DNA of 64,000 bases from Bacteroidales bacterium (lineage in GTDB: Bacteria > Bacteroidota > Bacteroidia > Bacteroidales > UBA932), in NCBI GenBank assembly GCA_017626555.1, contig JAGAIM010000003.1:1-64000 (forward strand). Direction: 5' to 3'. Position numbers and translations under genes: made by a program. The notes beneath the pieces are model-generated. The model was not told the origin of the DNA, made no database searches, and saw only the letters and a list, made by a program, of their open reading frames with translations. Shown one piece after another: positions 1-64,000 of the stretch. Every line of letters starts with the position of its first letter. Position 1 is the first letter of the stretch.

Positions 1-254
1 GCTCCACCGATACGACGTGACTTAACCTCAACCTGAGGAGTTACGTTCTCGAGGGCCTTCCTCCAAATATCTAGAGGAGCCTTGTCAGAATCTTTCATCT
101 TCTCGCCTACCATATCAATGGCATCGTAAAAAATAGAATACGCGATACTCTTCTTTCCCTGCAACATAAGGTTGTTCACGAAACGGGTTACGTTTACATC
201 GTGAAACTTAGGATCAGGAAGTAGAATCCTCTTCTTAGGCTTCGTTTTTCTCAT
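1..254 (-). CDS. rpsG: 30S ribosomal protein S7, 5' part only
   Basis: S7 binds the 3' domain of 16S rRNA and starts assembly of the small-subunit head. The readable 84 codons start at the ATG at 254-252 with [17 protein letters not shown] and include the S7 segments [14 protein letters not shown] and [14 protein letters not shown]. The rest lies beyond base 1, so the gene is truncated by the window and not by mutation. It sits 39 bases downstream of rpsL in the conserved str-operon order, and no promoter is seen between them. A run of T/A lies just before the start, with no Shine-Dalgarno, as usual for this phylum. Confidence 0.96.
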
Positions 255-293
255 TTTTTTTGAAAAAATTAGGTGATGAATGAATTAATAAAA

Positions 294-677
294 TTACTTC
301 TTAGATTTCTTTGGCCTCTTGGTACCGTAGAGAGAACGTGACTGTGTTCTTCCATCGACACCTGCTGTATCCAAAGCACCTCTAAGGATGTGGTAACGCA
401 CACCCGGAAGGTCCTTTACACGACCACCGCGAACGAGCACGATTGAGTGCTCCTGGAGGTTGTGACCCTCGCCAGGTATGTATGCATTGACCTCCTTTGA
501 GTTTGTAAGACGTACACGGGCAACCTTACGCATTGCTGAGTTAGGTTTCTTAGGTGTAGTAGTGTACACACGTACGCATACGCCTCTTCTCTGAGGACAA
601 GCATCCAACGCGCGAGATTTGCTCTTCTCTACGATAACCTCGCGTCCTTTGCGAACTAATTGTTGAATTGTAGGCAT
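294..677 (-). CDS. rpsL: 30S ribosomal protein S12
   Basis: S12 sits at the decoding centre and controls accuracy. All 127 residues align with the family: [26 protein letters not shown] and [13 protein letters not shown] are intact. The streptomycin-contact lysine in PKKPNS (K43 here, K42 in the E. coli scheme) and the lysine in GRVKDLPG are wild type, so no classic resistance substitution is present. The aspartate in KDLPG, methylthiolated by RimO in some bacteria, is also present. It is the first gene of a str-type operon with rpsG, with its own promoter 53-85 bases upstream. Confidence 0.98.
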
Positions 678-729
678 AAATGTTTGTAAATAAATAATTT
701 ATGTTCATTTCCCCATATTTTGGGGGCTG

Positions 730-762
730 CAAATATACGAATAATTTTTTATTTATCAACAA
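730..762 (-). promoter_or_regulatory. Bacteroidota-type promoter for rpsL-rpsG
   Basis: On the minus strand TATATTTG (730-737) fits the -7 box TAnnTTTG, and a TTG lies 19 bases upstream at the -33 position (757-759). Transcription should start near 725. A small CCCC/GGGG hairpin (711-725) would fall at the 5' end of the leader and may be regulatory. Confidence 0.7.
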
Positions 763-1010
763 AAATATTGAATTTCAGTACTTTGGATTGTTGATAACTT
801 CTGCCCGGCGGCTTTTTTCACGGTTTTTACGCAGCACACTGCTCCAGCAAGAATCTCCACCCTAAAACCAGCAGAGGGTAAGCGCTTGAATATCAGCACC
901 TTGAGCAATCCACGTGCCGCACAAAGGGGAGCACGCAGATGATGTAAGCAGTTGAATGCCAAAGGATTAACATCCGACGCATAAAATGACCGGATTTTGG
1001 AAAGTATTGT
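763..1010. other. intergenic spacer without a gene
   Basis: This is the remainder of the roughly 370-base divergent gap between rpsL and the first GH92 gene. Reading both strands I see no RNA gene, repeat or conserved ORF. The short ORFs that cross it have no recognisable protein character. It holds the two divergent promoters at its ends and nothing else I can support. Confidence 0.6.
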
Positions 1011-1018
1011 TATATTTG
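1011..1018 (+). promoter_or_regulatory. -7 box upstream of the GH92 pair
   Basis: TATATTTG fits the -7 consensus TAnnTTTG; no good -33 TTTG lies at the right distance. Transcription from here would begin near 1025. That is downstream of the ATG at 986, which supports the ATG at 1052 as the true start of the GH92 gene. Confidence 0.5.
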
Positions 1019-1051
1019 CGGATAACGGAAGATTTGAAACAGAATACATAT

Positions 1052-3253
1052 ATGAGAAACTTATTTCGTGCTTTTCTTGCAGCGGTATGCCTGGCAGGAT
1101 GCTCAGGCGCAGACCCGTCGGATAATCTGGTTTCATCGGTAGATCCGAAAATCGGGTCGGGAGGACACGGACACGTCTTTGTCGGTGCGAATGTGCCTTT
1201 CGGTATGGTTCAACTCGGGCCGACCAGCATTCCGCAGACGTGGGACTGGTGCTCGGGCTATCACGACAGCGATTCCACTGTCATCGGATTTTCACACACG
1301 CATCTCAGCGGTACGGGCATCGGAGACCTTTTTGACATCACCGTAATGCCGGTCGTGGGTACAGATCTGACATACGCCCGTGGCAGTGAAAACGATCCGG
1401 AGTCCGGACTCTGGTCGTATGCCGACCGCAGCAGGGAGATTGCCCGTCCGGGATATTACAGCGTGCCTCTGACCCGCTATGGCATCAATGCAGAACTGAC
1501 GGCGACAAACCGCGTAGGTATGCACAGATACACCTTCCCGGAGTCGGATGAAGCAGGAATTGTCATAGACCTTCTGAACGGCGGATGCTGGGACGGGCCG
1601 GTCGAGACTCAGATAGAACAGGTTTCTGACAACGCGGTGCAGGGCTACAGATTCTCCAAAGGCTGGGCCGACGACCAGAAAATATATTTCTACGCCGAGT
1701 TCTCCAGACCGTTCAAGGATCTGAACATACATAGCATAGATTATCAGCCTTTCTATGCCAAGGCGGATTTCGACACAAAGGAGGGAGAGCAGATTGTGAT
1801 GAAGGTGGCGATCTCCCCTGTAAGCATCGAGGGTGCAAAGGCCAATATGCAGGCAGAACTTCCGGGATGGGATTTCGATGCAGTGGCGCAGGAAGCGGAA
1901 AAGGCCTGGAACAACGAACTCGGAAAAATTCGTATCGAGACAGCAAATGAAGATATCCGAAAGATATTCTACACTGCATTGTACCACACTATGATAGCCC
2001 CTTCAACATTCTGCGACATCGACGGGGCATACCGGGGAGCAGACGGACAGTCCCACGCAGACCCGGGACATATCACCCACACAACCTTCTCATTATGGGA
2101 CACTTACAGAGCCGCTATGCCTTTATACAGCATATTCCAGCCTGAGCGCTACACCGATTTCATCAATACGATGCTGGCCATTTACAAGGAGCAGGGAAAA
2201 CTTCCGGTGTGGCATCTGCACGGATGCGAGACCAACTGTATGGTGGGTAACCCGGGCATTCCTCCAGTAGCAGACGCCATAATAAAAGGCTTCGACGGCA
2301 TTGACTACGAACTGGCTTTCGAGGCAATGAAGGCCTCTGCCCTCAGGCCTGACAGGGGACAGGATCATAGGATGAAATATGGATATCTGCCGAACGATCT
2401 GTTCAATGAGTCTGTAGCATACGACCTGGAGTATGCACTGGCCGATGGAGCACTGGCCAATGCTGCCAAGGCTCTCGGGAAGGAGGAAGACCATCAGTAT
2501 TTCCAGAACCGGAGCAGGTCATACCGCCAACTTTACGACCCGCAACTGAGATTCATAAGAGGCAAGGACAGCAAGGGTGAATTCCGCAAGGACTATAGTC
2601 CGTTCCACTCTTCTCACCGCGCTGATGACTACTGCGAGGGCAACGGATGGCAATACACCTGGCTCGTACCTCACGACCTTGAGGGTCTTATGGAGTGTTT
2701 CGGCAGCAAGGAGGCATTCATCGAAAAGTTGGATTCTCTATTCATAGTTCCGTCCATAATCGAGGGTGAGGAGGTATCGCCTGATATTTCCGGACTTATC
2801 GGACAATATGCCCACGGAAACGAGCCGAGCCACCATATACTGTATTTCTACACTATGGCCGGACAACCCTGGAAGACAGCAGAGAAGGTTCGGGAGGTGC
2901 TGAAAACCCTATACAGCACAAGCCCTGACGGACTTTCAGGCAATGAAGATGTAGGCCAGATGTCCGCCTGGTATATCCTTTCAGCCCTGGGATTCTATCA
3001 GGTGGAGCCGGGATCAGACCGATACTGGTTCGGCTCCCCTCTGATCGACGGTGCGGAAATCTGCACGGGCAGGGACAAGGATGGGGCTGAGATAACATTC
3101 AGAATAACTGCCGAAAACAACAGTCCGGAAAACATTTATATCCAGAGTATTACCCTCAACGGGGAAGAATACAGAAAGGGATACATTGAACATAAGGATA
3201 TTGTCCGTGGCGGGGATCTCATCCTGAAGATGGGGCCAGAACCGGCAAAATGA
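1052..3253 (+). CDS. GH92 alpha-1,2-mannosidase family lipoprotein (first of pair)
   Basis: GH92 enzymes are calcium-dependent, inverting exo-alpha-mannosidases that trim mannosyl residues from N-glycans or mannans. I start at 1052 because it gives a lipoprotein signal (MRNLFRAFLAAVCLAGC) and lies after the likely promoter; an ATG at 986 would add 22 residues without signal character. The 733-residue product has the usual GH92 length. CEGNGWQYTW contains the putative general acid (E529), HGNEPSHH follows (E591), and the base motif reads GNED (D633). The stop overlaps the next gene by four bases (ATGA), so the two GH92 genes are translationally coupled. Location is inferred to be a periplasmic or surface lipoprotein. 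No SusC/SusD pair is next to it. Confidence 0.88.
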   Translation: MRNLFRAFLAAVCLAGCSGADPSDNLVSSVDPKIGSGGHGHVFVGANVPFGMVQLGPTSIPQTWDWCSGYHDSDSTVIGFSHTHLSGTGIGDLFDITVMPVVGTDLTYARGSENDPESGLWSYADRSREIARPGYYSVPLTRYGINAELTATNRVGMHRYTFPESDEAGIVIDLLNGGCWDGPVETQIEQVSDNAVQGYRFSKGWADDQKIYFYAEFSRPFKDLNIHSIDYQPFYAKADFDTKEGEQIVMKVAISPVSIEGAKANMQAELPGWDFDAVAQEAEKAWNNELGKIRIETANEDIRKIFYTALYHTMIAPSTFCDIDGAYRGADGQSHADPGHITHTTFSLWDTYRAAMPLYSIFQPERYTDFINTMLAIYKEQGKLPVWHLHGCETNCMVGNPGIPPVADAIIKGFDGIDYELAFEAMKASALRPDRGQDHRMKYGYLPNDLFNESVAYDLEYALADGALANAAKALGKEEDHQYFQNRSRSYRQLYDPQLRFIRGKDSKGEFRKDYSPFHSSHRADDYCEGNGWQYTWLVPHDLEGLMECFGSKEAFIEKLDSLFIVPSIIEGEEVSPDISGLIGQYAHGNEPSHHILYFYTMAGQPWKTAEKVREVLKTLYSTSPDGLSGNEDVGQMSAWYILSALGFYQVEPGSDRYWFGSPLIDGAEICTGRDKDGAEITFRITAENNSPENIYIQSITLNGEEYRKGYIEHKDIVRGGDLILKMGPEPAK

Positions 3254-5505
3254 AACCTGAAATGAAAAGACTGTTATTGATAACGGCTACAATCTGCCTT
3301 CTGGGCGCCTGCAGCACGCATAAGCCCGAAATGGTAACCGACCCGGCGGAATATGTATCCACACTGACCGGTACTCTTTCGCACCACGCATTCTCCACAG
3401 GAAACACCTATCCGGCTACAGCCCTTCCTTGGGGTATGAACTTCTGGACTCCGGTCACCGGAAAGATGGGTGACGGATGGGCATACCGCTATGACCACAA
3501 TATGATAAGGGGACTGAAGCAGACACATCAACCGTCGCCGTGGATCAATGACTACGGTCAGTTCGCCATTATGCCTGTGAGAGACGCTTCTGATGTGGAC
3601 GAAAACGCCCGTGCCAGTTGGTTCTCACACAAAAGCGAAACCGCGAAGCCATATTATTACAGCGTATATCTGGCAGATCACGACATAACAGCCGAACTCT
3701 CCCCTACCGAACGCGCTGCAGCATTCGTTTTCACATATCCGGAAAGCGAGACCTCAGGAGTGGTAATTGATGCCTTTGACAACGGTTCATATATCAAGGT
3801 CATCCCAGAAGAAAGAACGGTAATCGGCTTCACGACCAAGAACAGCGGAGGAGTGCCGGACAATTTCAGAAACTGGTTCGTGTTGAAATTCGATAAAGAT
3901 TTCGACAATTGGACACTGTACGACGGGCCGGATAATCCAGCACCTGGTAATATGGCTCTTGAAGGTGAGCACATCATCGCCTCCATCGCATTCAAGACCG
4001 TACGTGGAGAGAAGGTGGGAGTCAAGGCTGCATCTTCGTTCATATCATTGGAACAGGCCTGGAGGAATTTTGAAGAAGTGGAACAATTGACTTTCGAGCA
4101 GGTGAAAAAGGCAGCCAAGAACCGCTGGAACGAGGTTTTGGGACGCATCGAAGTAGGAGGAGGAACGCCAGACCAGCATCGAACCTTCTATTCCTGCCTT
4201 TACAGAAGCCTCCTGTTTCCACGTAAATTCTACGAAATCGACCAAAGCGGCAAACCTGTCCACTACAGCCCGTACAACGGAGAAATATGTGAAGGATATC
4301 TTTACACCGACACCGGATTCTGGGACACCTTCCGTGCCCTCTTCCCGTTGCTGAACCTCGTCTATCCTTCAGTGAACCGGGAGATCCAGCAGGGTCTTGC
4401 CAATATTGCCCGTGAAAATGACTTCCTTCCTGAATGGGCCAGTCCGGGCCACAGGGGATGTATGGTGGGAAACAATTCCGCTTCGGTGGTCGCTGATGCC
4501 ATCCTGAAAGGCATCACTCCGGAAGAAGACTGGCAGACTCTGTACGACTGCATTGTATATGGAACGGAACACGTTCATCCTGAAGTAAGTTCCACAGGCC
4601 GCCTGGGGCACGACTATTACAATACCCTCGGCTATATTCCTTACAATGTCGGGATTCACGAAAATGTAGCCCGTACCCTCGAATATGCATACAATGACTG
4701 GTGCATCCTTCAACTGGCCCGCAAACTCGGCCGTCTTGAGGAAGAACTCGAAAAATGGGAAGCCCGCTCGGCCAATTGGAAGAATGTATTCGACCCGTCG
4801 CACAATCTGATGCGCGGCCGCAATGCAGACGGATCTTTCCAGGAGCCTTTCAGCCCGTACAAATGGGGAGGAGCATTCACTGAGGGCAATGCCTGGCATT
4901 ATACCTGGTCGGTATTCCACGATGTAGAGGGACTGAAGGAGGCTATGGGCGGAACCGAAGCGTTTACGGAAATGCTTGACTCTGTATTTGTAGTTCCTCC
5001 GGTTTATGACGACACATATTATGGCTACCGCATACACGAAATCACAGAAATGCAGGTGGCTGATATGGGCAATTACGCCCACGGCAATCAGCCGGCTCAG
5101 CACATAATATATTTATATGACTGGACCGACCAGCCTTGGAAGGCTCAGAAATGGATCCGTGAAGTTATGGACAGGCTTTATAGCGCCCAGCCTGACGGAT
5201 ACTGCGGAGATGAGGACAACGGACAGACATCAGCCTGGTACGTATTCTCCGCACTGGGATTCTATCCTGTATGTCCCGCATCTGAAGAATACGCAATAGG
5301 AACCCCATATTTTCCAAGAATGAAAGTGCATCTGGAGAACGGTAAAGAATTGGAAATCAATGCTGCCAACACTGACGGAAGCACCGATAATCTAAGCGCA
5401 TACATCAAGGATATCAACCTGGGAGGAAGGAAATGGAAGGAAAATTTCCTTCGATATGAAGATCTTGTCGATGGAAACACCCTGACATTCACTATGCATA
5501 ATTAA
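3250..5505 (+). CDS. GH92 alpha-mannosidase family lipoprotein (second of pair)
   Basis: This is the second calcium-dependent exo-alpha-mannosidase, 751 residues, with a lipoprotein signal (MKRLLLITATICLLGAC); the ATG at 3262 is an alternative start. The order NPFA-type N-terminal beta-domain then alpha/alpha barrel is inferred from family knowledge. Visible motifs are TEGNAWHYTW (E545, putative acid), HGNQPAQH (Q614) and GDEDNGQTSAWY (D654, D656). The 111-residue spacing from E545 to D656 equals what I recall for the characterised enzyme BT3990 (E533 to D644). It differs from its partner at two active-site positions (Q for E in HGNxP, D for N in GxED), so the two probably cleave different linkages or aglycones. 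Ends at a strong terminator. Confidence 0.88.
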   Translation: MKPEMKRLLLITATICLLGACSTHKPEMVTDPAEYVSTLTGTLSHHAFSTGNTYPATALPWGMNFWTPVTGKMGDGWAYRYDHNMIRGLKQTHQPSPWINDYGQFAIMPVRDASDVDENARASWFSHKSETAKPYYYSVYLADHDITAELSPTERAAAFVFTYPESETSGVVIDAFDNGSYIKVIPEERTVIGFTTKNSGGVPDNFRNWFVLKFDKDFDNWTLYDGPDNPAPGNMALEGEHIIASIAFKTVRGEKVGVKAASSFISLEQAWRNFEEVEQLTFEQVKKAAKNRWNEVLGRIEVGGGTPDQHRTFYSCLYRSLLFPRKFYEIDQSGKPVHYSPYNGEICEGYLYTDTGFWDTFRALFPLLNLVYPSVNREIQQGLANIARENDFLPEWASPGHRGCMVGNNSASVVADAILKGITPEEDWQTLYDCIVYGTEHVHPEVSSTGRLGHDYYNTLGYIPYNVGIHENVARTLEYAYNDWCILQLARKLGRLEEELEKWEARSANWKNVFDPSHNLMRGRNADGSFQEPFSPYKWGGAFTEGNAWHYTWSVFHDVEGLKEAMGGTEAFTEMLDSVFVVPPVYDDTYYGYRIHEITEMQVADMGNYAHGNQPAQHIIYLYDWTDQPWKAQKWIREVMDRLYSAQPDGYCGDEDNGQTSAWYVFSALGFYPVCPASEEYAIGTPYFPRMKVHLENGKELEINAANTDGSTDNLSAYIKDINLGGRKWKENFLRYEDLVDGNTLTFTMHN

Positions 5506-5510
5506 TTGAT

Positions 5511-5548
5511 ATGAACCCCGAAAGTCAGACAAAACTTTCGGGGTTCAT
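5511..5548. terminator. bidirectional terminator, perfect 15-bp stem
   Basis: ATGAACCCCGAAAGT (5511-5525) and its exact reverse complement (5534-5548) enclose an 8-base loop. It sits between the converging GH92 pair and the M3 peptidase gene and can serve both strands. Confidence 0.85.
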
Positions 5549-5571
5549 ATCACGATATCGGAGATGAAAAA

Positions 5572-7599
5572 CTAAAGGCCGCGACCACGGAGGAGGGCTC
5601 CGGCATCAGGATCAGCGCCACGGAAACGACGGTAGAGATCCATAGGCTCGTCGCTGCCGCCCTTTTCGAGGACATTGCGGCGGAATGACATTGCTGTCTC
5701 CTTATCGAAGATACCCTTCTGCATAAAGAGTTCGAAGGCATCCTTGTCGAGAACCTCTGCCCAGAGATAACTGTAGTAGCCTGCGCTGTATCCGCCGCTG
5801 AAGATGTGGGCGAAATATGTGCTGCGATAGCGTGGGATGATCTCGTCGATGAGACCCATTTCTTCGCAGGCAGCCTTTTCGAATGCCATAGGATCAAGAC
5901 CCTCAGCAGATGTAAGTTCGTGCCACTTCATATCGAGGATCGATGCCGCTGCAAGCTCTGTGGTCATAAAGCCCTGGTTGAAGTTTGCGGCAGCCTCGAT
6001 CTTGGCTACGAGAGAGTCAGGAATGACTTCGCCTGTCTCATAGTGACGTGCATAATCTGCAAGAACCTCCTTCTGGAATGCCCAGTTCTCCATAATCTGT
6101 GACGGAAGTTCCACGAAATCACGTGCTACAGATGTTCCGCTTACGCTCTTGTAGGTACACTGGCTGAGAAGGCCGTGGAGAGCGTGTCCGAACTCGTGGA
6201 AGAGAGTCTCCACATTGTCAAGAGAAAGGAGGGACGGCTTGTCGGCTGCAGGCTTTGCGAAGTTGCCGACATTCACGATTACAGGACGGATGTCCTCACC
6301 ACCGATGACTTCCTGATTGACGAAGTTTGTCATCCAGGCACCGCCTCTCTTTGTGCTGCGTGGGAAGTAGTCGGTAAGGATTACTCCGATGAGAGAACCG
6401 TCTGCATCAGTCACCTTGAAGCCTTCGACATCCTCGTGATATACAGGGATATCCTCAAGTTTCTCGTACTGAAGTCCCCATAGTTTTGTGGTAAGGTCGA
6501 ATACTCCCTGACGGACGTTCTCCATCTGGAAATATGGCTTTGTCTGTTCCTCGTCGAGGGCATATTTTGCCTTGCGCACCTTCTCTGTATAATAAGCCCA
6601 GTCCCAAGGCTCGATCACGCTGCCCTCAGGAAGGAGGCCTGCCTTGATATCCTCGTCCATAAACACCTGCATATCCGCAATCTCCTCCTTTGCCTTAGCC
6701 ACAGCCGGAGCCATTATGCTCGCAAGGAATGAGTCAACGGTCTCAGGATTTCCGGCCATCTTGTCGGCAAGGATCATCTGTGCAGGATTGTCATAACCGA
6801 GAAGGTTAGCCTTCTCGATGCGAAGAGCCATCATCCTGACCATCAGGTCCTTATTGTCATATTCATTTCCGTTGTTGCCACGTGAAGAATAGGCCTTGAA
6901 CATCTTCTCACGGAGGGCACGGTCCTCGGTAGCAGCCATCGCCTCGCCATACTCGGAAATAGATACTCCGAACTCCTCTGCAAATGCATTGTTTTCAGCC
7001 AGAAGGTTGTTGCCAAATGTATTTGAAAGCGATGAAAGTTCCATATTGATCTCGCGCATACGTACCTGGGACGCCTCATCAAGGGCAACACCGTTCTTCA
7101 CGAATGCATTGTGGAGGTTCTTGAGGGTCATCTTCTGCTCCTGATTCAGGCCGAGATTGTCGATATCCTTGTAGAGGGCATCCACCTTGGCGAAGAAATA
7201 TGGATTCATAAAGATGTTGTCGCTGTGTTCTGAAATCAGAGGAAGAGCCTGCTCGACGATCTTCTGGAGAGACTCGGTAGCGTCTGATTCCGATACATTG
7301 AACAGAACCATAGAAACACGGTCAAGGATGGCACCGGAACGCTCGTATGCCTCGACCACATTCTCGAATGTAGGAGCATCTGCATTGGCAATGATGGCAT
7401 CTATCTCGCCCTGCTGCTGGCGTATTCCCATCTCGATTGCAGGGATATAGTGCTTCTCCTGGATCTGGGTGAAATCCGGAATTCCGTACGGTGTATCCCA
7501 TTCTGTAAGGAAAGGATTTATATTATTGCAGGATATTGCTGCCATAATGATTGTTGTGATAAGTAGTATTCTTTTCATATTTCGGGTTGTTTTATTCAT
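5572..7599 (-). CDS. M3 family metallopeptidase (peptidyl-dipeptidase/oligopeptidase type), lipoprotein
   Basis: M3 peptidases are zinc enzymes that cut short peptides. The zinc motif HEFGH is at residues 468-472, with the third ligand most likely E497 in VELPSQIMENW, and the C-terminal fold motif YRSTYFAHIFSGGYSAGYYSYLWAEV is typical. An N-terminal signal ending in MAAISC indicates a lipoprotein; no acidic surface-export stretch follows the cysteine, so a periplasmic face is more likely. The start at 7599 lies within the end of the upstream gene (ATGAATAA overlap, 8 bases); a second ATG at 7578 gives a tighter signal peptide and could be the true start. It is last in the receptor/DUF5689 operon, which suggests a role in processing imported peptides. 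Length (675) fits Dcp-like members. Confidence 0.9.
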   Translation of the reverse strand: MNKTTRNMKRILLITTIIMAAISCNNINPFLTEWDTPYGIPDFTQIQEKHYIPAIEMGIRQQQGEIDAIIANADAPTFENVVEAYERSGAILDRVSMVLFNVSESDATESLQKIVEQALPLISEHSDNIFMNPYFFAKVDALYKDIDNLGLNQEQKMTLKNLHNAFVKNGVALDEASQVRMREINMELSSLSNTFGNNLLAENNAFAEEFGVSISEYGEAMAATEDRALREKMFKAYSSRGNNGNEYDNKDLMVRMMALRIEKANLLGYDNPAQMILADKMAGNPETVDSFLASIMAPAVAKAKEEIADMQVFMDEDIKAGLLPEGSVIEPWDWAYYTEKVRKAKYALDEEQTKPYFQMENVRQGVFDLTTKLWGLQYEKLEDIPVYHEDVEGFKVTDADGSLIGVILTDYFPRSTKRGGAWMTNFVNQEVIGGEDIRPVIVNVGNFAKPAADKPSLLSLDNVETLFHEFGHALHGLLSQCTYKSVSGTSVARDFVELPSQIMENWAFQKEVLADYARHYETGEVIPDSLVAKIEAAANFNQGFMTTELAAASILDMKWHELTSAEGLDPMAFEKAACEEMGLIDEIIPRYRSTYFAHIFSGGYSAGYYSYLWAEVLDKDAFELFMQKGIFDKETAMSFRRNVLEKGGSDEPMDLYRRFRGADPDAGALLRGRGL

Positions 7600-8641
7600 A
7601 CCAAGGAGTGCCGTCGGCTTTCCTGACTCCGCTGAGGTCTATGAGGGTGAACTGGGCAGCGCCCTTGTATTCTGTGAGGATGCCGGTAAATGATACGGTA
7701 GCCTTTCCGTCCAGTACTTCCTGAGGGATTTCGGTGTCGGCAAAGCGGGCATATCCGCTGGAGCGTACCTGAACGTCAGTCTTGCCCATCTTGAAATACT
7801 GGCTCACCGAATAGGCCATAGAACCGATTCCAGTGCTCTTTCTGAGAGCACCTACTGTCGAGCCTGCGGCCTCGACACTGTCGAAATTACCGGCATTGAG
7901 GTATTCCTTCCACTTTGCCTCAGAGCAAGCCCAGGTCGTAACCCCGTAATTGTCAGGACCTTCCTCATCGATAAAGATACCGTTGTTGGTATAGTCCTTT
8001 CTGTTTCCGTTAGGATCGACGTAGGCAAGAATGAAGATATGATCGTCATACTTGAGGTCCTCGATGGTAACGAGACGTCCCAGATTCACATCCTTGTGAA
8101 GGTCGGCCTCCTTTACCACAACCGGCTGTACAGGATCGTCGTACTTACCCTTGAAAACGTGCTGGTCGATGATATACGCGTGCTCGAGATATCCGGTCTC
8201 ATACTCCCCTGTCGGATCCTCATAACCAATGTTGATCATACCGTTGTAGTCGCCAACAGTGAGGCCGGAGCAGTCGATATAGAGCCACTGACCGAGCTTG
8301 TACTCGTTGTAAAGGCCGTTCTTTCCGATCTTTATCTCGATGCCGGCTGTCTCATCCTGGATATAAAGGCTCTTGTAGAGGTTGCCGACCTGATCAGAGG
8401 TGGTCACCTGACCTTTGATCACGCAGTTCTTCTCCACCACGTATGGCTTGTTGCCGTTCTGGGCATACATAGCCTTCACATCAGCGATGGACGTGAACTT
8501 GCCGAAGTCTGCGTCAGTATAGATGTACTGCTCCTGAGGATCAGGATATTTGCCTGTAAATACAGGCTGGAACTCCTCGCATCCTGCGAAGAGGGCCGCT
8601 GCAGCAATGATTAATGTATATACTCTCTTCATAATATTCAT
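7592..8641 (-). CDS. DUF5689-type OB-fold lipoprotein
   Basis: The 349-residue lipoprotein (signal MKRVYTLIIAAAALFAGC) has the DUF5689 pattern: CVIKGQVTTSDQVGN, LYIQDETAGIEIKIG and LGQWLYIDCSG look like a beta-rich OB-type domain, and a second similar unit lies near the C-terminus (TGILTEYKGAAQFTLIDL). This family is usually encoded beside TonB receptors and secreted nucleases in Bacteroidota, which is the case here. A function in binding polymer at the cell surface is inference; no catalytic motif is visible. The start at 8641 or the ATG at 8632 are both possible. Its stop overlaps the next gene. Confidence 0.8.
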   Translation of the reverse strand: MNIMKRVYTLIIAAAALFAGCEEFQPVFTGKYPDPQEQYIYTDADFGKFTSIADVKAMYAQNGNKPYVVEKNCVIKGQVTTSDQVGNLYKSLYIQDETAGIEIKIGKNGLYNEYKLGQWLYIDCSGLTVGDYNGMINIGYEDPTGEYETGYLEHAYIIDQHVFKGKYDDPVQPVVVKEADLHKDVNLGRLVTIEDLKYDDHIFILAYVDPNGNRKDYTNNGIFIDEEGPDNYGVTTWACSEAKWKEYLNAGNFDSVEAAGSTVGALRKSTGIGSMAYSVSQYFKMGKTDVQVRSSGYARFADTEIPQEVLDGKATVSFTGILTEYKGAAQFTLIDLSGVRKADGTPWYE

Positions 8642-8646
8642 TTTAA

Positions 8647-8674
8647 GATCCTTCGCTACGCTCAGGATGACAAG
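8647..8674. repeat. REP-like palindromic unit downstream of the TonB receptor
   Basis: GATCCTTCGCTACGCTCAGG followed by ATGACAA has the form of widespread intergenic REP-like repeats, with a small stem ATCCT/AGGAT. It fills almost all of the 35-base gap between the receptor and the DUF5689 gene. The motif core CTTCGCTnCGCTC resembles the larger cluster at 11647-11778. Confidence 0.55.
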
Positions 8675-8676
8675 TG

Positions 8677-11631
8677 CTAGAATCTGAAATAGAGGTTCAA
8701 CATATAATTGAAGCCCTGCATATAGAAATACTTCGAATCGAACTTGTAATATCTCTCCATAGTCTCGCTGTCAGCAAGGCGTGTTCCTTCATATCCGCCG
8801 GTCCTCACATTGCGGTTGTTGGTGATGTTCTGAAGATTGAGAGAGAATCCGAAATTGTACTTGCGGTCGATGTACCAGGATTTTCCTATGCTCGCATTGA
8901 GAAGGAAGGCTGGGGCGAAACATTCCTGGCTGGTAAGGTCCTCAATCTCTGTAGGAGTGATGTTCCAGTCAGGACCGGCCACGATCCAGTCAGTCCTGTA
9001 GAGAGGATTCATATCAAGATATGATTTAGCGAAATACTGTGCGTGAAGTTCGAAGAACCAATATGAATTTGTCCTGTAATTGAGTCCCAGATCGACAGCA
9101 AGCTGAGGAGTCGAAGGAACATAATGTTTCTGGAATCTTTCCACGACTGGTTCTCCGTCAAGGTCTGTCTCATAAACGGTTTCACCGTCCATCACAGTCT
9201 TTCTGTAAACCGGACTGCTTGCCCAATAAGGAACAGGCTGGTTATCGTAAATAAGTTCTGCACTGTTATCGACAGTCATAGTCATACGAGGGACTGAAGT
9301 ATAAATGTACTCGCCCCAGCTGAGTGCTCCGGCAAGAGAGAGACCCTGGACCGGAAGCGGGATCTTGAATCCCATTTCAAGACCTATATGCCTCTGGTCT
9401 ATTCCATTCATAGCAAAATTCACAAAAGAATTCTGCGAGTCGTCATAGAAGCTCATCATATCAGTCTGGTCAGCGATATTGGTCCAGAAACCGGTAATAC
9501 GGAAATTATATCCGTTGTTGCTGTACTGATAGTTGATATCTGCAGATGCAGTCTTGACTGTAGTCAGGTTCGGAACCATCGAATTTCTCGTACGAGGAGA
9601 TATGAATGACTGTGCAAATGTCGGAGCATCATTGAAATAGCCAGCATTTGCATAGATTCTGTGTCCACCCTCGAAATGATACTGAAGTCCGAGCTTTGCT
9701 GAGTATGTAAGGAAGTCAGCAATTTCAGAATTGCCCTTTGAAGTGATGGCCTTGCCAGTCTTTGCATCATACGTGGTAAGCACCTTGCCTTCATACATCA
9801 TCTCGTTTCCATTTTCGTCAAGTCCGGCAAAAAGGCCCTTCCTCACAAGACCTTCTCTCCAGAACTTGGCATATCCGGCCTCGAGTGCAAGATTTGCCTT
9901 GAATCCGCCGAGGTCGAGGGCGCCGTTTGCCCAGAGATTGGCATTGCGCACGTGTGCATAATAGTCATATCCGTATTTGTCGCCCTCCTTAAGGGACTTT
10001 GCCTCACCAAACTCAAGGAAATAGTCAAGGTCATTCTGTACCATTGTAGGAGATGATGCGAAGTCACGCTCTGCGAACTGGTCTATGTTCAGATAATAGT
10101 CACCGCCGAGAAGGTCGTCCATCTTCTTGTAATACTCAGTACGGTTCCATTTGTAATTGATGCCACCTGTGAGAGTGAATGCCTTTGAGGCCATCCATTT
10201 GATGCTGGCATTGAGATTGATGTCGTTCTGATCGACGCGACGCTCCTCTACCGCATATTTAGAGCGGCGGAGCCCGTCAGCATCGTAATTGTTCCAGTTC
10301 ACGTTATACAGACGGTCCCAGTTCAAGTGCGTGTATTCAGGAATATCGTTGATCCAAGCATCCTTGGCCCAGGCAGCCTTCTCGAAATTCAACCTGCCAT
10401 AGTCCTTGTTATCCATCCAGTAGTAGCTCGGAAGATTGCGGTAATAATCCGGACGCGGATCGGCGGCATCATACCAGTCCATCGCTGTATATCCGTTCTT
10501 TCCGGTACGCCAGAGGACTGTAGCTGAGGCCTCGAGATTGTCTGAAGGAGTCGCGGTATATTTGAGGATGGTCACAGGCTCAAAGGTCTTGCGGACACGG
10601 GCATTGCGCACCTTGCCGTTCTGATATCCCCAGTTGCTGTTGTACATATTGTCGCCGGTGAGGTCATATACCTCCTGGGTAGAAGCGTTCTGCGCGCCTC
10701 GCTGACCCGGTGCCGCGAATGTCACGAGAGAAAGACGATGAGTGTCGCCGAACTTCTTCTCTACACCGGCATAATATGCGAAGTTGCGATAGTAAACTCC
10801 TTTCACCCAATCGTTTCCACCGACGCGGGCAGATACGTTGAATGCATACGACCAGCCGTTGTCAAGCTCGCCGGAAGCATACGTTGCCATAAGACGGAGA
10901 CGGTAGAGGGCACTGTTGGTAAGGGCACTGAAACGCCATCCGGTACGCACTGAAGAAGGCATTGCGTGAATGTTGGTCACACCATTGTATCCGCCATAGC
11001 CATAGTCCGAAACTTCGTTTCCGATGGTGGTCTCCTTGCTGCGCATAGCCTCATTAAGACCGCTCCAGAGTGAATATGGAGAATAGCCTGTGATGGCATC
11101 GTTCATCCTTACGCCGCTGAGATAAACGTCCTGAGACTCATTGGTATATCCTCTGTTCTTGAAACGGATGTTGCTGAATCCGAAACTTGCGATGTTGGTG
11201 AACGGGTCGTTACTGTCGAAAAGGATCGACGGAGCGTCCTCGAAGCCGGAGTCATCCATATCGAACTCGGCGAAATTGGAGTCATCCACATCCGCAATAA
11301 CCTGTTCCACGACCATTCCGACGAAGATAAGGTCCTTCACATATCCCTCCACGGTCACATTTACAGTTGCGTCCAGGAATCCCGCAGCCTTGATAGTCAT
11401 ATCATAGATACCGTTAGGAAGCCCTTCTATGAGGAATTTTCCTTCGGCATCGGATGTTGCGGTCGCGACGGTCTCTCCATTCTGGGAGAGGGTCAATGCC
11501 GCTTCAGCAATAGGTGCTCTGCCAGCACGGTTCACAACCGTACCCTTGACTCCACCCCAGTCGCTTTCCTGAGCGAAGAGGGACAGTGAGCAAAGCATTG
11601 CTGCGATGAATAGTAATACTTTCTTTATCAT
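8677..11631 (-). CDS. TonB-dependent outer-membrane receptor with carboxypeptidase-regulatory domain
   Basis: The true start is the ATG at 11631, giving the signal MIKKVLLFIAAMLCSLSLFAQ; the longer frame to 11721 runs through a repeat. The 984-residue protein starts with a CarboxypepD_reg-like beta-sandwich (VKGTVVNRAGRAPIAEAAL, about residues 25-105), then a plug (FGFSNIRFKNRGYTNESQDVYLSGVRMND) and a 22-strand barrel rich in aromatic strands, ending with YMLNLYFRF, a normal C-terminal beta-signal. It has no SusD partner. The downstream DUF5689 lipoprotein and M3 peptidase are co-oriented, and the upstream neighbours are two nuclease-type enzymes, so the ligand may be a nucleic-acid or peptide breakdown product (inference). 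Confidence 0.9.
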   Translation of the reverse strand: MIKKVLLFIAAMLCSLSLFAQESDWGGVKGTVVNRAGRAPIAEAALTLSQNGETVATATSDAEGKFLIEGLPNGIYDMTIKAAGFLDATVNVTVEGYVKDLIFVGMVVEQVIADVDDSNFAEFDMDDSGFEDAPSILFDSNDPFTNIASFGFSNIRFKNRGYTNESQDVYLSGVRMNDAITGYSPYSLWSGLNEAMRSKETTIGNEVSDYGYGGYNGVTNIHAMPSSVRTGWRFSALTNSALYRLRLMATYASGELDNGWSYAFNVSARVGGNDWVKGVYYRNFAYYAGVEKKFGDTHRLSLVTFAAPGQRGAQNASTQEVYDLTGDNMYNSNWGYQNGKVRNARVRKTFEPVTILKYTATPSDNLEASATVLWRTGKNGYTAMDWYDAADPRPDYYRNLPSYYWMDNKDYGRLNFEKAAWAKDAWINDIPEYTHLNWDRLYNVNWNNYDADGLRRSKYAVEERRVDQNDINLNASIKWMASKAFTLTGGINYKWNRTEYYKKMDDLLGGDYYLNIDQFAERDFASSPTMVQNDLDYFLEFGEAKSLKEGDKYGYDYYAHVRNANLWANGALDLGGFKANLALEAGYAKFWREGLVRKGLFAGLDENGNEMMYEGKVLTTYDAKTGKAITSKGNSEIADFLTYSAKLGLQYHFEGGHRIYANAGYFNDAPTFAQSFISPRTRNSMVPNLTTVKTASADINYQYSNNGYNFRITGFWTNIADQTDMMSFYDDSQNSFVNFAMNGIDQRHIGLEMGFKIPLPVQGLSLAGALSWGEYIYTSVPRMTMTVDNSAELIYDNQPVPYWASSPVYRKTVMDGETVYETDLDGEPVVERFQKHYVPSTPQLAVDLGLNYRTNSYWFFELHAQYFAKSYLDMNPLYRTDWIVAGPDWNITPTEIEDLTSQECFAPAFLLNASIGKSWYIDRKYNFGFSLNLQNITNNRNVRTGGYEGTRLADSETMERYYKFDSKYFYMQGFNYMLNLYFRF

Positions 11632-11646
11632 TTTGTTGTCATTGTG

Positions 11647-11778
11647 CAGATTTCTCGACTCGGCCTGTGGCCTCGCTCGAAATGACAGGTACAATTTCGA
11701 CCGACTTAACATCACTGTCATTCTGACCGGCTTAACATCACTGTCATTTCGACCGAGCGAAGCGAGTGGAGAAATCTC
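11647..11778. repeat. compound REP-like cluster: inverted arms plus tandem 26-base units
   Basis: The left arm, 11647-11688, ends with CGCTCGAAATGACAG. The right arm, 11741-11777, begins CTGTCATTTCGACCGAGCGA and is its imperfect inverted copy. Between them a unit containing CTTAACATCACTGTCATT occurs twice (from about 11705 and 11731). It occupies nearly the whole gap between the receptor gene and the EEP gene. Confidence 0.75.
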
Positions 11779-11782
11779 CTTT

Positions 11783-12862
11783 CTATTTAGTTATTACGAT
11801 ATATGTCGGATAATGGTCGCTGTAGCCTCCGATGAAGGCTCCGTTCGAGAATGTCCTGAACGGAGTGCCCTTGTACTGACCCTTCTGGTTGGTCAGGAAC
11901 TTAGGGTTATAGATACGTCCATAGTAACCTTTCTTATGGAGCTGACGAAGGCCAAATGTGCCTTCCTGAGGGTTTGCAAGGGCATTGTTGACCAGCAGAA
12001 GGTCATATATGCTCCAGACTCCCTGATATGCGAGAGAGCCGAATCCTGCCTTAAGCATTGATGTGAAAGGAGAGAAGAAGTCCTTGTCGGTCACATCTGC
12101 CTTGAATTCTCTTCCGTGAAGATATTCAGCCATAGACGGATCGGTCGGATTGTCATTCATATCGCCCATACATACGATCTTGATACCCGGATATTTCTCC
12201 TGCATCATCATAGCGTGGTTGTACATAATCTCGCCGCCGCGGTCGCGCAACTGGTTGCCGCCCTTCTTGCCGCCTGCACGGGACGGAAGATGAGCCACAT
12301 AGATCGCGAAATGTTCTCCATCGATGGTTCCGTGCACCATAAGCACGTCACGGGTACGGAAATAGTCCCTTTCCTCCTGAGACTGGATCCAGTCTATCGA
12401 ACTGCCTTCGAAAGTAAACGGAATGGACTCGCTGTCAAGGAAGGTGAACACCTTCGGGTTGTAAAGGAGAGCCACATCCACGCCACGTCTGTCCGGACCG
12501 TCATAATGCACGATCTGATAATTCGCTTCGGCAATCTGAGGCTCCATCACAAGATCTTCGAGCACAAGGCGGTTCTCTATCTCGGAAACACCGAGCAGAG
12601 CGTGCCAGGCACCGTTTTCCTCTTTCATCGACCTTATGACCTTGGCCATATTCTGGAGCTTCTTCTGATACTTCGCCTCGGTCCACTTGTTCTTTCCTTC
12701 CGGAAGGAACTCCTCGTCATTCTTAGCCGGATCATCGTATGTATCAAACAGATTCTCAAGGTTGTAGAATCCGATGACATAATTCTTTTCGCCCTTTTTC
12801 TGGGCATCAGCGGTGATGCATAAAAGCATCAGCGTCGCAAAAACAATTGCTATCTTTTTCAT
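11783..12862 (-). CDS. secreted endonuclease/exonuclease/phosphatase (EEP) family protein
   Basis: EEP-fold enzymes hydrolyse phosphodiester or phosphomonoester bonds with Mg2+. The 359-residue protein has a cleavable signal (MKKIAIVFATLMLLCITADAQ). Family landmarks in order are FYNLENLFD (metal/substrate Asn), GVSEIENR (metal Glu), RRGVDVALLY, VAHLPSRAGG (His-x-Pro-Ser-Arg), CMGDMNDNP (Asp/Asn pair) and GGYSDHYPTYI (terminal Asp-His). All catalytic positions appear intact. It follows the DNA/RNA endonuclease by 17 bases, so the two are probably co-transcribed. The exact substrate (DNA, RNA, lipid or nucleotide) cannot be told from sequence; the neighbouring nuclease favours nucleic acid. Confidence 0.88.
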   Translation of the reverse strand: MKKIAIVFATLMLLCITADAQKKGEKNYVIGFYNLENLFDTYDDPAKNDEEFLPEGKNKWTEAKYQKKLQNMAKVIRSMKEENGAWHALLGVSEIENRLVLEDLVMEPQIAEANYQIVHYDGPDRRGVDVALLYNPKVFTFLDSESIPFTFEGSSIDWIQSQEERDYFRTRDVLMVHGTIDGEHFAIYVAHLPSRAGGKKGGNQLRDRGGEIMYNHAMMMQEKYPGIKIVCMGDMNDNPTDPSMAEYLHGREFKADVTDKDFFSPFTSMLKAGFGSLAYQGVWSIYDLLLVNNALANPQEGTFGLRQLHKKGYYGRIYNPKFLTNQKGQYKGTPFRTFSNGAFIGGYSDHYPTYIVITK

Positions 12863-12879
12863 TTACAATAATTTACATA

Positions 12880-14079
12880 TCACAATCCCCATACGGAGTT
12901 TGTAGTCGGATCTTCGGCCTCAAGTTCTGCAGCACGGGCTTCTCCCACCTTGGCCGGCAGATTGACGAAAAGATCGATCCCAAGAATCTCCTCCAGTTGG
13001 TCAACCGACATCGCGATATCCTTGAAAGGAGTATAGTTGCCGTAATCCTTATGCTCCGTGTAGAATGCTGCGGCAGACCAAGTACGCAGAGTAGAAGCCT
13101 TGCTGTAGCGAAGAAGAGCCTTGTAGTATGCTACCGGGACGGTCATCTTCTTTCCATCCGAATCTTCAGTGAACTTCGTGCTGCCTTTCACGACACATCC
13201 CGTCACAACGTATGTCGTATCGGAAGTATTGGCCACATTCCGCACCATACCTTCAAGTGAAGACCAGAGACCTTCATTGTGCTGATTGAGTTGAGGAGTC
13301 ATATTTGTGCCGTAGAATGTCTGTGCATTTGCTTCATAACTGCACAATCTGTCGGCTGACGGGATCTGATGTCCTCTGGCGTATGAACCCCCGTATCCTC
13401 CGAACGGAGCGGATGAATATTCTGCTCCAAGGAGCGGATCGTACGCCCAGGCGTTTGTCCTATCGACAGTCTTGTTGGTATATGTAGAACAGAGCGGATA
13501 TGCCACCCAAAGGGCTACAAGGTCATCCTGACTCCATCCGAAGGAATAATTGCGGTATTCCTTTCCACGCATCTCGAAACTGTGGCTGTAGTAGCCAAGT
13601 TCAGGATCGTCCATAGAAGGCAGTTCCAGCCATCCGGTCTTTGTCAGATCTATATCCGGCACCGGATCGGGATCCGGATCAGGCTGCTGTCCGCTTCCTG
13701 CCTGAGTGACAGTGCAGAACACCCAATTCCGACCGTTGTCGAGAACAATCTTAAGTTTTCTGCTCTGCTCCGATGCATTTACCTGATACGAGAGGATGAC
13801 ATTGCTCATATTGCCTTTGCCGGAAGTGACATTGAGGCTGGCCCAATCTATATCCGAATCGTCTTCAGCATCAGCAACAGACAGAGTCCAGGAAGATGAG
13901 CATTTCACATTCACGAACATCTGACCCTTTCCTGAATCCACAGATGGGGTCCTCACAGAAACCTCTAAAGCATCGTCTTCCTCATCAGATGGCTTCTGAC
14001 AGGAGGTGACAAATAGAGCGCAGAAGGCCGTCACGACCGCTGCAACTCTAAATATTTCTTTGAATTTCCTCATTCTCAT
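12880..14079 (-). CDS. DNA/RNA non-specific endonuclease lipoprotein with N-terminal BACON-like domain
   Basis: Beta-beta-alpha-Me nucleases of this family cut DNA and RNA without sequence choice. The 399-residue lipoprotein (signal ending LFVTSC) carries an acidic stretch after the cysteine (PSDEEDD) like the Bacteroidota surface-export signal, so surface display is likely. A BACON-like beta-sandwich (about 35-135) precedes a Pro/Asp linker and the nuclease domain (about 150-395). The signature reads YARGHQIPSADR in place of the classical DRGHLAPA: the first Asp is Ala, while the catalytic His and downstream NMTPQLNQHNEGLW Asn ligand are kept. An ATG at 14073 is an alternative start. Confidence 0.88.
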   Translation of the reverse strand: MRMRKFKEIFRVAAVVTAFCALFVTSCQKPSDEEDDALEVSVRTPSVDSGKGQMFVNVKCSSSWTLSVADAEDDSDIDWASLNVTSGKGNMSNVILSYQVNASEQSRKLKIVLDNGRNWVFCTVTQAGSGQQPDPDPDPVPDIDLTKTGWLELPSMDDPELGYYSHSFEMRGKEYRNYSFGWSQDDLVALWVAYPLCSTYTNKTVDRTNAWAYDPLLGAEYSSAPFGGYGGSYARGHQIPSADRLCSYEANAQTFYGTNMTPQLNQHNEGLWSSLEGMVRNVANTSDTTYVVTGCVVKGSTKFTEDSDGKKMTVPVAYYKALLRYSKASTLRTWSAAAFYTEHKDYGNYTPFKDIAMSVDQLEEILGIDLFVNLPAKVGEARAAELEAEDPTTNSVWGL

Positions 14080-14085
14080 TTAGAC

Positions 14086-14125
14086 CATCAAAAGGGCCCG
14101 ACCATCCGGCCAGTCCCTTTTGATG
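14086..14125. terminator. hairpin between OB-fold lipoprotein and nuclease genes
   Basis: CATCAAAAGGG (14086-14096) and its exact reverse complement (14115-14125) form an 11-bp stem with an 18-base GC-rich loop. No long T-run follows on the minus strand, so it may attenuate rather than fully stop transcription. Confidence 0.6.
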
Positions 14126-14142
14126 TTTTGAAATATATTTTC

Positions 14143-16281
14143 TTACTCTGTTATAGCCTTAAGACCGATGAAAATCACTCGACCATTTGCCGAATCAAGA
14201 GTCTCTACCTTGATATCGGTTGTCCCAGATGGCAATTCAACTTCATAGTAATCAGACTCTGCCAATGTGATGGTGTAAGGAGGGTTTCCTGTTGCTCCCG
14301 GATTTGCCTTTGGCTCTATTGTGGCAATTTCACTTCCTCCTACAGAGAATTTCACCTGAGCAGTCTTATTCTTCCAAGCCACGCAATAGAAACCAAGTTT
14401 CTTGGTACCTGCCGCCACGTGAAGAGTTGCATCACCGGTAAGGGAGCCTGTTCCAAGTTTGAGCATATTGTTCACCTGCTCGCCATTCACTGTGCCGGTC
14501 TGAGACTGCGTTCCTTCTGATGTGCAGTCATATGCCTTGTTGCCAAGAGTCCAGGTAACACCCTGAGGATCATACTGTCCTGCTTCACCTGCCGGAGGAG
14601 TAGGAGTCTCGCCACCACCTTCACCCGGAACGTGACTGATGTAATATGCTGGAACTGCACTTCCACCTCCCTGAGGTGTGCCCTGATATGATCCTCTGAG
14701 TGATCCAAGAGTTACAGTGTCACCAACCTTAAGGCCGATGCTGTTGAAAGACTTGTCATTATGTCCGACCCATCCGTTGGTCAGACCATAGATATATACC
14801 TCGCCGGTACCGTCGTTGATGTAGAGATTACCGTAGGCATTGCCCGAAACGATAGAAGTGATTTCACCTGTAAGTTCATACCATACATCACTGCTTTCAG
14901 GTGCAGCAAGGAATTCAGCCACAGTCACCTTCTTGAGGCTTGATGGCTTACCTTCATTTTCTCCGCCACCAGTAGAACCACCATCTGCTGTGAAACTTAC
15001 GATATAAGCATCCACAACCTCGTGCTGAGACTTCTGCTCATAGTAGAGGTACTTTCCGTAGATAGTGATCGTTCCACCGTTTGAAATCTTGCTTGTCCAC
15101 TCAGACTTGCTTGCATCGAGAACAGAATAAACATAGATCTTGCCCGAATCATCAGTCAGGTCAAAACTGCAGTATGTAGGGTTGAAGCCAGAAACCTTTC
15201 CTGTAAGTTCATAGTAATTCTGGGTATCAGCCGCAGCGATGAACTCTGCCACTGTCTTCTTGCCCTTTGACTCAGGTTTGGTAGTGCTGCCGCCACCTGT
15301 GTTTCCACCTGCGGTGAAGTCCATCTCCACTGCATTCGAGAAATCAACGGATGTGCCGGCCTTGTCGGCAATGACAAGTTTGAGGTCATCCATACGGTAT
15401 GAACTTGCCACATCCACTTTCATACAGATTGAAAGACTCTCTGTGCCTGCAGGTACTGAGAATTCTGCTGAAGCGATGTTCCAGCGTCCTTCGGTTCCTT
15501 CGCCTGCGAACGAATAATCCGTAAGTTCAACCCATTTGTTGCCATCATTGCTGAGGAAGATATGGAACTCGGACTTTGTGAATACGCTACCGTTGTCCTG
15601 CGAATACTTCTCTGTTCCGAAAGTGAGAGATAAATCCTTTGTCCCACCGAGAGCGATGTTCTTTGTTGCAAGATAAGCAGACTTGCCGAAGAACATATTG
15701 TTGTTGCCGGATCCTTCGTAGTCTGAGTAGTTGCTGTTGGAAGTTGAATTTGCACGAGCCGACATTCCGCTGTATGCATATTCTACATTTGCAGCACCTG
15801 TACCTGTCGCATTCATCCATCCGTCGAACTGATCAAGGTAAGGCCAACTTGAACCTGAGCCGTATGTCTTCTCAGCCACTTCCTTGTCATAGTCATTGTA
15901 ATAAACTATGAGCGCCTCAGCCGATCCGCCAGGACCAGCCTGTGACACTGTAAGATACTTGCTCTTCATTCCGATTGTGAACTTGAGGTTTGCCTCGCGG
16001 TCAAGACCAGTATTCTCAAGAACAGACACAGTTACGGTCTGAGCCTCAGACGAAGCGCTTCCAGACTCAGGAGAAACAACCACCCAGTCTGCATCAGTTT
16101 CTACCATCCAGTCGCGTGTCGCAGTGATTGTAAGCGTCTGATCACCTCCGACAGCATCAAAAGTCATCTCTGTTGCGCTGACTGTGATGTCAGGAGTACC
16201 CAGATTCTGCTCCGGTTCCTCACAGGCTGCAAATACAGCCAAAGAAGCCAAGGCTCCCCAAAATAGATTCTTAAGTTTCAT
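14143..16281 (-). CDS. BACON plus OB-fold multidomain lipoprotein
   Basis: The 712-residue lipoprotein (MKLKNLFWGALASLAVFAAC) contains a BACON domain (about 30-120, WVVVSPESGSAS), a discoidin-like beta-sandwich (about 120-330), then two OB-type modules separated by Gly/Ser linkers: KTVAEFIAAADTQNYYELTG with IYVYSV, and VTVAEFLAAPESSDVWYELTG with YGNLYINDGTGEVYIYGL. A C-terminal beta domain follows. The same OB module occurs in the lipoproteins at 26352 and 29047. No catalytic motif is seen; I infer a surface-anchored binding role. It has a well-formed promoter of its own. Gene product not otherwise recognised. Confidence 0.75.
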   Translation of the reverse strand: MKLKNLFWGALASLAVFAACEEPEQNLGTPDITVSATEMTFDAVGGDQTLTITATRDWMVETDADWVVVSPESGSASSEAQTVTVSVLENTGLDREANLKFTIGMKSKYLTVSQAGPGGSAEALIVYYNDYDKEVAEKTYGSGSSWPYLDQFDGWMNATGTGAANVEYAYSGMSARANSTSNSNYSDYEGSGNNNMFFGKSAYLATKNIALGGTKDLSLTFGTEKYSQDNGSVFTKSEFHIFLSNDGNKWVELTDYSFAGEGTEGRWNIASAEFSVPAGTESLSICMKVDVASSYRMDDLKLVIADKAGTSVDFSNAVEMDFTAGGNTGGGSTTKPESKGKKTVAEFIAAADTQNYYELTGKVSGFNPTYCSFDLTDDSGKIYVYSVLDASKSEWTSKISNGGTITIYGKYLYYEQKSQHEVVDAYIVSFTADGGSTGGGENEGKPSSLKKVTVAEFLAAPESSDVWYELTGEITSIVSGNAYGNLYINDGTGEVYIYGLTNGWVGHNDKSFNSIGLKVGDTVTLGSLRGSYQGTPQGGGSAVPAYYISHVPGEGGGETPTPPAGEAGQYDPQGVTWTLGNKAYDCTSEGTQSQTGTVNGEQVNNMLKLGTGSLTGDATLHVAAGTKKLGFYCVAWKNKTAQVKFSVGGSEIATIEPKANPGATGNPPYTITLAESDYYEVELPSGTTDIKVETLDSANGRVIFIGLKAITE

Positions 16282-16323
16282 CGTTACTTTTATAATTGTT
16301 AATTCTTATTTATCAATAGCCTA

Positions 16324-16354
16324 CAAATATAATTATCAGTCAGCATTTTTCAAA
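16324..16354 (-). promoter_or_regulatory. Bacteroidota promoter for the 14143-16281 gene
   Basis: TATATTTG (16324-16331) with TTTG (16351-16354) exactly 19 bases upstream is one of the best consensus matches in the window. The -33 box lies inside the stop region of the preceding gene. Confidence 0.75.
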
Positions 16355-17915
16355 ATTCTGATGCAGGTGATGCTCCACTCTTTGTCAATGCCGGTATGTC
16401 AAGGCTGAAAAGATCTCCTGCATTTTCCTCTGCATCAAAAGGCACGGCATAGAGCCTGTAGTCACAGTCCCACTCCAACATAACGTCTGTCAGGCTTTCA
16501 ATAGGGAAATTATACACTCCCAAAAGTTCATCATCGAGAAGAATCGCACGGATTTCATCATCAGTTGCACCCTCTTCTTCTATGACAGACACCGGATAAA
16601 TCGTATATATCGCATTTTCTGCATTATTTTCAAGAGTAAACTTCAGTCTGGCTACCGCCCATCCGGCATATTCCCCGTAATAATCCGGATCAAGTGCAGC
16701 AAGTGCATCACCATCAAAATATTTCAGAACCTGGGCACTTACAGAAGCATCTGTATCATCTTCAGAAGGTGCGACAAACTCATCTATCGCCACTTCAGAC
16801 GCATAGTTTCCCTCTGCATCCACACATACGGCACAAGCATAATGCTTCAGACCCGGCTTGAGTGAGAAACTTCCGGTCTGCACTCCTCTCCGAGCATAAT
16901 ATCTGGAGAATTCAGCCCTGTCGTTGCAATCTCCGAAGGCAATCGCTTGCTTGATCTGATTATCAATAAGTTTCTTCACACTTTCCGCATTCGGACCACC
17001 CTGTCTGGCAAGATATTCCTCATCAGTCACAATTGCCAGATATGACACTGAAACATCTGATGGCTTGAATGTGACACTGACGCTGCGAGGCGTAATTGTG
17101 CCATACTCGAATGCAAAGGTCACATCAGACGGATCGCTCGGTGCCATAGTACGGAACTTCTTGGTTGTCAATGGAGTAGTAAGACCTCCATCATATCCGA
17201 ATACTATGATCATATACTCGGTGTCAGGTTCGAGGTTGTCGTCGAACGAATGCACCATTTCACCGTTATTCGTATGCAGAGGGAAGAACGGCTTATAATT
17301 CTTTAGAAGGAATTCTTCAAGTTCTTCCATTGTCATACCCTCATAGACATAATCCGGAAACTCAAGCCATACATAGTCATCATCCGTGCTCGGTGTGATG
17401 AAAAGCATTGCCGATGTGGCCGTAATCTGGTCTATCTCTATCTCAAAACTATTCTGCGAGGCCTCTACAGGTGGAGTCACAGCACTTTCCGTATATACAT
17501 CTGAAACGACTGCGCCCGTCTCATCCGTATAACATACAAACACAATGAATTTCTGCTCAGGCTGGAGACCGGTGACTTCACGTTCAAATACACCTTTCTT
17601 CATCAGTTCGCTTATTGCGAGATCCTGATTTTCAAGGATAGTGGTTTCAATGAAATTCGTCGCCGTAACAAGCATATCATCCAGAGAACCGAATGTGGAG
17701 AGATATTCTTCTGTAGCCACTCCGCAAAAATACGGAGCATCCGGGTTATCCGGAGTCACCTTCACCTTGCAATGGCTCGAATGCATATCGAATATCTCTA
17801 TTTCAAAACCGTCGCCACCCGTCTTTCCTTCATCAGGGGTGACTTCATTGCAGGCTGCACCGATAAACACAGCCGCAAGCAACAACCCGAAATATCTTAA
17901 AGTTTTCATAATCAT
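16350..17915 (-). CDS. Fn3-like repeat lipoprotein with ASPASEF tail (paralogue 1)
   Basis: I do not recognise a named family. The 521-residue lipoprotein (signal ending IGAAC) has three roughly 130-residue beta-sandwich repeats, each opening with F-x-I-x-I and closing with a TGLQPEQKFIVFV-type strand, as in fibronectin-III domains. Its C-terminal region has YFDGDALAALDP and ends GASPASEF. Those two motifs recur in the genes at 18785 and 24024, defining a paralogous set. It overlaps the Omp28 gene by four bases (ATGA), so they are coupled. Starts at 17915 or 17909 are equally good. Function unknown; probably a surface adhesin or scaffold (inference). Confidence 0.75.
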   Translation of the reverse strand: MIMKTLRYFGLLLAAVFIGAACNEVTPDEGKTGGDGFEIEIFDMHSSHCKVKVTPDNPDAPYFCGVATEEYLSTFGSLDDMLVTATNFIETTILENQDLAISELMKKGVFEREVTGLQPEQKFIVFVCYTDETGAVVSDVYTESAVTPPVEASQNSFEIEIDQITATSAMLFITPSTDDDYVWLEFPDYVYEGMTMEELEEFLLKNYKPFFPLHTNNGEMVHSFDDNLEPDTEYMIIVFGYDGGLTTPLTTKKFRTMAPSDPSDVTFAFEYGTITPRSVSVTFKPSDVSVSYLAIVTDEEYLARQGGPNAESVKKLIDNQIKQAIAFGDCNDRAEFSRYYARRGVQTGSFSLKPGLKHYACAVCVDAEGNYASEVAIDEFVAPSEDDTDASVSAQVLKYFDGDALAALDPDYYGEYAGWAVARLKFTLENNAENAIYTIYPVSVIEEEGATDDEIRAILLDDELLGVYNFPIESLTDVMLEWDCDYRLYAVPFDAEENAGDLFSLDIPALTKSGASPASEF

Positions 17916-18772
17916 CTATATGTATAGGTTATTTCATCTCCGATCGGACAAATGGCGCAGTTTGCCAAATCGTACCTTCCATCAGGACGCGCAGCATTCA
18001 CTATCACGAGGACTCTGCAATTCTCCGCATTCCAGCCGTCTTCCAAAGGAAGTATAAAGGATTTTTCAGCAGTATCACCTTTGTCAAGTTCGCCCACCTT
18101 TTCTCCATAAATGCGAAGATTGAGTGTAGAACCGGCCATTGCCCTTAAAGCATTGTTGTGAGTATTCATCCAGTCTTCCGACGCTCCTGTCTGCCGGCAT
18201 CTGATCTCGTCTTCAAGCAGCCAGACAGCCACACGGTACTGGTTCTTCTTTGCCGACTTTACACATACGTTTATACCCAGGCTGCCTCCCGTCTGAAGGA
18301 CTGCAGCCGAAATGCCGGCATCCGCTTCATCTTTGTACAGACCGTCTATATGACTCTTTATAGTCTCCACCGACAGAGATGTACCCGTATTCTCATTAGT
18401 GAGATTGAAGGTCAGTTCGGGATAGAATCCGCTGCAGAAGGCCTGGGAAACATTGGCTGCAGCAGTGGAATATGCCAAGTCGTCATTATTGTATGAATGT
18501 GCCGCAACGTGCTGATATCGTCCGGAATATTCCGCGTCCTGAGACAATTTCTTGAGAGACGCCATCAGATTAGGGCAGTTTATGCATCCTGTGCCGGTAT
18601 GCTGGAGAAGGATTATCCTATGCTGAAAAGCAGTGTTGTCAGGATGAGGGTCAGCCGGAAGTTCCGGAATGACCACCTCTCCGTCCTGATGTTTGCCATC
18701 ATCCGGTTTTTCTGTGCAGGAAGCAAGCACCAAAGATGCCGCCAGAATTGTCATAATAAACTTGACATTCAT
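17912..18772 (-). CDS. Omp28-related outer-membrane lipoprotein
   Basis: The 286-residue lipoprotein (signal ending LVLASC, then TEKPDDGK) has the Omp28 pattern: a thioredoxin-like beta-alpha unit with LLQHTGTGCINCPNL, whose CxxC pair (CINC) sits at the expected redox site, followed by a beta-rich C-terminal half (VAVWLLEDEI, SFILPLEDGWNAENCRVLVIV). Omp28 proteins are outer-membrane proteins of Porphyromonas and relatives, of uncertain function. It lies 12 bases after one Fn3-like paralogue and overlaps another, so the three form an operon. Whether the CxxC is active on the partner proteins is open. Confidence 0.82.
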   Translation of the reverse strand: MNVKFIMTILAASLVLASCTEKPDDGKHQDGEVVIPELPADPHPDNTAFQHRIILLQHTGTGCINCPNLMASLKKLSQDAEYSGRYQHVAAHSYNNDDLAYSTAAANVSQAFCSGFYPELTFNLTNENTGTSLSVETIKSHIDGLYKDEADAGISAAVLQTGGSLGINVCVKSAKKNQYRVAVWLLEDEIRCRQTGASEDWMNTHNNALRAMAGSTLNLRIYGEKVGELDKGDTAEKSFILPLEDGWNAENCRVLVIVNAARPDGRYDLANCAICPIGDEITYTYR

Positions 18773-18784
18773 ATAACTGACTGA

Positions 18785-20749
18785 TTATAAAGATTCAATA
18801 AATTCCTTGGCAGGCGAAGCGCCACCTTTTACTGCCTTGAACTCGTATATGGTAAAAGGTCCTGTGTATCCTTCATCATTCACTGCTATGCCCAGGAATG
18901 AAACGACCTGATCATAATGAACTACGGCGTAACCCTGTGTCTTGTCTTCATCACATTTATAGTCAAGTTCAAACAGGACATCATCCCTTTCAGCCCAACT
19001 GAGGAATTCTCCGTATGTAAACGTTGTCCTCCAATGTGCAGCTGTACCGTTCGGTGTCACCTTATATGGCACCATCACCATACCCTCGCATTTGCTGAAC
19101 TGTACGGGATCAAGTGCGGCCAGTTCGCTACCATCATAATATTCATCTATTGAGAACGATATCTCAGCATCACTTTCAATCAGTATTCCAGTCCGTACAG
19201 CGTCACTGCAGAACCCTTTACGCAAAGCAATTCTTCCGGTCTTTATATTAACGCTCGCAGCAACCACTACATACTCTGTATCCTCCTCAAGCCCGGTAAA
19301 TGTCCAGGTATCCTTGCCGATTGCTGCTCCTATATCACTGAGATATTCTGCCCTAGAGGTTCCGAAGTACTCGGCAGCATAATCTATCTTTTCATCAAGA
19401 AATGTACAAATCGCTTCATTATCCGAGCCTGCATCACTAATCCGGGCATTAAGTTCATCTACAGAAATGCATTCATAGAAATAATGCAAGCCGATCTTAG
19501 GAGTTATATGCACTGTCAGTTTATTATGCTGCACATCAGTAATGCGGAATGACAGTTCCTGCTCCTGCGGATGCCCTCCGGCATCATCAGTGGTGAATTC
19601 AGCCTTGAACAGCGCTGTAGTAGGAGCATCCTCCCATCCGAAGCACAACACAACATAATCCGTTGATGGCTGCAAAGAAGATATAGCCTCAAGATCGACC
19701 TGCTCACCGACATAGAGGACATCTTCAAGCATATCCCATTTATCGTATGTAGCAACTACTTCATACATCAGTTCCGTATCCGATTCATAGATCTCAACCT
19801 GCGACTTCGGCTGTATAGTACAGACAAACGGATCGTCATTGGAAGGAGTTACAGTTCCCAAAACCGAACAGAATGTCGTTCCAACGATATCTATGGAGAA
19901 TGTATTGTCAGAAACATTAGCCTCTGTGGTCTTGAAATGAACGACAGATGGGCTGGAATTGACAAAGAAATTATCATCAATGCCGATAGCGTAAGCGATA
20001 TACTCCGTGTTGTCTGTAAGATCATCAAAAGTTACCACAGTCTGGCCTATAGATCCTAGATTCACGACTATTTCCTTCAGAGTCTTGCCCATCATAATGT
20101 AATAATCGACGAGGGCAGCAGCGTGATTGGCAAATGCGTTATCATCACCACCCCACTCCTGATACTGCTCGAGAGAAAACACATTGACGAAATACCTCGC
20201 TTCCATATCACTCGGGACAACCGCCACCTTTGCAGATGTAAGACCAATTTCTTCCACCTTTACGGAAAAGGAAACATCTGTCATCTGTATCTCCGGAGTA
20301 GCGAACTCTACCTTCGTAACTCCGGTAGTGAAATAACCCTCATAATCCAGCCCGTAAGCATACAGGTAGTAGGACTGCCCGGGCATCAGCCCTTCTTCAT
20401 CGCTTTCAAAGGAGCCTTTATGCAGAAAGTCTTCAAGCCACTCACTCAAATCCTGCCCTTCCTCTTCTGCCTTTCTCCGGAACCATTCCAGATCACTGTC
20501 CTGATATTTATACTCATCTTCAAACTCATCGAACTCTGATTTTTCAACAAGCATCACAACGTAGGGCATCTGATCATCAGCCGGAACGACAGAAAAATGA
20601 CAGGAAGTCGATGTAATATCCGACACAGAAAGCACAAAATCACTAACCGGTTCTTCAGGCTGCACAGGACCTTCCGGCTGAGGTTTGTCGCAAGCCCAGA
20701 ACACCATAGACCCCATTATCAGAGCCCATACACACAGGATTTTCTTCAT
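18785..20749 (-). CDS. Fn3-like repeat lipoprotein with ASPAKEF tail (paralogue 2)
   Basis: A 654-residue lipoprotein (signal ending MVFWAC, then DKPQPEGP). It is built from four or five Fn3-like repeats of about 130 residues, each with F-x-V-x-V-x-x-I then a strand such as TEYIAYAIGID or TDYVVLCFGWE. The C-terminal domain carries EYYDGSELAALDP, and the protein ends GGASPAKEFIESL, four residues longer than its paralogues. It heads the operon with the Omp28 and 16350 genes. No enzyme motif is visible. Related by eye to the gene at 24024 over its whole length. Function unknown. Confidence 0.75.
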   Translation of the reverse strand: MKKILCVWALIMGSMVFWACDKPQPEGPVQPEEPVSDFVLSVSDITSTSCHFSVVPADDQMPYVVMLVEKSEFDEFEDEYKYQDSDLEWFRRKAEEEGQDLSEWLEDFLHKGSFESDEEGLMPGQSYYLYAYGLDYEGYFTTGVTKVEFATPEIQMTDVSFSVKVEEIGLTSAKVAVVPSDMEARYFVNVFSLEQYQEWGGDDNAFANHAAALVDYYIMMGKTLKEIVVNLGSIGQTVVTFDDLTDNTEYIAYAIGIDDNFFVNSSPSVVHFKTTEANVSDNTFSIDIVGTTFCSVLGTVTPSNDDPFVCTIQPKSQVEIYESDTELMYEVVATYDKWDMLEDVLYVGEQVDLEAISSLQPSTDYVVLCFGWEDAPTTALFKAEFTTDDAGGHPQEQELSFRITDVQHNKLTVHITPKIGLHYFYECISVDELNARISDAGSDNEAICTFLDEKIDYAAEYFGTSRAEYLSDIGAAIGKDTWTFTGLEEDTEYVVVAASVNIKTGRIALRKGFCSDAVRTGILIESDAEISFSIDEYYDGSELAALDPVQFSKCEGMVMVPYKVTPNGTAAHWRTTFTYGEFLSWAERDDVLFELDYKCDEDKTQGYAVVHYDQVVSFLGIAVNDEGYTGPFTIYEFKAVKGGASPAKEFIESL

Positions 20750-20796
20750 AATGTAATTCTTAAAAGGTTTATCTCACTACTTACCATATAATCGGG

Positions 20797-20804
20797 CAAA
20801 TTTA
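20797..20804 (-). promoter_or_regulatory. -7 box for the 20749-16350 operon
   Basis: TAAATTTG on the minus strand fits TAnnTTTG, 48 bases before the start codon. The -33 position reads TTTT rather than TTTG, so the match is partial. Confidence 0.45.
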
Positions 20805-20826
20805 TACATTAATCCGGACATAAAAA

Positions 20827-20851
20827 ACAGGCGGTCGTCAAGACCGCCTGT
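20827..20851 (-). terminator. Rho-independent terminator after the 20872-23916 gene
   Basis: ACAGGCGGTC and GACCGCCTGT form a perfect 10-bp stem with a 5-base loop, followed on the minus strand by a run of six T. Confidence 0.88.
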
Positions 20852-20871
20852 AATTCTGCATTTATATCGTG

Positions 20872-23800
20872 TTAAAGAATGGAAATCTTTGTCACTTCAA
20901 TCTTGTCGCCCTGTATGATAAGAGCATTACCCCAAGTATATGATGCAATCGTTGCCGCCATTTCTGCGGTAATGTCAAACTCAAGATATCCCTTGTCAAG
21001 ACTTGAGTTGTAAGAGTTGAAACCGTGGCCGTAAAGTCCTTCCTGAGAGCCGTCGCTTCCGGTTCCGAACCATTTTTTCCATTGAGGATCAGAAATCTGC
21101 AATGCCCAGCCCTCGCCTCCGGTCACATAGATTCTTACCTTATCACCAGGAGCCGTTCCATTGTTGATCCAGTCATTCACTGTACCTATCTGACAATTTG
21201 AATAACCGTTTGATGTCATCGAGCCTTCCCATATAGAGACTTCAGCATCTGCCGGAAGAAGAGAAATCTTAGTGACGGTAGTCTCAGAACCAGTGAAGAT
21301 CAAGCCATTGCCAGCCTTGATTTCATCAATGAGAGCCTGCGTCAGTTCAAGAGTAATCGAATATGAAGGCTTATCATACTGAGTAGGTATTCCTGCAAGA
21401 TTCGGCCAGCCTTCTGCTGCAGAACGGAGGCTGATGCACCACCAATCCGACGACGGATTGTTTGGAGTCACATACAGTTTGAGTCTGCAGCCGGCCTTGA
21501 CTGTTGACCAGTCATATCCGCCCCAGGCAAGATCCTGATTACCTGACCATCCTCCTGTATTGTGGGAACCTTCCCAGATAACCTTTTCCTCTGTAAGCTC
21601 CGAAGGAATTTCAGGATCCTGAGGTTCCTCCACTGGGAATTCAGCTGACACAACAAATGGGCGGAGAGCACCATTAGCATAAGTCTCCTCTGTAAGATAC
21701 CAGTTATTATTCTCTGCTGAATATCTGATGCCGAAGAATGTAGAAAGATTATATACATCTACGGTACCGTCATCATATGAGTTATCTACCACCCAGAGAT
21801 AGTACGCATAATCCTCACCCTGAGGAAGAACAGTTGTCAGGGAGGCATTTCCCGACTCCCAGTCTGTCTGACCGATATAACGGCCATATGAGTCCTGAAT
21901 AGTGTATGCAGTGAAATCAGGATCATACGTGAATGTAAGGGTATTCCTTACAGTGCTTGCATAATTGATCATATCCTCTGCAGGGAACACGCCTGAAGTT
22001 GCATCTTCAGCAAGAGGTGCCATCACCTTTCCGCTGTTGACAAGCCAATATCCGCCATCAGCTATAGGACCTTCTGGAGAATCTCCACCGCCACCAGGAG
22101 GAATGATCTCATATGGAGACTCTACTCTTGTTAACGTGATCGGATCTGACACGCCAAAGATGTTCTCGCAAACGACCTTTACTGAATTGGCTGTAAGTTC
22201 AGAATACTGTATTTCAAATTCCTCGCCTATCTCATCCCACTCCCAGTCATACTGCATAAATGAAATGACGCCTGAAGCCTTATCTGCAGCTTCTATCTCA
22301 TAGAAACCTATCATATGCAGAGCGAAGCCTGTCTCATCCATTGTTGGGAGAGCGACACTAAGCATTCCGTCCTCTGCGATTCCTAAGTCAAAAAGAACAG
22401 GCATATCGTCAAACTCACCAATCCACTGGTTTCCATCAAGTTTTGCGATGCTTTCACCTGGCTTGTAGCCGGCTTCCATAACCCATACCTTACCGTTAGT
22501 CTTGTCGAAGTATATATCATATACTCCAGAACGGTCAAGATAGATGTCATAACCACCTTCTTTAACGGAAATCTCAGTATTAGGCTTGCTGACTGCCTTA
22601 TCTTCAAGCTGTCCGAATGCATTCCAGGTACCAGTCTCGCAGATCTTGAACTTCACGTAGTCTTCACCTGAAGCATCATCCGAGAATCTGTAGTCATAGT
22701 CGAACTCGATGTTCTTCGCCACAAGGTAACCGTCTTCCTCGACCATAAGACCAGGTTCATTGGAAGGGTTCCAATAGTTAGCCTTCTTGTCTGCATCAGT
22801 ACCCTTGATTGTTCCCGTAACTGTATATGTCACAGTTATTTCAGGTGTCTCATCACCAGGCTTGTAGCCAGGAGTCATAACCCACACTTCCTTCTTTTCA
22901 GGGCTGAAATATACGTCGTATGTACCTGAACCTCCGATATATATGTTCTCATTGTCACCGGCATCTGGATTTGCCTCCTTATATTCCGTGCAGGTCGAAA
23001 CGGCGATAGCCTTGTTGAGTTCGCACTTCTGATCCTTAGCCGCGCGTCCCCACTTGACATCGTCAGCCCAGCTGTTGTTGCCACGGATCTTGAAATTCAC
23101 CTCGCTGAACTCGATGTTCTTGGCCACATACCACTCACCATCCTGAACAAGCTCGGTATCCGGATCTCCATTTCCCCAGTTATTGTTTCCGTATGCACCA
23201 CAGATACCCCAGGAAACAGCGATCTCAACGTGCTCAACTGCCTCTGAAGGAAGCTTGCCCTCTGACATAAAGTAGAACTTGTCAAGAGCTTCAGTGAGAT
23301 ATACGTCGAACTTGCCGCCCTCGGTAAGAGAAATGTCATTGCTTCCTACCTCACCGATCTCATTAGGAGCGATAAGTCCGTGCTTACCCTTGACATTGCC
23401 TTCCCAGTTAGCATTCTTTGTGAAGTGCATACCCTTCTTTGCAGTAATATTTACCGCCTTCGCAACATAGTATCCTTCCTCAAGAACCATTGTAATTCCG
23501 TTAGCGTCAACATTCCATCCTCCTACTGCATCACCGACCAGAATATATGTCTGAGGCTCAGGAGCATTTGCACCGGACTGAGTGATCTTCAAGGTCTTGG
23601 TCAGCTGGTCTGCAACTACGGTAACGACAGCTACTCTTGTCTCTTCAACTTCGTTAGGATCGACTGTAACCTTGACCTTGGCTGCATCAGCCGAACCCTT
23701 GCCGCTCGAAGGGTCCACAGATACCCAATCCTGATCTGCAGAAGCAGTCCAGTCAACATTGGAAGTAACTTCGATTGTCAGTTCTTCACCGGCAGCGCTT

Positions 23801-23916
23801 ACAAGAACAGATGTTTTGTTCACGTCCAGAGAAGGCTGAACCACAGGCTCTTCCTGATTACACGCGGATATCGCAGCTATTGCGAACAATCCGCATAAAA
23901 GAGATCTGATTTTCAT
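20872..23916 (-). CDS. BACON plus SusE/SusF-like multidomain lipoprotein
   Basis: A 1014-residue lipoprotein (MKIRSLLCGLFAIAAISAC). It has a BACON domain (about 28-118, NVDWTASADQDWVSVDPSSG), then three modules of the SusE/SusF type that end in YDVYF...VWVM..GYKPGE, then a beta-sandwich (about 500-600), a segment YWLVNSGKVMAPL resembling carbohydrate-binding beta-trefoil or lectin units, and two C-terminal jelly-roll-like repeats (VIWEGSHNTGGWSGNQ and SIWEGSMTSNGYSNCQ). SusE and SusF domains bind glycans at the surface, so glycan or polymer binding is the likeliest role. Its signal and BACON region closely resemble those of the genes at 28906 and 26311, pointing to shared ancestry. Flanked by its own promoter and terminator. 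Confidence 0.78.
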   Translation of the reverse strand: MKIRSLLCGLFAIAAISACNQEEPVVQPSLDVNKTSVLVSAAGEELTIEVTSNVDWTASADQDWVSVDPSSGKGSADAAKVKVTVDPNEVEETRVAVVTVVADQLTKTLKITQSGANAPEPQTYILVGDAVGGWNVDANGITMVLEEGYYVAKAVNITAKKGMHFTKNANWEGNVKGKHGLIAPNEIGEVGSNDISLTEGGKFDVYLTEALDKFYFMSEGKLPSEAVEHVEIAVSWGICGAYGNNNWGNGDPDTELVQDGEWYVAKNIEFSEVNFKIRGNNSWADDVKWGRAAKDQKCELNKAIAVSTCTEYKEANPDAGDNENIYIGGSGTYDVYFSPEKKEVWVMTPGYKPGDETPEITVTYTVTGTIKGTDADKKANYWNPSNEPGLMVEEDGYLVAKNIEFDYDYRFSDDASGEDYVKFKICETGTWNAFGQLEDKAVSKPNTEISVKEGGYDIYLDRSGVYDIYFDKTNGKVWVMEAGYKPGESIAKLDGNQWIGEFDDMPVLFDLGIAEDGMLSVALPTMDETGFALHMIGFYEIEAADKASGVISFMQYDWEWDEIGEEFEIQYSELTANSVKVVCENIFGVSDPITLTRVESPYEIIPPGGGGDSPEGPIADGGYWLVNSGKVMAPLAEDATSGVFPAEDMINYASTVRNTLTFTYDPDFTAYTIQDSYGRYIGQTDWESGNASLTTVLPQGEDYAYYLWVVDNSYDDGTVDVYNLSTFFGIRYSAENNNWYLTEETYANGALRPFVVSAEFPVEEPQDPEIPSELTEEKVIWEGSHNTGGWSGNQDLAWGGYDWSTVKAGCRLKLYVTPNNPSSDWWCISLRSAAEGWPNLAGIPTQYDKPSYSITLELTQALIDEIKAGNGLIFTGSETTVTKISLLPADAEVSIWEGSMTSNGYSNCQIGTVNDWINNGTAPGDKVRIYVTGGEGWALQISDPQWKKWFGTGSDGSQEGLYGHGFNSYNSSLDKGYLEFDITAEMAATIASYTWGNALIIQGDKIEVTKISIL

Positions 23917-23958
23917 AATGTGAATATTTAGTTGTTAATGATTTGCCGTGCGGAAAGA

Positions 23959-23991
23959 CAAATATATTAAATTTTTACATTCGTCCGCAAA
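23959..23991 (-). promoter_or_regulatory. Bacteroidota promoter for the 23916-20872 gene
   Basis: TATATTTG (23959-23966) with TTTG (23988-23991) 21 bases upstream on the minus strand. Confidence 0.65.
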
Positions 23992-24023
23992 CATCCTGAT
24001 TATTTTACATACCAGGATATATA

Positions 24024-25637
24024 TCAGAAATGGAATTGCGATGCAGGACTCGCCTCTTCCTTTTTAAGATCAATGACCTGCAATAATAAAGGTCCGTATA
24101 TTCCATCCGCATCCCTGGCTACCCCCATAATAGTATTGGTACCCCAATAAGCCAATATATGCTGGCTTTTGAGATTGGCTTCTGTAGGAGCTGCCAAAAG
24201 ATTCTTTATAATAACATCCCTGCTTCTGTCAGTAAGATCTTCCATTGCTATGTATGACCACCATTCCTCTGCAAAGATGTTCGGTTCCACCAGAAGGTCA
24301 ATGACCGCATACCCCTTGGCCATACTGAACTCTGGATACAATGCGGCAAGTTCGGTACCGTCATAGTAAGTGTAACCTTTGACACTTATGCTGGCATCCG
24401 ATATTTTCTCTTCAGGACTTATGAAAGGAGAACTGAACGAGAATGAAGCTGTCGGGTTTCCATCCTGGTCCACAGGTACAGCCCACTGGACATATTCTGT
24501 CAAAGGATCAAACCTTACACTGAAGGTCTGGGCACCCATTGCCGAAATGAGGTCAACAACTCTAGCAGATGATCCGAGATCTTCCACCATATCTTCAATA
24601 AGAAGTTCAAGACATTCGCCAAACGCAGCATCAAGGCTTCCCGTAGCAGCCATAAGAGACTGCAGATCACTCATTTCCACATAATTGCATATATAAACCA
24701 CAGAATTATCAGATGGAGTAATGCTGAGATTCATCTCAAAAGCGTCAAATTCCTGGCCAAAGGTAAATGAGCATCCAGCCGGATTGCCACCATTGCCCAT
24801 AGTGAAGACCTTACGCACTATATCTGTAGTCACAGCCCCTCTCTCATAGCCGAAAGCCACAAGCACATAGTCCCATCCTGCCTTTCCTTCCCAGCTTATC
24901 ATCTGATCACCGTGATAAGTGATGGCCTCAAGGCCACCCCAGGCTATATTGTTCTGTATGATATAATCCGCGAGTTCCTCAGCAGCAAGATCTTTGACCG
25001 TACTCAGCGGTTCTATTGCAAGAATATATGCATCCTCATTGGAAACATCCGAACGAATTGTAGCAGTGGTAGCCGTAATATCTTCCGCCGTCAGTTCGAA
25101 CGTATTTTCCGACACCTCCTTCTCCGGAGTCACGAATTTCTCATAGACCACTTCCGTTGTAGTCATTCCGTCGTCACCGATACCCACAGCAAATGCGTAG
25201 TATGTGCTTTCAGGCTTGAGGGAGGTCAGGATGAATCCGTCGTTTCCATACGAGGATATCATTTCCAGCACTTTCGGAAGAGGCTGTCCGGTCTGCTCCA
25301 TCATAGAACCCGTAAACCAGGCCATATAATCATCGAAGCCATACTGCTGAGCCTGCTGGAAATCAGCCTCATTGATGACATCGGTGTAATATGGAGACTT
25401 ATCGTCAAGGGGCTGCACTTCCACAGTCACACTGACAGAGGAGATGTCATATACCTTGAGGGCAAAAGGAGCCGGATCTGGCGCCGGAGAGGGTTCCTCA
25501 GGCTGCTGAGGCTGCTGAGGGTGCTCAGGCTTCTCCGGTTCCTGAGGTGTCTGAGGGGTTTCCGGAGCCGGTTTGTCGCAGGCTGTCAATGCAAATATCA
25601 GAACGGACAGCAGAAGAGATATGAAATTCCTGTTCAT
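24024..25637 (-). CDS. Fn3-like repeat lipoprotein with ASPASQF tail (paralogue 3)
   Basis: A 537-residue lipoprotein (signal ending LIFALTAC) with a Pro/Glu/Gln-rich stalk directly after the cysteine (about 22-55), a feature that often lifts a domain from the membrane. Three Fn3-like repeats follow (FALKVYDISSVSVTVEV, FELTAEDITATTATI, CSFTFGQEFDAFEMNLSI). The C-terminal domain has YYDGTELAALYP and the protein ends EEASPASQFHF. It shares layout and both terminal motifs with the genes at 16350 and 18785 but stands alone with its own promoter. Function unknown. Confidence 0.75.
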   Translation of the reverse strand: MNRNFISLLLSVLIFALTACDKPAPETPQTPQEPEKPEHPQQPQQPEEPSPAPDPAPFALKVYDISSVSVTVEVQPLDDKSPYYTDVINEADFQQAQQYGFDDYMAWFTGSMMEQTGQPLPKVLEMISSYGNDGFILTSLKPESTYYAFAVGIGDDGMTTTEVVYEKFVTPEKEVSENTFELTAEDITATTATIRSDVSNEDAYILAIEPLSTVKDLAAEELADYIIQNNIAWGGLEAITYHGDQMISWEGKAGWDYVLVAFGYERGAVTTDIVRKVFTMGNGGNPAGCSFTFGQEFDAFEMNLSITPSDNSVVYICNYVEMSDLQSLMAATGSLDAAFGECLELLIEDMVEDLGSSARVVDLISAMGAQTFSVRFDPLTEYVQWAVPVDQDGNPTASFSFSSPFISPEEKISDASISVKGYTYYDGTELAALYPEFSMAKGYAVIDLLVEPNIFAEEWWSYIAMEDLTDRSRDVIIKNLLAAPTEANLKSQHILAYWGTNTIMGVARDADGIYGPLLLQVIDLKKEEASPASQFHF

Positions 25638-25668
25638 AAAAGTATAGTTTAGTTCGTTGATGAAAATG

Positions 25669-25676
25669 CAAACTTA
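25669..25676 (-). promoter_or_regulatory. -7 box for the 25637-24024 gene
   Basis: TAAGTTTG on the minus strand fits TAnnTTTG, 32 bases before the ATG. No convincing -33 box. Confidence 0.45.
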
Positions 25677-25727
25677 CGGAAAATCTTTTGTTTTTACGTC
25701 CGTTGCATTGAAAAACAAGTGCACAAA

Positions 25728-25756
25728 AAAGAGGCCGTCTTCATTACGGCCTCTTT
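25728..25756 (-). terminator. Rho-independent terminator after the 25766 gene
   Basis: AAAGAGGCCGT and ACGGCCTCTTT form a perfect 11-bp stem around a 7-base loop, followed by T-residues on the minus strand. It closes the 28906-25766 block. Confidence 0.88.
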
Positions 25757-25765
25757 AAGAATGGA

Positions 25766-26311
25766 TTACTTATAGCTTACTTTAGTGATGACTGCACCAT
25801 ATTCCTGGATGACCATACCCTTTCCTGCATTTATTGCAGCGATATCTTCGTCATTAAGCGCAAGTACATATTCTGTCTTCTGCGGATCGAGCATCACACA
25901 GCCATACTCATTGACATCAACAGGACTTGTCATAGCGTTCCATCCCCAGTTCTGATCTATATAGCAGAACTTGAACTGATAATAGTCGTAGCCTGCAGGA
26001 GCCTCATAAACAACGTGGATCCTTGCATCCTCAGGAAGTCTTGGGACAGAATTGATCTGAAGACCCTGGCTCCAGTCCGAACCGAGATCGAACGAATCAC
26101 CGGCCCAGATTGTCTCCTTCACTGCAGGGTCAGCAGATGCTGTCCAATCAACATTGGAGGTAACTTCAAGGGCTACGCTGCCGCCCTCTGCATCTACAGA
26201 TGCTGTTGCCTTGTTCAAATCAAGTTCCGGAGTCACTACAGGTTCCTCCTGATTACACGCCACGGTTGCCGCCATAGCAAGCATACCGAGCAATATCTAT
26301 TTTAACTTCAT
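25766..26311 (-). pseudogene. truncated BACON lipoprotein, nonsense codon at codon 5
   Basis: The apparent original ATG is at 26311-26309, but the reading is M-K-L-K-stop (TAG at 26299-26297). The frame then stays open to 25766, giving 175 residues from a TTG at 26293 or fewer from an ATG at 26284; either would lack the charged signal n-region. From 26293 down, about 170 bases nearly equal the start of the 28906 gene (LLGMLAMAATVACNQEEPVV onward). That BACON copy breaks off after NVDWTASAD and jumps to a jelly-roll C-terminal domain (VKETIWAGDSFDLGSDW) similar to the last repeats of the 20872 gene. It looks like a recombination product whose signal was destroyed. Expression is doubtful. Confidence 0.65.
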
Positions 26312-26351
26312 ATCTAAAAGTTTTAGTATTTTTTAACAATTGAAAGCCCGA

Positions 26352-28334
26352 TTACTCTACAACTTTGATTACAGGGCTTGTTCCCGCTGCACCTGCGATA
26401 CGGCAAGTACCACCATTAGGTGCCTCGACAAACGCTTCGTTGCTTGACTGTCCGTTAGCAACGCAGAGCATACGGAACTTGACATTCTTTGTTGCTGCAG
26501 AAAGAGTCACTGTTGCATTTACCTCAACATTCTTCTTTCCATCATCAAACATAGCAATATTGTAGTTGAACTCCTGCTCATTGAGAGTATATGATTGGGT
26601 CTCCATCGCAGGCTTCCAGTCAGCACCATCAAGATACTCAAGTCTCCAGTATTTGTGACCGGTCTTTGAAGTTCTTGTGATATAACTGATGCTCACCTTT
26701 GTACCGGCTGCATACTCTGTTCCGTCAGTTGCCTCGAAGAGCCAGTAGTCACCAGGCCAGATACCTGTTACGTACGGATGTCCTGACGAACCTACGATTC
26801 TTGTAGCCTTTCCTTCAGTATCGATTTCGTTCTTATCAACCTGTACATAAGAAATCTTACCCTCACCTGCAACATTAGCGGCAACATACTTTCCACCGTC
26901 ACCTGCATTCTTATCAGCAACACCGGCAGTTCCTCCGAAGTTGTCAGCATAAGCAGTCATAGCATCAGCAGAGAAAAGCCACTCAGTATGGAGAAGAGAA
27001 GGCTCTGGTTCTGGTTCCGCTGCCACAAGAGATACAAAAATCGCATTCTTACCCTGTGGAGTTCCATTATATGAAGTACGTGCGGTCTGGATTGTGATTG
27101 TATCGCCTACCTTCGCACCGGATGCTTCCCAATACTTTGGCTCGCCTTCTGGGCTGCAGAGACCATAGATATAAACTTCGCCTGTCTCATCCTTGAGATA
27201 GAAATTACCATAAGTGGTATTGGCCACACTTGTAATGACTCCTGTAAGTTGATAAATTGTAGCATCCTCAGCAGCCGCAAGGAATTCTGCCACTGTCGCA
27301 ACAACCGGATCTGCAGGTACTTCTGGCTCCGCGATTGGATCTTCAACAAGCACAAGTGCAGGATATGCCCCCCTCTCTTCTGCATAACATCCGTATGAAT
27401 TATATGCCGAATCGAACTGGATTGTGCTCATTGTATCAAAGTTGGCAATATAATATGTGCCATCACCCATTGGATAGATTTCCCAATAATATGCATCGGA
27501 AGCCGGATCCAGTTCTCCTACATTGAAACTCTGATACTCTGCCTTCTGATAAAGATATTTGCCTTTGCTATCCTGGATAGTATAGAGAACATATTCTGGA
27601 TCAGGTGACTGGGCAGCATCAACAAGAGTAAACTTGAATCCGTTGGATGCTGTGCTCTTTCCGTCAACCGCATCAACTGTCTGCAGATAGCCGTATGAAG
27701 TTGTCAACGGTGTTGCAACCCTGCCGTCAGTCATAATCCAATAGTCGCCTGTTGCAAGAAATTCAACTTCCGGTTCCGGAGTTTCGCCTGGCTTGTAGCC
27801 GGCGTTCATAACCCACAGTTTGGCATTCGCCTTGTCGAAATACACGTCGTATGTTCCCTCAGGAGCAGCAAAAGCAACGTTCTCACCGCCGATTATAAGC
27901 GATACCTCTGTATTGACCTGCTGCATCACGTCCTTTTCAGGATATGCATAAGCATCCCAAGTACCTGTCTCAACAATCTTGAGTTCGATCACATTAAAGT
28001 CTCCACCATAAAGTGTTGAGTTCCAAACAAATGGAACATTCTTCGCAACGAAGTAATCACCTTCGGCAACCATCAGTCCACCAGCGTAGTTATTATCCCA
28101 CGCGTGATCAGCGATTGTACCGGTCACAGTATATGTCACATCCTTAGGTTCTGCAGGGACCGGCTCTCTTTCGCCAGGCTTATATCCCTCTTCCATAACA
28201 TATACCTCAAGTTTCTCAAAACTGAAATATACGTCGTATGTACCGGCTACACCGTTGAGTTTGATATCAGCCGCATCTCCACCAAGATTTGCCTTCGAAT
28301 ACTCTGCTGTAACCACTGAAAGTTTTGCATTCAC
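26352..28334 (-). pseudogene. C-terminal fragment of frameshifted BACON/SusE-F/OB lipoprotein
   Basis: The fragment has 660 codons, the first a GTG that is not a real start. Reading the minus strand across 28348-28351, codons CCT GGA in the upstream frame should continue ACG GAG AAG GGA CTT GTG; one base is missing. It carries a SusE/F-like module ending VYVMEEGYKPGE, a second ending LWVMNAGYKPGE, a lectin-like YWIMTDGRVATPL unit, one OB module (TVAEFLAAAEDATIYQLTG, YGNFYLKDETGEVYIYGL) and a C-terminal beta-sandwich. If the frame were restored the whole protein would be about 851 residues. It lies 40 bases upstream of the broken 25766 gene. Confidence 0.75.
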
Positions 28335-28906
28335 AAGTCCCTTCTCCGTCCAGGTGCATAACCGATATTGGTCGCGTCATCCCAAGATGCGTTACCACGG
28401 ATCTTGAAGGTAAGTTCTGTGAACTGGGCACCCTTGGCTACAATCCACTCGCCTTCCTTGGTCATAGGAACATCTGAAGCCCACTGATTATCAACGAAGC
28501 ATCCCATCATACTCCAAGCCACTTCTGGCTCTGGTTCAGGCTCTGGCTCCTGAGATGTAACACCGGCCTGAGTGATCTTCAACGTCTTGGTGAGTTTCTC
28601 CGCTGCTACTGTCACGGTCGCGGTTCTCGCTTCCTCCGACTCATTAGGCTCCACTGAAACAGTCACCTTGGCTGCGTCCTTGGAACCCTTGCCGCTGGCA
28701 GGATCCACTGACACCCAGTCCTGGTCTGCAGATGCTGTCCAATCTACATTGGAGGTAACCTCAAGGGCTACGCTGCCGCCCTCTGCACCCACTGATGCTG
28801 TTGTCTTGTTCAAATCAAGTTCCGGAGTCACTACAGGTTCCTCCTGATTACACGCCACGGTTGCTGCCATAGCAAGCATACCGAGCAACAAATGTTTGAT
28901 TTTCAT
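28331..28906 (-). pseudogene. N-terminal fragment of the same frameshifted lipoprotein
   Basis: This 191-residue reading starts at a good ATG with a lipoprotein signal (MKIKHLLLGMLAMAATVAC), a complete BACON domain (about 28-118), a Glu/Pro linker and the start of a SusE/F-like module (WSMMGCFVDNQWASDVP). It then runs out of frame after NIGYAPG, adding five aberrant residues (RRRDL) before a stop. The parallel segment of the 20872 gene continues smoothly (KWGRAAKDQKCELNKAIAV), which supports a one-base deletion rather than a natural end. As read, a secreted BACON-only fragment could still be made. An assembly error remains possible. Confidence 0.78.
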
Positions 28907-28950
28907 AATGACATTATTTGGTTAGTAATTAGTTATCTCATCGAATTTGA

Positions 28951-28958
28951 CAAATTTA
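28951..28958 (-). promoter_or_regulatory. -7 box for the 28906 gene
   Basis: TAAATTTG on the minus strand fits TAnnTTTG, 45 bases before the ATG. The spacer upstream holds a run of eight T on the coding strand (28961-28968); the -33 box is poor. Confidence 0.5.
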
Positions 28959-28991
28959 CCAAAAAAAATCATATAAACTCCATCCGTATCC

Positions 28992-29025
28992 AAAAAAAAC
29001 GGACGATTCCCGAAGAACCGTCCGT
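28992..29025 (-). terminator. Rho-independent terminator after the 29047 gene
   Basis: ACGGACG and CGTCCGT (28999-29025) form a stem that extends inward to about 11 bp including a G-T pair, followed by an eight-T run on the minus strand (28992-28999). It closes the 35370-29047 operon. Confidence 0.88.
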
Positions 29026-29046
29026 CTGATTATTATGCAGGATCAA

Positions 29047-32000
29047 TTATGGAAGAGTTACCTCAAGCATATCTGCATACTTGTCAGGCATTGCACCTGT
29101 AGCATTCCACTCGGCATCCAGTGTGAGAATTCCCATATATACTTTCTCACCAGCAAGAACGGCATTTGCTGAACGAGGGAAAGCGAATGTCCAGGTAACA
29201 AGATCACCATCTACAACCTTCTGTACGTCAACAGTTTCTTCTCCTACAGTCAGAGTAAGATCCGAACCGCTGATAGCACCACAACGCTCTGCATTGTACT
29301 CCACATCGCCAATAGCATTATTCCACCAGCCATAGAAGCCTTTACCTGCTGTTCCGTTTGTCTTGTCATAGAACGAAATGGTGAGACCATCCGTTTTCTC
29401 CTCTGCCTTAGAAATTGAAGCAACAAGACGGATGTTGATGTTATCAGCATCTGCATAATACTTGACGTTTCTGAGAACCTGACGACTTGAACTTGCACTC
29501 TCTGGAAGGTCGTATGACACTGCAGTCTCCCAAGGATCTGCTGCAGGAGCACCTTTCTCGTGAGAAACGTAGAAAGCGCTTCCAACCTGTGCTGTGCCCT
29601 TGTATGCTGACCTTACACCAACAAGTGTTACGATGTCGCCCTCAACAAGTCCGAGAGACTCGAACATCTTTGAAGGACCACCCCAGCCGGAAAGAAGACC
29701 ATATACATATACTGAACCGGTCTCATCCACGATATCGAAGTTACCGTAAGTGGTATTGGCGATTTTAGAAACCTTACCTGTGAGGCGATAGTAAACTTCC
29801 TTCGACTCAGGTGCTGCGAGGAATTCCTCGACAGTCTTGGTTGCAACAGGCTTGTGATCCTTGACAGTGACATTCTTCATCTGAGGTGAGCCCTTGTAAG
29901 AAACCTTAGGACCGACTACTGTAACGATGTCACCTGCTTTGATGTTGAGGCTGCTCCAGTTTGCACCGTTGCCCTCAGCATCCAATGTACCATAGACATA
30001 AACCGATCCTGTAGCATCCTGAATATAGATGTTGCCATACTTATCGTTAACCACCTCTGTGATATATCCGGTAACCTCATAAAGTTTGTTTTCATCATCT
30101 TCAGCAGCATTGATCTCGGCTGCAGTTGCAACTGTAGGCGCAGCAGCGGAAGCCTGAGTAACTTTGAGTACCTTATCAGAAGCACCGTCTGCCTTTGCAG
30201 TCACTGTGTGAACGATAGCAGCATCTGTTGTGTTTGCTGCGAAAGTCATCTTCACTGTAGCATTTCCTTCGCCAGAAGTCTTGTCAAGAGTAACCCCCTC
30301 ACTTGCAGTAAGGCTCCACTTGAGGTTAGACTTGATGTCGAATGAATACTCTGTTGCCTCCGGTGCCACAGTGTCCTCTGTCTTGGAGAATGAAAGTTCT
30401 GGGAATACATAGTCACCAGCGTCCTTTACAGAAGTGACGACCAGATTCGCAAACTTGAATGCACCAGAAGACTGTGATACGCTGAGGAAGTATCCGCTGA
30501 GAGCCACAACCTTGTCTTTATAGTCGGCAAGTTTGAGAGACTCGAGAGGATTGTAAAGAGAACCCTGATATGGTGAACCTGCAATCTCGACATTATGGTA
30601 TTTTCCATCGATAGTGAGTTTACCGATCATAGTTGCATACTCTACCTTGATAGCGATCTCCTTCTCTTTGTTTGCAGGGTCAACAGTATCCTTAAGAGCA
30701 CCGATTACCTCATCAAGTTTTGCAGCGTCATAAAGAACAGCCTCAGGATATTTGACCTCCTCAGGTTTCTCAGAAACCTTCTCCTCGAAATATGGAGTCT
30801 TGAGTTGAGCAGAGAAGTTGTATGCGCCGAGAGCCTCAGCAGCGGCCATAACCTTGTCTCCAATCACCACGTTGCACTTCCATCCTTCCTCCGGATGATA
30901 TATGAGGATGTTGCCTGTACCGTCGTTAAGGATATATCCCTGTGAACAGAGAGCGACAACAGTTCCTTCTACACAGATGCCTTCTCCTACCTTGGTTGCA
31001 TCCTTGATCGGAGTAGGATCCGGAATCATACCCTTCTGAGTGATGGTATATGTCATCTCTGTAGCACCATCATCATTAGAAGATTTAAGGATAATGGCAC
31101 CCTTTCTTGGAGCAGCCTTCTCCATATACTCGGAAATAGCGAAAGTAACGATTGCAGTATCAGCAGGGTTTGGCTCGATCTTGGTCGGGTTACCCGGATA
31201 TGTATCCACTCCGACAATCGACACCCAACTCTTTGAATCCTTGTCAACCGTAGGATAAAGGCCCTCACCCTTGAAAGCAACCTTAACGTTGAATTCTCCA
31301 CCTTCCTTCTCGTAGATGGTCTCCTCAGTGATTATCTTAAGGAGAGACTTCTCGATGCTGATGACAGTCACGTCAACAAGTTCGATTGTAGAACCATAAG
31401 TAAGTTTAGGACCTTCAACCTCAACAACGTCACCCACTTCCATTCCCCAACTTTCATAGTTCTTGGTCTTTCCGTCCTTGTCGAGAGTACCATATACATA
31501 TACTTCACCGGTACCATCGTCAAGATACCAGTTTCCGTATGTGGTATTGGCGATTCCGGTACATACGCCCTTCACTCTATAAGTCTTTCCGTCCGGGCCA
31601 GCAATTACCTCGGCACAAGTAGCAGAAGATGCCTCGAGGGAGCCCTGACGGATCTTCACAAACTGAGAGTTGATACCTGCTCTGATGCAGAGTTCGATCT
31701 CACGTCCACCGTCAACCTTGCCGGCAGTGAATTTAACAACATTCTCTCCTGCCTCACCAGACAGTGTATTTACAGTGAGCCAAGATGGATCGACAGACGT
31801 TACAGTCTCTACACCTGTTTCCTTATCCTTCGAACGCTTGATAACGTTAGGCCATACATCCTCTGTATAGAGTGTGTCGAAAGCCCACGCCTCTGTTGCG
31901 TTGATCTTGAGTTCTACTGAACCACCTTCCACAGGAATGACGAGCATAGTCTTGTCCAACTTGATGTTCTCGAAGGAGTCTGTACCCATCTCGTCCACGC

Positions 32001-32055
32001 AGCCAACAAAGAACAAGGCTGCAAGAATCATTGAGAATAAATATCTAAGTTTCAT
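29047..32055 (-). CDS. lipoprotein with BACON-like domains and four OB-type modules
   Basis: I start at the ATG 32055 (MKLRYLFSMILAALFFVGC, lipoprotein); the frame upstream begins only with TTG. The 1002 residues alternate beta-sandwich and OB-type units: BACON-like (35-140), OB1 (YGNWYLDDGTGEVYVYG), sandwich, OB2 (GYILNDGTGNILIYH), BACON (about 540-620), OB3 (YGNIYIQDATGSVYVYG), OB4 (YGNFDIVDETGSVYVYGL), and a C-terminal jelly-roll-like domain. The OB signature YGN-x-x-x-x-D-x-TG-x-VYVYG is the same as in the 14143 and 26352 genes. It follows an Oar-like receptor by 18 bases, so it probably hands ligand to it. No catalytic residues are seen; ligand unknown. Confidence 0.8.
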   Translation of the reverse strand: MKLRYLFSMILAALFFVGCVDEMGTDSFENIKLDKTMLVIPVEGGSVELKINATEAWAFDTLYTEDVWPNVIKRSKDKETGVETVTSVDPSWLTVNTLSGEAGENVVKFTAGKVDGGREIELCIRAGINSQFVKIRQGSLEASSATCAEVIAGPDGKTYRVKGVCTGIANTTYGNWYLDDGTGEVYVYGTLDKDGKTKNYESWGMEVGDVVEVEGPKLTYGSTIELVDVTVISIEKSLLKIITEETIYEKEGGEFNVKVAFKGEGLYPTVDKDSKSWVSIVGVDTYPGNPTKIEPNPADTAIVTFAISEYMEKAAPRKGAIILKSSNDDGATEMTYTITQKGMIPDPTPIKDATKVGEGICVEGTVVALCSQGYILNDGTGNILIYHPEEGWKCNVVIGDKVMAAAEALGAYNFSAQLKTPYFEEKVSEKPEEVKYPEAVLYDAAKLDEVIGALKDTVDPANKEKEIAIKVEYATMIGKLTIDGKYHNVEIAGSPYQGSLYNPLESLKLADYKDKVVALSGYFLSVSQSSGAFKFANLVVTSVKDAGDYVFPELSFSKTEDTVAPEATEYSFDIKSNLKWSLTASEGVTLDKTSGEGNATVKMTFAANTTDAAIVHTVTAKADGASDKVLKVTQASAAAPTVATAAEINAAEDDENKLYEVTGYITEVVNDKYGNIYIQDATGSVYVYGTLDAEGNGANWSSLNIKAGDIVTVVGPKVSYKGSPQMKNVTVKDHKPVATKTVEEFLAAPESKEVYYRLTGKVSKIANTTYGNFDIVDETGSVYVYGLLSGWGGPSKMFESLGLVEGDIVTLVGVRSAYKGTAQVGSAFYVSHEKGAPAADPWETAVSYDLPESASSSRQVLRNVKYYADADNINIRLVASISKAEEKTDGLTISFYDKTNGTAGKGFYGWWNNAIGDVEYNAERCGAISGSDLTLTVGEETVDVQKVVDGDLVTWTFAFPRSANAVLAGEKVYMGILTLDAEWNATGAMPDKYADMLEVTLP

Positions 32056-32073
32056 AATCTTCTTCAAAATAAA

Positions 32074-35000
32074 TTAGTTAAACATATACTTTATTCCCAC
32101 TGAAGCATACCAGCACTGACCTATTGCGATGCTAGGCACAAATGTCTGAATATTTCCGTCAACCTTCTTAGGTGTAGAGAACACAGGATATCCTTCTGCG
32201 TCAACGCTCTCAAACTTGAGGATACGTCCCTCATTGAGGTCTGAGTTCATATACTTGCTGACTCCCCAATTAGAATTGAAGATATTAAGGAGATTCTTGA
32301 TGTCCACGCTAAGTTGAAGTTTGTTCACTGTCTGACCGATCCTGACCTTGAAATCGTGCTTATAACTGAAGTCAAGTCTGTGAACCCAAGGAGAATACAC
32401 GCTGTAAGCCTCTGCGTATTTGCCCTGGTTCTTGCTGAGATACTTGTCATTATGAACGTATGCCATAAAACGGTCACGGTCCTTCTCAGAAGCGAAACGG
32501 AACTCGTTATTTGCAACCTGCTCATCTGTAGGAATATAGAGGGCATCATAATTATAACCGTCGCCATTCATATCGTTTGCAAGCATATATGAATAGTTGT
32601 ATCCGCCTCTCCAAGCCTCATAAATCAGACTGAAATGATTTCCAGACTTGTCGCTGTATGTACCTGAAACCACTGCACGGTCAGGAGTAACATACTGTGA
32701 GTTATGAAGTTTGATATTGTTCGGACCCTCTACTGTAGGAACGTATGTGAATGCTGACTCTGCTGCTGAACCAGGCATACCTGTGAGTTCCTTTGAAGCA
32801 GTGTGAGTATAAGCAGCCATCAGGCTGAGTCCTTCTACCGGACGCATATTGATTGTCACACTTCCTGAGTATCCGTATCCCTTGTGAGTGTTCTCCAGAA
32901 CGAATGCCTTTGTTCCGGTTCTGAAGGTTCCTGGGTACATCGGACGGGCATCAGCACCGTTGAGTCTTACGAAACCATTGACAGGAAGCATACTCCAGTC
33001 GGAAATTGTCACACCGTTGACTGTCTTGTTGTAAATTCCTTCAACAGAGATTGTGAATGGGAATGAAACAGGAACTGTGTAATCGAGAGCGAGTGATGTC
33101 TTCCATACCTGAGGCATCTTGAACTTAGGATCCACTGCAGAAATAGAAGAAGGAACAGCACCCTCATCTGGTGAGATTGTATCAGGATAACCGAGAGAAT
33201 GAAGTTTGTCGAGAAGAGCCTGGGTTGTAGCCTTTCCGTTTGCATCTGTCACAAGACCGCCCTTGAATTCATCCATAGTGAATCCCATCTTTTCAGCGTT
33301 CTTAGCATTGATCTGTGCCTGGTACTGAACCATACCTGAGTTAGTAGGCATATTGGTGAAGAACACGAGAGGGAGACGTCCTGAGAAGAGACCAGTACCT
33401 CCACGGAGTGTAAGGCTCCTGTTCTCAAGGATATGCCAGTTGAAACCTATACGAGGTGAAACTGTAAGGCTTGCGTTTGGCCATTTGCCTGTGTCGATTG
33501 TACGCACGCCACCGTCAACTGTCGGATACTCGATAGCCTTGATTGCAGCGTTGGTCATAAGGTCGCTGTTATCGAAGAAAAGACCGTCGAGACGAAGACC
33601 GTAAGTAAGTTTGAAAGCCTCGTTGATATTCCACTCATCCTGACCATAGATACCTGCCTTATGGAACTGCACGCGGGCTGCAGGGTTAGTCTCGCCGTCG
33701 TATCCGTAAGTGAGACAAACCACCTCAGGAGCAGCACCATTGATGAAATCATCTACGCTATCATAACGATAATAGCCGGTACCGTTTCTCATATATGCGT
33801 TGTCAGCCATCTGATACTCATAGTTCACGCCCATTGTCACCTTATGGTTGCCGGCATAGTAAACGAGGTCATCCTTGATGTTTGCTACAGTGTTGTGCAC
33901 TGCATTGTTCCAGGTGAAGAGTTCGTAACCGAGAGCCATATACTGAGTTGTAGTACCTGTTCCATCGTGGATGTCGATGAATGGGAACTCACTCGAATTT
34001 GTGCCACGGATGTCATCAAGTTTTGAGAACGTCGCGAGGAACTGATTTGAAAGGTTGTCGTTGATACGGCTATTGAGATCGACAGACAATGTATGAACGA
34101 GATTGTTCATAGAATACATCGAGTTAGCAAAAGCCATAGAGTAGAGCGATGTACGAGAGTATGCAGAACGTGTACCACCGTCCATTGAAGAAGCGTTAGG
34201 AGCGTTCCACTTTGTATTGTTGGTATAGTTGTAACGAACTGCAAGACGGTTGTTGTCATTGATGTTCCAGTCTATACGTGCAAGGAGTTTGAGGTTGTTC
34301 TGGTCAGCAGGGAAATCTGTGTATGAACCTGTGTCATAGCCGTATTTATCCATTACGTGGTTCTTCACTCTTTCCATATCCTCGATAGAACAGTATGAGA
34401 GATACTTGTCATTCACACCCACACCGTCCTCAGATGCTCTCCAGCGTACAGCCACAGAAGGAGTCTGAGAATACTCTGCATTCACGAAGAAGAAGAGTTT
34501 GTTCTTGATGATAGGACCACCGAGTGTGAAACCGTAAGTAGTGTTGCGGTCACGGTCACGTGCTCCTGCAACCTCTACACCAGCAACCTGATTACCACGC
34601 ATATTCTCGTTGCGGTGATAAACGTATGCAGTACCCTTGAATGTGTTTGTACCTGACTTGGTGATTGCGTTCACACCACCACCGATGAAGTTTGTCTGAC
34701 GAACATCGTATGGAGATATTACCACCTGCATTTCCTCGATTGCATCAATAGAAATAGGGTTTCCACCTCCTGGAAGACCATCGTTAAGACCGAAGTTGTT
34801 GTTGAAGTTCGCACCATCGACTGTGAAGTTTGCAGTACGTCCGTCAACACCTCCGAAGGTCATTCCGTTTCCTCCGTATGGAGAAAGTCTTGTTACATCA
34901 GTAAGACTTCTGCTGATTGTAGGCAGAGATGTCATCTGCTCGCTTGAAATGTTTGTAGCAGCACCTGTCTTCTCCGCTGCAAACTTTGAAGCCGCTGCTC

Positions 35001-35370
35001 CGATTACCATTGCTTCGCTAAGCATTTCCGAATCCTCATTGAGAGTTGCGTTCAATGAAGAAGTCTCAGCGAGTTGGAGGGTAAGATCTGTGTAAGTAAC
35101 AGTCTGATAACCCAGACAGGTGAATTCTACCGCGTAAGGACCACCGGAACGCATACCATTGATGGTATAACGACCTGCCTCGTTGGTAGTAACGCCATAG
35201 ACGGTTCCGGAAGGAGTGTGGGTTGCAATCACTGCAACACCTACAACAGGCTCTCCGTTAGCGTCAACAACGCGTCCACCCAGAGCAGATGTAGTCACCT
35301 GTGCGAAGGCAACTACGCTCATAAGTGTTGCCACGAAAATGGCAACAAGACACTTAATTGCTTGTTTCAT
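32074..35370 (-). CDS. Oar-like TonB-dependent receptor (in frame)
   Basis: A 1098-residue outer-membrane receptor with a clean signal (MKQAIKCLVAIFVATLMSVVAFAQ), a CarboxypepD_reg domain (about 28-110, LGGRVVDANGEPVVGVAVIA), a plug (LPTISRSLTDVTRLSPYGG, then VDGANFNNNFGLNDGLPGGGNPISIDAIEEM) and a large barrel ending ASVGIKYMFN. This is the Oar subtype, which lacks a SusD partner. It heads a two-gene operon with the OB/BACON lipoprotein. It is a paralogue of the out-of-frame receptor at 35605-38872 and shows the same pattern throughout, so it may supply the function when that one is off. Confidence 0.92.
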   Translation of the reverse strand: MKQAIKCLVAIFVATLMSVVAFAQVTTSALGGRVVDANGEPVVGVAVIATHTPSGTVYGVTTNEAGRYTINGMRSGGPYAVEFTCLGYQTVTYTDLTLQLAETSSLNATLNEDSEMLSEAMVIGAAASKFAAEKTGAATNISSEQMTSLPTISRSLTDVTRLSPYGGNGMTFGGVDGRTANFTVDGANFNNNFGLNDGLPGGGNPISIDAIEEMQVVISPYDVRQTNFIGGGVNAITKSGTNTFKGTAYVYHRNENMRGNQVAGVEVAGARDRDRNTTYGFTLGGPIIKNKLFFFVNAEYSQTPSVAVRWRASEDGVGVNDKYLSYCSIEDMERVKNHVMDKYGYDTGSYTDFPADQNNLKLLARIDWNINDNNRLAVRYNYTNNTKWNAPNASSMDGGTRSAYSRTSLYSMAFANSMYSMNNLVHTLSVDLNSRINDNLSNQFLATFSKLDDIRGTNSSEFPFIDIHDGTGTTTQYMALGYELFTWNNAVHNTVANIKDDLVYYAGNHKVTMGVNYEYQMADNAYMRNGTGYYRYDSVDDFINGAAPEVVCLTYGYDGETNPAARVQFHKAGIYGQDEWNINEAFKLTYGLRLDGLFFDNSDLMTNAAIKAIEYPTVDGGVRTIDTGKWPNASLTVSPRIGFNWHILENRSLTLRGGTGLFSGRLPLVFFTNMPTNSGMVQYQAQINAKNAEKMGFTMDEFKGGLVTDANGKATTQALLDKLHSLGYPDTISPDEGAVPSSISAVDPKFKMPQVWKTSLALDYTVPVSFPFTISVEGIYNKTVNGVTISDWSMLPVNGFVRLNGADARPMYPGTFRTGTKAFVLENTHKGYGYSGSVTINMRPVEGLSLMAAYTHTASKELTGMPGSAAESAFTYVPTVEGPNNIKLHNSQYVTPDRAVVSGTYSDKSGNHFSLIYEAWRGGYNYSYMLANDMNGDGYNYDALYIPTDEQVANNEFRFASEKDRDRFMAYVHNDKYLSKNQGKYAEAYSVYSPWVHRLDFSYKHDFKVRIGQTVNKLQLSVDIKNLLNIFNSNWGVSKYMNSDLNEGRILKFESVDAEGYPVFSTPKKVDGNIQTFVPSIAIGQCWYASVGIKYMFN

Positions 35371-35406
35371 AACGATTTATAAGTTTATAAAATACAATAA
35401 CGAGGG

Positions 35407-35414
35407 CAAAGATA
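35407..35414 (-). promoter_or_regulatory. -7 box for the 35370 receptor operon
   Basis: TATCTTTG on the minus strand fits TAnnTTTG and is followed by GCC exactly as at the other Oar-like gene (38909-38916). No clear -33 box. Predicted leader about 30 bases. Confidence 0.55.
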
Positions 35415-35460
35415 GCATATTTTATCGTATTGAGAACTTATAATCGTAATTTTATTCAAT

Positions 35461-35489
35461 AAAAAACCGCCAGATATTAATCTGACGGC
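35461..35489 (-). terminator. Rho-independent terminator after the 35605 receptor
   Basis: CCGCCAGAT and ATCTGACGG form an interrupted stem around ATTA, followed by six T on the minus strand. The remaining bases to 35604 show no gene. Confidence 0.8.
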
Positions 35490-35604
35490 CTATAAAAACC
35501 GGACCATAAAGGACAACGGGTGTTATTGTATTCTATATAAACTTATAAATCGTCACGACTTCTAAGCAAATGTTGTACCATTATGATCCGGGAAGAACTT
35601 TCAA

Positions 35605-38600
35605 TTAAAACATCCAACGGAGGCTGAGGAGCATCTGCCAAGTGTTGTATGTGTTGGTAGACACTGTCCACTCTGGAGCCGAGAATGTATATGTACCATT
35701 ATTGTAGGCGAGGATCTGTTCTGAATTAACTTTCTTTGCAACACCCCAATTGCTGTTGAAGAGATTACCGATATTGTTGATATCGAATCCGACCTGAACA
35801 GTATTCTCTCTGCCGGCTACATTGAAGTTGATATCCTGAGCGAACTTGAAGTTGAAGCGGTGGTTCCACGGAACAGTCACTCCACCTCTCTCCGAATATT
35901 CACCTCTGTGCTTACTGAGATAAGAATCGTTCCTTATGAACTTCTCGAACTCATTCCTGTTCTCTTCTGATGTGAACGGCATATTTGCAAGTTCTTTCTC
36001 AGTAGGTATATAGACAAGATTATTGGCACCTGTATCACCTGTAACATTATTCATTACGTATGAAATTCTGTTGTAGGAATAGTTACCTACATAACAAAGA
36101 TTCATACCTTCATAGAACAGGCTGAATGTTGACTTGCCCCTATTTCCCTGCTTGATGGCATAACTTAGATTTGCAATCACTCTGTGAGGAGATACGAAGC
36201 CTGAATGACCAAGAGCTGCGACATTCGATCCGTTGACATTATAATTGTTTGCAGAGAAAGCTGAAGATACCTGATCTCCATAACCCTCGCTCAATGACTG
36301 GCTGTCGCTATAAGTATAAGCCGCCATCATAGAAAGACCGAAGTTGAAACTCTTCTGCAACTGTGCTGTAATCGAATAATAGTATCCATCCACATCCGAG
36401 TTGGTGAGATACAGAGGGCTAACAGTCTGGCCTGTACTATTCTTGATGTTCTCAGCACTCCATTTTGCTCTCTTGACAGGCTCACCCGGAAGCTGGATAC
36501 CATCTGGATCCTGTACCATTCCGAGCTTATGAACATAAACGGTGGTGAGATCCTTGTTATAAATACCCTCGAGAGTAGCCTTGATTCCGCCAGGAAGACG
36601 TCCTTCGAGTGCAAGAGATGTCTTCCAGGTTGAAGGAAGCTTGAGATCCTTGTCAAGGATTGTAGCACCTTGAGGAGCAGGAAGATTTTTAGACTCATAT
36701 GCACCCGTAAGGTCATAAAGATCCATTACGATATCATTTACGTTAGTATGGAATCCTATGTCGGTGTTACCCTTCTGGTCATAGTATTGAGCCTGGATGC
36801 AGTTGCTGTTACCAACAGCTGAAACGATCCATACGAATGGGATACGTCCTGTGTAGATACCTGAACCTCCACGAAGAATGAGGTTTCGGTTCTTAAGAAT
36901 ATCCCAATTGAAACCTATACGAGGAGAAACTGAAAGACGTGCTGCAGGAAGATCATCAGTATTGAGACCTTTGAATGATTGTGAAGTCTGTGCAAGTTCA
37001 GAGAACTCAACATTGTGGTTGTTCCGGATCGTAGGATAGAAAGGAAGTTCAAAGCGAAGACCGGCTGTAACTTTGAAGTAATCGCTGATATTGAGTTCAT
37101 CCTGTGCATAAGCAGAAAGCTGCATATACTGGAATGAAGGATATACCACATCATTCAGGTTTGAATTGTTCGGATGTGTGATAGCGAATGCGGCAGGCTT
37201 GACGTTATTCTTGAAATCATCCCAGGAATTGTAGAGATAATATCCTGTACCCATCTGCATATAACCGTTCTTTGTCTCATCCCACTCAAACTGGAGACCG
37301 GCTGTGATGTTGCTGATGCCCTTCATAATGCTGATCTCATCAGTTACAGTGATTGTCTGCACATCACGGAGGTTACCGAGTGTGAACGGATCGAGACCAA
37401 AAGAGGTGATGACAGCTTTCTTTCCGTCATCTGTTGGCTGAAGGATATCCACAGAAGGGAATACATCTCCTGTATGACTGCGTTCCTCATTCTGGTGCGA
37501 CCAGGTGAAACGGAACATATTATTCAGCCTACCGTCAAGGAAGCGTGAGTTAAGTTCTGCAGAAAGCGAAGTGAACTGCTGGAGAGTCTGATAATTTGAG
37601 CCCTGGAAGAACATAGCATAGTCAGAAGTACGGCCATAGTCGTATCTGTTATACATATTATCCTTATTGTGAGACATAGGGCTGACAGATGTCGATGGCC
37701 AGGAATTGACCATATTTGCTGTATGGTTGAAACGTACGTTCAACTTATGATTGTTGCTGATGTTCCAGTCCACACGCGCCATTATTTTCCAGTCCGGAGT
37801 AGCTATGGAATAATTCTGATATGGACCTGGATCATAATCATATGTCTTCTTCAGATAGTCTGCAACCTCATTCATAAAAGCCTCGGTAGGACGTGAATAG
37901 ACACCACCGAACTCATCAGACTCACTTTGACGAGCAAGCTTTGATGAAGGATTCGTCTCTGGAGAATACTCCGCATTGATGAAGAAGAATAACTTGTTTC
38001 TGATGATAGGACCACCCAAAGTGAAACCTGTCACATTCGAGAACGACTTGGTAAGAGAAAGTTTCTCATCTGCTATCCTGTCGCCGGCAAGTTGATCATT
38101 TGTATAGTAGTTATAGACCGAAGCACGCCACTGGTTTGTACCACTCTTAGTAACTGCATTGATCGCACCGCCGGTAAAGCCTGAATGACGAACGTCAAAT
38201 GGAGTGATATCCACGCTAAGTTGCTCGAGAGCGTCAAGAGAGATAGGTGAACCTCCGGCAGGAAGATTTGAACCGATACCGAATGAGTTCTGGAATGCTG
38301 CACCATCAACAGAGACAAAAGACGAACGATAGTTACCGCCACCGAGTGATGTACCGTTTGAGTTCGACGATGACTGTGGAGTAAGCATCATTACATCGGT
38401 AAGAGACCTGTTTACAGTCGGCAGAGCGCTCATTGTCTTCTGGCTCACAGAAGTGCTGACTCCGGCATTGTTCAGGTTCATTCCAGAATCCACGCCGTCA
38501 GCTGTAAAGACTGCAGCATCAAGACCCAAAGCCTCAACCTCCATACCACAATTCAATGTAACCACCTCTCCGATAGGGGCATAAACTTCTGTAAACTCTA

Positions 38601-38872
38601 CAGTTCTGTAACCAAGCATTTCAACCTTAACCGAGTAAGGGCCACCTGGAGTCACTGCATTGATACGATAAGCACCATTGCTGTCGGATGTAGTGTAATA
38701 AGTTGTTCCTGAAGGGGTATGTACAGCTATTACTGCTGCACCGATAACTACACCTTCATTGTCAGAAATTCGTCCTGAAATAGAGGAAGTAGTAACCTGT
38801 GCGAACGCACAAATGATAGATAGGACTGCCCCCCCCTAGCAGGGCAAAAAATCGCTTAACTGATTGTTTCAT
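35605..38872 (-). CDS. Oar-like TonB-dependent receptor, out of frame at a G8 tract (phase-OFF as read)
   Basis: The ATG at 38872 opens MKQSVKRFFALLGG, but eight consecutive G on the coding strand (38836-38829) shift the frame and the reading ends within about 36 codons. With seven G the signal continues AVLSIICAFAQVTT and joins a complete 1088-residue Oar-like receptor. That form has a CarboxypepD_reg domain (ISGRISDNEGVVIGAAVIAV), a plug (SVDGAAFQNSFGIGSNLPAG) and a barrel ending MLLSLRWMF. Downstream of the tract the frame is open to 35605; a conventional gene call would begin at the GTG at 38655 and lose the signal. The body shows no other damage, which fits a switchable gene better than a decaying one. 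Own promoter and terminator. Confidence 0.85.
38829..38836 (-). repeat. G8 homopolymer in a receptor signal sequence
   Basis: Eight C on the plus strand, read as G8 in the coding strand, between codons for LL and the hydrophobic core of the signal peptide. Seven (or ten) G restore the reading frame. Such tracts change length by slipped-strand mispairing. Confidence 0.85.
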
Positions 38873-38908
38873 AGCGCTTTATAATTAATAGGAGTTATAA
38901 TTTCGAGG

Positions 38909-38916
38909 CAAAGATA
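38909..38916 (-). promoter_or_regulatory. -7 box for the phase-OFF receptor
   Basis: TATCTTTG on the minus strand fits TAnnTTTG, 36 bases before the ATG at 38872. It matches the box of the 35370 gene in all eight bases and the following GCC. Confidence 0.55.
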
Positions 38917-39008
38917 CTATATTTTGTGAATGTATGAAAGTTTTGGTGACAATTTTCATTTATTTAAATTACTCCTTATCTGTCAGCAACATTTGTCAAC
39001 AAATCTGG

Positions 39009-39037
39009 TTGTATGTCCGGATTTTTGACTATCTTTG
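39009..39037 (+). promoter_or_regulatory. Bacteroidota promoter for metK
   Basis: TTG (39009-39011), 18 bases, then TATCTTTG (39030-39037). Transcription should start near 39044, leaving a leader of about 170 bases that holds the riboswitch and attenuator. The rest of the gap, 38940-39008, shows no gene. Confidence 0.7.
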
Positions 39038-39055
39038 CCGCCCGAAATAATAAAT

Positions 39056-39101
39056 GTGGAGAGATTTGGCTGCTTGCAACCACTTGAAAAAATGCTAAAA
39101 T
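39056..39101 (+). promoter_or_regulatory. SAM-II-like riboswitch in the metK leader
   Basis: The leader holds GATTTGGCTGCTTGCA, then ACCAC, an A-rich stretch and GCTAAAATG. The order GATTT...TTGCA...A-rich...GCTAAA is the conserved core of the SAM-II pseudoknot riboswitch. GTGG (39056-39059) can pair with CCAC (39079-39082) as stem P1, and TTTGGC (39065-39070) can pair with GCTAAA (39094-39099) as the pseudoknot. P1 looks short, so assignment is by pattern and by position before a SAM synthetase. SAM binding would then lower metK output. Confidence 0.65.
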
Positions 39102-39164
39102 GTTGACTTTACGGTCATCGGCCACGGTGACCTCTTTCATATCAATGTTTTGTGTTTTTGTGAC

Positions 39165-39191
39165 GGCTCCGCATTTTTGTGGGGCTTTTTT
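39165..39191 (+). terminator. attenuator-type terminator before metK
   Basis: GGCTCCGC (39165-39172) pairs with GTGGGGCT (39179-39186) including three G-U pairs, around ATTTTT, and six T follow (39186-39191). It lies 21 bases before the ATG and after the riboswitch core, the arrangement of a ligand-controlled terminator. Confidence 0.65.
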
Positions 39192-39212
39192 GATATATAA
39201 AACAATTACGAT

Positions 39213-40532
39213 ATGAACTACTTATTTACATCAGAATCGGTGTCAGAAGGACACCCGGACAAGGTCTCGGATCAGATTTCCGATGCCATTCTTGACGAAT
39301 TTCTCCGTCAGGACCCTGAGGCCAAGGTTGCCTGCGAGACATTCTGCAGCACAGGCCTCGTAGTAGTGGGCGGCGAGGTACGCTCAGAGGATGCATACGT
39401 TGACATCCCTAAGACCGTGCGCCGCGTCATCAACAAGATCGGCTATAACAAGGCTGAATATATGTTCGACGGCAACTCCTGCGGAATCCTTTCCGCCCTG
39501 CACGAACAGAGCGTTGACATCAACCGCGGTGTAGTCGGCGAAGATGCAGACGCACAGGGAGCCGGCGACCAGGGAATGATGTTCGGATATGCCTGCCGCG
39601 ACACAGAGGAATATATGCCTCTTCCTCTCGCCCTTTCACATCAGGCCCTTCTGATGCTTGCAAAGATCCGCAAGCAGAAGCCGGAACTTATGCCATATCT
39701 CCGTCCGGACTCGAAGTCACAGTTCACAATCGAATATGACGGCGAGACTAACGAGCCGGTACGCGTGCACACAATCGTGATCTCGACCCAGCACGACGAG
39801 TTCACACCGGAATCTCTCGGAAAGATGAACTATGCAGACGGCTGCGCCCAGTTCGGACAGAAGCGTGTGGACGAGGCAATGCAGGCGAAGATCCGCGAGG
39901 ACGTACAGAACATCCTCCTTCCTATGCTCATCGAGACTCTCGCACCGGAGACAGCAGCCCTCTTCAAGGGCGACCATATCCTCCACGTGAACCCTACAGG
40001 AAAATTCGTGATCGGAGGTCCTCACGGTGACACAGGTCTCACAGGCCGCAAGATCATCGTTGACACATACGGAGGAAAGGGAGCACACGGCGGTGGAGCA
40101 TTCTCCGGAAAGGACCCTTCAAAGGTTGACCGATCTGCTGCATACGCAGCAAGATATATCGCCAAGAATATGGTAGCTGCCGGAGTGGCACGCGAAATGC
40201 TCGTGCAGGTATCATACGCCATCGGAGTGGCACGTCCCCTCAGCATCTTCGTGAACACCTACGGCACAGCAGCCAACGGCCTCACCGATGCGGAGATTGC
40301 GGAAAAGATCAATGTTCTCTTCGACCTCCGTCCGGCAAAGATCATCGAGAAGTTCGGGCTCAAGAAGCCGATCTATGAGCCTACAGCATCATACGGACAC
40401 GTCGGCCGCGACCCTTACAAGGCTACCGTGACAGTAAGACGTGACGGAAAGGATGTCCAGGAACTCGTCCAGTTCTTCGGATGGGAACTCCTCGACTCGG
40501 TAGATCTGATCAAAGAAGCATTCGGACTATAA
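39213..40532 (+). CDS. metK: S-adenosylmethionine synthetase
   Basis: MetK joins ATP and methionine to make SAM, the cell's main methyl donor. The 439-residue protein has the family motifs [21 protein letters not shown] (catalytic His15-type position), [35 protein letters not shown] and [19 protein letters not shown]. It is somewhat longer than the roughly 385-residue E. coli enzyme, as is common in Bacteroidota. It stands alone behind a SAM-responsive leader, which gives a direct feedback loop, and is followed by paired hairpins. The cytosolic product feeds the many SAM enzymes in the window (TrmB, DNA methylase, the RlmI-like protein). Confidence 0.98.
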
Positions 40533-40544
40533 GAATCTTTATCG

Positions 40545-40617
40545 AAACGGCATCACCCTTGGACAAACGGCGCATATCCCTATGTTTCTGCGACGTAGTC
40601 CGAGGGTGATGCCGTTT
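40545..40617. terminator. nested hairpin A, downstream of metK
   Basis: AAACGGCATCACCCTTGGAC (40545-40564) pairs with GTCCGAGGGTGATGCCGTTT (40598-40617) with one T-G pair. Inside, CGCA (40571-40574) pairs with TGCG (40589-40592) around TATCCCTATGTTTC. It can serve convergent metK and smpB. Confidence 0.8.
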
Positions 40618-40633
40618 TACCAAGGCATTACAC

Positions 40634-40699
40634 CAATCAGCCCCGTGAGCAAGCGAAGCATATCCCTTTTTCCTGCTTCGCAAACCACGGGGCTGATTG
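40634..40699. terminator. nested hairpin B, downstream of smpB
   Basis: CAATCAGCCCCGTG (40634-40647) pairs perfectly with 40686-40699. An inner perfect stem GCGAAGCA/TGCTTCGC (40653-40660, 40674-40681) closes the loop TATCCCTTTTTCC. The inner loop matches that of hairpin A (GCATATCCCT...TTnCTGC), although the outer arms differ. Confidence 0.8.
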
Positions 40700-40717
40700 A
40701 GTGTATAGGCCGAGAAC

Positions 40718-41167
40718 TTACATTCTTTCCATCTCGCGCCTGAGATCCTTCTCCTTTATCGATGCTCGTTTGTCATATTCCTTCTTACCACGTGCAAGAG
40801 CGATAAGCAACTTTGCATAACCGTTATCGGCAACATAAAGTTTCACAGCAATTATGGTAAGTCCCTTCTCCTTCACCGCCCTGTTCAGACGGGTCAGCTC
40901 CTTACGGGTAAGCAGAAGCTTCCTCTCACGACGTGGATCGTGCTTTCCCCAACTTCCCCACCAATACTCGGCAACGTGCATATTCTTGACATACAGCTCG
41001 TTATTATTGAAATAACAGAAGGCATCCACCAATGAAGCCTTTCCAGCCCTGATGGACTTTATTTCCGTACCTGTAAGCACAATTCCCGCCTGGAAGGTCT
41101 CGATGAACTCATAGTCAAACGAAGCCCTCCTGTTCTTTATCTCTACACTGCTTTTCGCTTTCGGCAT
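40718..41167 (-). CDS. smpB: SsrA-binding protein SmpB
   Basis: SmpB partners tmRNA in trans-translation, rescuing stalled ribosomes. All 149 residues fit the family: [53 protein letters not shown] and a basic C-terminal tail ([18 protein letters not shown]) that inserts in the mRNA channel. It begins just three bases after the DNA methylase stop, and no promoter is seen in between, so it is probably read from the R-M transcript. That is an unusual setting for this gene. Confidence 0.97.
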
Positions 41168-41170
41168 AAT

Positions 41171-42730
41171 CTAACTCAAAAAATAATTTAATAGTATTTC
41201 TTCTATTTCTTTAACAGGCAATGAGCTCGGGCTATCATTGACCATCGCTTCTATCCTTTGTTTCTCATTATCTGGAAGCAAGGCTATATCCAGCATCATT
41301 CCTTTATTAAGATCATTCGGCTCGAATTTCTGCAAGCCATTACCGTATTCTCTACAATTATCAGCAAATATTTCCTTAGCGATATCCGTCTGCAGATAGG
41401 CGAATAACAGGTCATCGGACACATCATTATACAAAGTGTGTTTAGGATATACGCAATGAAACGTTGTAAGATTATGAACTCCCGCAAGATTTCGGATAAA
41501 TCTCAATCCCTTCCTGTTAAACACAGTTACCCAAATAGGTGAAGGAGGACGATTTTCCAAGGCATACCAAGGATTCCGGCTAGAAGTAAGATACTTTTTA
41601 TCAATACCTTTAGAAATCCCCATCTTTAAATACTTAAGGATATTCTCATCCTCAGTCCCAACTGCATCTAACAAATATACATTCTTATCTTCATTTCTTA
41701 ATTTCAGAAAATCCTTTTCAGTGAAGAGCGGGCCTTTAACATCTGCACACTTGCACACACAAGGTAGAAGATGTTCTTCGTTAATTCCCTGTTCTACTGC
41801 CTTGCCTTTATTAAACACGAAAAAGTCATTTGCACCTGTAGCGATTCCCCGCATAACTTTAGCATACAAAGAAAAAGGCACCAGATTGCTATATCTATAA
41901 ACATTCGATTCCTGATAATATTTTCTCCATTTGATATCAGGATCAATGTCAGAGAAAGCATATATTCTACTGAATACATCATCCGGTATATCACCATTCA
42001 CACATCGTTTTATGAGCTCCGAACCTTTCAACGCAGGAAGTGCAGTAAAACGAACAGTATCACAGTCAGTTCCATTTTCACAAAGCACCAGACAAGATGT
42101 CGTCAAGGCATCCTCAAATAAACTTTCCTCAAAATTAAAAACTATAATATGACGCAATGCCCTTGTCTTAAGAAGATGATGCTTTACCAATGCACCATAA
42201 TCCGAATTAAGAAATTCAGATGGTACAATATACGCGCATCTTCCTCCGGGCTTAAGCTGATGAATTGATTTCAATAAGAATAGGGTGTATAAGTTGGTAA
42301 AACCGTTCAACTTGCAGGAAAGCCTGGTTTCTATCTCTTCAATTACCTTTTTATTATCATAATCGTGAAATTTGAAATATGGAGGATTACATATAATGCC
42401 ATCATACTTGTTGTCCCAGTCATTATACATATAATCCTGATGAAGAAGATTTATTTTCGGCCCATATAGTTTCTTACTCTCCTGTAATATATTGTCATCT
42501 ATCTCAAATCCTTTTACATCCAACTTCTCCTTCCTGCGCATCAAGCATCGAGAAAATACTCCCAACCCAAAAGCGGGCTCAAGTATAGACACGAGATCGT
42601 CTTTCTTCACCAACCAATCAACCATAACATCGGCCAATGAGATCGGGGTAAAGAATTGAGCATAAAATTTACGATGCTCTAGCGGAGTTCTACGAATATA
42701 ATCCGCTTCTATTGGACTTAAATCCTGCAC
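41171..42730 (-). CDS. type II N6-adenine DNA methyltransferase (TaqI-like, gamma class)
   Basis: This enzyme methylates adenine in the R-M recognition site to protect host DNA. The 519-residue protein has motif X (AQFFTP, 24-29), SAM motif I (ILEPAFGLGVFS, 49-60) and catalytic motif IV NPPYF (115-119), the order of gamma-class methylases, followed by a large target-recognition C-terminal half. It starts with GTG, overlapping the TAG of the nuclease gene (TAGTG). The gene is AT-rich: the 60 bases at 42721-42780 have 20 G+C, while 39241-39300 in metK have 30. That points to horizontal acquisition together with the nuclease. Confidence 0.88.
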   Translation of the reverse strand: MQDLSPIEADYIRRTPLEHRKFYAQFFTPISLADVMVDWLVKKDDLVSILEPAFGLGVFSRCLMRRKEKLDVKGFEIDDNILQESKKLYGPKINLLHQDYMYNDWDNKYDGIICNPPYFKFHDYDNKKVIEEIETRLSCKLNGFTNLYTLFLLKSIHQLKPGGRCAYIVPSEFLNSDYGALVKHHLLKTRALRHIIVFNFEESLFEDALTTSCLVLCENGTDCDTVRFTALPALKGSELIKRCVNGDIPDDVFSRIYAFSDIDPDIKWRKYYQESNVYRYSNLVPFSLYAKVMRGIATGANDFFVFNKGKAVEQGINEEHLLPCVCKCADVKGPLFTEKDFLKLRNEDKNVYLLDAVGTEDENILKYLKMGISKGIDKKYLTSSRNPWYALENRPPSPIWVTVFNRKGLRFIRNLAGVHNLTTFHCVYPKHTLYNDVSDDLLFAYLQTDIAKEIFADNCREYGNGLQKFEPNDLNKGMMLDIALLPDNEKQRIEAMVNDSPSSLPVKEIEEILLNYFLS

Positions 42731-43827
42731 TAAAATTCTCCCTTTATTTCCAATACTGCTCTTAATTTATCAACATCCAGATATGCTGTTCCGCCATTAA
42801 ATGTCACATAAAACAATAAACGGCCCCTGTCCATTTCCTTTCTTACACTCTTGTGATCTGGTTCATCAACTTTATACGCGACCTCAATCCCTGACTTAGA
42901 ACGGATCTTGATTGTATCTTTATTCTGATTTTTGGAATCACTCTCTATGGAGAAAACAAGTCCCTCGTTATCTGGATCAGAGATTATTTCCAATATCTTT
43001 TTAAAAGAGATTCCATACACCTTATCAAAGAAAACCTGGAAATAATAATGAGGAACATTATAAGTCTCTATCCACTTATACACGACCTTCAAATCCTCTA
43101 CTTTAGGAGTTATCGAAAGGTAATCCCTTTTTTGTATCTCCTTTATCGCAGCCTTCAGTTCCTTGAGTTTATCATTCAGAGTTAATAATCGTTCTGAAGA
43201 TCTCCATCCAGGAACCTTGAAATCTGCAATATTCAAAGAATCTTCTGTCAATCTTTCCAGAAGATCTCTATAGTTTATACGGGACTGATGCAGCAGTTCA
43301 TCAGAATATTCACTCAGAATCTCATTTCTAAGTTCCATTGCTCTGGAAGAATAGTAGTCGACACGGCTCTGCATTGCTTCCTCATAATGATCAATGAGAA
43401 ATGCACTTGACCTGACCTCAATACCAGCAATCGCTTTTCTGATATATGAATCTATCTGCGTATGATCCAAATGACTTATATCAAGTCCCAGATTCTCGTC
43501 ATAATCCTCTTTTCTGAATATGAGCAAATCAGGCCGTTTACCGATCTCATCCAATTCTCGCTGGAACTCTTTAAAGAAAACGTCAAATCCAGGTTCTCCA
43601 GCCACAACGGCATCCGATTTTCCATATTTGACTGCAATATAATTCTTCGAAGTCCTATTGATTGCACGCGTCAACAAACTCTCCGCCCAATCACCCTGCT
43701 CCTTATTTGTTATAAAATTTGAACTCGCCTGTGTAGGAGTACGCGCAACATCTCTAGGCAATGAAAAATCAGCCAAAGTATGCGGAACATTTTTGACAAG
43801 TTCCTTGATATCTTCGAAATAAGTCAT
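42730..43827 (-). CDS. type II restriction endonuclease, AccI-like
   Basis: Placed directly upstream of and overlapping the methylase. I choose the ATG at 43827 (365 residues) because AGGAGGAGGG lies 2-11 bases before it, a strong Shine-Dalgarno that is rare in this phylum; the ATG at 43845 would encode that sequence as protein. The N-terminal half has [37 protein letters not shown] and [10 protein letters not shown] (Pro-Asp at 99-100), then [10 protein letters not shown] (E137), a plausible PD-(D/E)xK core with Arg at the last position. Resemblance to the AccI family is from memory; if right, the target would be near GTMKAC. AT-rich like its partner. Confidence 0.7.
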
Positions 43828-43852
43828 ATCCCTCCTCCTAAACATTATACTG

Positions 43853-43860
43853 CAAATTTA
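43853..43860 (-). promoter_or_regulatory. -7 box for the restriction-modification operon
   Basis: TAAATTTG on the minus strand fits TAnnTTTG, 26 bases before the ATG at 43827. It nearly abuts the divergent miaA box, and together they fill the 50-base gap. Confidence 0.55.
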
Positions 43861-43883
43861 AAAGATTATTCCGATTCTTTAAA

Positions 43884-43891
43884 TATCTTTG
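43884..43891 (+). promoter_or_regulatory. -7 box for miaA
   Basis: TATCTTTG fits TAnnTTTG. The box ends 7 bases before the ATG at 43899, so a transcript from here would have almost no leader, or translation starts at the next ATG (43932). Confidence 0.5.
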
Positions 43892-43898
43892 TACAACT

Positions 43899-45038
43899 AT
43901 GGCAAAGAAACCTTTCACACCGATACCCCCGATGGCAGAACTGCCTCCTGCGGAAGAAATCAATGTCCGGGAAATCCTTGACAAATACCTTACCGGAGAG
44001 ATCGACCTTATCTGCGTCCTGGGTCCTACAGCCAGCGGCAAGACCCGCTATGCCGTCCACCTCGCCAGGGAAATCAACTCCCTACTGGATCAATCTTGCA
44101 CCCGCGAGGTTTTTCTAGTGGCAGAAAGCCTCGAGGACCGTGCCACCCGCGGCACGGAAGCGGGGGTACCACAAGCAAAGCGCAGTGGTGGGGTGAGCGC
44201 AGCGAACGTCCGAGAGGCTTCTGGCACCAGAAAAACCGGCGCCGAAATCATCTCCGCCGACTCCCGTCAGGTCTATCGCGGAATGGACATCGGCACAGGA
44301 AAAGATCTGTCTGAATATGAGGAGATTCCATACCACCTTATGGATATAGTCGATGCCGGAACGAAATATAATATATTCGAGTATCAGAGAGACTTTGAAA
44401 AGGCATATAGGGACATCCGGGAGAGAGGCGGGATACCGATCCTCTGCGGAGGTTCCGGGTTATACATCGAAGCGGCGACCTGCGGATATTCCCTCCCGGA
44501 AGTACCTGCCGATCCGCAGCTGCGGGCAGAACTTGAAAAGAAATCCGATGAAGAACTCATAGCACAACTCGCTTCGTTGAAGCCCCTTCACAACACCACC
44601 GACTACGACACCCGCAAGCGCCTGATCAGAGCCCTGGAAATAGCCATCTACGAAGCTGAACATCCTGTCCATCGCACCAGCTTCCTGCCAAAGAACACTT
44701 ATTATATAGGTACATTGGTCAGTCGCGACGAGAGAAATGCACGCATCGACCGTCGTCTGGATGCACGTCTGGAAGAAGGAATGGTAGAAGAAATCCGTGG
44801 ACTGATCGATGGGACCCATCCGGCACTCGCACCTGGGCACAGGCCAGTTCCCGCTGAAGACCTTATCTACTATGGTCTGGAATACAAATTCGTCACCTTA
44901 TATATTACCGGTGAACTCACATTCGAGCAGATGCGCACCCAACTGGCCACAGCAATCCATCAGTTCGCCAAACGTCAGATGACCTGGTTCCGCGGAATGG
45001 AACGCAAAGGCATCCGCATCCATTGGACCACAGTCTAG
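43899..45038 (+). CDS. miaA: tRNA dimethylallyltransferase with an in-frame repeat insertion
   Basis: MiaA adds a dimethylallyl group to A37 of tRNAs that read UNN codons. The 379-residue reading has the P-loop GPTASGKT (42-49), ADSRQVYRGMDIGTGKD (120-136), YHLMDIVDA, LCGGSGLY and the tRNA-binding R-Q-M-T-W-F near the C-terminus. Family members run about 300 residues; here residues 61-113 are extra, wedged between AREIN and GAEIISADSRQVY where the family has no gap. The extra coding DNA is a palindromic element (44108-44237). The frame stays open, so the enzyme may still work if the insert loops out. ATG 43932 is an alternative start. Confidence 0.92.
   Translation: MAKKPFTPIPPMAELPPAEEINVREILDKYLTGEIDLICVLGPTASGKTRYAVHLAREINSLLDQSCTREVFLVAESLEDRATRGTEAGVPQAKRSGGVSAANVREASGTRKTGAEIISADSRQVYRGMDIGTGKDLSEYEEIPYHLMDIVDAGTKYNIFEYQRDFEKAYRDIRERGGIPILCGGSGLYIEAATCGYSLPEVPADPQLRAELEKKSDEELIAQLASLKPLHNTTDYDTRKRLIRALEIAIYEAEHPVHRTSFLPKNTYYIGTLVSRDERNARIDRRLDARLEEGMVEEIRGLIDGTHPALAPGHRPVPAEDLIYYGLEYKFVTLYITGELTFEQMRTQLATAIHQFAKRQMTWFRGMERKGIRIHWTTV
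44108..44237 (+). repeat. palindromic element inserted within miaA
   Basis: GGTTTTTCTAGTGGCAGAAA (from 44108) and the reverse complement of 44208-44237, GGTTTTTCTGGTGCCAGAAG, are near-identical terminal inverted arms of about 30 bases. Inside lie a perfect CCGTGCC/GGCACGG stem (44138-44157) and a CCAC/GTGG pair. The element, about 130 bases with imperfect ends, resembles an intergenic REP/PALM type repeat that landed in a gene. Confidence 0.8.
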
Positions 45039-45039
45039 T

Positions 45040-45145
45040 GTGGCACGCAACCCGCTATCCCTCAGCACCTTACGTATAATGCCTGCTGCATTGATGCAGC
45101 AGGCATTATACGTAAAACACTACCTATCAATAGGTTGTGCGCCAC
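45040..45145. terminator. nested bidirectional terminator between miaA and trmB
   Basis: The core is a perfect 20-bp stem, 45071-45090 with 45095-45114, around TTGA. Outer arms GTGGCACGCAACC (45040-45052) and GGTTGTGCGCCAC (45133-45145) also pair with two mismatches. Converging genes share it. Confidence 0.88.
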
Positions 45146-45147
45146 CA

Positions 45148-45972
45148 TTATTCGACCGGGTAGAATTTTGAGGCTACCGGAAGGCCGGAAGGAATCACAA
45201 AATGATGCCCCTCATCCTTCCATCTGTCCTCATCCCACTGCGGACTGATGTAGTCCCCTGAATGATCTGCCACAAAGGAAAGATATGTTATCGGAAATCC
45301 TTGAGCAAGATACTGGGACTCATAGAAAGTCTGGACTTCAAAAAGGGCATCCACAGCGGCACGTCCGCATAAAGAAGAAAGTCCGCTCTCATAAAGACGT
45401 TCTCTGTCAGCACCGTAAATATCTGTAGCACAGGCTAATATCTTCAAGTCATTCTGCTCGGCCATCGCTCTGGAATATTCGTGAAGATAACGGCTGTCAG
45501 TCTTGAGATGCACGATACCGCCCGACTTCAGGAAATTGCGATACCTGCTCATAAAAAGCGGAGCCGTCAGACGTTTCTTTTCACGGCCGATCTGAGGGTC
45601 AGCGAATGTAATCCAGATCTCAGACACCTCACCAGGTGCAAACAGCGACTCGATGAACTCGATACGTGTGCGGAGAAAACCGACATTGGACAGACCGTGC
45701 TCTGTGGCATATTTGGCACCCTTCCACAAACGGGCTCCCTTTATATCTATGCCTATATAATTGAAGGAAGGATTACGTTCTGCCAGATCTACGGTATAGT
45801 CTCCCTTGCCGCATCCGAGTTCCAGCACAATAGGCTTGTCATTTCCAAAGAAATCACGCCCCCAATTGCCTTTCAACGGATGATCACAGTTCAAGACTTC
45901 TGACGTCGCCGGCTGAACAAGACACTTGAATGTCTCATTTTCACGGAACTTTCTTAATTTATCCTTTCCCAT
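45148..45972 (-). CDS. trmB: tRNA (guanine-N7-)-methyltransferase
   Basis: TrmB makes m7G46 in the variable loop of tRNA using SAM. The 274-residue protein has the SAM motif VLELGCGKGDYTVDLA (about 50-65), YIGIDIKGARLWKGA, and FADPQIGREKKRLT at the FPDPWPKxRH position, followed by HLKTDSRYLHEYS. It is longer than the usual 220 residues owing to an N-terminal segment and a C-terminal tail. It lies three bases after ricT at the end of a tightly packed operon. FADPQ in place of FPDPW is a modest variation seen in Bacteroidota-type members. Confidence 0.93.
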   Translation of the reverse strand: MGKDKLRKFRENETFKCLVQPATSEVLNCDHPLKGNWGRDFFGNDKPIVLELGCGKGDYTVDLAERNPSFNYIGIDIKGARLWKGAKYATEHGLSNVGFLRTRIEFIESLFAPGEVSEIWITFADPQIGREKKRLTAPLFMSRYRNFLKSGGIVHLKTDSRYLHEYSRAMAEQNDLKILACATDIYGADRERLYESGLSSLCGRAAVDALFEVQTFYESQYLAQGFPITYLSFVADHSGDYISPQWDEDRWKDEGHHFVIPSGLPVASKFYPVE

Positions 45973-45975
45973 AAC

Positions 45976-47253
45976 TTATTCCTGCTCCTTCTTGGGACGA
46001 TCGTTGCGACGGCCGCCATTCCGGTTGCCACCTTTATGCCCCTTATGTCCGTTGGAACGCTTTTCTCCATTATTATCCGCTGCTTTCTGCTCTACTGGTT
46101 CAGCGGCTGTTTCAGCCTGTGCCTTCTTCTGACTGTTTCCGCGCGACTTTTTCTTCTTCTTGCGCTTACGTGCCTCATCGAAACGGTTGATGGCATCATC
46201 TCCTACTGCTGTAACAAACTCAGGAGCAACCGGCTCCGAATCATTCTTCAATGATTCCGGCTTTTCACCGTTACGATTCATCCTTATGATATCCCAGACA
46301 TCCTCTGCGTAAAGAGGATACAGATTGGCAAGTGACTGAGGATCGTATGAGAAATACATAATCTCGCGCAGGATATCTGTCTTCATCAGATATGCCAGAC
46401 CATCTTCGAACTCAAGAGGGTTATGCACTTTAGGAATCCTGGACTGGGCATCCATATATGCGGCAGTCTCATAATTGAGACAGCACTTGAGTTTTCCGCA
46501 TTGTCCTGCCAGTTTCTGAGGATTGAGCGAAAGATCCTGGCAACGGGCTGCAGAAGTGGTGATGGACTGGAAACTGGAGATATAGTTGGAACAACACAGT
46601 TCACGTCCGCATACTCCCAGACCACCTATCAGACCCGCCTCCTGACGTGCTCCGATCTGCTTCATCTCGATCCTTATGCGGAATTCCTCTGCAAACACCT
46701 TGATGAGTTGACGGAAATCGACACGACCGTCTGCGATATAATAGAATATGGCTTTGGTACCGTCACCCTGGAACTCAACATCACCGATCTTCATATCAAG
46801 ACCAAGTTCGGCAGCAATCTGACGTGAACGGATCATTGTCTCGTGTTCACGCGCAATTGCCTCCTGCCACCTTTCTATATCGAAAAGTTTCGCCTTACGG
46901 TATATTCTCTTGAATTCGTATGTCTCGGGATTGATCCTCTTGCACTTCATCTGGCGACCCACTATAGGACCTTCAAGCGTCACTATTCCGAGATCGTGAC
47001 CATTGGCAGCCTCGACAATCACGAGATCACCAGTCTTGACACTCTGACCTGATCCATTGCGGTATATTCCCTTGCGCGTATTCTTGAAACGCACTTCGAA
47101 AAACTCATCGAACTGCTCCTGGTTCACTCCATCAAGCCAATCATACACTTCAAGTTTACAGCATCCTTGACGATAATTGCACATTATCTCACCGCTCTCA
47201 GCACGCTCTACAGTACATCCCCTTGAGCAGTCATATCTTTTAGACTCATTCAT
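45976..47253 (-). CDS. ricT: RicT/PSP1 domain protein with a basic low-complexity tail
   Basis: RicT (PSP1) proteins carry cysteine pairs and, in Bacillus, form the Y-complex that aids RNase Y; the role here is less known. Of 425 residues, the N-terminal region has clustered Cys (CSRGCTVERAESGEIMC, QGCCKLE), the PSP1 core spans about 100-260 (CGRELCCSNYISSF, CGKLKCCLNYE), and the last 80 residues are a Lys/Arg/Asn/Gly-rich tail (KKKKKSRGN, GHKGHKGGNRNGGRRND), probably disordered and RNA-binding. It sits between holB and trmB, 21 and 3 bases from its neighbours. Confidence 0.9.
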   Translation of the reverse strand: MNESKRYDCSRGCTVERAESGEIMCNYRQGCCKLEVYDWLDGVNQEQFDEFFEVRFKNTRKGIYRNGSGQSVKTGDLVIVEAANGHDLGIVTLEGPIVGRQMKCKRINPETYEFKRIYRKAKLFDIERWQEAIAREHETMIRSRQIAAELGLDMKIGDVEFQGDGTKAIFYYIADGRVDFRQLIKVFAEEFRIRIEMKQIGARQEAGLIGGLGVCGRELCCSNYISSFQSITTSAARCQDLSLNPQKLAGQCGKLKCCLNYETAAYMDAQSRIPKVHNPLEFEDGLAYLMKTDILREIMYFSYDPQSLANLYPLYAEDVWDIIRMNRNGEKPESLKNDSEPVAPEFVTAVGDDAINRFDEARKRKKKKKSRGNSQKKAQAETAAEPVEQKAADNNGEKRSNGHKGHKGGNRNGGRRNDRPKKEQE

Positions 47254-47274
47254 AAACTAAACTCCAACAGCCAC

Positions 47275-48339
47275 CTAACGCGGCCAAATGCTTAAATACA
47301 TACGGTTGACAAGGTCACAGAAAAGAATCTTGGAACTCACATTCCTGTCAATCATAGCCACGACCTTCTCTATATTGGTTATAAATCTCAGGCAGAATCC
47401 TTTGCCACATTTTCCAGCCATATCAGAATAGAACTCGTATTCGTGCTCTGCTACTGCGGCAATCTGAGACATATTCTGCTGTATCATAAATATCTTTCTG
47501 ATACACTGACTTGCAAAGGTACAAAATCCTTTCTGCTTTTCGCGCGATTCCAGACCGGCTATGGACTCTCCGCATTCAAGTGCCGCCTGAAGATCTCCCG
47601 ATGTCACCGCCCTCATCAGGTCGGCAAAAAGTTCCATAAACATTTCATATTCACTATTGTCATCGAAAGGATTCATCTCCTGCACCCTGGCTGCCTCTTC
47701 TTTCGTCAATGGCATAACCCTGATGCTCTGACACCGCGAGAATATAGTCTGAAGCACTTTCTCGGGACTATGTGTAATGAATATGAAGAGGGTCTTTTCA
47801 GGCGGTTCCTCAACCATCTTCAAGAGCCTGTTCGCTGTCTCCTGATTCATCTTCTCAGGAAGATAGAATATCACCGTCTTATAACCGTCTGCGACTGCGG
47901 TAAGAGACAGTCTGGATATTATGGATCTTGCTTCAGCGACTGCAATAAGTCCGTTCTTGCTCTCTATTCCTATCGCTCTCTGCAGATCGGATTCCGTAAA
48001 ATAAGGATTGGCGAGGGCAAGTTCCCTCCAATACTTCATATATGATTCGGAAGTCGGCTTATCGTCAGAGGTCTTCGGGCCTTTATTTACTGGAAATACA
48101 AAATGAACATCAGGATGAATCAGTTTGGACATCTGACGGCAGGAAGGACATTCTCCGCAGGAATCTCCATTCTGCGGATTGCTGCAATTCAGGTATTGCA
48201 CGTATGCAATGGCAAGAGCAAGAGCACCTGAGCCCTCGTTCTCATACATCAGCATAGCGTGTGCAATCCTGCCGGTGTCCGCCATAGACACCAACGCTTC
48301 TGCCACATCAGCATTTCCTATTACATCCGCAAATCTCAT
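47275..48339 (-). CDS. holB: DNA polymerase III subunit delta prime
   Basis: Delta prime is the rigid arm of the clamp loader that places the sliding clamp on DNA. The 354-residue protein has a four-Cys zinc site (NCSNPQNGDSCGECPSC, about 52-68), a degenerate P-loop (NEGSGALALA), as is normal for delta prime, and the AAA+ segment NRLLKMVEEPPEKTLFIFITHSP with sensor SRCQSIR. The start overlaps the end of the prenyl synthase gene (TAATG). It belongs to the LOG-ispB-holB-ricT-trmB cluster. Confidence 0.92.
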   Translation of the reverse strand: MRFADVIGNADVAEALVSMADTGRIAHAMLMYENEGSGALALAIAYVQYLNCSNPQNGDSCGECPSCRQMSKLIHPDVHFVFPVNKGPKTSDDKPTSESYMKYWRELALANPYFTESDLQRAIGIESKNGLIAVAEARSIISRLSLTAVADGYKTVIFYLPEKMNQETANRLLKMVEEPPEKTLFIFITHSPEKVLQTIFSRCQSIRVMPLTKEEAARVQEMNPFDDNSEYEMFMELFADLMRAVTSGDLQAALECGESIAGLESREKQKGFCTFASQCIRKIFMIQQNMSQIAAVAEHEYEFYSDMAGKCGKGFCLRFITNIEKVVAMIDRNVSSKILFCDLVNRMYLSIWPR

Positions 48340-49322
48340 TACATAACTCTTTTTGCTGTAAAATAGGCCATTTCTTCAAGGATTTCCCTCTCCTTGCACT
48401 GTGGGAGCACCGACAAGGCTGCAACTGCCTGAGACACATACTTATCAAGTTGTTCCACAGCATATTCAAGGCCACCGTTTTCCTTTACGAATCTGAGGAT
48501 ATCATCCCTTAGTTCCGGTTGTTCTACGATATTGCCGACCATTTCCCGCACTCTGCCTTGCTCTTCCTTGGAAACATTAGCCAACGCTCCCAAAAGCGGG
48601 ATGGTTATCTTCTGCTCCAGAATATCCACTCCCAATGGCTTGCCCACGCTCTCCGTTCCGGCATAATCAAGAATATCGTCCTTTATCTGGAAAGCCAGAC
48701 CCAGAGCAACAGCGTAATCTCTTGCCGCCTTCTCGTATCCGGCTGAAGCACCGACTGAGATAGCCGCCGACACACAGGCCGCTTCGAAAAGCGAGGCTGT
48801 CTTATTGTATATGATCCTCAGATAGTCATCCAGACCTGTATCACCGTTCTGAGCCTTCTGCAACTGGAGCATTTCTCCCTCAGCCAGGTCGCTCAAAGTC
48901 TTTGAAAATATCTTTATGACCCTATGATCGCTATCTGCAGAGCCCAGAATCAGTTCCATAGCCTTCACCAGCCAGTAATCTCCCACCAGAACCGAAACGG
49001 AAGGCCCCATCAACGACATTATAGTCGGGACTCCCCTGCGCTGATCGCTTTCATCTGCCACATCATCGTGGAGAAGAGTGGCGTTGTGAAGGAGTTCCGA
49101 GGCAGCGGCATATCTGACTGTGGCTTCCGTGATTCCGTTGCAGGAGCATACACGTGCCACAAGAAGAGCAAGAAGAGGCCTCATCTGCTTTCCCGCATTG
49201 GAAAGGATGGAGGAGTTGGTGGTGTTGAGAAGATCTATGTCACTATGAAGAGATGCTTCTATCTTCTCCCTGACATTATTCCAATCATTACCAAGGTATT
49301 CTCTTACAGACTTTATATCCAT
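48339..49322 (-). CDS. polyprenyl diphosphate synthase
   Basis: It condenses isopentenyl diphosphate units into all-trans prenyl chains for quinones. I start at the ATG 49322 (MDIKSVREYLG), which is 7 bases after the upstream stop; a longer frame to 49376 overlaps the LOG gene. The 327 residues carry the first Asp-rich motif LLHDDVADESDQRRG and the second QIKDDILDYAG, and the GKQMRPLLALL substrate motif. Chain length cannot be told safely; the residues before DDxxD (SELLHNATLLHDD) look like a long-chain (octaprenyl-type) enzyme. Confidence 0.93.
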   Translation of the reverse strand: MDIKSVREYLGNDWNNVREKIEASLHSDIDLLNTTNSSILSNAGKQMRPLLALLVARVCSCNGITEATVRYAAASELLHNATLLHDDVADESDQRRGVPTIMSLMGPSVSVLVGDYWLVKAMELILGSADSDHRVIKIFSKTLSDLAEGEMLQLQKAQNGDTGLDDYLRIIYNKTASLFEAACVSAAISVGASAGYEKAARDYAVALGLAFQIKDDILDYAGTESVGKPLGVDILEQKITIPLLGALANVSKEEQGRVREMVGNIVEQPELRDDILRFVKENGGLEYAVEQLDKYVSQAVAALSVLPQCKEREILEEMAYFTAKRVM

Positions 49323-49329
49323 AACAAAA

Positions 49330-49863
49330 CTATTGCAGAGCATCCAGGATTTCATCCGGGCTTTCTGCGAAAACAATCTTACTGAAAGTTTCCTCAGTCA
49401 TCATACGCATATCTACATAATGTCTGAGAAGTTGCCTCAAAGGCTCATAGAATCCATCGTGATTGAGGACGAATATTTTTCCGAAATACTGCTTCAGATG
49501 CACCAGAGCAAACGTTTCTATGACTTCATCAAGAGTACCGATTCCACCGGGCAAAGCAACTACGGCACAGGTTCCCTCTCTAAGAAGAGTCTTCCTTTCA
49601 GCCATCGTATCGGTCCAGATAACTTCTGTCAGATCCGGATAGACATACTGTTGCATAAAACGCGGTATTACCCCGAGATGATATCCCCCGCAAGCGTGAA
49701 GTTCATCTGAAATCTCACCCATCGATCCTTTTACCGTGCCACCGGATACTATACCGTATCCACGTAACGAAGCCGCCCGGACAAATTCACGGGCGACTTT
49801 GTTATACTTAGGATCTATTTCAAAACTTGCAGAGCAGAAAACCGCTATCTTACCATTCATCAT
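49330..49863 (-). CDS. LOG-family nucleotide 5'-monophosphate phosphoribohydrolase (TIGR00730)
   Basis: LOG-family Rossmann proteins cleave N6-modified or plain purine monophosphates to the base and ribose-5-phosphate. The motif ALPGGIGTLDEVIE (PGGxGTxxE) is intact, as are YGIVSGGTVKGSMGE and the R-K pair in MAERKTLL. A start at 49863 or 49860 gives 176-177 residues; the first codon of the longer frame is TTG. It precedes the prenyl synthase gene by 7 bases. A plant-type cytokinin role is not implied. Confidence 0.9.
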   Translation of the reverse strand: MMNGKIAVFCSASFEIDPKYNKVAREFVRAASLRGYGIVSGGTVKGSMGEISDELHACGGYHLGVIPRFMQQYVYPDLTEVIWTDTMAERKTLLREGTCAVVALPGGIGTLDEVIETFALVHLKQYFGKIFVLNHDGFYEPLRQLLRHYVDMRMMTEETFSKIVFAESPDEILDALQ

Positions 49864-49871
49864 CAAGTTTA

Positions 49872-50486
49872 TTAGAACAGGTATGCCAACGAAAGTGTCA
49901 CACCCCCGAAATGTTCGCTTCCTCTCTTCAGAGCAGGTATCTGCTCCTTTATGTCATCCCATCCCTTCACATTGTAAAGCGATCCGAAATTCCAGTTATA
50001 CCTTGCAATAACCTGAAGTTTCCACACATTGACTCCTGCTCCTATTCCCAGACCGTACTCGAACCTCTTCTTGCCTTCCCAGGTATTCCAATCAAGATTC
50101 AGTCCCGGAAGAGACATTTTGGCATCACTTGCCAAAGCATATCCGATATAAGGAGTAACATCAATGAAAGGGCGGAAAATCAGCAGATCCGGTCCCCACT
50201 GTACAGACACCGGCAGTTCAAGGTATCCCATTGTCTGCGAGACTCTGTCCGTAATATTAGCACCTTTCTGGTGATATAGAAGCGAAGGCTGCACTGAAAA
50301 TCCCAAAGGAAGATCCACAAGACAGGTTGCACCTACGCTCCATCCGGTCCTGGCTTTGACATCAATATCAGAAAACTTCGATGTATTGAAATTCAAACCG
50401 GCTGTTACGCCCCATTTAGGCTGAGCGGAAACAGTGATGCCGCAAAGAAACAATGCAGCAAACACTATTGTAAAAAAACGTTTCAT
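49872..50486 (-). CDS. small outer-membrane beta-barrel protein (PorT-like)
   Basis: A 204-residue protein with signal MKRFFTIVFAALFLCGITVSAQ and eight or so amphipathic strands: GVTAGLNFNTSKF, TGWSVGATCLVDLPLGFSVQPSLLYHQKGAN, FEYGLGIGAGVNVWKLQVIARYNWNFGSLY, ending VTLSLAYLF (beta-signal). It fits the PorT/OmpA-like outer-membrane beta-barrel family of Bacteroidota. Located 11 bases after trxA and 8 before the LOG gene. Specific function unknown. Confidence 0.82.
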   Translation of the reverse strand: MKRFFTIVFAALFLCGITVSAQPKWGVTAGLNFNTSKFSDIDVKARTGWSVGATCLVDLPLGFSVQPSLLYHQKGANITDRVSQTMGYLELPVSVQWGPDLLIFRPFIDVTPYIGYALASDAKMSLPGLNLDWNTWEGKKRFEYGLGIGAGVNVWKLQVIARYNWNFGSLYNVKGWDDIKEQIPALKRGSEHFGGVTLSLAYLF

Positions 50487-50497
50487 AATAATATTTC

Positions 50498-50812
50498 TTA
50501 GAGAATTGAGTCAAGTTTTGCTGCAAGGTCAGCCTTCGAAATCACTCCCACGTGTCTGTCAACAAGTTCTCCGTTCTTGAAGAAAAGAAGGGTAGGAATG
50601 CTTCTGATTCCGTATGTCATCGGAGTATCATCACAATCATCGACATTGCATTTGCATACAACGGCCTTTCCTTCATATTCTGCTGCTATCTCCTCAATTA
50701 CAGGAGCGATTGCCTTGCAAGGGCCACACCAGGTCGCCCAAAAGTCAACCAATACAGGCTTGTCAGTATTCAATGTTTCAGCGAAATTCGCATCAGTTAC
50801 AGTAAGTGCCAT
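50498..50812 (-). CDS. trxA: thioredoxin
   Basis: Cytosolic disulfide reductase of 104 residues. The active site WCGPC is at 28-32 in LVDFWATWCGPCKA, and the cis-proline segment is IRSIPTLLFF. No signal peptide. It is the first gene after a strong hairpin-embedded promoter, so it probably leads the downstream cluster. Confidence 0.97.
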   Translation of the reverse strand: MALTVTDANFAETLNTDKPVLVDFWATWCGPCKAIAPVIEEIAAEYEGKAVVCKCNVDDCDDTPMTYGIRSIPTLLFFKNGELVDRHVGVISKADLAAKLDSIL

Positions 50813-50838
50813 AATAATCTTGTTTATCAGTTAAAAAT

Positions 50839-50874
50839 AATCCAGTCGCAAATATAAAGAATTGCGACTGGATT
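50839..50874 (-). terminator. hairpin after the PII-like gene, with trxA promoter box in it
   Basis: AATCCAGTCGCAA (50839-50851) and TTGCGACTGGATT (50862-50874) form a perfect 13-bp stem around a 10-base loop, followed on the minus strand by T-rich ATTTTTAA. It ends the efflux operon. The loop and inner arm contain the trxA -7 box. Confidence 0.85.
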
Positions 50875-50879
50875 TACAA
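50849..50879 (-). promoter_or_regulatory. trxA promoter overlapping the terminator hairpin
   Basis: TATATTTG (50849-50856) fits TAnnTTTG, and TTG lies 20 bases upstream (50877-50879). The promoter lies across the terminator stem and loop. Confidence 0.65.
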
Positions 50880-50895
50880 GAATGATACCTAATGA

Positions 50896-51189
50896 TTAAT
50901 AAGACTTTTCAACATTCCACGCAAATGCTCTGATGCCGAGGTCTGGAGTCTCTTCATCCATAGAGCGGAGACGGGCGAGGATGTCGTCAACCTTATCATC
51001 CGGAACAAATGTAAGGATTGCGTTATTCATCGTCGGCCAAGCGTGATTGCCAAGATGAGGTTCTCCGGAATATCCTCCACGGCCTGCAATATCCTGCCAC
51101 ATTGTGAAGCCGCGGCAGCCAAATTGCTCCAGAGCATCTGCAATCTCCATATTATACGCCTGATCGTATGCTATAAATATTGATTTCAT
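50896..51189 (-). CDS. PII-like small protein linked to RND efflux
   Basis: A 97-residue soluble protein with the ferredoxin-like PII/CutA layout: beta strand MKSIFIAYDQ, a helix NMEIADALEQFG, RGFTMWQDIAGRGG (T-loop position), TMNNAILTFVPDDKVDDILARLRSM and a final strand RAFAWNVE. PII-like proteins of the DUF3240/PII-NG type are known to be encoded with metal-efflux RND pumps. Here it is the last gene of the TolC-MFP-RND operon, 38 bases after the pump. A regulatory contact with the pump is inferred; effector unknown. Confidence 0.7.
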   Translation of the reverse strand: MKSIFIAYDQAYNMEIADALEQFGCRGFTMWQDIAGRGGYSGEPHLGNHAWPTMNNAILTFVPDDKVDDILARLRSMDEETPDLGIRAFAWNVEKSY

Positions 51190-51227
51190 ATTTTTCGATG
51201 TTATTACATTTTTCGGTTTCTGATAAC

Positions 51228-54200
51228 TTATGCCTTGGCAAGTTTCTTTGCGGCTTTACGGGCAGCACGACGCTCCTGCCAAGATGCCATTGAAGCATAC
51301 ACAGTCGGGATGATCACGAGGGTCACGAGAGTCGAGATGGAAAGACCCCAAGCCACAACCATACCGAGCGAACGCCACATCTCCGATCCTTCACCATGAC
51401 CGACGGCCATCGGAACCATACCGAGCACAGTGGTAAGAGTTGTCATAAGGATAGGGCGAAGACGTGACTTGGCCGCAATAACGGAAGCCTCTGCAACACT
51501 CTTTCCTCTCTCGCGCATAAGGATTGTATAGTCAATGAGCACGATACCATTCTTAACAACTATACCCATCAGGATAAGGATACCGATCATACCCATCGTG
51601 CCGAGAGGAGTTCCTGTCACCCAGAGACCGAGGAGCACTCCGACGAATGCAAACGGAATCGAGAACATAATCACGAAAGGACTCATAAACGACTCGAACT
51701 GGGATGCCATAACGATATATACGAGGATGATGATCATTGCAAGGAGCATAATGAGGTCACCGAACATATCCTGCTGATCCTCATACGAACCACCGATCTC
51801 AACCGAAAGTTCTGATGGAATCTCTGTGTCTGCAAGGATTGCATCCGTAGCAGCCACCGCATCAGAAAGAACTACACCGTTGGCAACCACACCTGACACA
51901 GTAATAAGGCGCTCACGGTTCTTTCTCTGGATCGAAGGCGGAGTCAGAGTCTCTATCACTGTACCGAGATCCTTGATTCTCACACCCTTGCCCATATTAT
52001 TGTAGATGATGATATTCTCGATATCCTCGATGCCTGTACGGAATTCCGGAGCATAACGCACACGGATATCGTACTCATCACCATCCTCACGATAGAATGA
52101 CTGAGTAGAACCGTTCATAGCAGCACTGAGATAAGATGCGGCTGTCGTACTGTTCAGTCCGTTGACAGCAAGTTTCTCGCGATCGAAATCCACCTGATAC
52201 TCAGGAATATATTCATCTCGGCTCAAAAGCACCTGTGAGAAGTTGCCGCCTTCAAGCATCTTGGCCTGTACTTCCTTGGCAACGCGGTCTGTTGTCTCGA
52301 AATCATAACCATAGATCTCGATATCCACAGTGGAAGCACCTCCCATTCCGCCGCCACCTTCTGTCACCCTGACCTTCTTGAACTCAGGATAATCTGCCAG
52401 AATACCACGGATCACATCTGCAATTTCGGAAACAGAACGCTCACGATCCTCCATACTACCGATATTGATATTGAATGAAACCACGTGCGTACCGTTGTTC
52501 TGCATCGAAGCAAAAGCATTGTCAGAATCAGCCTGTCCAAGAGCATACGAGCAATTGATGATTTCAGGAACTGCATCCACGAACTTGCCGTAAAGTTCGT
52601 GTGCTATAGATCTTGTCACGCTCTGTCCTGTACCGGCCGGAAGTTCAAGTTGAAGGGTGATACGTCCGTCATCCGACTTAGGCATAAACTCAGTCTTGAT
52701 GCGAGGACCGATAAGGCCGACAGTACCGACAAAGACAATAAGCGATATCATCACCACAATTGTCCTATGTCCCACACACCAGTTGATTAGACGGCTATAA
52801 CCTCTTGAGATCAGGTCTATGAACTTATTGAAGTTTCCGAATATGAGGTCGTGGATCTTTCCGTGTTTAGGCTTATAGCGAAGGAACTGGGCACAAAGCA
52901 TAGGAATGAGAGTAAGAGCACCGATTGTAGAGACAATCATAATGATGCTGGTGATCCATCCCAACTGCTTGAACATAAGACCGGCCATACCCTTGATCAT
53001 TGTAAGCGGAAGGAACACGGCGAGCATTGTCAAGGTAGAAGCGATTACCGAGATACCCACTTCCTGGGTAGCGTGAACTGCGGCCTCCTTCGGCTTGGCA
53101 CCCCTTTCCAGATGTGTAGAGATGTTCTCCAATACCACAATGGCATCATCGACAACCATACCTATGGCGATGGAGAGGGCAGACATCGACACGATGTTCA
53201 GTGTGTTTCCTGTAGCCCAGAGGTACATCAATGAAGCAAGAAGGGAAACAGGAATCGAGAGCACGATGATGAATGTCGCACGCCATCTTCCGAGGAAGAG
53301 ATACACCACGAGCATCACGATAAGGAAGGTAACTATAATAGTCTCCTTCAATGAATTGAGAGTGTTGAGGATGTTGTCGGAACCGTCAACGACTGTCCTG
53401 ATATGAATATCTGAAGGAAGAGTCTTTTCAATCTTCTTCATCTCCTTCTTGATACCCTTGATTACGTTTACGGTATTTGCATCAGCCTGCTTCTGGATAA
53501 CGATCTGCGCACCCTGAGTACCGTTTACGTATGCCTCCTGATATCTTTCTTCCACTCCATCGATGACTCTTGCCACATCGCGGAGATAGATGGTCTTGCC
53601 GTTTGAATGTCCGACAACTATGTCAAGCATCTGCTCGGCAGCAGTAAACTCCTTCTCCACGCGAAGTGAATATGCATTCGAGCCGATATCGATAGATCCC
53701 GATGGCACGTTCCTGTTCTCAGCCGCGATCAGACTTGAAATACCGGCAACAGTAAGTCCGTATGCCTCAAGTTTGTTCGGATCGCAATATACCTGGATCT
53801 CACGCTGAGGTGCTCCGGCAATCGATACTGTACCCACACCTGATACTCGAGCGAGAGGAGTCGCCACCTTGTCGTCGAGAATCTTCTCCAATGCCTGGAG
53901 GCTCTCGTCTGCGGTCGCAGCCATAATCATAATAGGCATATCGTCCGCACTGAACTTGAAGATGATAGGAAGTGATGCTCCATCAGGAAGAACGGAGTTC
54001 ACCATATCGAGTTTGTCTCGCACATCGTTGGTTGCAACATCGATATCGACACCTTCAATGAATTCGAGAGTGATGAGCGAAATGTTCTCTTTAGAAGTAG
54101 AACTCAGGTTCTTGAGGTCGCTCACACCGTTGAGGGAGTTCTCGAGCACCTTGGTAAGATTGGTCTCGATATCCTCCGCACTGGCTCCCGGATACGATGA

Positions 54201-54344
54201 CATCACCATCACGACGTTAGCATCGAACTTAGGGAACCTGTCCAATGATATGTTAATCAGCGAGAATACACCGAATATTGCCAATGCGATGAAGACCAGC
54301 GCAGTGGTTACCGGGTTATTGACCGCTTTTCTGTAAATACTCAT
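51228..54344 (-). CDS. RND-family inner-membrane efflux pump
   Basis: A 1038-residue proton-driven exporter working with the MFP and TolC genes upstream. It begins with the TM1 MSIYRKAVNNPVTTALVFIALAIFGVFSL, then FPKFDANVVMVMSSYPGASAEDIE; TM4 has GMVVDDAIVVLENIS with the proton-relay Asp pair, and the second half repeats the plan. The pattern FPxFDxxVVxV is closer to drug/amphiphile (HAE1) than to CusA metal pumps. Charged C-terminal tail RRAARKAAKKLAKA. Start 10 bases after the MFP stop. Confidence 0.95.
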   Translation of the reverse strand: MSIYRKAVNNPVTTALVFIALAIFGVFSLINISLDRFPKFDANVVMVMSSYPGASAEDIETNLTKVLENSLNGVSDLKNLSSTSKENISLITLEFIEGVDIDVATNDVRDKLDMVNSVLPDGASLPIIFKFSADDMPIMIMAATADESLQALEKILDDKVATPLARVSGVGTVSIAGAPQREIQVYCDPNKLEAYGLTVAGISSLIAAENRNVPSGSIDIGSNAYSLRVEKEFTAAEQMLDIVVGHSNGKTIYLRDVARVIDGVEERYQEAYVNGTQGAQIVIQKQADANTVNVIKGIKKEMKKIEKTLPSDIHIRTVVDGSDNILNTLNSLKETIIVTFLIVMLVVYLFLGRWRATFIIVLSIPVSLLASLMYLWATGNTLNIVSMSALSIAIGMVVDDAIVVLENISTHLERGAKPKEAAVHATQEVGISVIASTLTMLAVFLPLTMIKGMAGLMFKQLGWITSIIMIVSTIGALTLIPMLCAQFLRYKPKHGKIHDLIFGNFNKFIDLISRGYSRLINWCVGHRTIVVMISLIVFVGTVGLIGPRIKTEFMPKSDDGRITLQLELPAGTGQSVTRSIAHELYGKFVDAVPEIINCSYALGQADSDNAFASMQNNGTHVVSFNINIGSMEDRERSVSEIADVIRGILADYPEFKKVRVTEGGGGMGGASTVDIEIYGYDFETTDRVAKEVQAKMLEGGNFSQVLLSRDEYIPEYQVDFDREKLAVNGLNSTTAASYLSAAMNGSTQSFYREDGDEYDIRVRYAPEFRTGIEDIENIIIYNNMGKGVRIKDLGTVIETLTPPSIQRKNRERLITVSGVVANGVVLSDAVAATDAILADTEIPSELSVEIGGSYEDQQDMFGDLIMLLAMIIILVYIVMASQFESFMSPFVIMFSIPFAFVGVLLGLWVTGTPLGTMGMIGILILMGIVVKNGIVLIDYTILMRERGKSVAEASVIAAKSRLRPILMTTLTTVLGMVPMAVGHGEGSEMWRSLGMVVAWGLSISTLVTLVIIPTVYASMASWQERRAARKAAKKLAKA

Positions 54345-54353
54345 ACTATATCC

Positions 54354-55382
54354 TTATTCGTTAACAATAACCTTAATGCCATCCTTGAGGCGGATCTGAC
54401 CTCCGGTCACAACCTTCGCTCCGTCAGCGATACCTTCAAGAACCTCATACTCAGCGCCCATACGACGTCCAAGAACAATCTTCTGATATGTTACGGTGCC
54501 GTCCTCATTGAGGATATACACAAATCTCTCTCCAGAGCCCTGCTGCTTCACGACTGCTACGTCAGGAATGACAACACTGTTGTTCGCTCCGAACTTAACT
54601 GTAGCCCTTACAAACATACCCGGACGGAGTGTGCTGTAATTATTGTCAATGACGACCTCCACGGTGAATGTACGTGTTGTCGGATCGACGGTAGGATATA
54701 TCTTCCTGATCTTGCCGTAGAAAGTCTTGCCAGGGAGAGCGTCTGCTGTGATTTCTACAGAATCGCCCTTCTTAACCTTTGAATAATCGGTCTCTGAAAT
54801 GCCTACAAGAAGTTTCACAGGCACGATCTGCTCTACAGTATAGATAGGGGATGCCATAGCATACATATCACCTGCATCGTAATTACGTGCAGTTATGACA
54901 CCGTTGATAGGAGATACAAGGGTAGCATTCTCCTTAAGGTTCTCATACTGAGTCTTGCTTACTTTGTATGCCATCTCGATTGCGTCGAGGTCTGACTTTG
55001 ACAGACCGCCTACCTCGTAAAGTTCCTTGAGGCGGTTGAACTCTGTTTCATTGTTCTTGAGTTGAAGTTCCACCTGAGCAAGTTGGGTCTGATCCATCTC
55101 TGCCACAACCTGTCCCTTCTTTACAAAATCACCTATATCCACAAGAATCCTGCTGATACGTCCTGCTGTCTGCGGAGCGATATTATTCTTCACGTATGCC
55201 TGGATTGTAGATGTATAGGTAGCCTCCTGCGGCACCTCACGGATTGAAACCTGAGTCACAGACACTGTAGGAACGACTTCCTCCACAACTGTCTCTTCTA
55301 CAGCCTTGTTTTTTGTGTTGCCACAACCGGCCGCCAAAAGTACTGCAACGGCTATGGGCATAATCCTGAAAATAGTCTTCAT
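54354..55382 (-). CDS. RND efflux periplasmic adaptor (membrane fusion protein)
   Basis: The 342-residue lipoprotein (signal ending VLLAAGC) links the pump and TolC. Order: barrel-sandwich half with NNIAPQTAGRISRILVDIGDFVKKGQVVAEMD (lipoyl-like), coiled-coil hairpin (about 95-140, QLKNNETEFNRLKELYEVGGLSKSDLDA), second lipoyl half (LVSPINGVITARNYDAGDMY), beta-barrel and membrane-proximal domain. 21 bases after the TolC stop. Confidence 0.93.
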   Translation of the reverse strand: MKTIFRIMPIAVAVLLAAGCGNTKNKAVEETVVEEVVPTVSVTQVSIREVPQEATYTSTIQAYVKNNIAPQTAGRISRILVDIGDFVKKGQVVAEMDQTQLAQVELQLKNNETEFNRLKELYEVGGLSKSDLDAIEMAYKVSKTQYENLKENATLVSPINGVITARNYDAGDMYAMASPIYTVEQIVPVKLLVGISETDYSKVKKGDSVEITADALPGKTFYGKIRKIYPTVDPTTRTFTVEVVIDNNYSTLRPGMFVRATVKFGANNSVVIPDVAVVKQQGSGERFVYILNEDGTVTYQKIVLGRRMGAEYEVLEGIADGAKVVTGGQIRLKDGIKVIVNE

Positions 55383-55403
55383 ATTATTATCTTTATTTCT
55401 TTT

Positions 55404-56906
55404 TTATTCAATGAAATCCTGTCCGAGTGTCTGCTCAAGTTGAGCCTTTGCCACAACGAAATTATAGATTGCCTGATATTCGGCAAGACGCGCCTGAGTG
55501 AGAGCAAGTTGTGCATCATTCAGTTCGATAAGCGTGCTGCGTCCCACCTGATATGCCTTCTCAGCAATGCTGTAGCCCTTTTCTGCCATTGCCACCGCGT
55601 CCTGAGCCGAATAATAACTCTTCATATTTGTCTCCATCGTAGTAAGGCTCTGACGGATCGCAATCTTAAGTTGGCGCTCTGTATTGTCGATCTGAAGTTG
55701 AACCTGCTGATGCTGGTTCTTTGCCTGACGGATAGCCTGATAGCGCTTACCGCCTGCGAAGATCGGAATATTGAGACTGAGGCCTACGTATGAATAAGGA
55801 GTCCAACGGTATTCGCTGAAATTGAAATCGTTAGTCATAGCGTTGAGACTGAAATTGAATGCCACTGCAAGCGAAGGAATGTTGGCATACTTCTGAAGTT
55901 TTATAGTCTCCGCAAGCATTTCCGACTGGATGGCAAGTTGCTTCATAGTGGAGTTGTCGTCCAGTGAAGCACCGTCGTGCTGATGGATGTCATAGAGCAT
56001 CTGATCCGCATAGTCCGACAGTTCACCGGCGATATCAAGATTCATATCCAGATCTACTCCGAGAATAGCCTTCAACTGCCACAATGCCAATACGATGGAA
56101 CTCTCTGCATTATATACATTAGGAATAGCGTTTGCGACGGTGGTCTTTGCTCTGAGAAGTTCGAGTTCCGAAACCTTCTCGGCATCGAATTTCTTCTTTG
56201 TCTCCTCATAATTGCTTACAGCATTCTCATATACATCCTTATATACATTGAATGCTTCCTTTGCCAGGAGAGTTGCGAAATATGCATTCTTGACCTGAGT
56301 CACAGTCTCGAGACGTGAACTGCGTGCTTTCTCAACAGCCAGTTCGACATCAAGACCCGAAATACGTATGCTCTTCCAGAGTTGCGCATTCACAAGAGGC
56401 ATCGCAGCCGTAACACCTGCACTGTAGGTATTCCAACGTCCCACCTCAAGTCCGCCACTGGTATCCATCGATGGTGTCTCTTCTGGAATCTCCACTCCAT
56501 CAGGGAGTTCTGTATCGCCACCTTCTCCACCTCCCATCATTCCTCCGAGAGAACTCATATCGAAGTCCATATACATCACCTGCTTCTTGATTGTCCTCTG
56601 GTATGCACCGGAAGCATCAATCTGAGGGAAGAGAGCAGCGTATGCACCCTTCTTGGCAAATCCTGTCCTCTCAATCTCCATATCAGCCACTTTGACTGAC
56701 ACATTCTCGCTCAAAGCAATCTCGAGCGCCTGTTCCAAAGTGATTACCACCGGAGTCTCCGAAGCATCCGCCTGAGCCAGAATTGTCTGAACTTCAGGAT
56801 TCACAGCATTCTCTGGCGCATCTTTTGTCTTGTACTGCGCTGATGCTGCAAAAGGAAGCAGAAGCATTCCTGCAATGATCACTGTAGTTACCGCTAATTT
56901 TTTCAT
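55404..56906 (-). CDS. TolC-family outer-membrane efflux protein
   Basis: I start at the ATG 56906 (MKKLAVTTVIIAGMLLLPFAASAQ), 500 residues; the frame to 56945 runs through the promoter. It has two coiled-coil/beta repeats typical of TolC, with VITLEQALEIALSENVSVKVADMEIERT opening the first and a C-terminal half ending NFVVAKAQLEQTLG. A Gly/Glu-rich insert (GGMMGGGEGGDTELPDGVEIPEETPS, about 100-125) interrupts the first repeat. First gene of the efflux operon. Confidence 0.93.
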   Translation of the reverse strand: MKKLAVTTVIIAGMLLLPFAASAQYKTKDAPENAVNPEVQTILAQADASETPVVITLEQALEIALSENVSVKVADMEIERTGFAKKGAYAALFPQIDASGAYQRTIKKQVMYMDFDMSSLGGMMGGGEGGDTELPDGVEIPEETPSMDTSGGLEVGRWNTYSAGVTAAMPLVNAQLWKSIRISGLDVELAVEKARSSRLETVTQVKNAYFATLLAKEAFNVYKDVYENAVSNYEETKKKFDAEKVSELELLRAKTTVANAIPNVYNAESSIVLALWQLKAILGVDLDMNLDIAGELSDYADQMLYDIHQHDGASLDDNSTMKQLAIQSEMLAETIKLQKYANIPSLAVAFNFSLNAMTNDFNFSEYRWTPYSYVGLSLNIPIFAGGKRYQAIRQAKNQHQQVQLQIDNTERQLKIAIRQSLTTMETNMKSYYSAQDAVAMAEKGYSIAEKAYQVGRSTLIELNDAQLALTQARLAEYQAIYNFVVAKAQLEQTLGQDFIE

Positions 56907-56931
56907 CATTTTTACACTAATTTTCAAGCCG

Positions 56932-56939
56932 CAAAAATA
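56932..56939 (-). promoter_or_regulatory. -7 box for the TolC-RND-PII operon
   Basis: TATTTTTG on the minus strand fits TAnnTTTG, 26 bases before the ATG. No clear -33; the direct repeats at 56969-56997 lie just upstream and could recruit an activator. Confidence 0.5.
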
Positions 56940-56968
56940 CAACAAATTTCAAGCCGCTCCATAATGTA

Positions 56969-56997
56969 TTTTGGTTCAAAATTACATAGTTTTGGTT
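56969..56997. promoter_or_regulatory. candidate AraC-type operator: TTTTGGTT direct repeats
   Basis: TTTTGGTT occurs at 56969-56976 and 56990-56997, 21 bases apart centre to centre, i.e. two helical turns. The pair lies in the divergent gap between the TolC operon and an AraC regulator, and the second copy overlaps the regulator's -33 box. Confidence 0.5.
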
Positions 56998-57022
56998 AAT
57001 TCTTCCAGAATATTTATATTTG
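56991..57022 (+). promoter_or_regulatory. Bacteroidota promoter for the AraC-family gene
   Basis: TTTG (56991-56994), 20 bases, then TATATTTG (57015-57022). The ATG follows at 57041. Confidence 0.7.
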
Positions 57023-57040
57023 AGGTCTTAAAAGATAAAA

Positions 57041-57976
57041 ATGAGCGAAATAAAGCACAAAACAAGTAAGCCGGCCGTCCTCTTCGGATCAAAGAACGTA
57101 ACCAAGGTCGGATATATCGAAGATTATATTTTTGCCTGCGAGATAAAAGGTGAAGGGCATCTGACATACAACAAGCCACGAAGGCCTAAATACCATCTGG
57201 TAATCATCGTCCTCAGAGGAAATATGGATCTGATTGTAAACGGTGAGAAATTCACTTTCAGAAAGAACACGTATGTCAACCTCCCCACCTGGACCGACAT
57301 TTATGAAATCAGATATGGAAAGGACTTCCACGCTATGGCCACCGCAACCGACAAGAGTATCGTTGAAGACATTTTCCAGAACCGCAACCCGTTTCCTCCC
57401 GACTTCAAATTCACTATAGACCACGGAATCGGAGGAGACATAATGGATAAAAAGGATATCGATATTCTTTATAAGGACATCAGCAATATGATTGACTCAC
57501 TTTCCAACAAGGAGCATCACTTTGCAGAAGAAGTCAATTATGCATATTTCTATATCCTGCTGACCGATATGGCAGATATGATGTGGAGACGCTATGGCAA
57601 GGGAACACCATCACACCACACAGAAATGAAGCGGTCGGACGGCATAATGAAAGAGTTTGCAGAACTGCTTACCGAACATATCTATGAGGAGACAAGCGTG
57701 GAGTTTTATGCCGAAAAACTCTGTATATCAAAGCAATACCTGTCTCTGATTGTCAAAGAAAAAACCCGAGTCACAATCGGGACTGTCATAGCATCTATGA
57801 GAACGGAAGCGGCTTCGAGACTCCTGCGCAATCCAGACCTGACCATACAGCAGATAGCAGAGAGGCTTTCATTTGCCGACCAGTCGTCTTTCGGAAAATT
57901 CTTCAAGAAACACGCAGGAATATCGCCGTTGAAATATAGACAGAAACTCAGAAAAACGCTTCTGACTCTGCGCTAG
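57041..57976 (+). CDS. AraC-family transcriptional regulator
   Basis: A 311-residue one-component regulator. The N-terminal half is a cupin-like sensor (YHLVIIVLRGNMDLIVNGEKFTFRKNTYVNLPTW); the C-terminal part (about 205-305) has two helix-turn-helix units, SVEFYAEKLCISKQYLSLIVKE and LTIQQIAERLSFADQSSFGKFFKKHAGISPLKYR, the second being the standard AraC signature. It is divergent from the TolC-RND operon with shared operator-like repeats, so it probably controls that pump and itself. Converges on proX with a 4-base overlap. Confidence 0.92.
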   Translation: MSEIKHKTSKPAVLFGSKNVTKVGYIEDYIFACEIKGEGHLTYNKPRRPKYHLVIIVLRGNMDLIVNGEKFTFRKNTYVNLPTWTDIYEIRYGKDFHAMATATDKSIVEDIFQNRNPFPPDFKFTIDHGIGGDIMDKKDIDILYKDISNMIDSLSNKEHHFAEEVNYAYFYILLTDMADMMWRRYGKGTPSHHTEMKRSDGIMKEFAELLTEHIYEETSVEFYAEKLCISKQYLSLIVKEKTRVTIGTVIASMRTEAASRLLRNPDLTIQQIAERLSFADQSSFGKFFKKHAGISPLKYRQKLRKTLLTLR

Positions 57977-58515
57977 ACCTCTGCCGTCACATCAAGCCAC
58001 TCATATTCTCCACCCCAGATTTCAAGGAATCTGATAAAGTCAGCATTTGACAGAACCACGCTTGCAGTATTGTCGCAAGGATGGAAACTTATCTTTTGTG
58101 CATTCTTCAAATCACGGTCCAGGAAAAGTTTCACTCTGTGACCATTAGGGAAATGTTCCTTGGTAAGTTCCTCTGTATAAGGATCATTGATCAGCCCGAG
58201 AGGCGACACCGATCCGGGAAGAAGCCCTAGACAGCGCTCCATACGCTCGGCAGAAGCAAAGGAAAGTTTACCCTGCTTCAGGATATGCTCAAGCGAGTGT
58301 ATCTGCATTTCCTTATGGCATTCGAACACCACAAGATAATGTCGGTTGCCTTTGTGATTGCGGAAGAACAGATTCTTGCAATGGACTGAGTCGATATCTT
58401 TCCAATATTCAAGTGCCAATTCTATTGTCGGAAGCGGCGGATGTGTATGAAGTTCATAGCCGAGGGCGTGCTCATCAAGAAAGCGTAATACCTCGGCAAT
58501 TCTCTGATTTTCCAT
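57973..58515 (-). CDS. proX: prolyl-tRNA deacylase (YbaK/ProX type)
   Basis: Free-standing editing domain that removes alanine from tRNA-Pro. The 180 residues fit the YbaK fold: YELHTHPPLPTIELAL, HCKNLFFRNHKGNRHYLVVFECHKEM (KxLFF..N with catalytic-type Lys), LPGSVSPLGLIND (GxxSPxG) and ISFHPCDNTASVVLSNADF. It starts in a TAATG overlap with lgt, so the pair is coupled. Confidence 0.9.
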   Translation of the reverse strand: MENQRIAEVLRFLDEHALGYELHTHPPLPTIELALEYWKDIDSVHCKNLFFRNHKGNRHYLVVFECHKEMQIHSLEHILKQGKLSFASAERMERCLGLLPGSVSPLGLINDPYTEELTKEHFPNGHRVKLFLDRDLKNAQKISFHPCDNTASVVLSNADFIRFLEIWGGEYEWLDVTAEV

Positions 58516-59396
58516 TACTTGGCAATGCTTTTTGCGTAATGTGTCGGTGCTGCCTTTTTCTTTTCAGGATGCACGATCATAGCAGGCTGTTTCCTTATAT
58601 GACTGTAAACAAGGAAACATATACCCAGAAGAATGAATGGAATGCTGAGCCACTGACCCATATTCAACACCATATCCTGTTCGAAACCCACCTGAGGCTC
58701 CTTGATGAACTCTATCAGGAAGCGCATTCCGAAGCAGCCGATGAAGAATGTTCCGATAAAGAAGCCTCTATGCAGTTTAGGCAGTCTGTACTTGTACATC
58801 AGAATCTGGAACACACCGAGAAGGAAATAACTGAGAGCCTCGTAGAGTTGGGTAGGATGCTTCGGCTCGGTCTCTCCACGAAGTTCAAATATGAATCCCC
58901 AAGGAAGGTTCGTCACATCACCATATATCTCCGAATTGCAGAGGTTACCCAGACGGATGAATGTAGCCGCAAAGCATACCGCGATAGCAAGGTGATCAAG
59001 GATCCACACGAAATCAAAGTCATATTTTCGACCGTAATGCCTTGCAAACCACCACATTGCTATAAACAGTGCTATCGTACCTCCGTGACTGGCGAGACCT
59101 CCTTTCCACGGCATAAAGATTTCCCAGAATCCTTGCCAACTGCCAAGATAATAATCTGGCTGATAGAAGAGGCAGTGTCCGAGACGGGCACCGACAATTG
59201 TTCCGATAAGAAGGGTATAAAGAAGCGGATCCAGAAGTTTTTCCGGCACTCCCTCTCTTTTGAAGAACCATTTGAAGATAAACCATCCGAGAATGAATCC
59301 CGAAATGAAAAGAAGTGAATACCACCTGAGAGAGAAGGCTCCTATGCCGATTATCTCAGGATTCATATTCCAGTGTATTGCCAGTGTCTCAAACAT
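58515..59396 (-). CDS. lgt: prolipoprotein diacylglyceryl transferase
   Basis: Lgt transfers diacylglycerol to the lipobox cysteine, the first step in maturing the many lipoproteins in this window. The 293-residue membrane protein has about seven TM segments, the motif WKGGLASHGGTIALF (HGG signature), RLGNLCNSEIYGDVTNLPWG, PTQLYEALSYFLLG and IEFIKEPQ. The C-terminal tail is basic (KKKAAPTHYAKSIAK). It has its own promoter upstream. Confidence 0.95.
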   Translation of the reverse strand: MFETLAIHWNMNPEIIGIGAFSLRWYSLLFISGFILGWFIFKWFFKREGVPEKLLDPLLYTLLIGTIVGARLGHCLFYQPDYYLGSWQGFWEIFMPWKGGLASHGGTIALFIAMWWFARHYGRKYDFDFVWILDHLAIAVCFAATFIRLGNLCNSEIYGDVTNLPWGFIFELRGETEPKHPTQLYEALSYFLLGVFQILMYKYRLPKLHRGFFIGTFFIGCFGMRFLIEFIKEPQVGFEQDMVLNMGQWLSIPFILLGICFLVYSHIRKQPAMIVHPEKKKAAPTHYAKSIAK

Positions 59397-59417
59397 AATC
59401 TTTCATATTTAATCTTG

Positions 59418-59449
59418 CAAAGATAAGAATTAGAGCGGATATCCGTCAA
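59418..59449 (-). promoter_or_regulatory. Bacteroidota promoter for lgt-proX
   Basis: TATCTTTG (59418-59425) with TTG (59447-59449) 21 bases upstream on the minus strand. Confidence 0.65.
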
Positions 59450-59452
59450 CAT

Positions 59453-59623
59453 TTATCTGTCTTTCGGTTTCTTGAGACGCCCGCTCTTACGCAAAGCCTC
59501 TGCTATGATCCATTGAAGTTGGCCGTTGGTAGAGCGGAATTCATCTTCCGCCCATTTCTCAACGGCCGCCATAGTCTGAGCGTCGATACGCAATACAAAA
59601 CTTTTATTCTGTTCCTTAGGCAT
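59453..59623 (-). CDS. 56-residue Arc-type ribbon-helix-helix protein
   Basis: A small ORF starting with ATG 59623: MPKEQNKSFVLRID, then AQTMAAVEKWAEDEF, STNGQLQWIIAEALRKSG and KKPKDR. The pattern (strand FVLRID, helix, turn, helix) and the basic ends are typical of Arc/MetJ-type DNA-binding dimers. The codons are regular and the start lies 8 bases after the SPFH stop, so it is a real member of that operon. It may bind the palindrome upstream of the SPFH gene. Confidence 0.82.
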   Translation of the reverse strand: MPKEQNKSFVLRIDAQTMAAVEKWAEDEFRSTNGQLQWIIAEALRKSGRLKKPKDR

Positions 59624-59631
59624 AGATATCA

Positions 59632-60615
59632 TTAATGGTGCAGTGTGCCGGCATTGACTACTGGCTGGGCAGATTCGTCCGAACAGAGCACGACCAGCAG
59701 ATTGCTGACCATAGCGGCTTTACGTTCCTCATCAAGTTCCACGACATCATTCTCAGCGAGTTGGTCAATAGCCATCTTTACCATAGAAACAGCACCTTCA
59801 ACGATTTTTTCGCGTGCGGCTATGATTGCATCAGCCTGCTGACGGCGAAGCATTACAGCGGCAATCTCAGGCGCATACGCAAGATAATTGATACGCGCTT
59901 CAACCACTTCTATTCCGGCCATTTCAAGACGCTCCGAGAGTTTGGTTTCGAGTTGTTCATTGATTTCATCAGCGTTGGAACGAAGACTGAGTTCTCCTTC
60001 TGCTGTAGAATTATTATCGTATGCATAGTATCCTGCGACCTGACGCAGAGCGGCATCACTCTGCACAGCCACGAAGTTTGCAAGCGCATCCATACGGGTA
60101 TCACTTGCGCTTGCAGCCTCCACCTCAACCTGCCCCTTTGCCGAAGTGGTAGTCTTTACCTGTTTAGGCGCATCAATGTTGAAGACAGCCTTGTAAATTT
60201 CCTCAGCCTTCACCTTCCACACAAGCACCAGACCAATCATAATAGGATTGCCCATCTTGTCATTCACCTTGATAGGATCTGCATTAAGATTACGTGCGCG
60301 AAGCGATATCTTCTTGACGCTCATAAAAGGGTTCACCCACCAAAAGCCTTCTTTCCGGAAATTTCCGCGGTACTTGCCGAAGAATACAAGCACTCTGGCC
60401 TGATTAGGCTCAATGACCATCAGACCGGCCAGCATAACCAGTCCAGCCAGAATCAACGCCACTCCGACAACAGCAGTCAGTCCGAAACCGGTATTGACCG
60501 CATATACGATTCCCCATATTCCTGCTGCAATCATTGCCAGTATGACAAACAGCATCACGAATCCGTTGGCTTTGAATCCGCTGTAATCCTTGTTTAAGTT
60601 CTGTTCCATATACAT
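59632..60615 (-). CDS. SPFH/band-7 domain membrane protein
   Basis: A 325-327-residue protein (ATG 60615 or, more likely, 60609, [11 protein letters not shown]) with two N-terminal TM segments (about 20-65), then an SPFH domain ([38 protein letters not shown]) and a coiled C-terminal part ([36 protein letters not shown]). Such proteins form membrane rings or microdomain scaffolds. It is followed by the RHH gene in all likelihood as one operon. Confidence 0.9.
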
Positions 60616-60625
60616 TTGAATTAAA

Positions 60626-60646
60626 GTGATATTATTTTGATATCAC
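60626..60646. promoter_or_regulatory. perfect palindrome upstream of the SPFH-RHH operon
   Basis: GTGATAT (60626-60632) and ATATCAC (60640-60646) with a 7-base spacer lie 17 bases before the ATG at 60609. It suits a dimeric repressor, and the co-transcribed RHH protein is the natural candidate. The rest of the gap to 60705 shows no gene. Confidence 0.5.
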
Positions 60647-60705
60647 AAATTAAATAATAAAACGGCTGATTTCCAAATAATTCGTGCTTTTAGAAGAGTC
60701 ATACC

Positions 60706-61887
60706 CTAAAAAGGGTGACGCATATAATGGGCGCGACGGGCAGGAGAAAACTTCTCTATGGAATAGCGGAGCATAGTCCGTGGCATCTGCCGGCAGTGTC
60801 TGTCGAGGAAATCTGTCAGAACCTGCTCGTCGCGTTTGCCTACTTCGCGCAACATCCACCCTACTGCCTTCTGAATGAGATCATACTGCGTGTCTATAAA
60901 CATCGCAGCGAGTTTCATCGTGTCACCGAACTGATTGTCTCTTATGAGAGCCAGAGTGGCAACTATGGCTATTCTTTGCTCCCAGATGTATTCTGATGCA
61001 GCCAGAGCATACAACACAGACCTGTCCTCCTGCAGCGTCAGATAGCGTCCGAGAATATAAGGCGCAGACAGATCTACAAGATCCCAGTTGTTGATTCCCT
61101 TCGTATGACTCAGATAGAATCTTACCGTATCTTCCGTACTCTCTTTGTATTTGCACACTAAGATCAGCAGTCCGCACAAACGGCATTCGTGCCATTCACT
61201 TTCCAGCAGTGCCTCTATGACTTCCCAAGACACTGAGGCATACTCCTTCGCGACTTTCCGCGTGTTGGGAACGGTTACTCCCAGAAACTTGTCTCCCTCT
61301 CCGTACTCTCCTTTTCCTGTCTTGAAGAATCGCGGCAGGATGACCTTCTTTTCTTCATCTGAATTTGATCTGAGAGCCTTTGTGATACGTGCATACGTCC
61401 TGGCAAAACGGAGTTCGGCAGGTGAAAGGTGGCAGTATCCGTCCGGATTCTTCAAAAGATAGTCCTGATGGTAATCTTCTGCCGGAAAGAAACATTTCAA
61501 GCTGCATTTCTCGACCATCAGGGGACTGCTATGCCTTGCCTGAATTTCCTTATAGACTTCTTCTACTACCGTTCTGTCCTCATCATCAGTCCAGTATATG
61601 CCGGTTCTGTACCTTGTCCCTATGTCATTTCCTTGTCTATCTTTGAGCAGAGGGTCTATCGACCGGAAGAAGAGCCTGCACAACGTGGACAAAGAAATAA
61701 TTTCAGGATCATATAGGACTTTGACACACTCGACATAGCCGGTCTTGTCCGTATAGACCTGCTCATATACAGGATCAGGTATGAACCAGTTGGCATAACC
61801 GGTAAGAGTCTCAGTTACACCCTCGAACTGTCTCAGGTAGTGTTCCGTACCCCAGAAACATCCTCCTGCAAAATATATCTCTTTCAT
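60706..61887 (-). CDS. MsrA - AlkD-like DNA glycosylase fusion protein
   Basis: A 393-residue single ORF. Residues 1-160 are peptide methionine-S-sulfoxide reductase (GGCFWGTEHY with Cys10, YRTGIYW, EDYHQDYLLKNPDGYC). Residues about 165-393 are a HEAT-repeat alkylpurine DNA glycosylase of the AlkD family (FFKTGKGEYGEGDKFLGV, NNWDLVDLS, QKAVGWMLREVG). W268, D272, R305 and W344 line up with the AlkD residues W109, D113, R148 and W187 that I recall. I start at the ATG 61887 because the frame to 61917 crosses the -7 box. The pairing suggests one protein for oxidative protein damage and alkylated DNA. Confidence 0.88.
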   Translation of the reverse strand: MKEIYFAGGCFWGTEHYLRQFEGVTETLTGYANWFIPDPVYEQVYTDKTGYVECVKVLYDPEIISLSTLCRLFFRSIDPLLKDRQGNDIGTRYRTGIYWTDDEDRTVVEEVYKEIQARHSSPLMVEKCSLKCFFPAEDYHQDYLLKNPDGYCHLSPAELRFARTYARITKALRSNSDEEKKVILPRFFKTGKGEYGEGDKFLGVTVPNTRKVAKEYASVSWEVIEALLESEWHECRLCGLLILVCKYKESTEDTVRFYLSHTKGINNWDLVDLSAPYILGRYLTLQEDRSVLYALAASEYIWEQRIAIVATLALIRDNQFGDTMKLAAMFIDTQYDLIQKAVGWMLREVGKRDEQVLTDFLDRHCRQMPRTMLRYSIEKFSPARRAHYMRHPF

Positions 61888-61892
61888 ATCAG

Positions 61893-61900
61893 CAAATATA
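61893..61900 (-). promoter_or_regulatory. -7 box directly before the MsrA-AlkD gene
   Basis: TATATTTG fits TAnnTTTG and ends 5 bases before the ATG at 61887, so the transcript may be leaderless. No clear -33. Confidence 0.5.
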
Positions 61901-61927
61901 CGGATTTGAAATATCATTTTGAGAGAT

Positions 61928-62011
61928 CAAGTGCACAAACACAGGCAAAGTGCCCGTGGTACCACTGATTTTGTGGGTACCACGGGCACTTTCATTATAG
62001 AAATGCACTTG
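61928..62011. terminator. nested hairpin terminator after pgk
   Basis: A perfect 17-bp stem AAAGTGCCCGTGGTACC (61947-61963) with its complement at 61976-61992 sits within outer arms CAAGTGCA/TGCACTTG (61928-61935, 62004-62011). On the minus strand it follows the pgk stop. Confidence 0.85.
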
Positions 62012-62020
62012 GTGCTTTAA

Positions 62021-63271
62021 TTATTTGCGGATTGCTGCGATGCCAGGGAGTTCCTTGCCTTCGAGGTACTCGAGCATTGCTCCACCACCTGTTGACACAT
62101 AACTTACCTTGTCAGCGAAGCCCATCTGAGTAACCGCTGCAACAGAGTCACCACCACCTACGAGTGTGAATGCTCCGTTCTCGGCTGTTGCCTTAGCAAG
62201 GATCTCAGCGATGCGGTTTGTACCCTTTGCGAATGCAGGGATCTCAAATACGCCTACAGGACCGTTCCAGAGGATGGTCTTTGACTTCATAAGAACCTCC
62301 TCCCACATAGCGAGAGTGCTTGGTGCGGCGTCCATACCTTCCCAACCGTCAGGAATCTCTGAGTTGAGGCAGATCTTGGTATTGGCATCGTTAGAGAAAT
62401 CGTCTGCGATAACAACCTCCTTCGAGAGATAGATCTTAACGCCCTTCTCCTCAGCCTTCTTGAGTGTGTCGAGAGCAAGTTGCATCTGATCGTCCTCGCA
62501 GAGTGAACGTCCGATCTGACCGCCCTGAGCCTTCTTGAATGTGTAAACCATACCGCCACCGATGATCATATTGTCAACAGCGTCGAAGAGTTTCTCGATG
62601 ATAGTGATCTTTGAAGAAACCTTTGCACCACCTACGATTGCAGTAACAGGGTGCTCCGGAGTCTTGAGAACGTGGTCGATAGCCTTGATCTCACCTTCCA
62701 TCACATATCCGAACATCTTGTCATTAGGGAAATAGTCAGCGATAAGGGCTGTAGATGCGTGTGCGCGGTGTGCAGTACCGAATGCATCGTTGATGTAGCA
62801 GTCAGCGTAAGAAGCAAGTTTCTTTACGAACTCCTTCTGGTTCTCCTTGACCACTGCCTTTGCAGCCTTCTTCTCTTCCTCTGTTGCGAACTCGCCTCTT
62901 GGCTTGCCTTCTTCCTCAGCATAGAAACGGAGGTTCTCGAGTACGAGGCACTCACCCATCTTGAGAGCAGCAACCTGAGCATCAGCAGCCTGGCAGTCAT
63001 CAGCAAACTTCACAGGTGCACCGAGGAGTTCCTCAACACGGCCGAGGATGTGCTTGAGAGAGAACTTCTCTGTCACGCCCTTTGGACGACCAAGGTGAGA
63101 CATTACTATTACAGCACCACCCTTCTCGATAACCTTCTTGAGTGTAGGGATTGCTGCACGGATACGTGTGTCGTCAGTGATCTCCATATTTGCATTGAGC
63201 GGAACATTGAAGTCAACGCGGACAATTGCCTTTTTACCGGCGAAATCGTAAGTGTCAATAAACTGTTGCAT
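62021..63271 (-). CDS. pgk: phosphoglycerate kinase
   Basis: Glycolytic enzyme that makes ATP from 1,3-bisphosphoglycerate. The 416 residues contain the family motifs [50 protein letters not shown] and GGGDSVAAV. Length is normal. It has its own divergent promoter and terminator, so it is monocistronic. Confidence 0.98.
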
Positions 63272-63307
63272 AATTGTATAGTATGTTTGTTAATTCCTAA
63301 ATCCGAG

Positions 63308-63336
63308 CAAATTTAGCAATTTTCGGGGAAATACAA
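63308..63336 (-). promoter_or_regulatory. Bacteroidota promoter for pgk
   Basis: TAAATTTG (63308-63315) with TTG (63334-63336) 18 bases upstream on the minus strand. Confidence 0.6.
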
Positions 63337-63345
63337 GAAAATAAG

Positions 63346-63353
63346 TATCTTTG
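63346..63353 (+). promoter_or_regulatory. -7 box for the RlmI-like gene
   Basis: TATCTTTG fits TAnnTTTG, 19 bases before the ATG at 63372. No clear -33. Confidence 0.5.
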
Positions 63354-63371
63354 CGCAAATTTTCGACGCGT

Positions 63372-64000
63372 ATGATGACAATTGAAAGCCCAGGCGCATT
63401 CTGGAAAGACTACGAACTCATTGATTCCGGCAACTTCGAGAAACTTGAAAGATTCGGCCCGTTCATTATGGCTCGCCCCGAGCCCAAGGCACTGTGGGAC
63501 AAATCCCTGTCGGACGGTGAATGGAACAAGATGATCCACACCCGTTTCAAGACCGGAGCAGGTTTCGGCAAGGCCGGCAAGGAGGACAGCGGCACCTGGG
63601 AGCGCAAGAAAAAAATGGACGACCAGTGGTATATCCGTTACAACGGAGCACAGGAAGGTCTGGATTTCTCCCTCCGCCTGGGACTCACCTCCTTCAAGCA
63701 CGTGGGAGTATTCCCTGAGCAGTCATCAAACTGGGAATATATCTACAAGCAGACGCGCGAATTGGTGGAAAAGGCTGAAGCGGAAGGCAAGCCTAAGCCA
63801 CGCGTGCTGAATCTCTTTGCATACACCGGAGCAGCATCCCTCGCAGCAAAGGCAGCCGGAGCCGATGTGACCCATCTTGACTCCGTCCGTCAGGTCGTGA
63901 CCTGGGCGCGCGGGAATATGGAGGCTAGCCGTCTGGACAATATCAGATGGATTGTTGAAGATGCATTGAAATTCGCCCGCAGGGAGGCTAAGCGCGGCAA
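63372..64000 (+). CDS. class I SAM-dependent methyltransferase, RlmI-like, 5' part
   Basis: The window ends inside this gene after about 209 codons. It starts MMTIESPGAFWKDYELIDSGNFEKLERFG (ATG 63372 or 63375), then ARPEPKALW and the SAM-binding motif RVLNLFAYTGAASLAAKAAGADVTHLDSV with WARGNMEASRLDNIRWIVEDALKF. This matches the RlmI/RlmK group that methylates 23S rRNA, although the usual N-terminal PUA domain is not evident. The catalytic part is beyond base 64000, so substrate cannot be judged. Confidence 0.8.
   Translation, partial: MMTIESPGAFWKDYELIDSGNFEKLERFGPFIMARPEPKALWDKSLSDGEWNKMIHTRFKTGAGFGKAGKEDSGTWERKKKMDDQWYIRYNGAQEGLDFSLRLGLTSFKHVGVFPEQSSNWEYIYKQTRELVEKAEAEGKPKPRVLNLFAYTGAASLAAKAAGADVTHLDSVRQVVTWARGNMEASRLDNIRWIVEDALKFARREAKRG

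Follow-up and report, generated by a model that had tools for sequence, protein, structure and literature searches.

A G8 tract in the signal-peptide region of an Oar-like TonB receptor gene from Bacteroidales: a candidate for poly-G phase variation

Introduction

Phase variation by poly-G tracts is well established for the haemoglobin receptors HmbR and HpuAB of Neisseria meningitidis, where the length of the tract sets the ON state (PMC3786947). Whole sets of phase-variable genes with G/C tracts occur in Campylobacter and Helicobacter; for Helicobacter canadensis, 29 tract-associated coding regions are given (PMC8355987, PMC2823697). According to a survey of 99 genomes, tracts are biased to the 5' ends of genes for poly-A/T, but not for poly-G/C (PMC2831843). 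In gut Bacteroidales, phase variation is usually explained by DNA inversion. An example are the SusC/SusD proteins of Bacteroides fragilis, whose phase variation is mediated by an invertase, as cited in a review (PMC11868660). For Ornithobacterium hominis, which also belongs to the Bacteroidota, a putative phase-variation mechanism of adhesin genes is mentioned (PMC13183296).

The locus described below carries a G8 tract in the gene of an Oar-like TonB receptor from a Bacteroidales bacterium. Like the Neisseria genes, it combines TonB-dependent uptake (there hmbR and the lipoprotein gene hpuA) with a poly-G run inside the reading frame (PMC3786947). The Neisseria receptors serve iron uptake in a Betaproteobacterium and their expression was checked, whereas the present case concerns an Oar-like Bacteroidales receptor with a tract in the signal peptide and several such receptors per genome. 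With the Campylobacter and Helicobacter sets, it shares the large number of homopolymer tracts per genome (PMC8355987, PMC2823697). Phylum and target class, i.e. outer-membrane nutrient receptors, are the same as in the Bacteroides fragilis SusC/SusD case, but there a recombinase inverts DNA (PMC11868660), whereas here the frame would change with homopolymer length. The location of long tracts near gene starts, read as a switching device, agrees with the genome survey, although the 5' bias reported there concerns poly-A/T only (PMC2831843) and the tracts found here are poly-G. The mechanism itself is already known from Neisseria and Campylobacter. Among the matches listed in the open-access literature, no report of a poly-G switch in a Bacteroidales receptor was found.

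The tract and the reading frames at the locus

The window is the whole stretch of 64,000 nucleotides that was analysed. Its features of interest are all located on the minus strand:

38908..38916, minus strand: TATCTTTGC, resembling the consensus of the Bacteroidota -7 promoter element; 8 of its 9 bases do not vary among the 6 sequences aligned
38837..38872, minus strand: start codon and first 12 codons MKQSVKRFFALL, the first part of an apparent signal peptide, which aligns with orthologues
38829..38836, minus strand: G8 homopolymer in the signal-peptide core, read directly from the sequence; one of the 22 runs of at least eight G in the genome
38762..38872, minus strand: short frame at the assembled tract length, 36 codons and a stop (OFF product), from reading-frame translation
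35605..38829, minus strand: post-tract receptor frame with the rest of the signal peptide, CarboxypepD_reg and an Oar-like beta barrel, 1,074 codons and a stop
32074..35370, minus strand: paralogous Oar-like receptor, 38% identical, directly downstream, without a G/C run of 7 or more

From position 38872, the minus strand reads ATG AAA CAA TCA GTT AAG CGA TTT TTT GCC CTG CTA, followed by eight G (38836-38829) and CAGTCC. At the assembled length, translation from this ATG yields MKQSVKRFFALLGGGSPIYHLCVRTGYYFLYFRTNF and then meets a stop. The frame beginning with AVLSIICAFAQVTTSS runs uninterrupted from 38829 until its stop codon at 35605, and its 1,074 codons contain no other lesion; the G8 tract puts all of them out of frame with the ATG at 38872. 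Thus, a repeat tract lies at 38829-38836 within a reading frame and its length sets this frame, as in contingency loci. The sequence-only reading had proposed exactly such a disruption of an Oar-like receptor frame by the G8 run, and both the minus-strand sequence and the frames bear this out.

The product of the downstream frame exceeds the Pfam cut-offs for CarboxypepD_reg (6e-17), OMP_b-brl_4 (4e-46) and TonB_dep_Rec_b-barrel (1e-6). An N-terminal CarboxypepD_reg domain together with an outer-membrane barrel (PF13620 and PF25183, both over cut-off) assigns it to the Oar-like receptors, which these two domains mark. No Plug domain (PF07715) was matched by the tract-bearing receptor in Pfam at E<=0.001, and the Plug score of the neighbouring paralogue is below the cut-off. 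Neither TIGR04056, which would indicate the SusC/RagA subfamily, nor any other NCBIfam model matched the window receptor. The sequence-only reading had described the frame as open to 35605 with all receptor domains: the open frame and receptor domains are there, but "all" is a little too strong because a Plug match is missing at that threshold.

A genome-wide protein search revealed one copy of the receptor and the paralogue, i.e. no second allele in the same assembly. Downstream of the two receptor genes, three BACON-domain proteins are encoded (20872-23916, 28331-28906 and 29047-32067). On the other side of the locus (41171-43845), an AccI-type restriction endonuclease gene adjoins that of an Eco57I-type methylase, beside smpB.

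Frequency of long G runs

G/C runs of length 3, 4, 5 and 6 occur 710, 87, 9 and 1 times in the window, which corresponds to an approximately eightfold or larger drop per added base. Apart from the G8 tract, no G/C run in the window reaches a length of 7. When expectations are derived from this run-length decay (continuation probability 0.12), 0.02 runs of at least 8 are expected in 64 kb and one is seen; for the 3.09 Mb genome, about 1 is expected and 22 are seen. Runs of exactly G8 were found 15 times in this genome, and runs of exactly G7 only twice vs about 7 expected. Over 21 genomes from other families in the order, the sums of G8 and G7 runs are 137 and 579, and G8 exceeds G7 in none of the 21, compared with 15 to 2 here.

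Within the genus, G8 outnumbers G7 in 8 of 14 compared genomes and shows no excess in the other 6; most of these genomes were chosen after a tract had been noticed in them, and the split into 8 tract-rich and 6 other genomes was made after the counts were known. Two of them, G017 and G106, had been noticed for a signal-sequence tract, yet belong to the 6 without G8 excess. In an unselected count, 357 of 400 genomes of the genus contain exact-G8 runs, most of them few. The G8 excess is patchy in the genus because only about 25 of the 400 genomes reach 15 or more such runs. All G runs of at least 8 were inspected individually in three genomes: there are 22 in the genome of the window (G000), 47 in G147 and 46 in G393, where 3 of the 46 are located at contig ends and look artefactual. 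At L123 (G301:C142) and at L315 and L325 (G393), the runs of 98, 52 and 14+30 G or C resemble assembly artefacts.

Loss of mismatch repair was considered as a cause of the G-run excess and rejected. A mutS1 match over cut-off was obtained in 17 of 18 genomes, the miss being G356, which is 64% complete, and mutL in 18 of 18. Since both genes were found in the tract-rich genomes, too, such a loss is not a likely cause; the presence of a gene is no proof of its function. In our judgement, a run of eight G is short to serve as a switch where the cell has mismatch repair.

Orthologues of the window receptor

The orthologue set comprises 35 of about 66 listed matches with at least 50% identity; in 34 the signal peptide is readable, and one is cut by a contig end. 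A tract at the homologous site is present in 4 of the 34: G8 out of frame in the window genome, G8 out of frame in G393, G9 out of frame in G147 and G7 in frame in G356. Hence, tract length gives in-frame and out-of-frame states among related copies, as known for contingency loci. The remaining 30 have no tract of 7 or more; among them, one carries G6, one G5 and the others fewer, and the genes are intact. All four tract-bearing orthologues are open for more than 1,060 codons. Among them, dN/dS amounts to 0.075-0.18 at a dS of 1.5-2.9, and to 0.10-0.18 when the window receptor is compared with the other three. These low values argue that the copies which are out of frame in the genomes sampled have been kept under selection. 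The comparison with orthologues that had been proposed along with the G8 tract thus yielded four species with G7, G8, G8 and G9, covering both frame states. In relatives, decay beyond the tract had been named as speaking against a switch; it is absent, and dN/dS is well below 1 in all four species.

The best 80 of at least 591 named relatives include rumen and hindgut Bacteroidales MAGs and, at 52% identity, Candidatus Cryptobacteroides aphodequi. In none of these 80 was a run of at least seven G seen in the signal-peptide region. Judged by sequence similarity, the genus that holds the poly-G-rich species is probably Cryptobacteroides.

The four tract rows lie scattered over a tree of 35, from which L119, a 240-residue fragment with a very long branch, was left out. 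They need 4 changes, which is no better than shuffled labels; a tree including L119 gave 5 changes. The tree thus lends no support to one common origin of the tract among these receptors. The tract at the window receptor appears to be gained and lost, not old and fixed.

Tracts in other TonB receptors

Of the 70 frames that follow a tract in G000, G147 or G393 and comprise at least 150 aa, 60 were scanned with Pfam; the window receptor, among the other 10, was scanned separately. A Plug domain was detected in 26 of the 60. Adding the window receptor and its orthologues in G147 and G393 gives 29 distinct tract-bearing TonB receptors, 5 in G000, 11 in G147 and 13 in G393. The distance from the tract to the first in-frame Met is at most 50 codons in 20 of them, 51-120 in 7, and 156 and 171 in the last two. 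In 2 of the 29, the coding strand reads C instead of G at the tract. Among SusC- and Oar-type receptors, which are over-represented among tract-bearing genes, the tract is placed in the signal peptide, in the linker following it, or in the CarboxypepD_reg/plug region.

Five distinct receptors of G000 carry a sense-strand tract within about the first 120 codons, where 0.055 are expected (Poisson P 4e-9; the 120-codon limit was chosen after the data were seen). For receptor tracts anywhere on the sense strand, 0.47 are expected (P 1.3e-4). At the assembled length, 20 of the 29 receptors are in frame (4 of 5 in G000, 10 of 11 in G147 and 6 of 13 in G393) and 9 are out of frame, as judged by eye from an upstream frame resembling a signal peptide or known domain.

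G147 has an orthologous counterpart for four of the five receptor tracts found in G000, with four-fold sites only 39-49% identical. Across 27 window genes, GGG accounts for 50 of 1,318 glycine codons, and GGGGGG for 0 of 134 Gly-Gly pairs. Outside the tract, 842 glycine codons are shared by 11 orthologue pairs from 6 gene families, which were picked for a tract in both members and of which 6 come from the window receptor. There, GGG is used in one member 51 times and in both never, so that shared codon choice is an unlikely reason for tracts common to orthologues.

One receptor tract differs in length within a single assembly. Contig C179 (27,878 bases) aligns to C75 of the same assembly with no mismatch and one gap, and the G run of a receptor gene comprises 8 residues in C75 and 9 in C179, which starts 16 bases before the run. 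The receptor in question has a Plug domain. This difference could be the trace that a mixed population would leave; homopolymer error could leave it, too. Two other contigs of G000, C100 (L114) and C102 (L115), have equal length and 94% identity in one assembly, which might reflect a strain mixture or a repeated element.

Probable slipped-strand switching and alternative explanations

We consider it likely that the tract is a contingency locus, i.e. that it confers slipped-strand phase variation on a TonB receptor and is part of a wider poly-G set in some species of the genus. Slipped-strand mispairing in the G run would alter the tract length, and the gene would alternate between a short dead peptide, the assembled state, and a complete exported TonB-dependent receptor. 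The window tract would be one member of the sets of 22, 47 and 46 runs counted in the three genomes. In a growing population, such switching would be reversible. It might be beneficial by allowing escape from phages that use the receptor or by diversifying glycan uptake. The candidate phase-variable receptor proposed by the sequence-only reading thus gains support from orthologue tract lengths, from the undecayed gene and from the same arrangement at TonB receptors of this genome and two relatives. It also gains support from the other receptor tract that varies between two otherwise identical contigs of one assembly. The conserved promoter-like element upstream of the gene points in the same direction.

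Assembly or sequencing error, with a true tract that is constant and in frame and a gene that is always on, is improbable, and it is the strongest of the rivals. The assembly consists of 222 contigs, homopolymers are error-prone, and other assemblies of the genus contain G or C runs of 30 to 98 that resemble artefacts. However, at the homologous site the frame is lost in three species, and 10 of the 11 G147 receptor tracts are in frame, which would not be expected under frequent error. Error also leaves unexplained why tracts are placed near receptor starts and why an excess of G8 over G7 is confined to some species.

A recent pseudogene, caused by a one-off irreversible frameshift in this strain, is less probable still. 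The window locus is present on one contig only, so that a single allele is seen, and most orthologues are intact and have no tract. A pseudogene does not fit with 1,074 codons free of other lesions, nor with the finding that three of the four tract-bearing orthologues, including that of the window, are out of frame at a dN/dS still near 0.1, nor with other receptors that show the same arrangement. Least probable of all, and very unlikely, is programmed slippage of RNA polymerase or the ribosome on the G run, which would provide a fixed fraction of full-length product whatever the DNA length. It would likewise keep the tract and a clean downstream frame, but length and phase of the tract vary among orthologues, and the DNA itself varies in tract length between contigs that are otherwise identical. 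Moreover, A/T runs are the better-known site of transcriptional slippage.

A wider set of tract-bearing genes

Receptors are the largest class among the tract-bearing genes that Pfam showed, whereas the tract sets of Campylobacter and Helicobacter are dominated by surface-sugar and other genes. Further tracts are located in genes for hybrid two-component sensors, ECF sigma factors, a FecR protein, acyltransferases, acetyl-xylan esterases and BACON proteins. Some affected genes are apparently unrelated to the surface (a DnaG-like primase, glucuronate isomerase), and about 10 of the 22 G000 tracts lie in no clear gene.

With somewhat more confidence than doubt, we propose that the 22-47 runs of the three genomes form a combinatorial poly-G phasome in some species of this genus of animal-gut Bacteroidales. 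Many TonB receptors would be switched independently, along with sensors, ECF sigma factors, an anti-sigma (FecR) protein and esterases, and, with no inversion of DNA, a clone would turn into a mosaic of cells with different receptor repertoires. From one species to another, a particular receptor would repeatedly gain and lose its tract despite the mismatch-repair genes. If true, a homopolymer phasome directed at nutrient receptors would add a second route, free of recombinases, to DNA inversion in a group that is known chiefly from metagenome assemblies. Such switches would tend to escape annotation pipelines, as the OFF state is recorded as a pseudogene. The question can be tested with existing data: tract lengths are countable in public metagenome reads that cover different animals, diets and levels of phage pressure.

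Several single tracts deserve mention. In G000, an Acyltransferase-3 gene (L040, G000:C68:49890) has a G8 run after 12 codons and is out of frame as assembled, which makes it a second OFF candidate in this genome. A Melibiase-like gene (L043, G000:C75:61146) is broken at a G9 tract after about 250 codons. At L033 (G000:C31:1454), a G10 run immediately precedes an ATG; in this position, it could act on transcription or on the initiation of translation, but not on the frame. An apparent lipoprotein signal sequence in another genome (L120, G092:C29) contains an out-of-frame G9 tract. Finally, acetyl-xylan-esterase-like genes from two species (L048 and L312) have a common in-frame G8 run that follows about 495 codons of the gene and is thus remote from the start.
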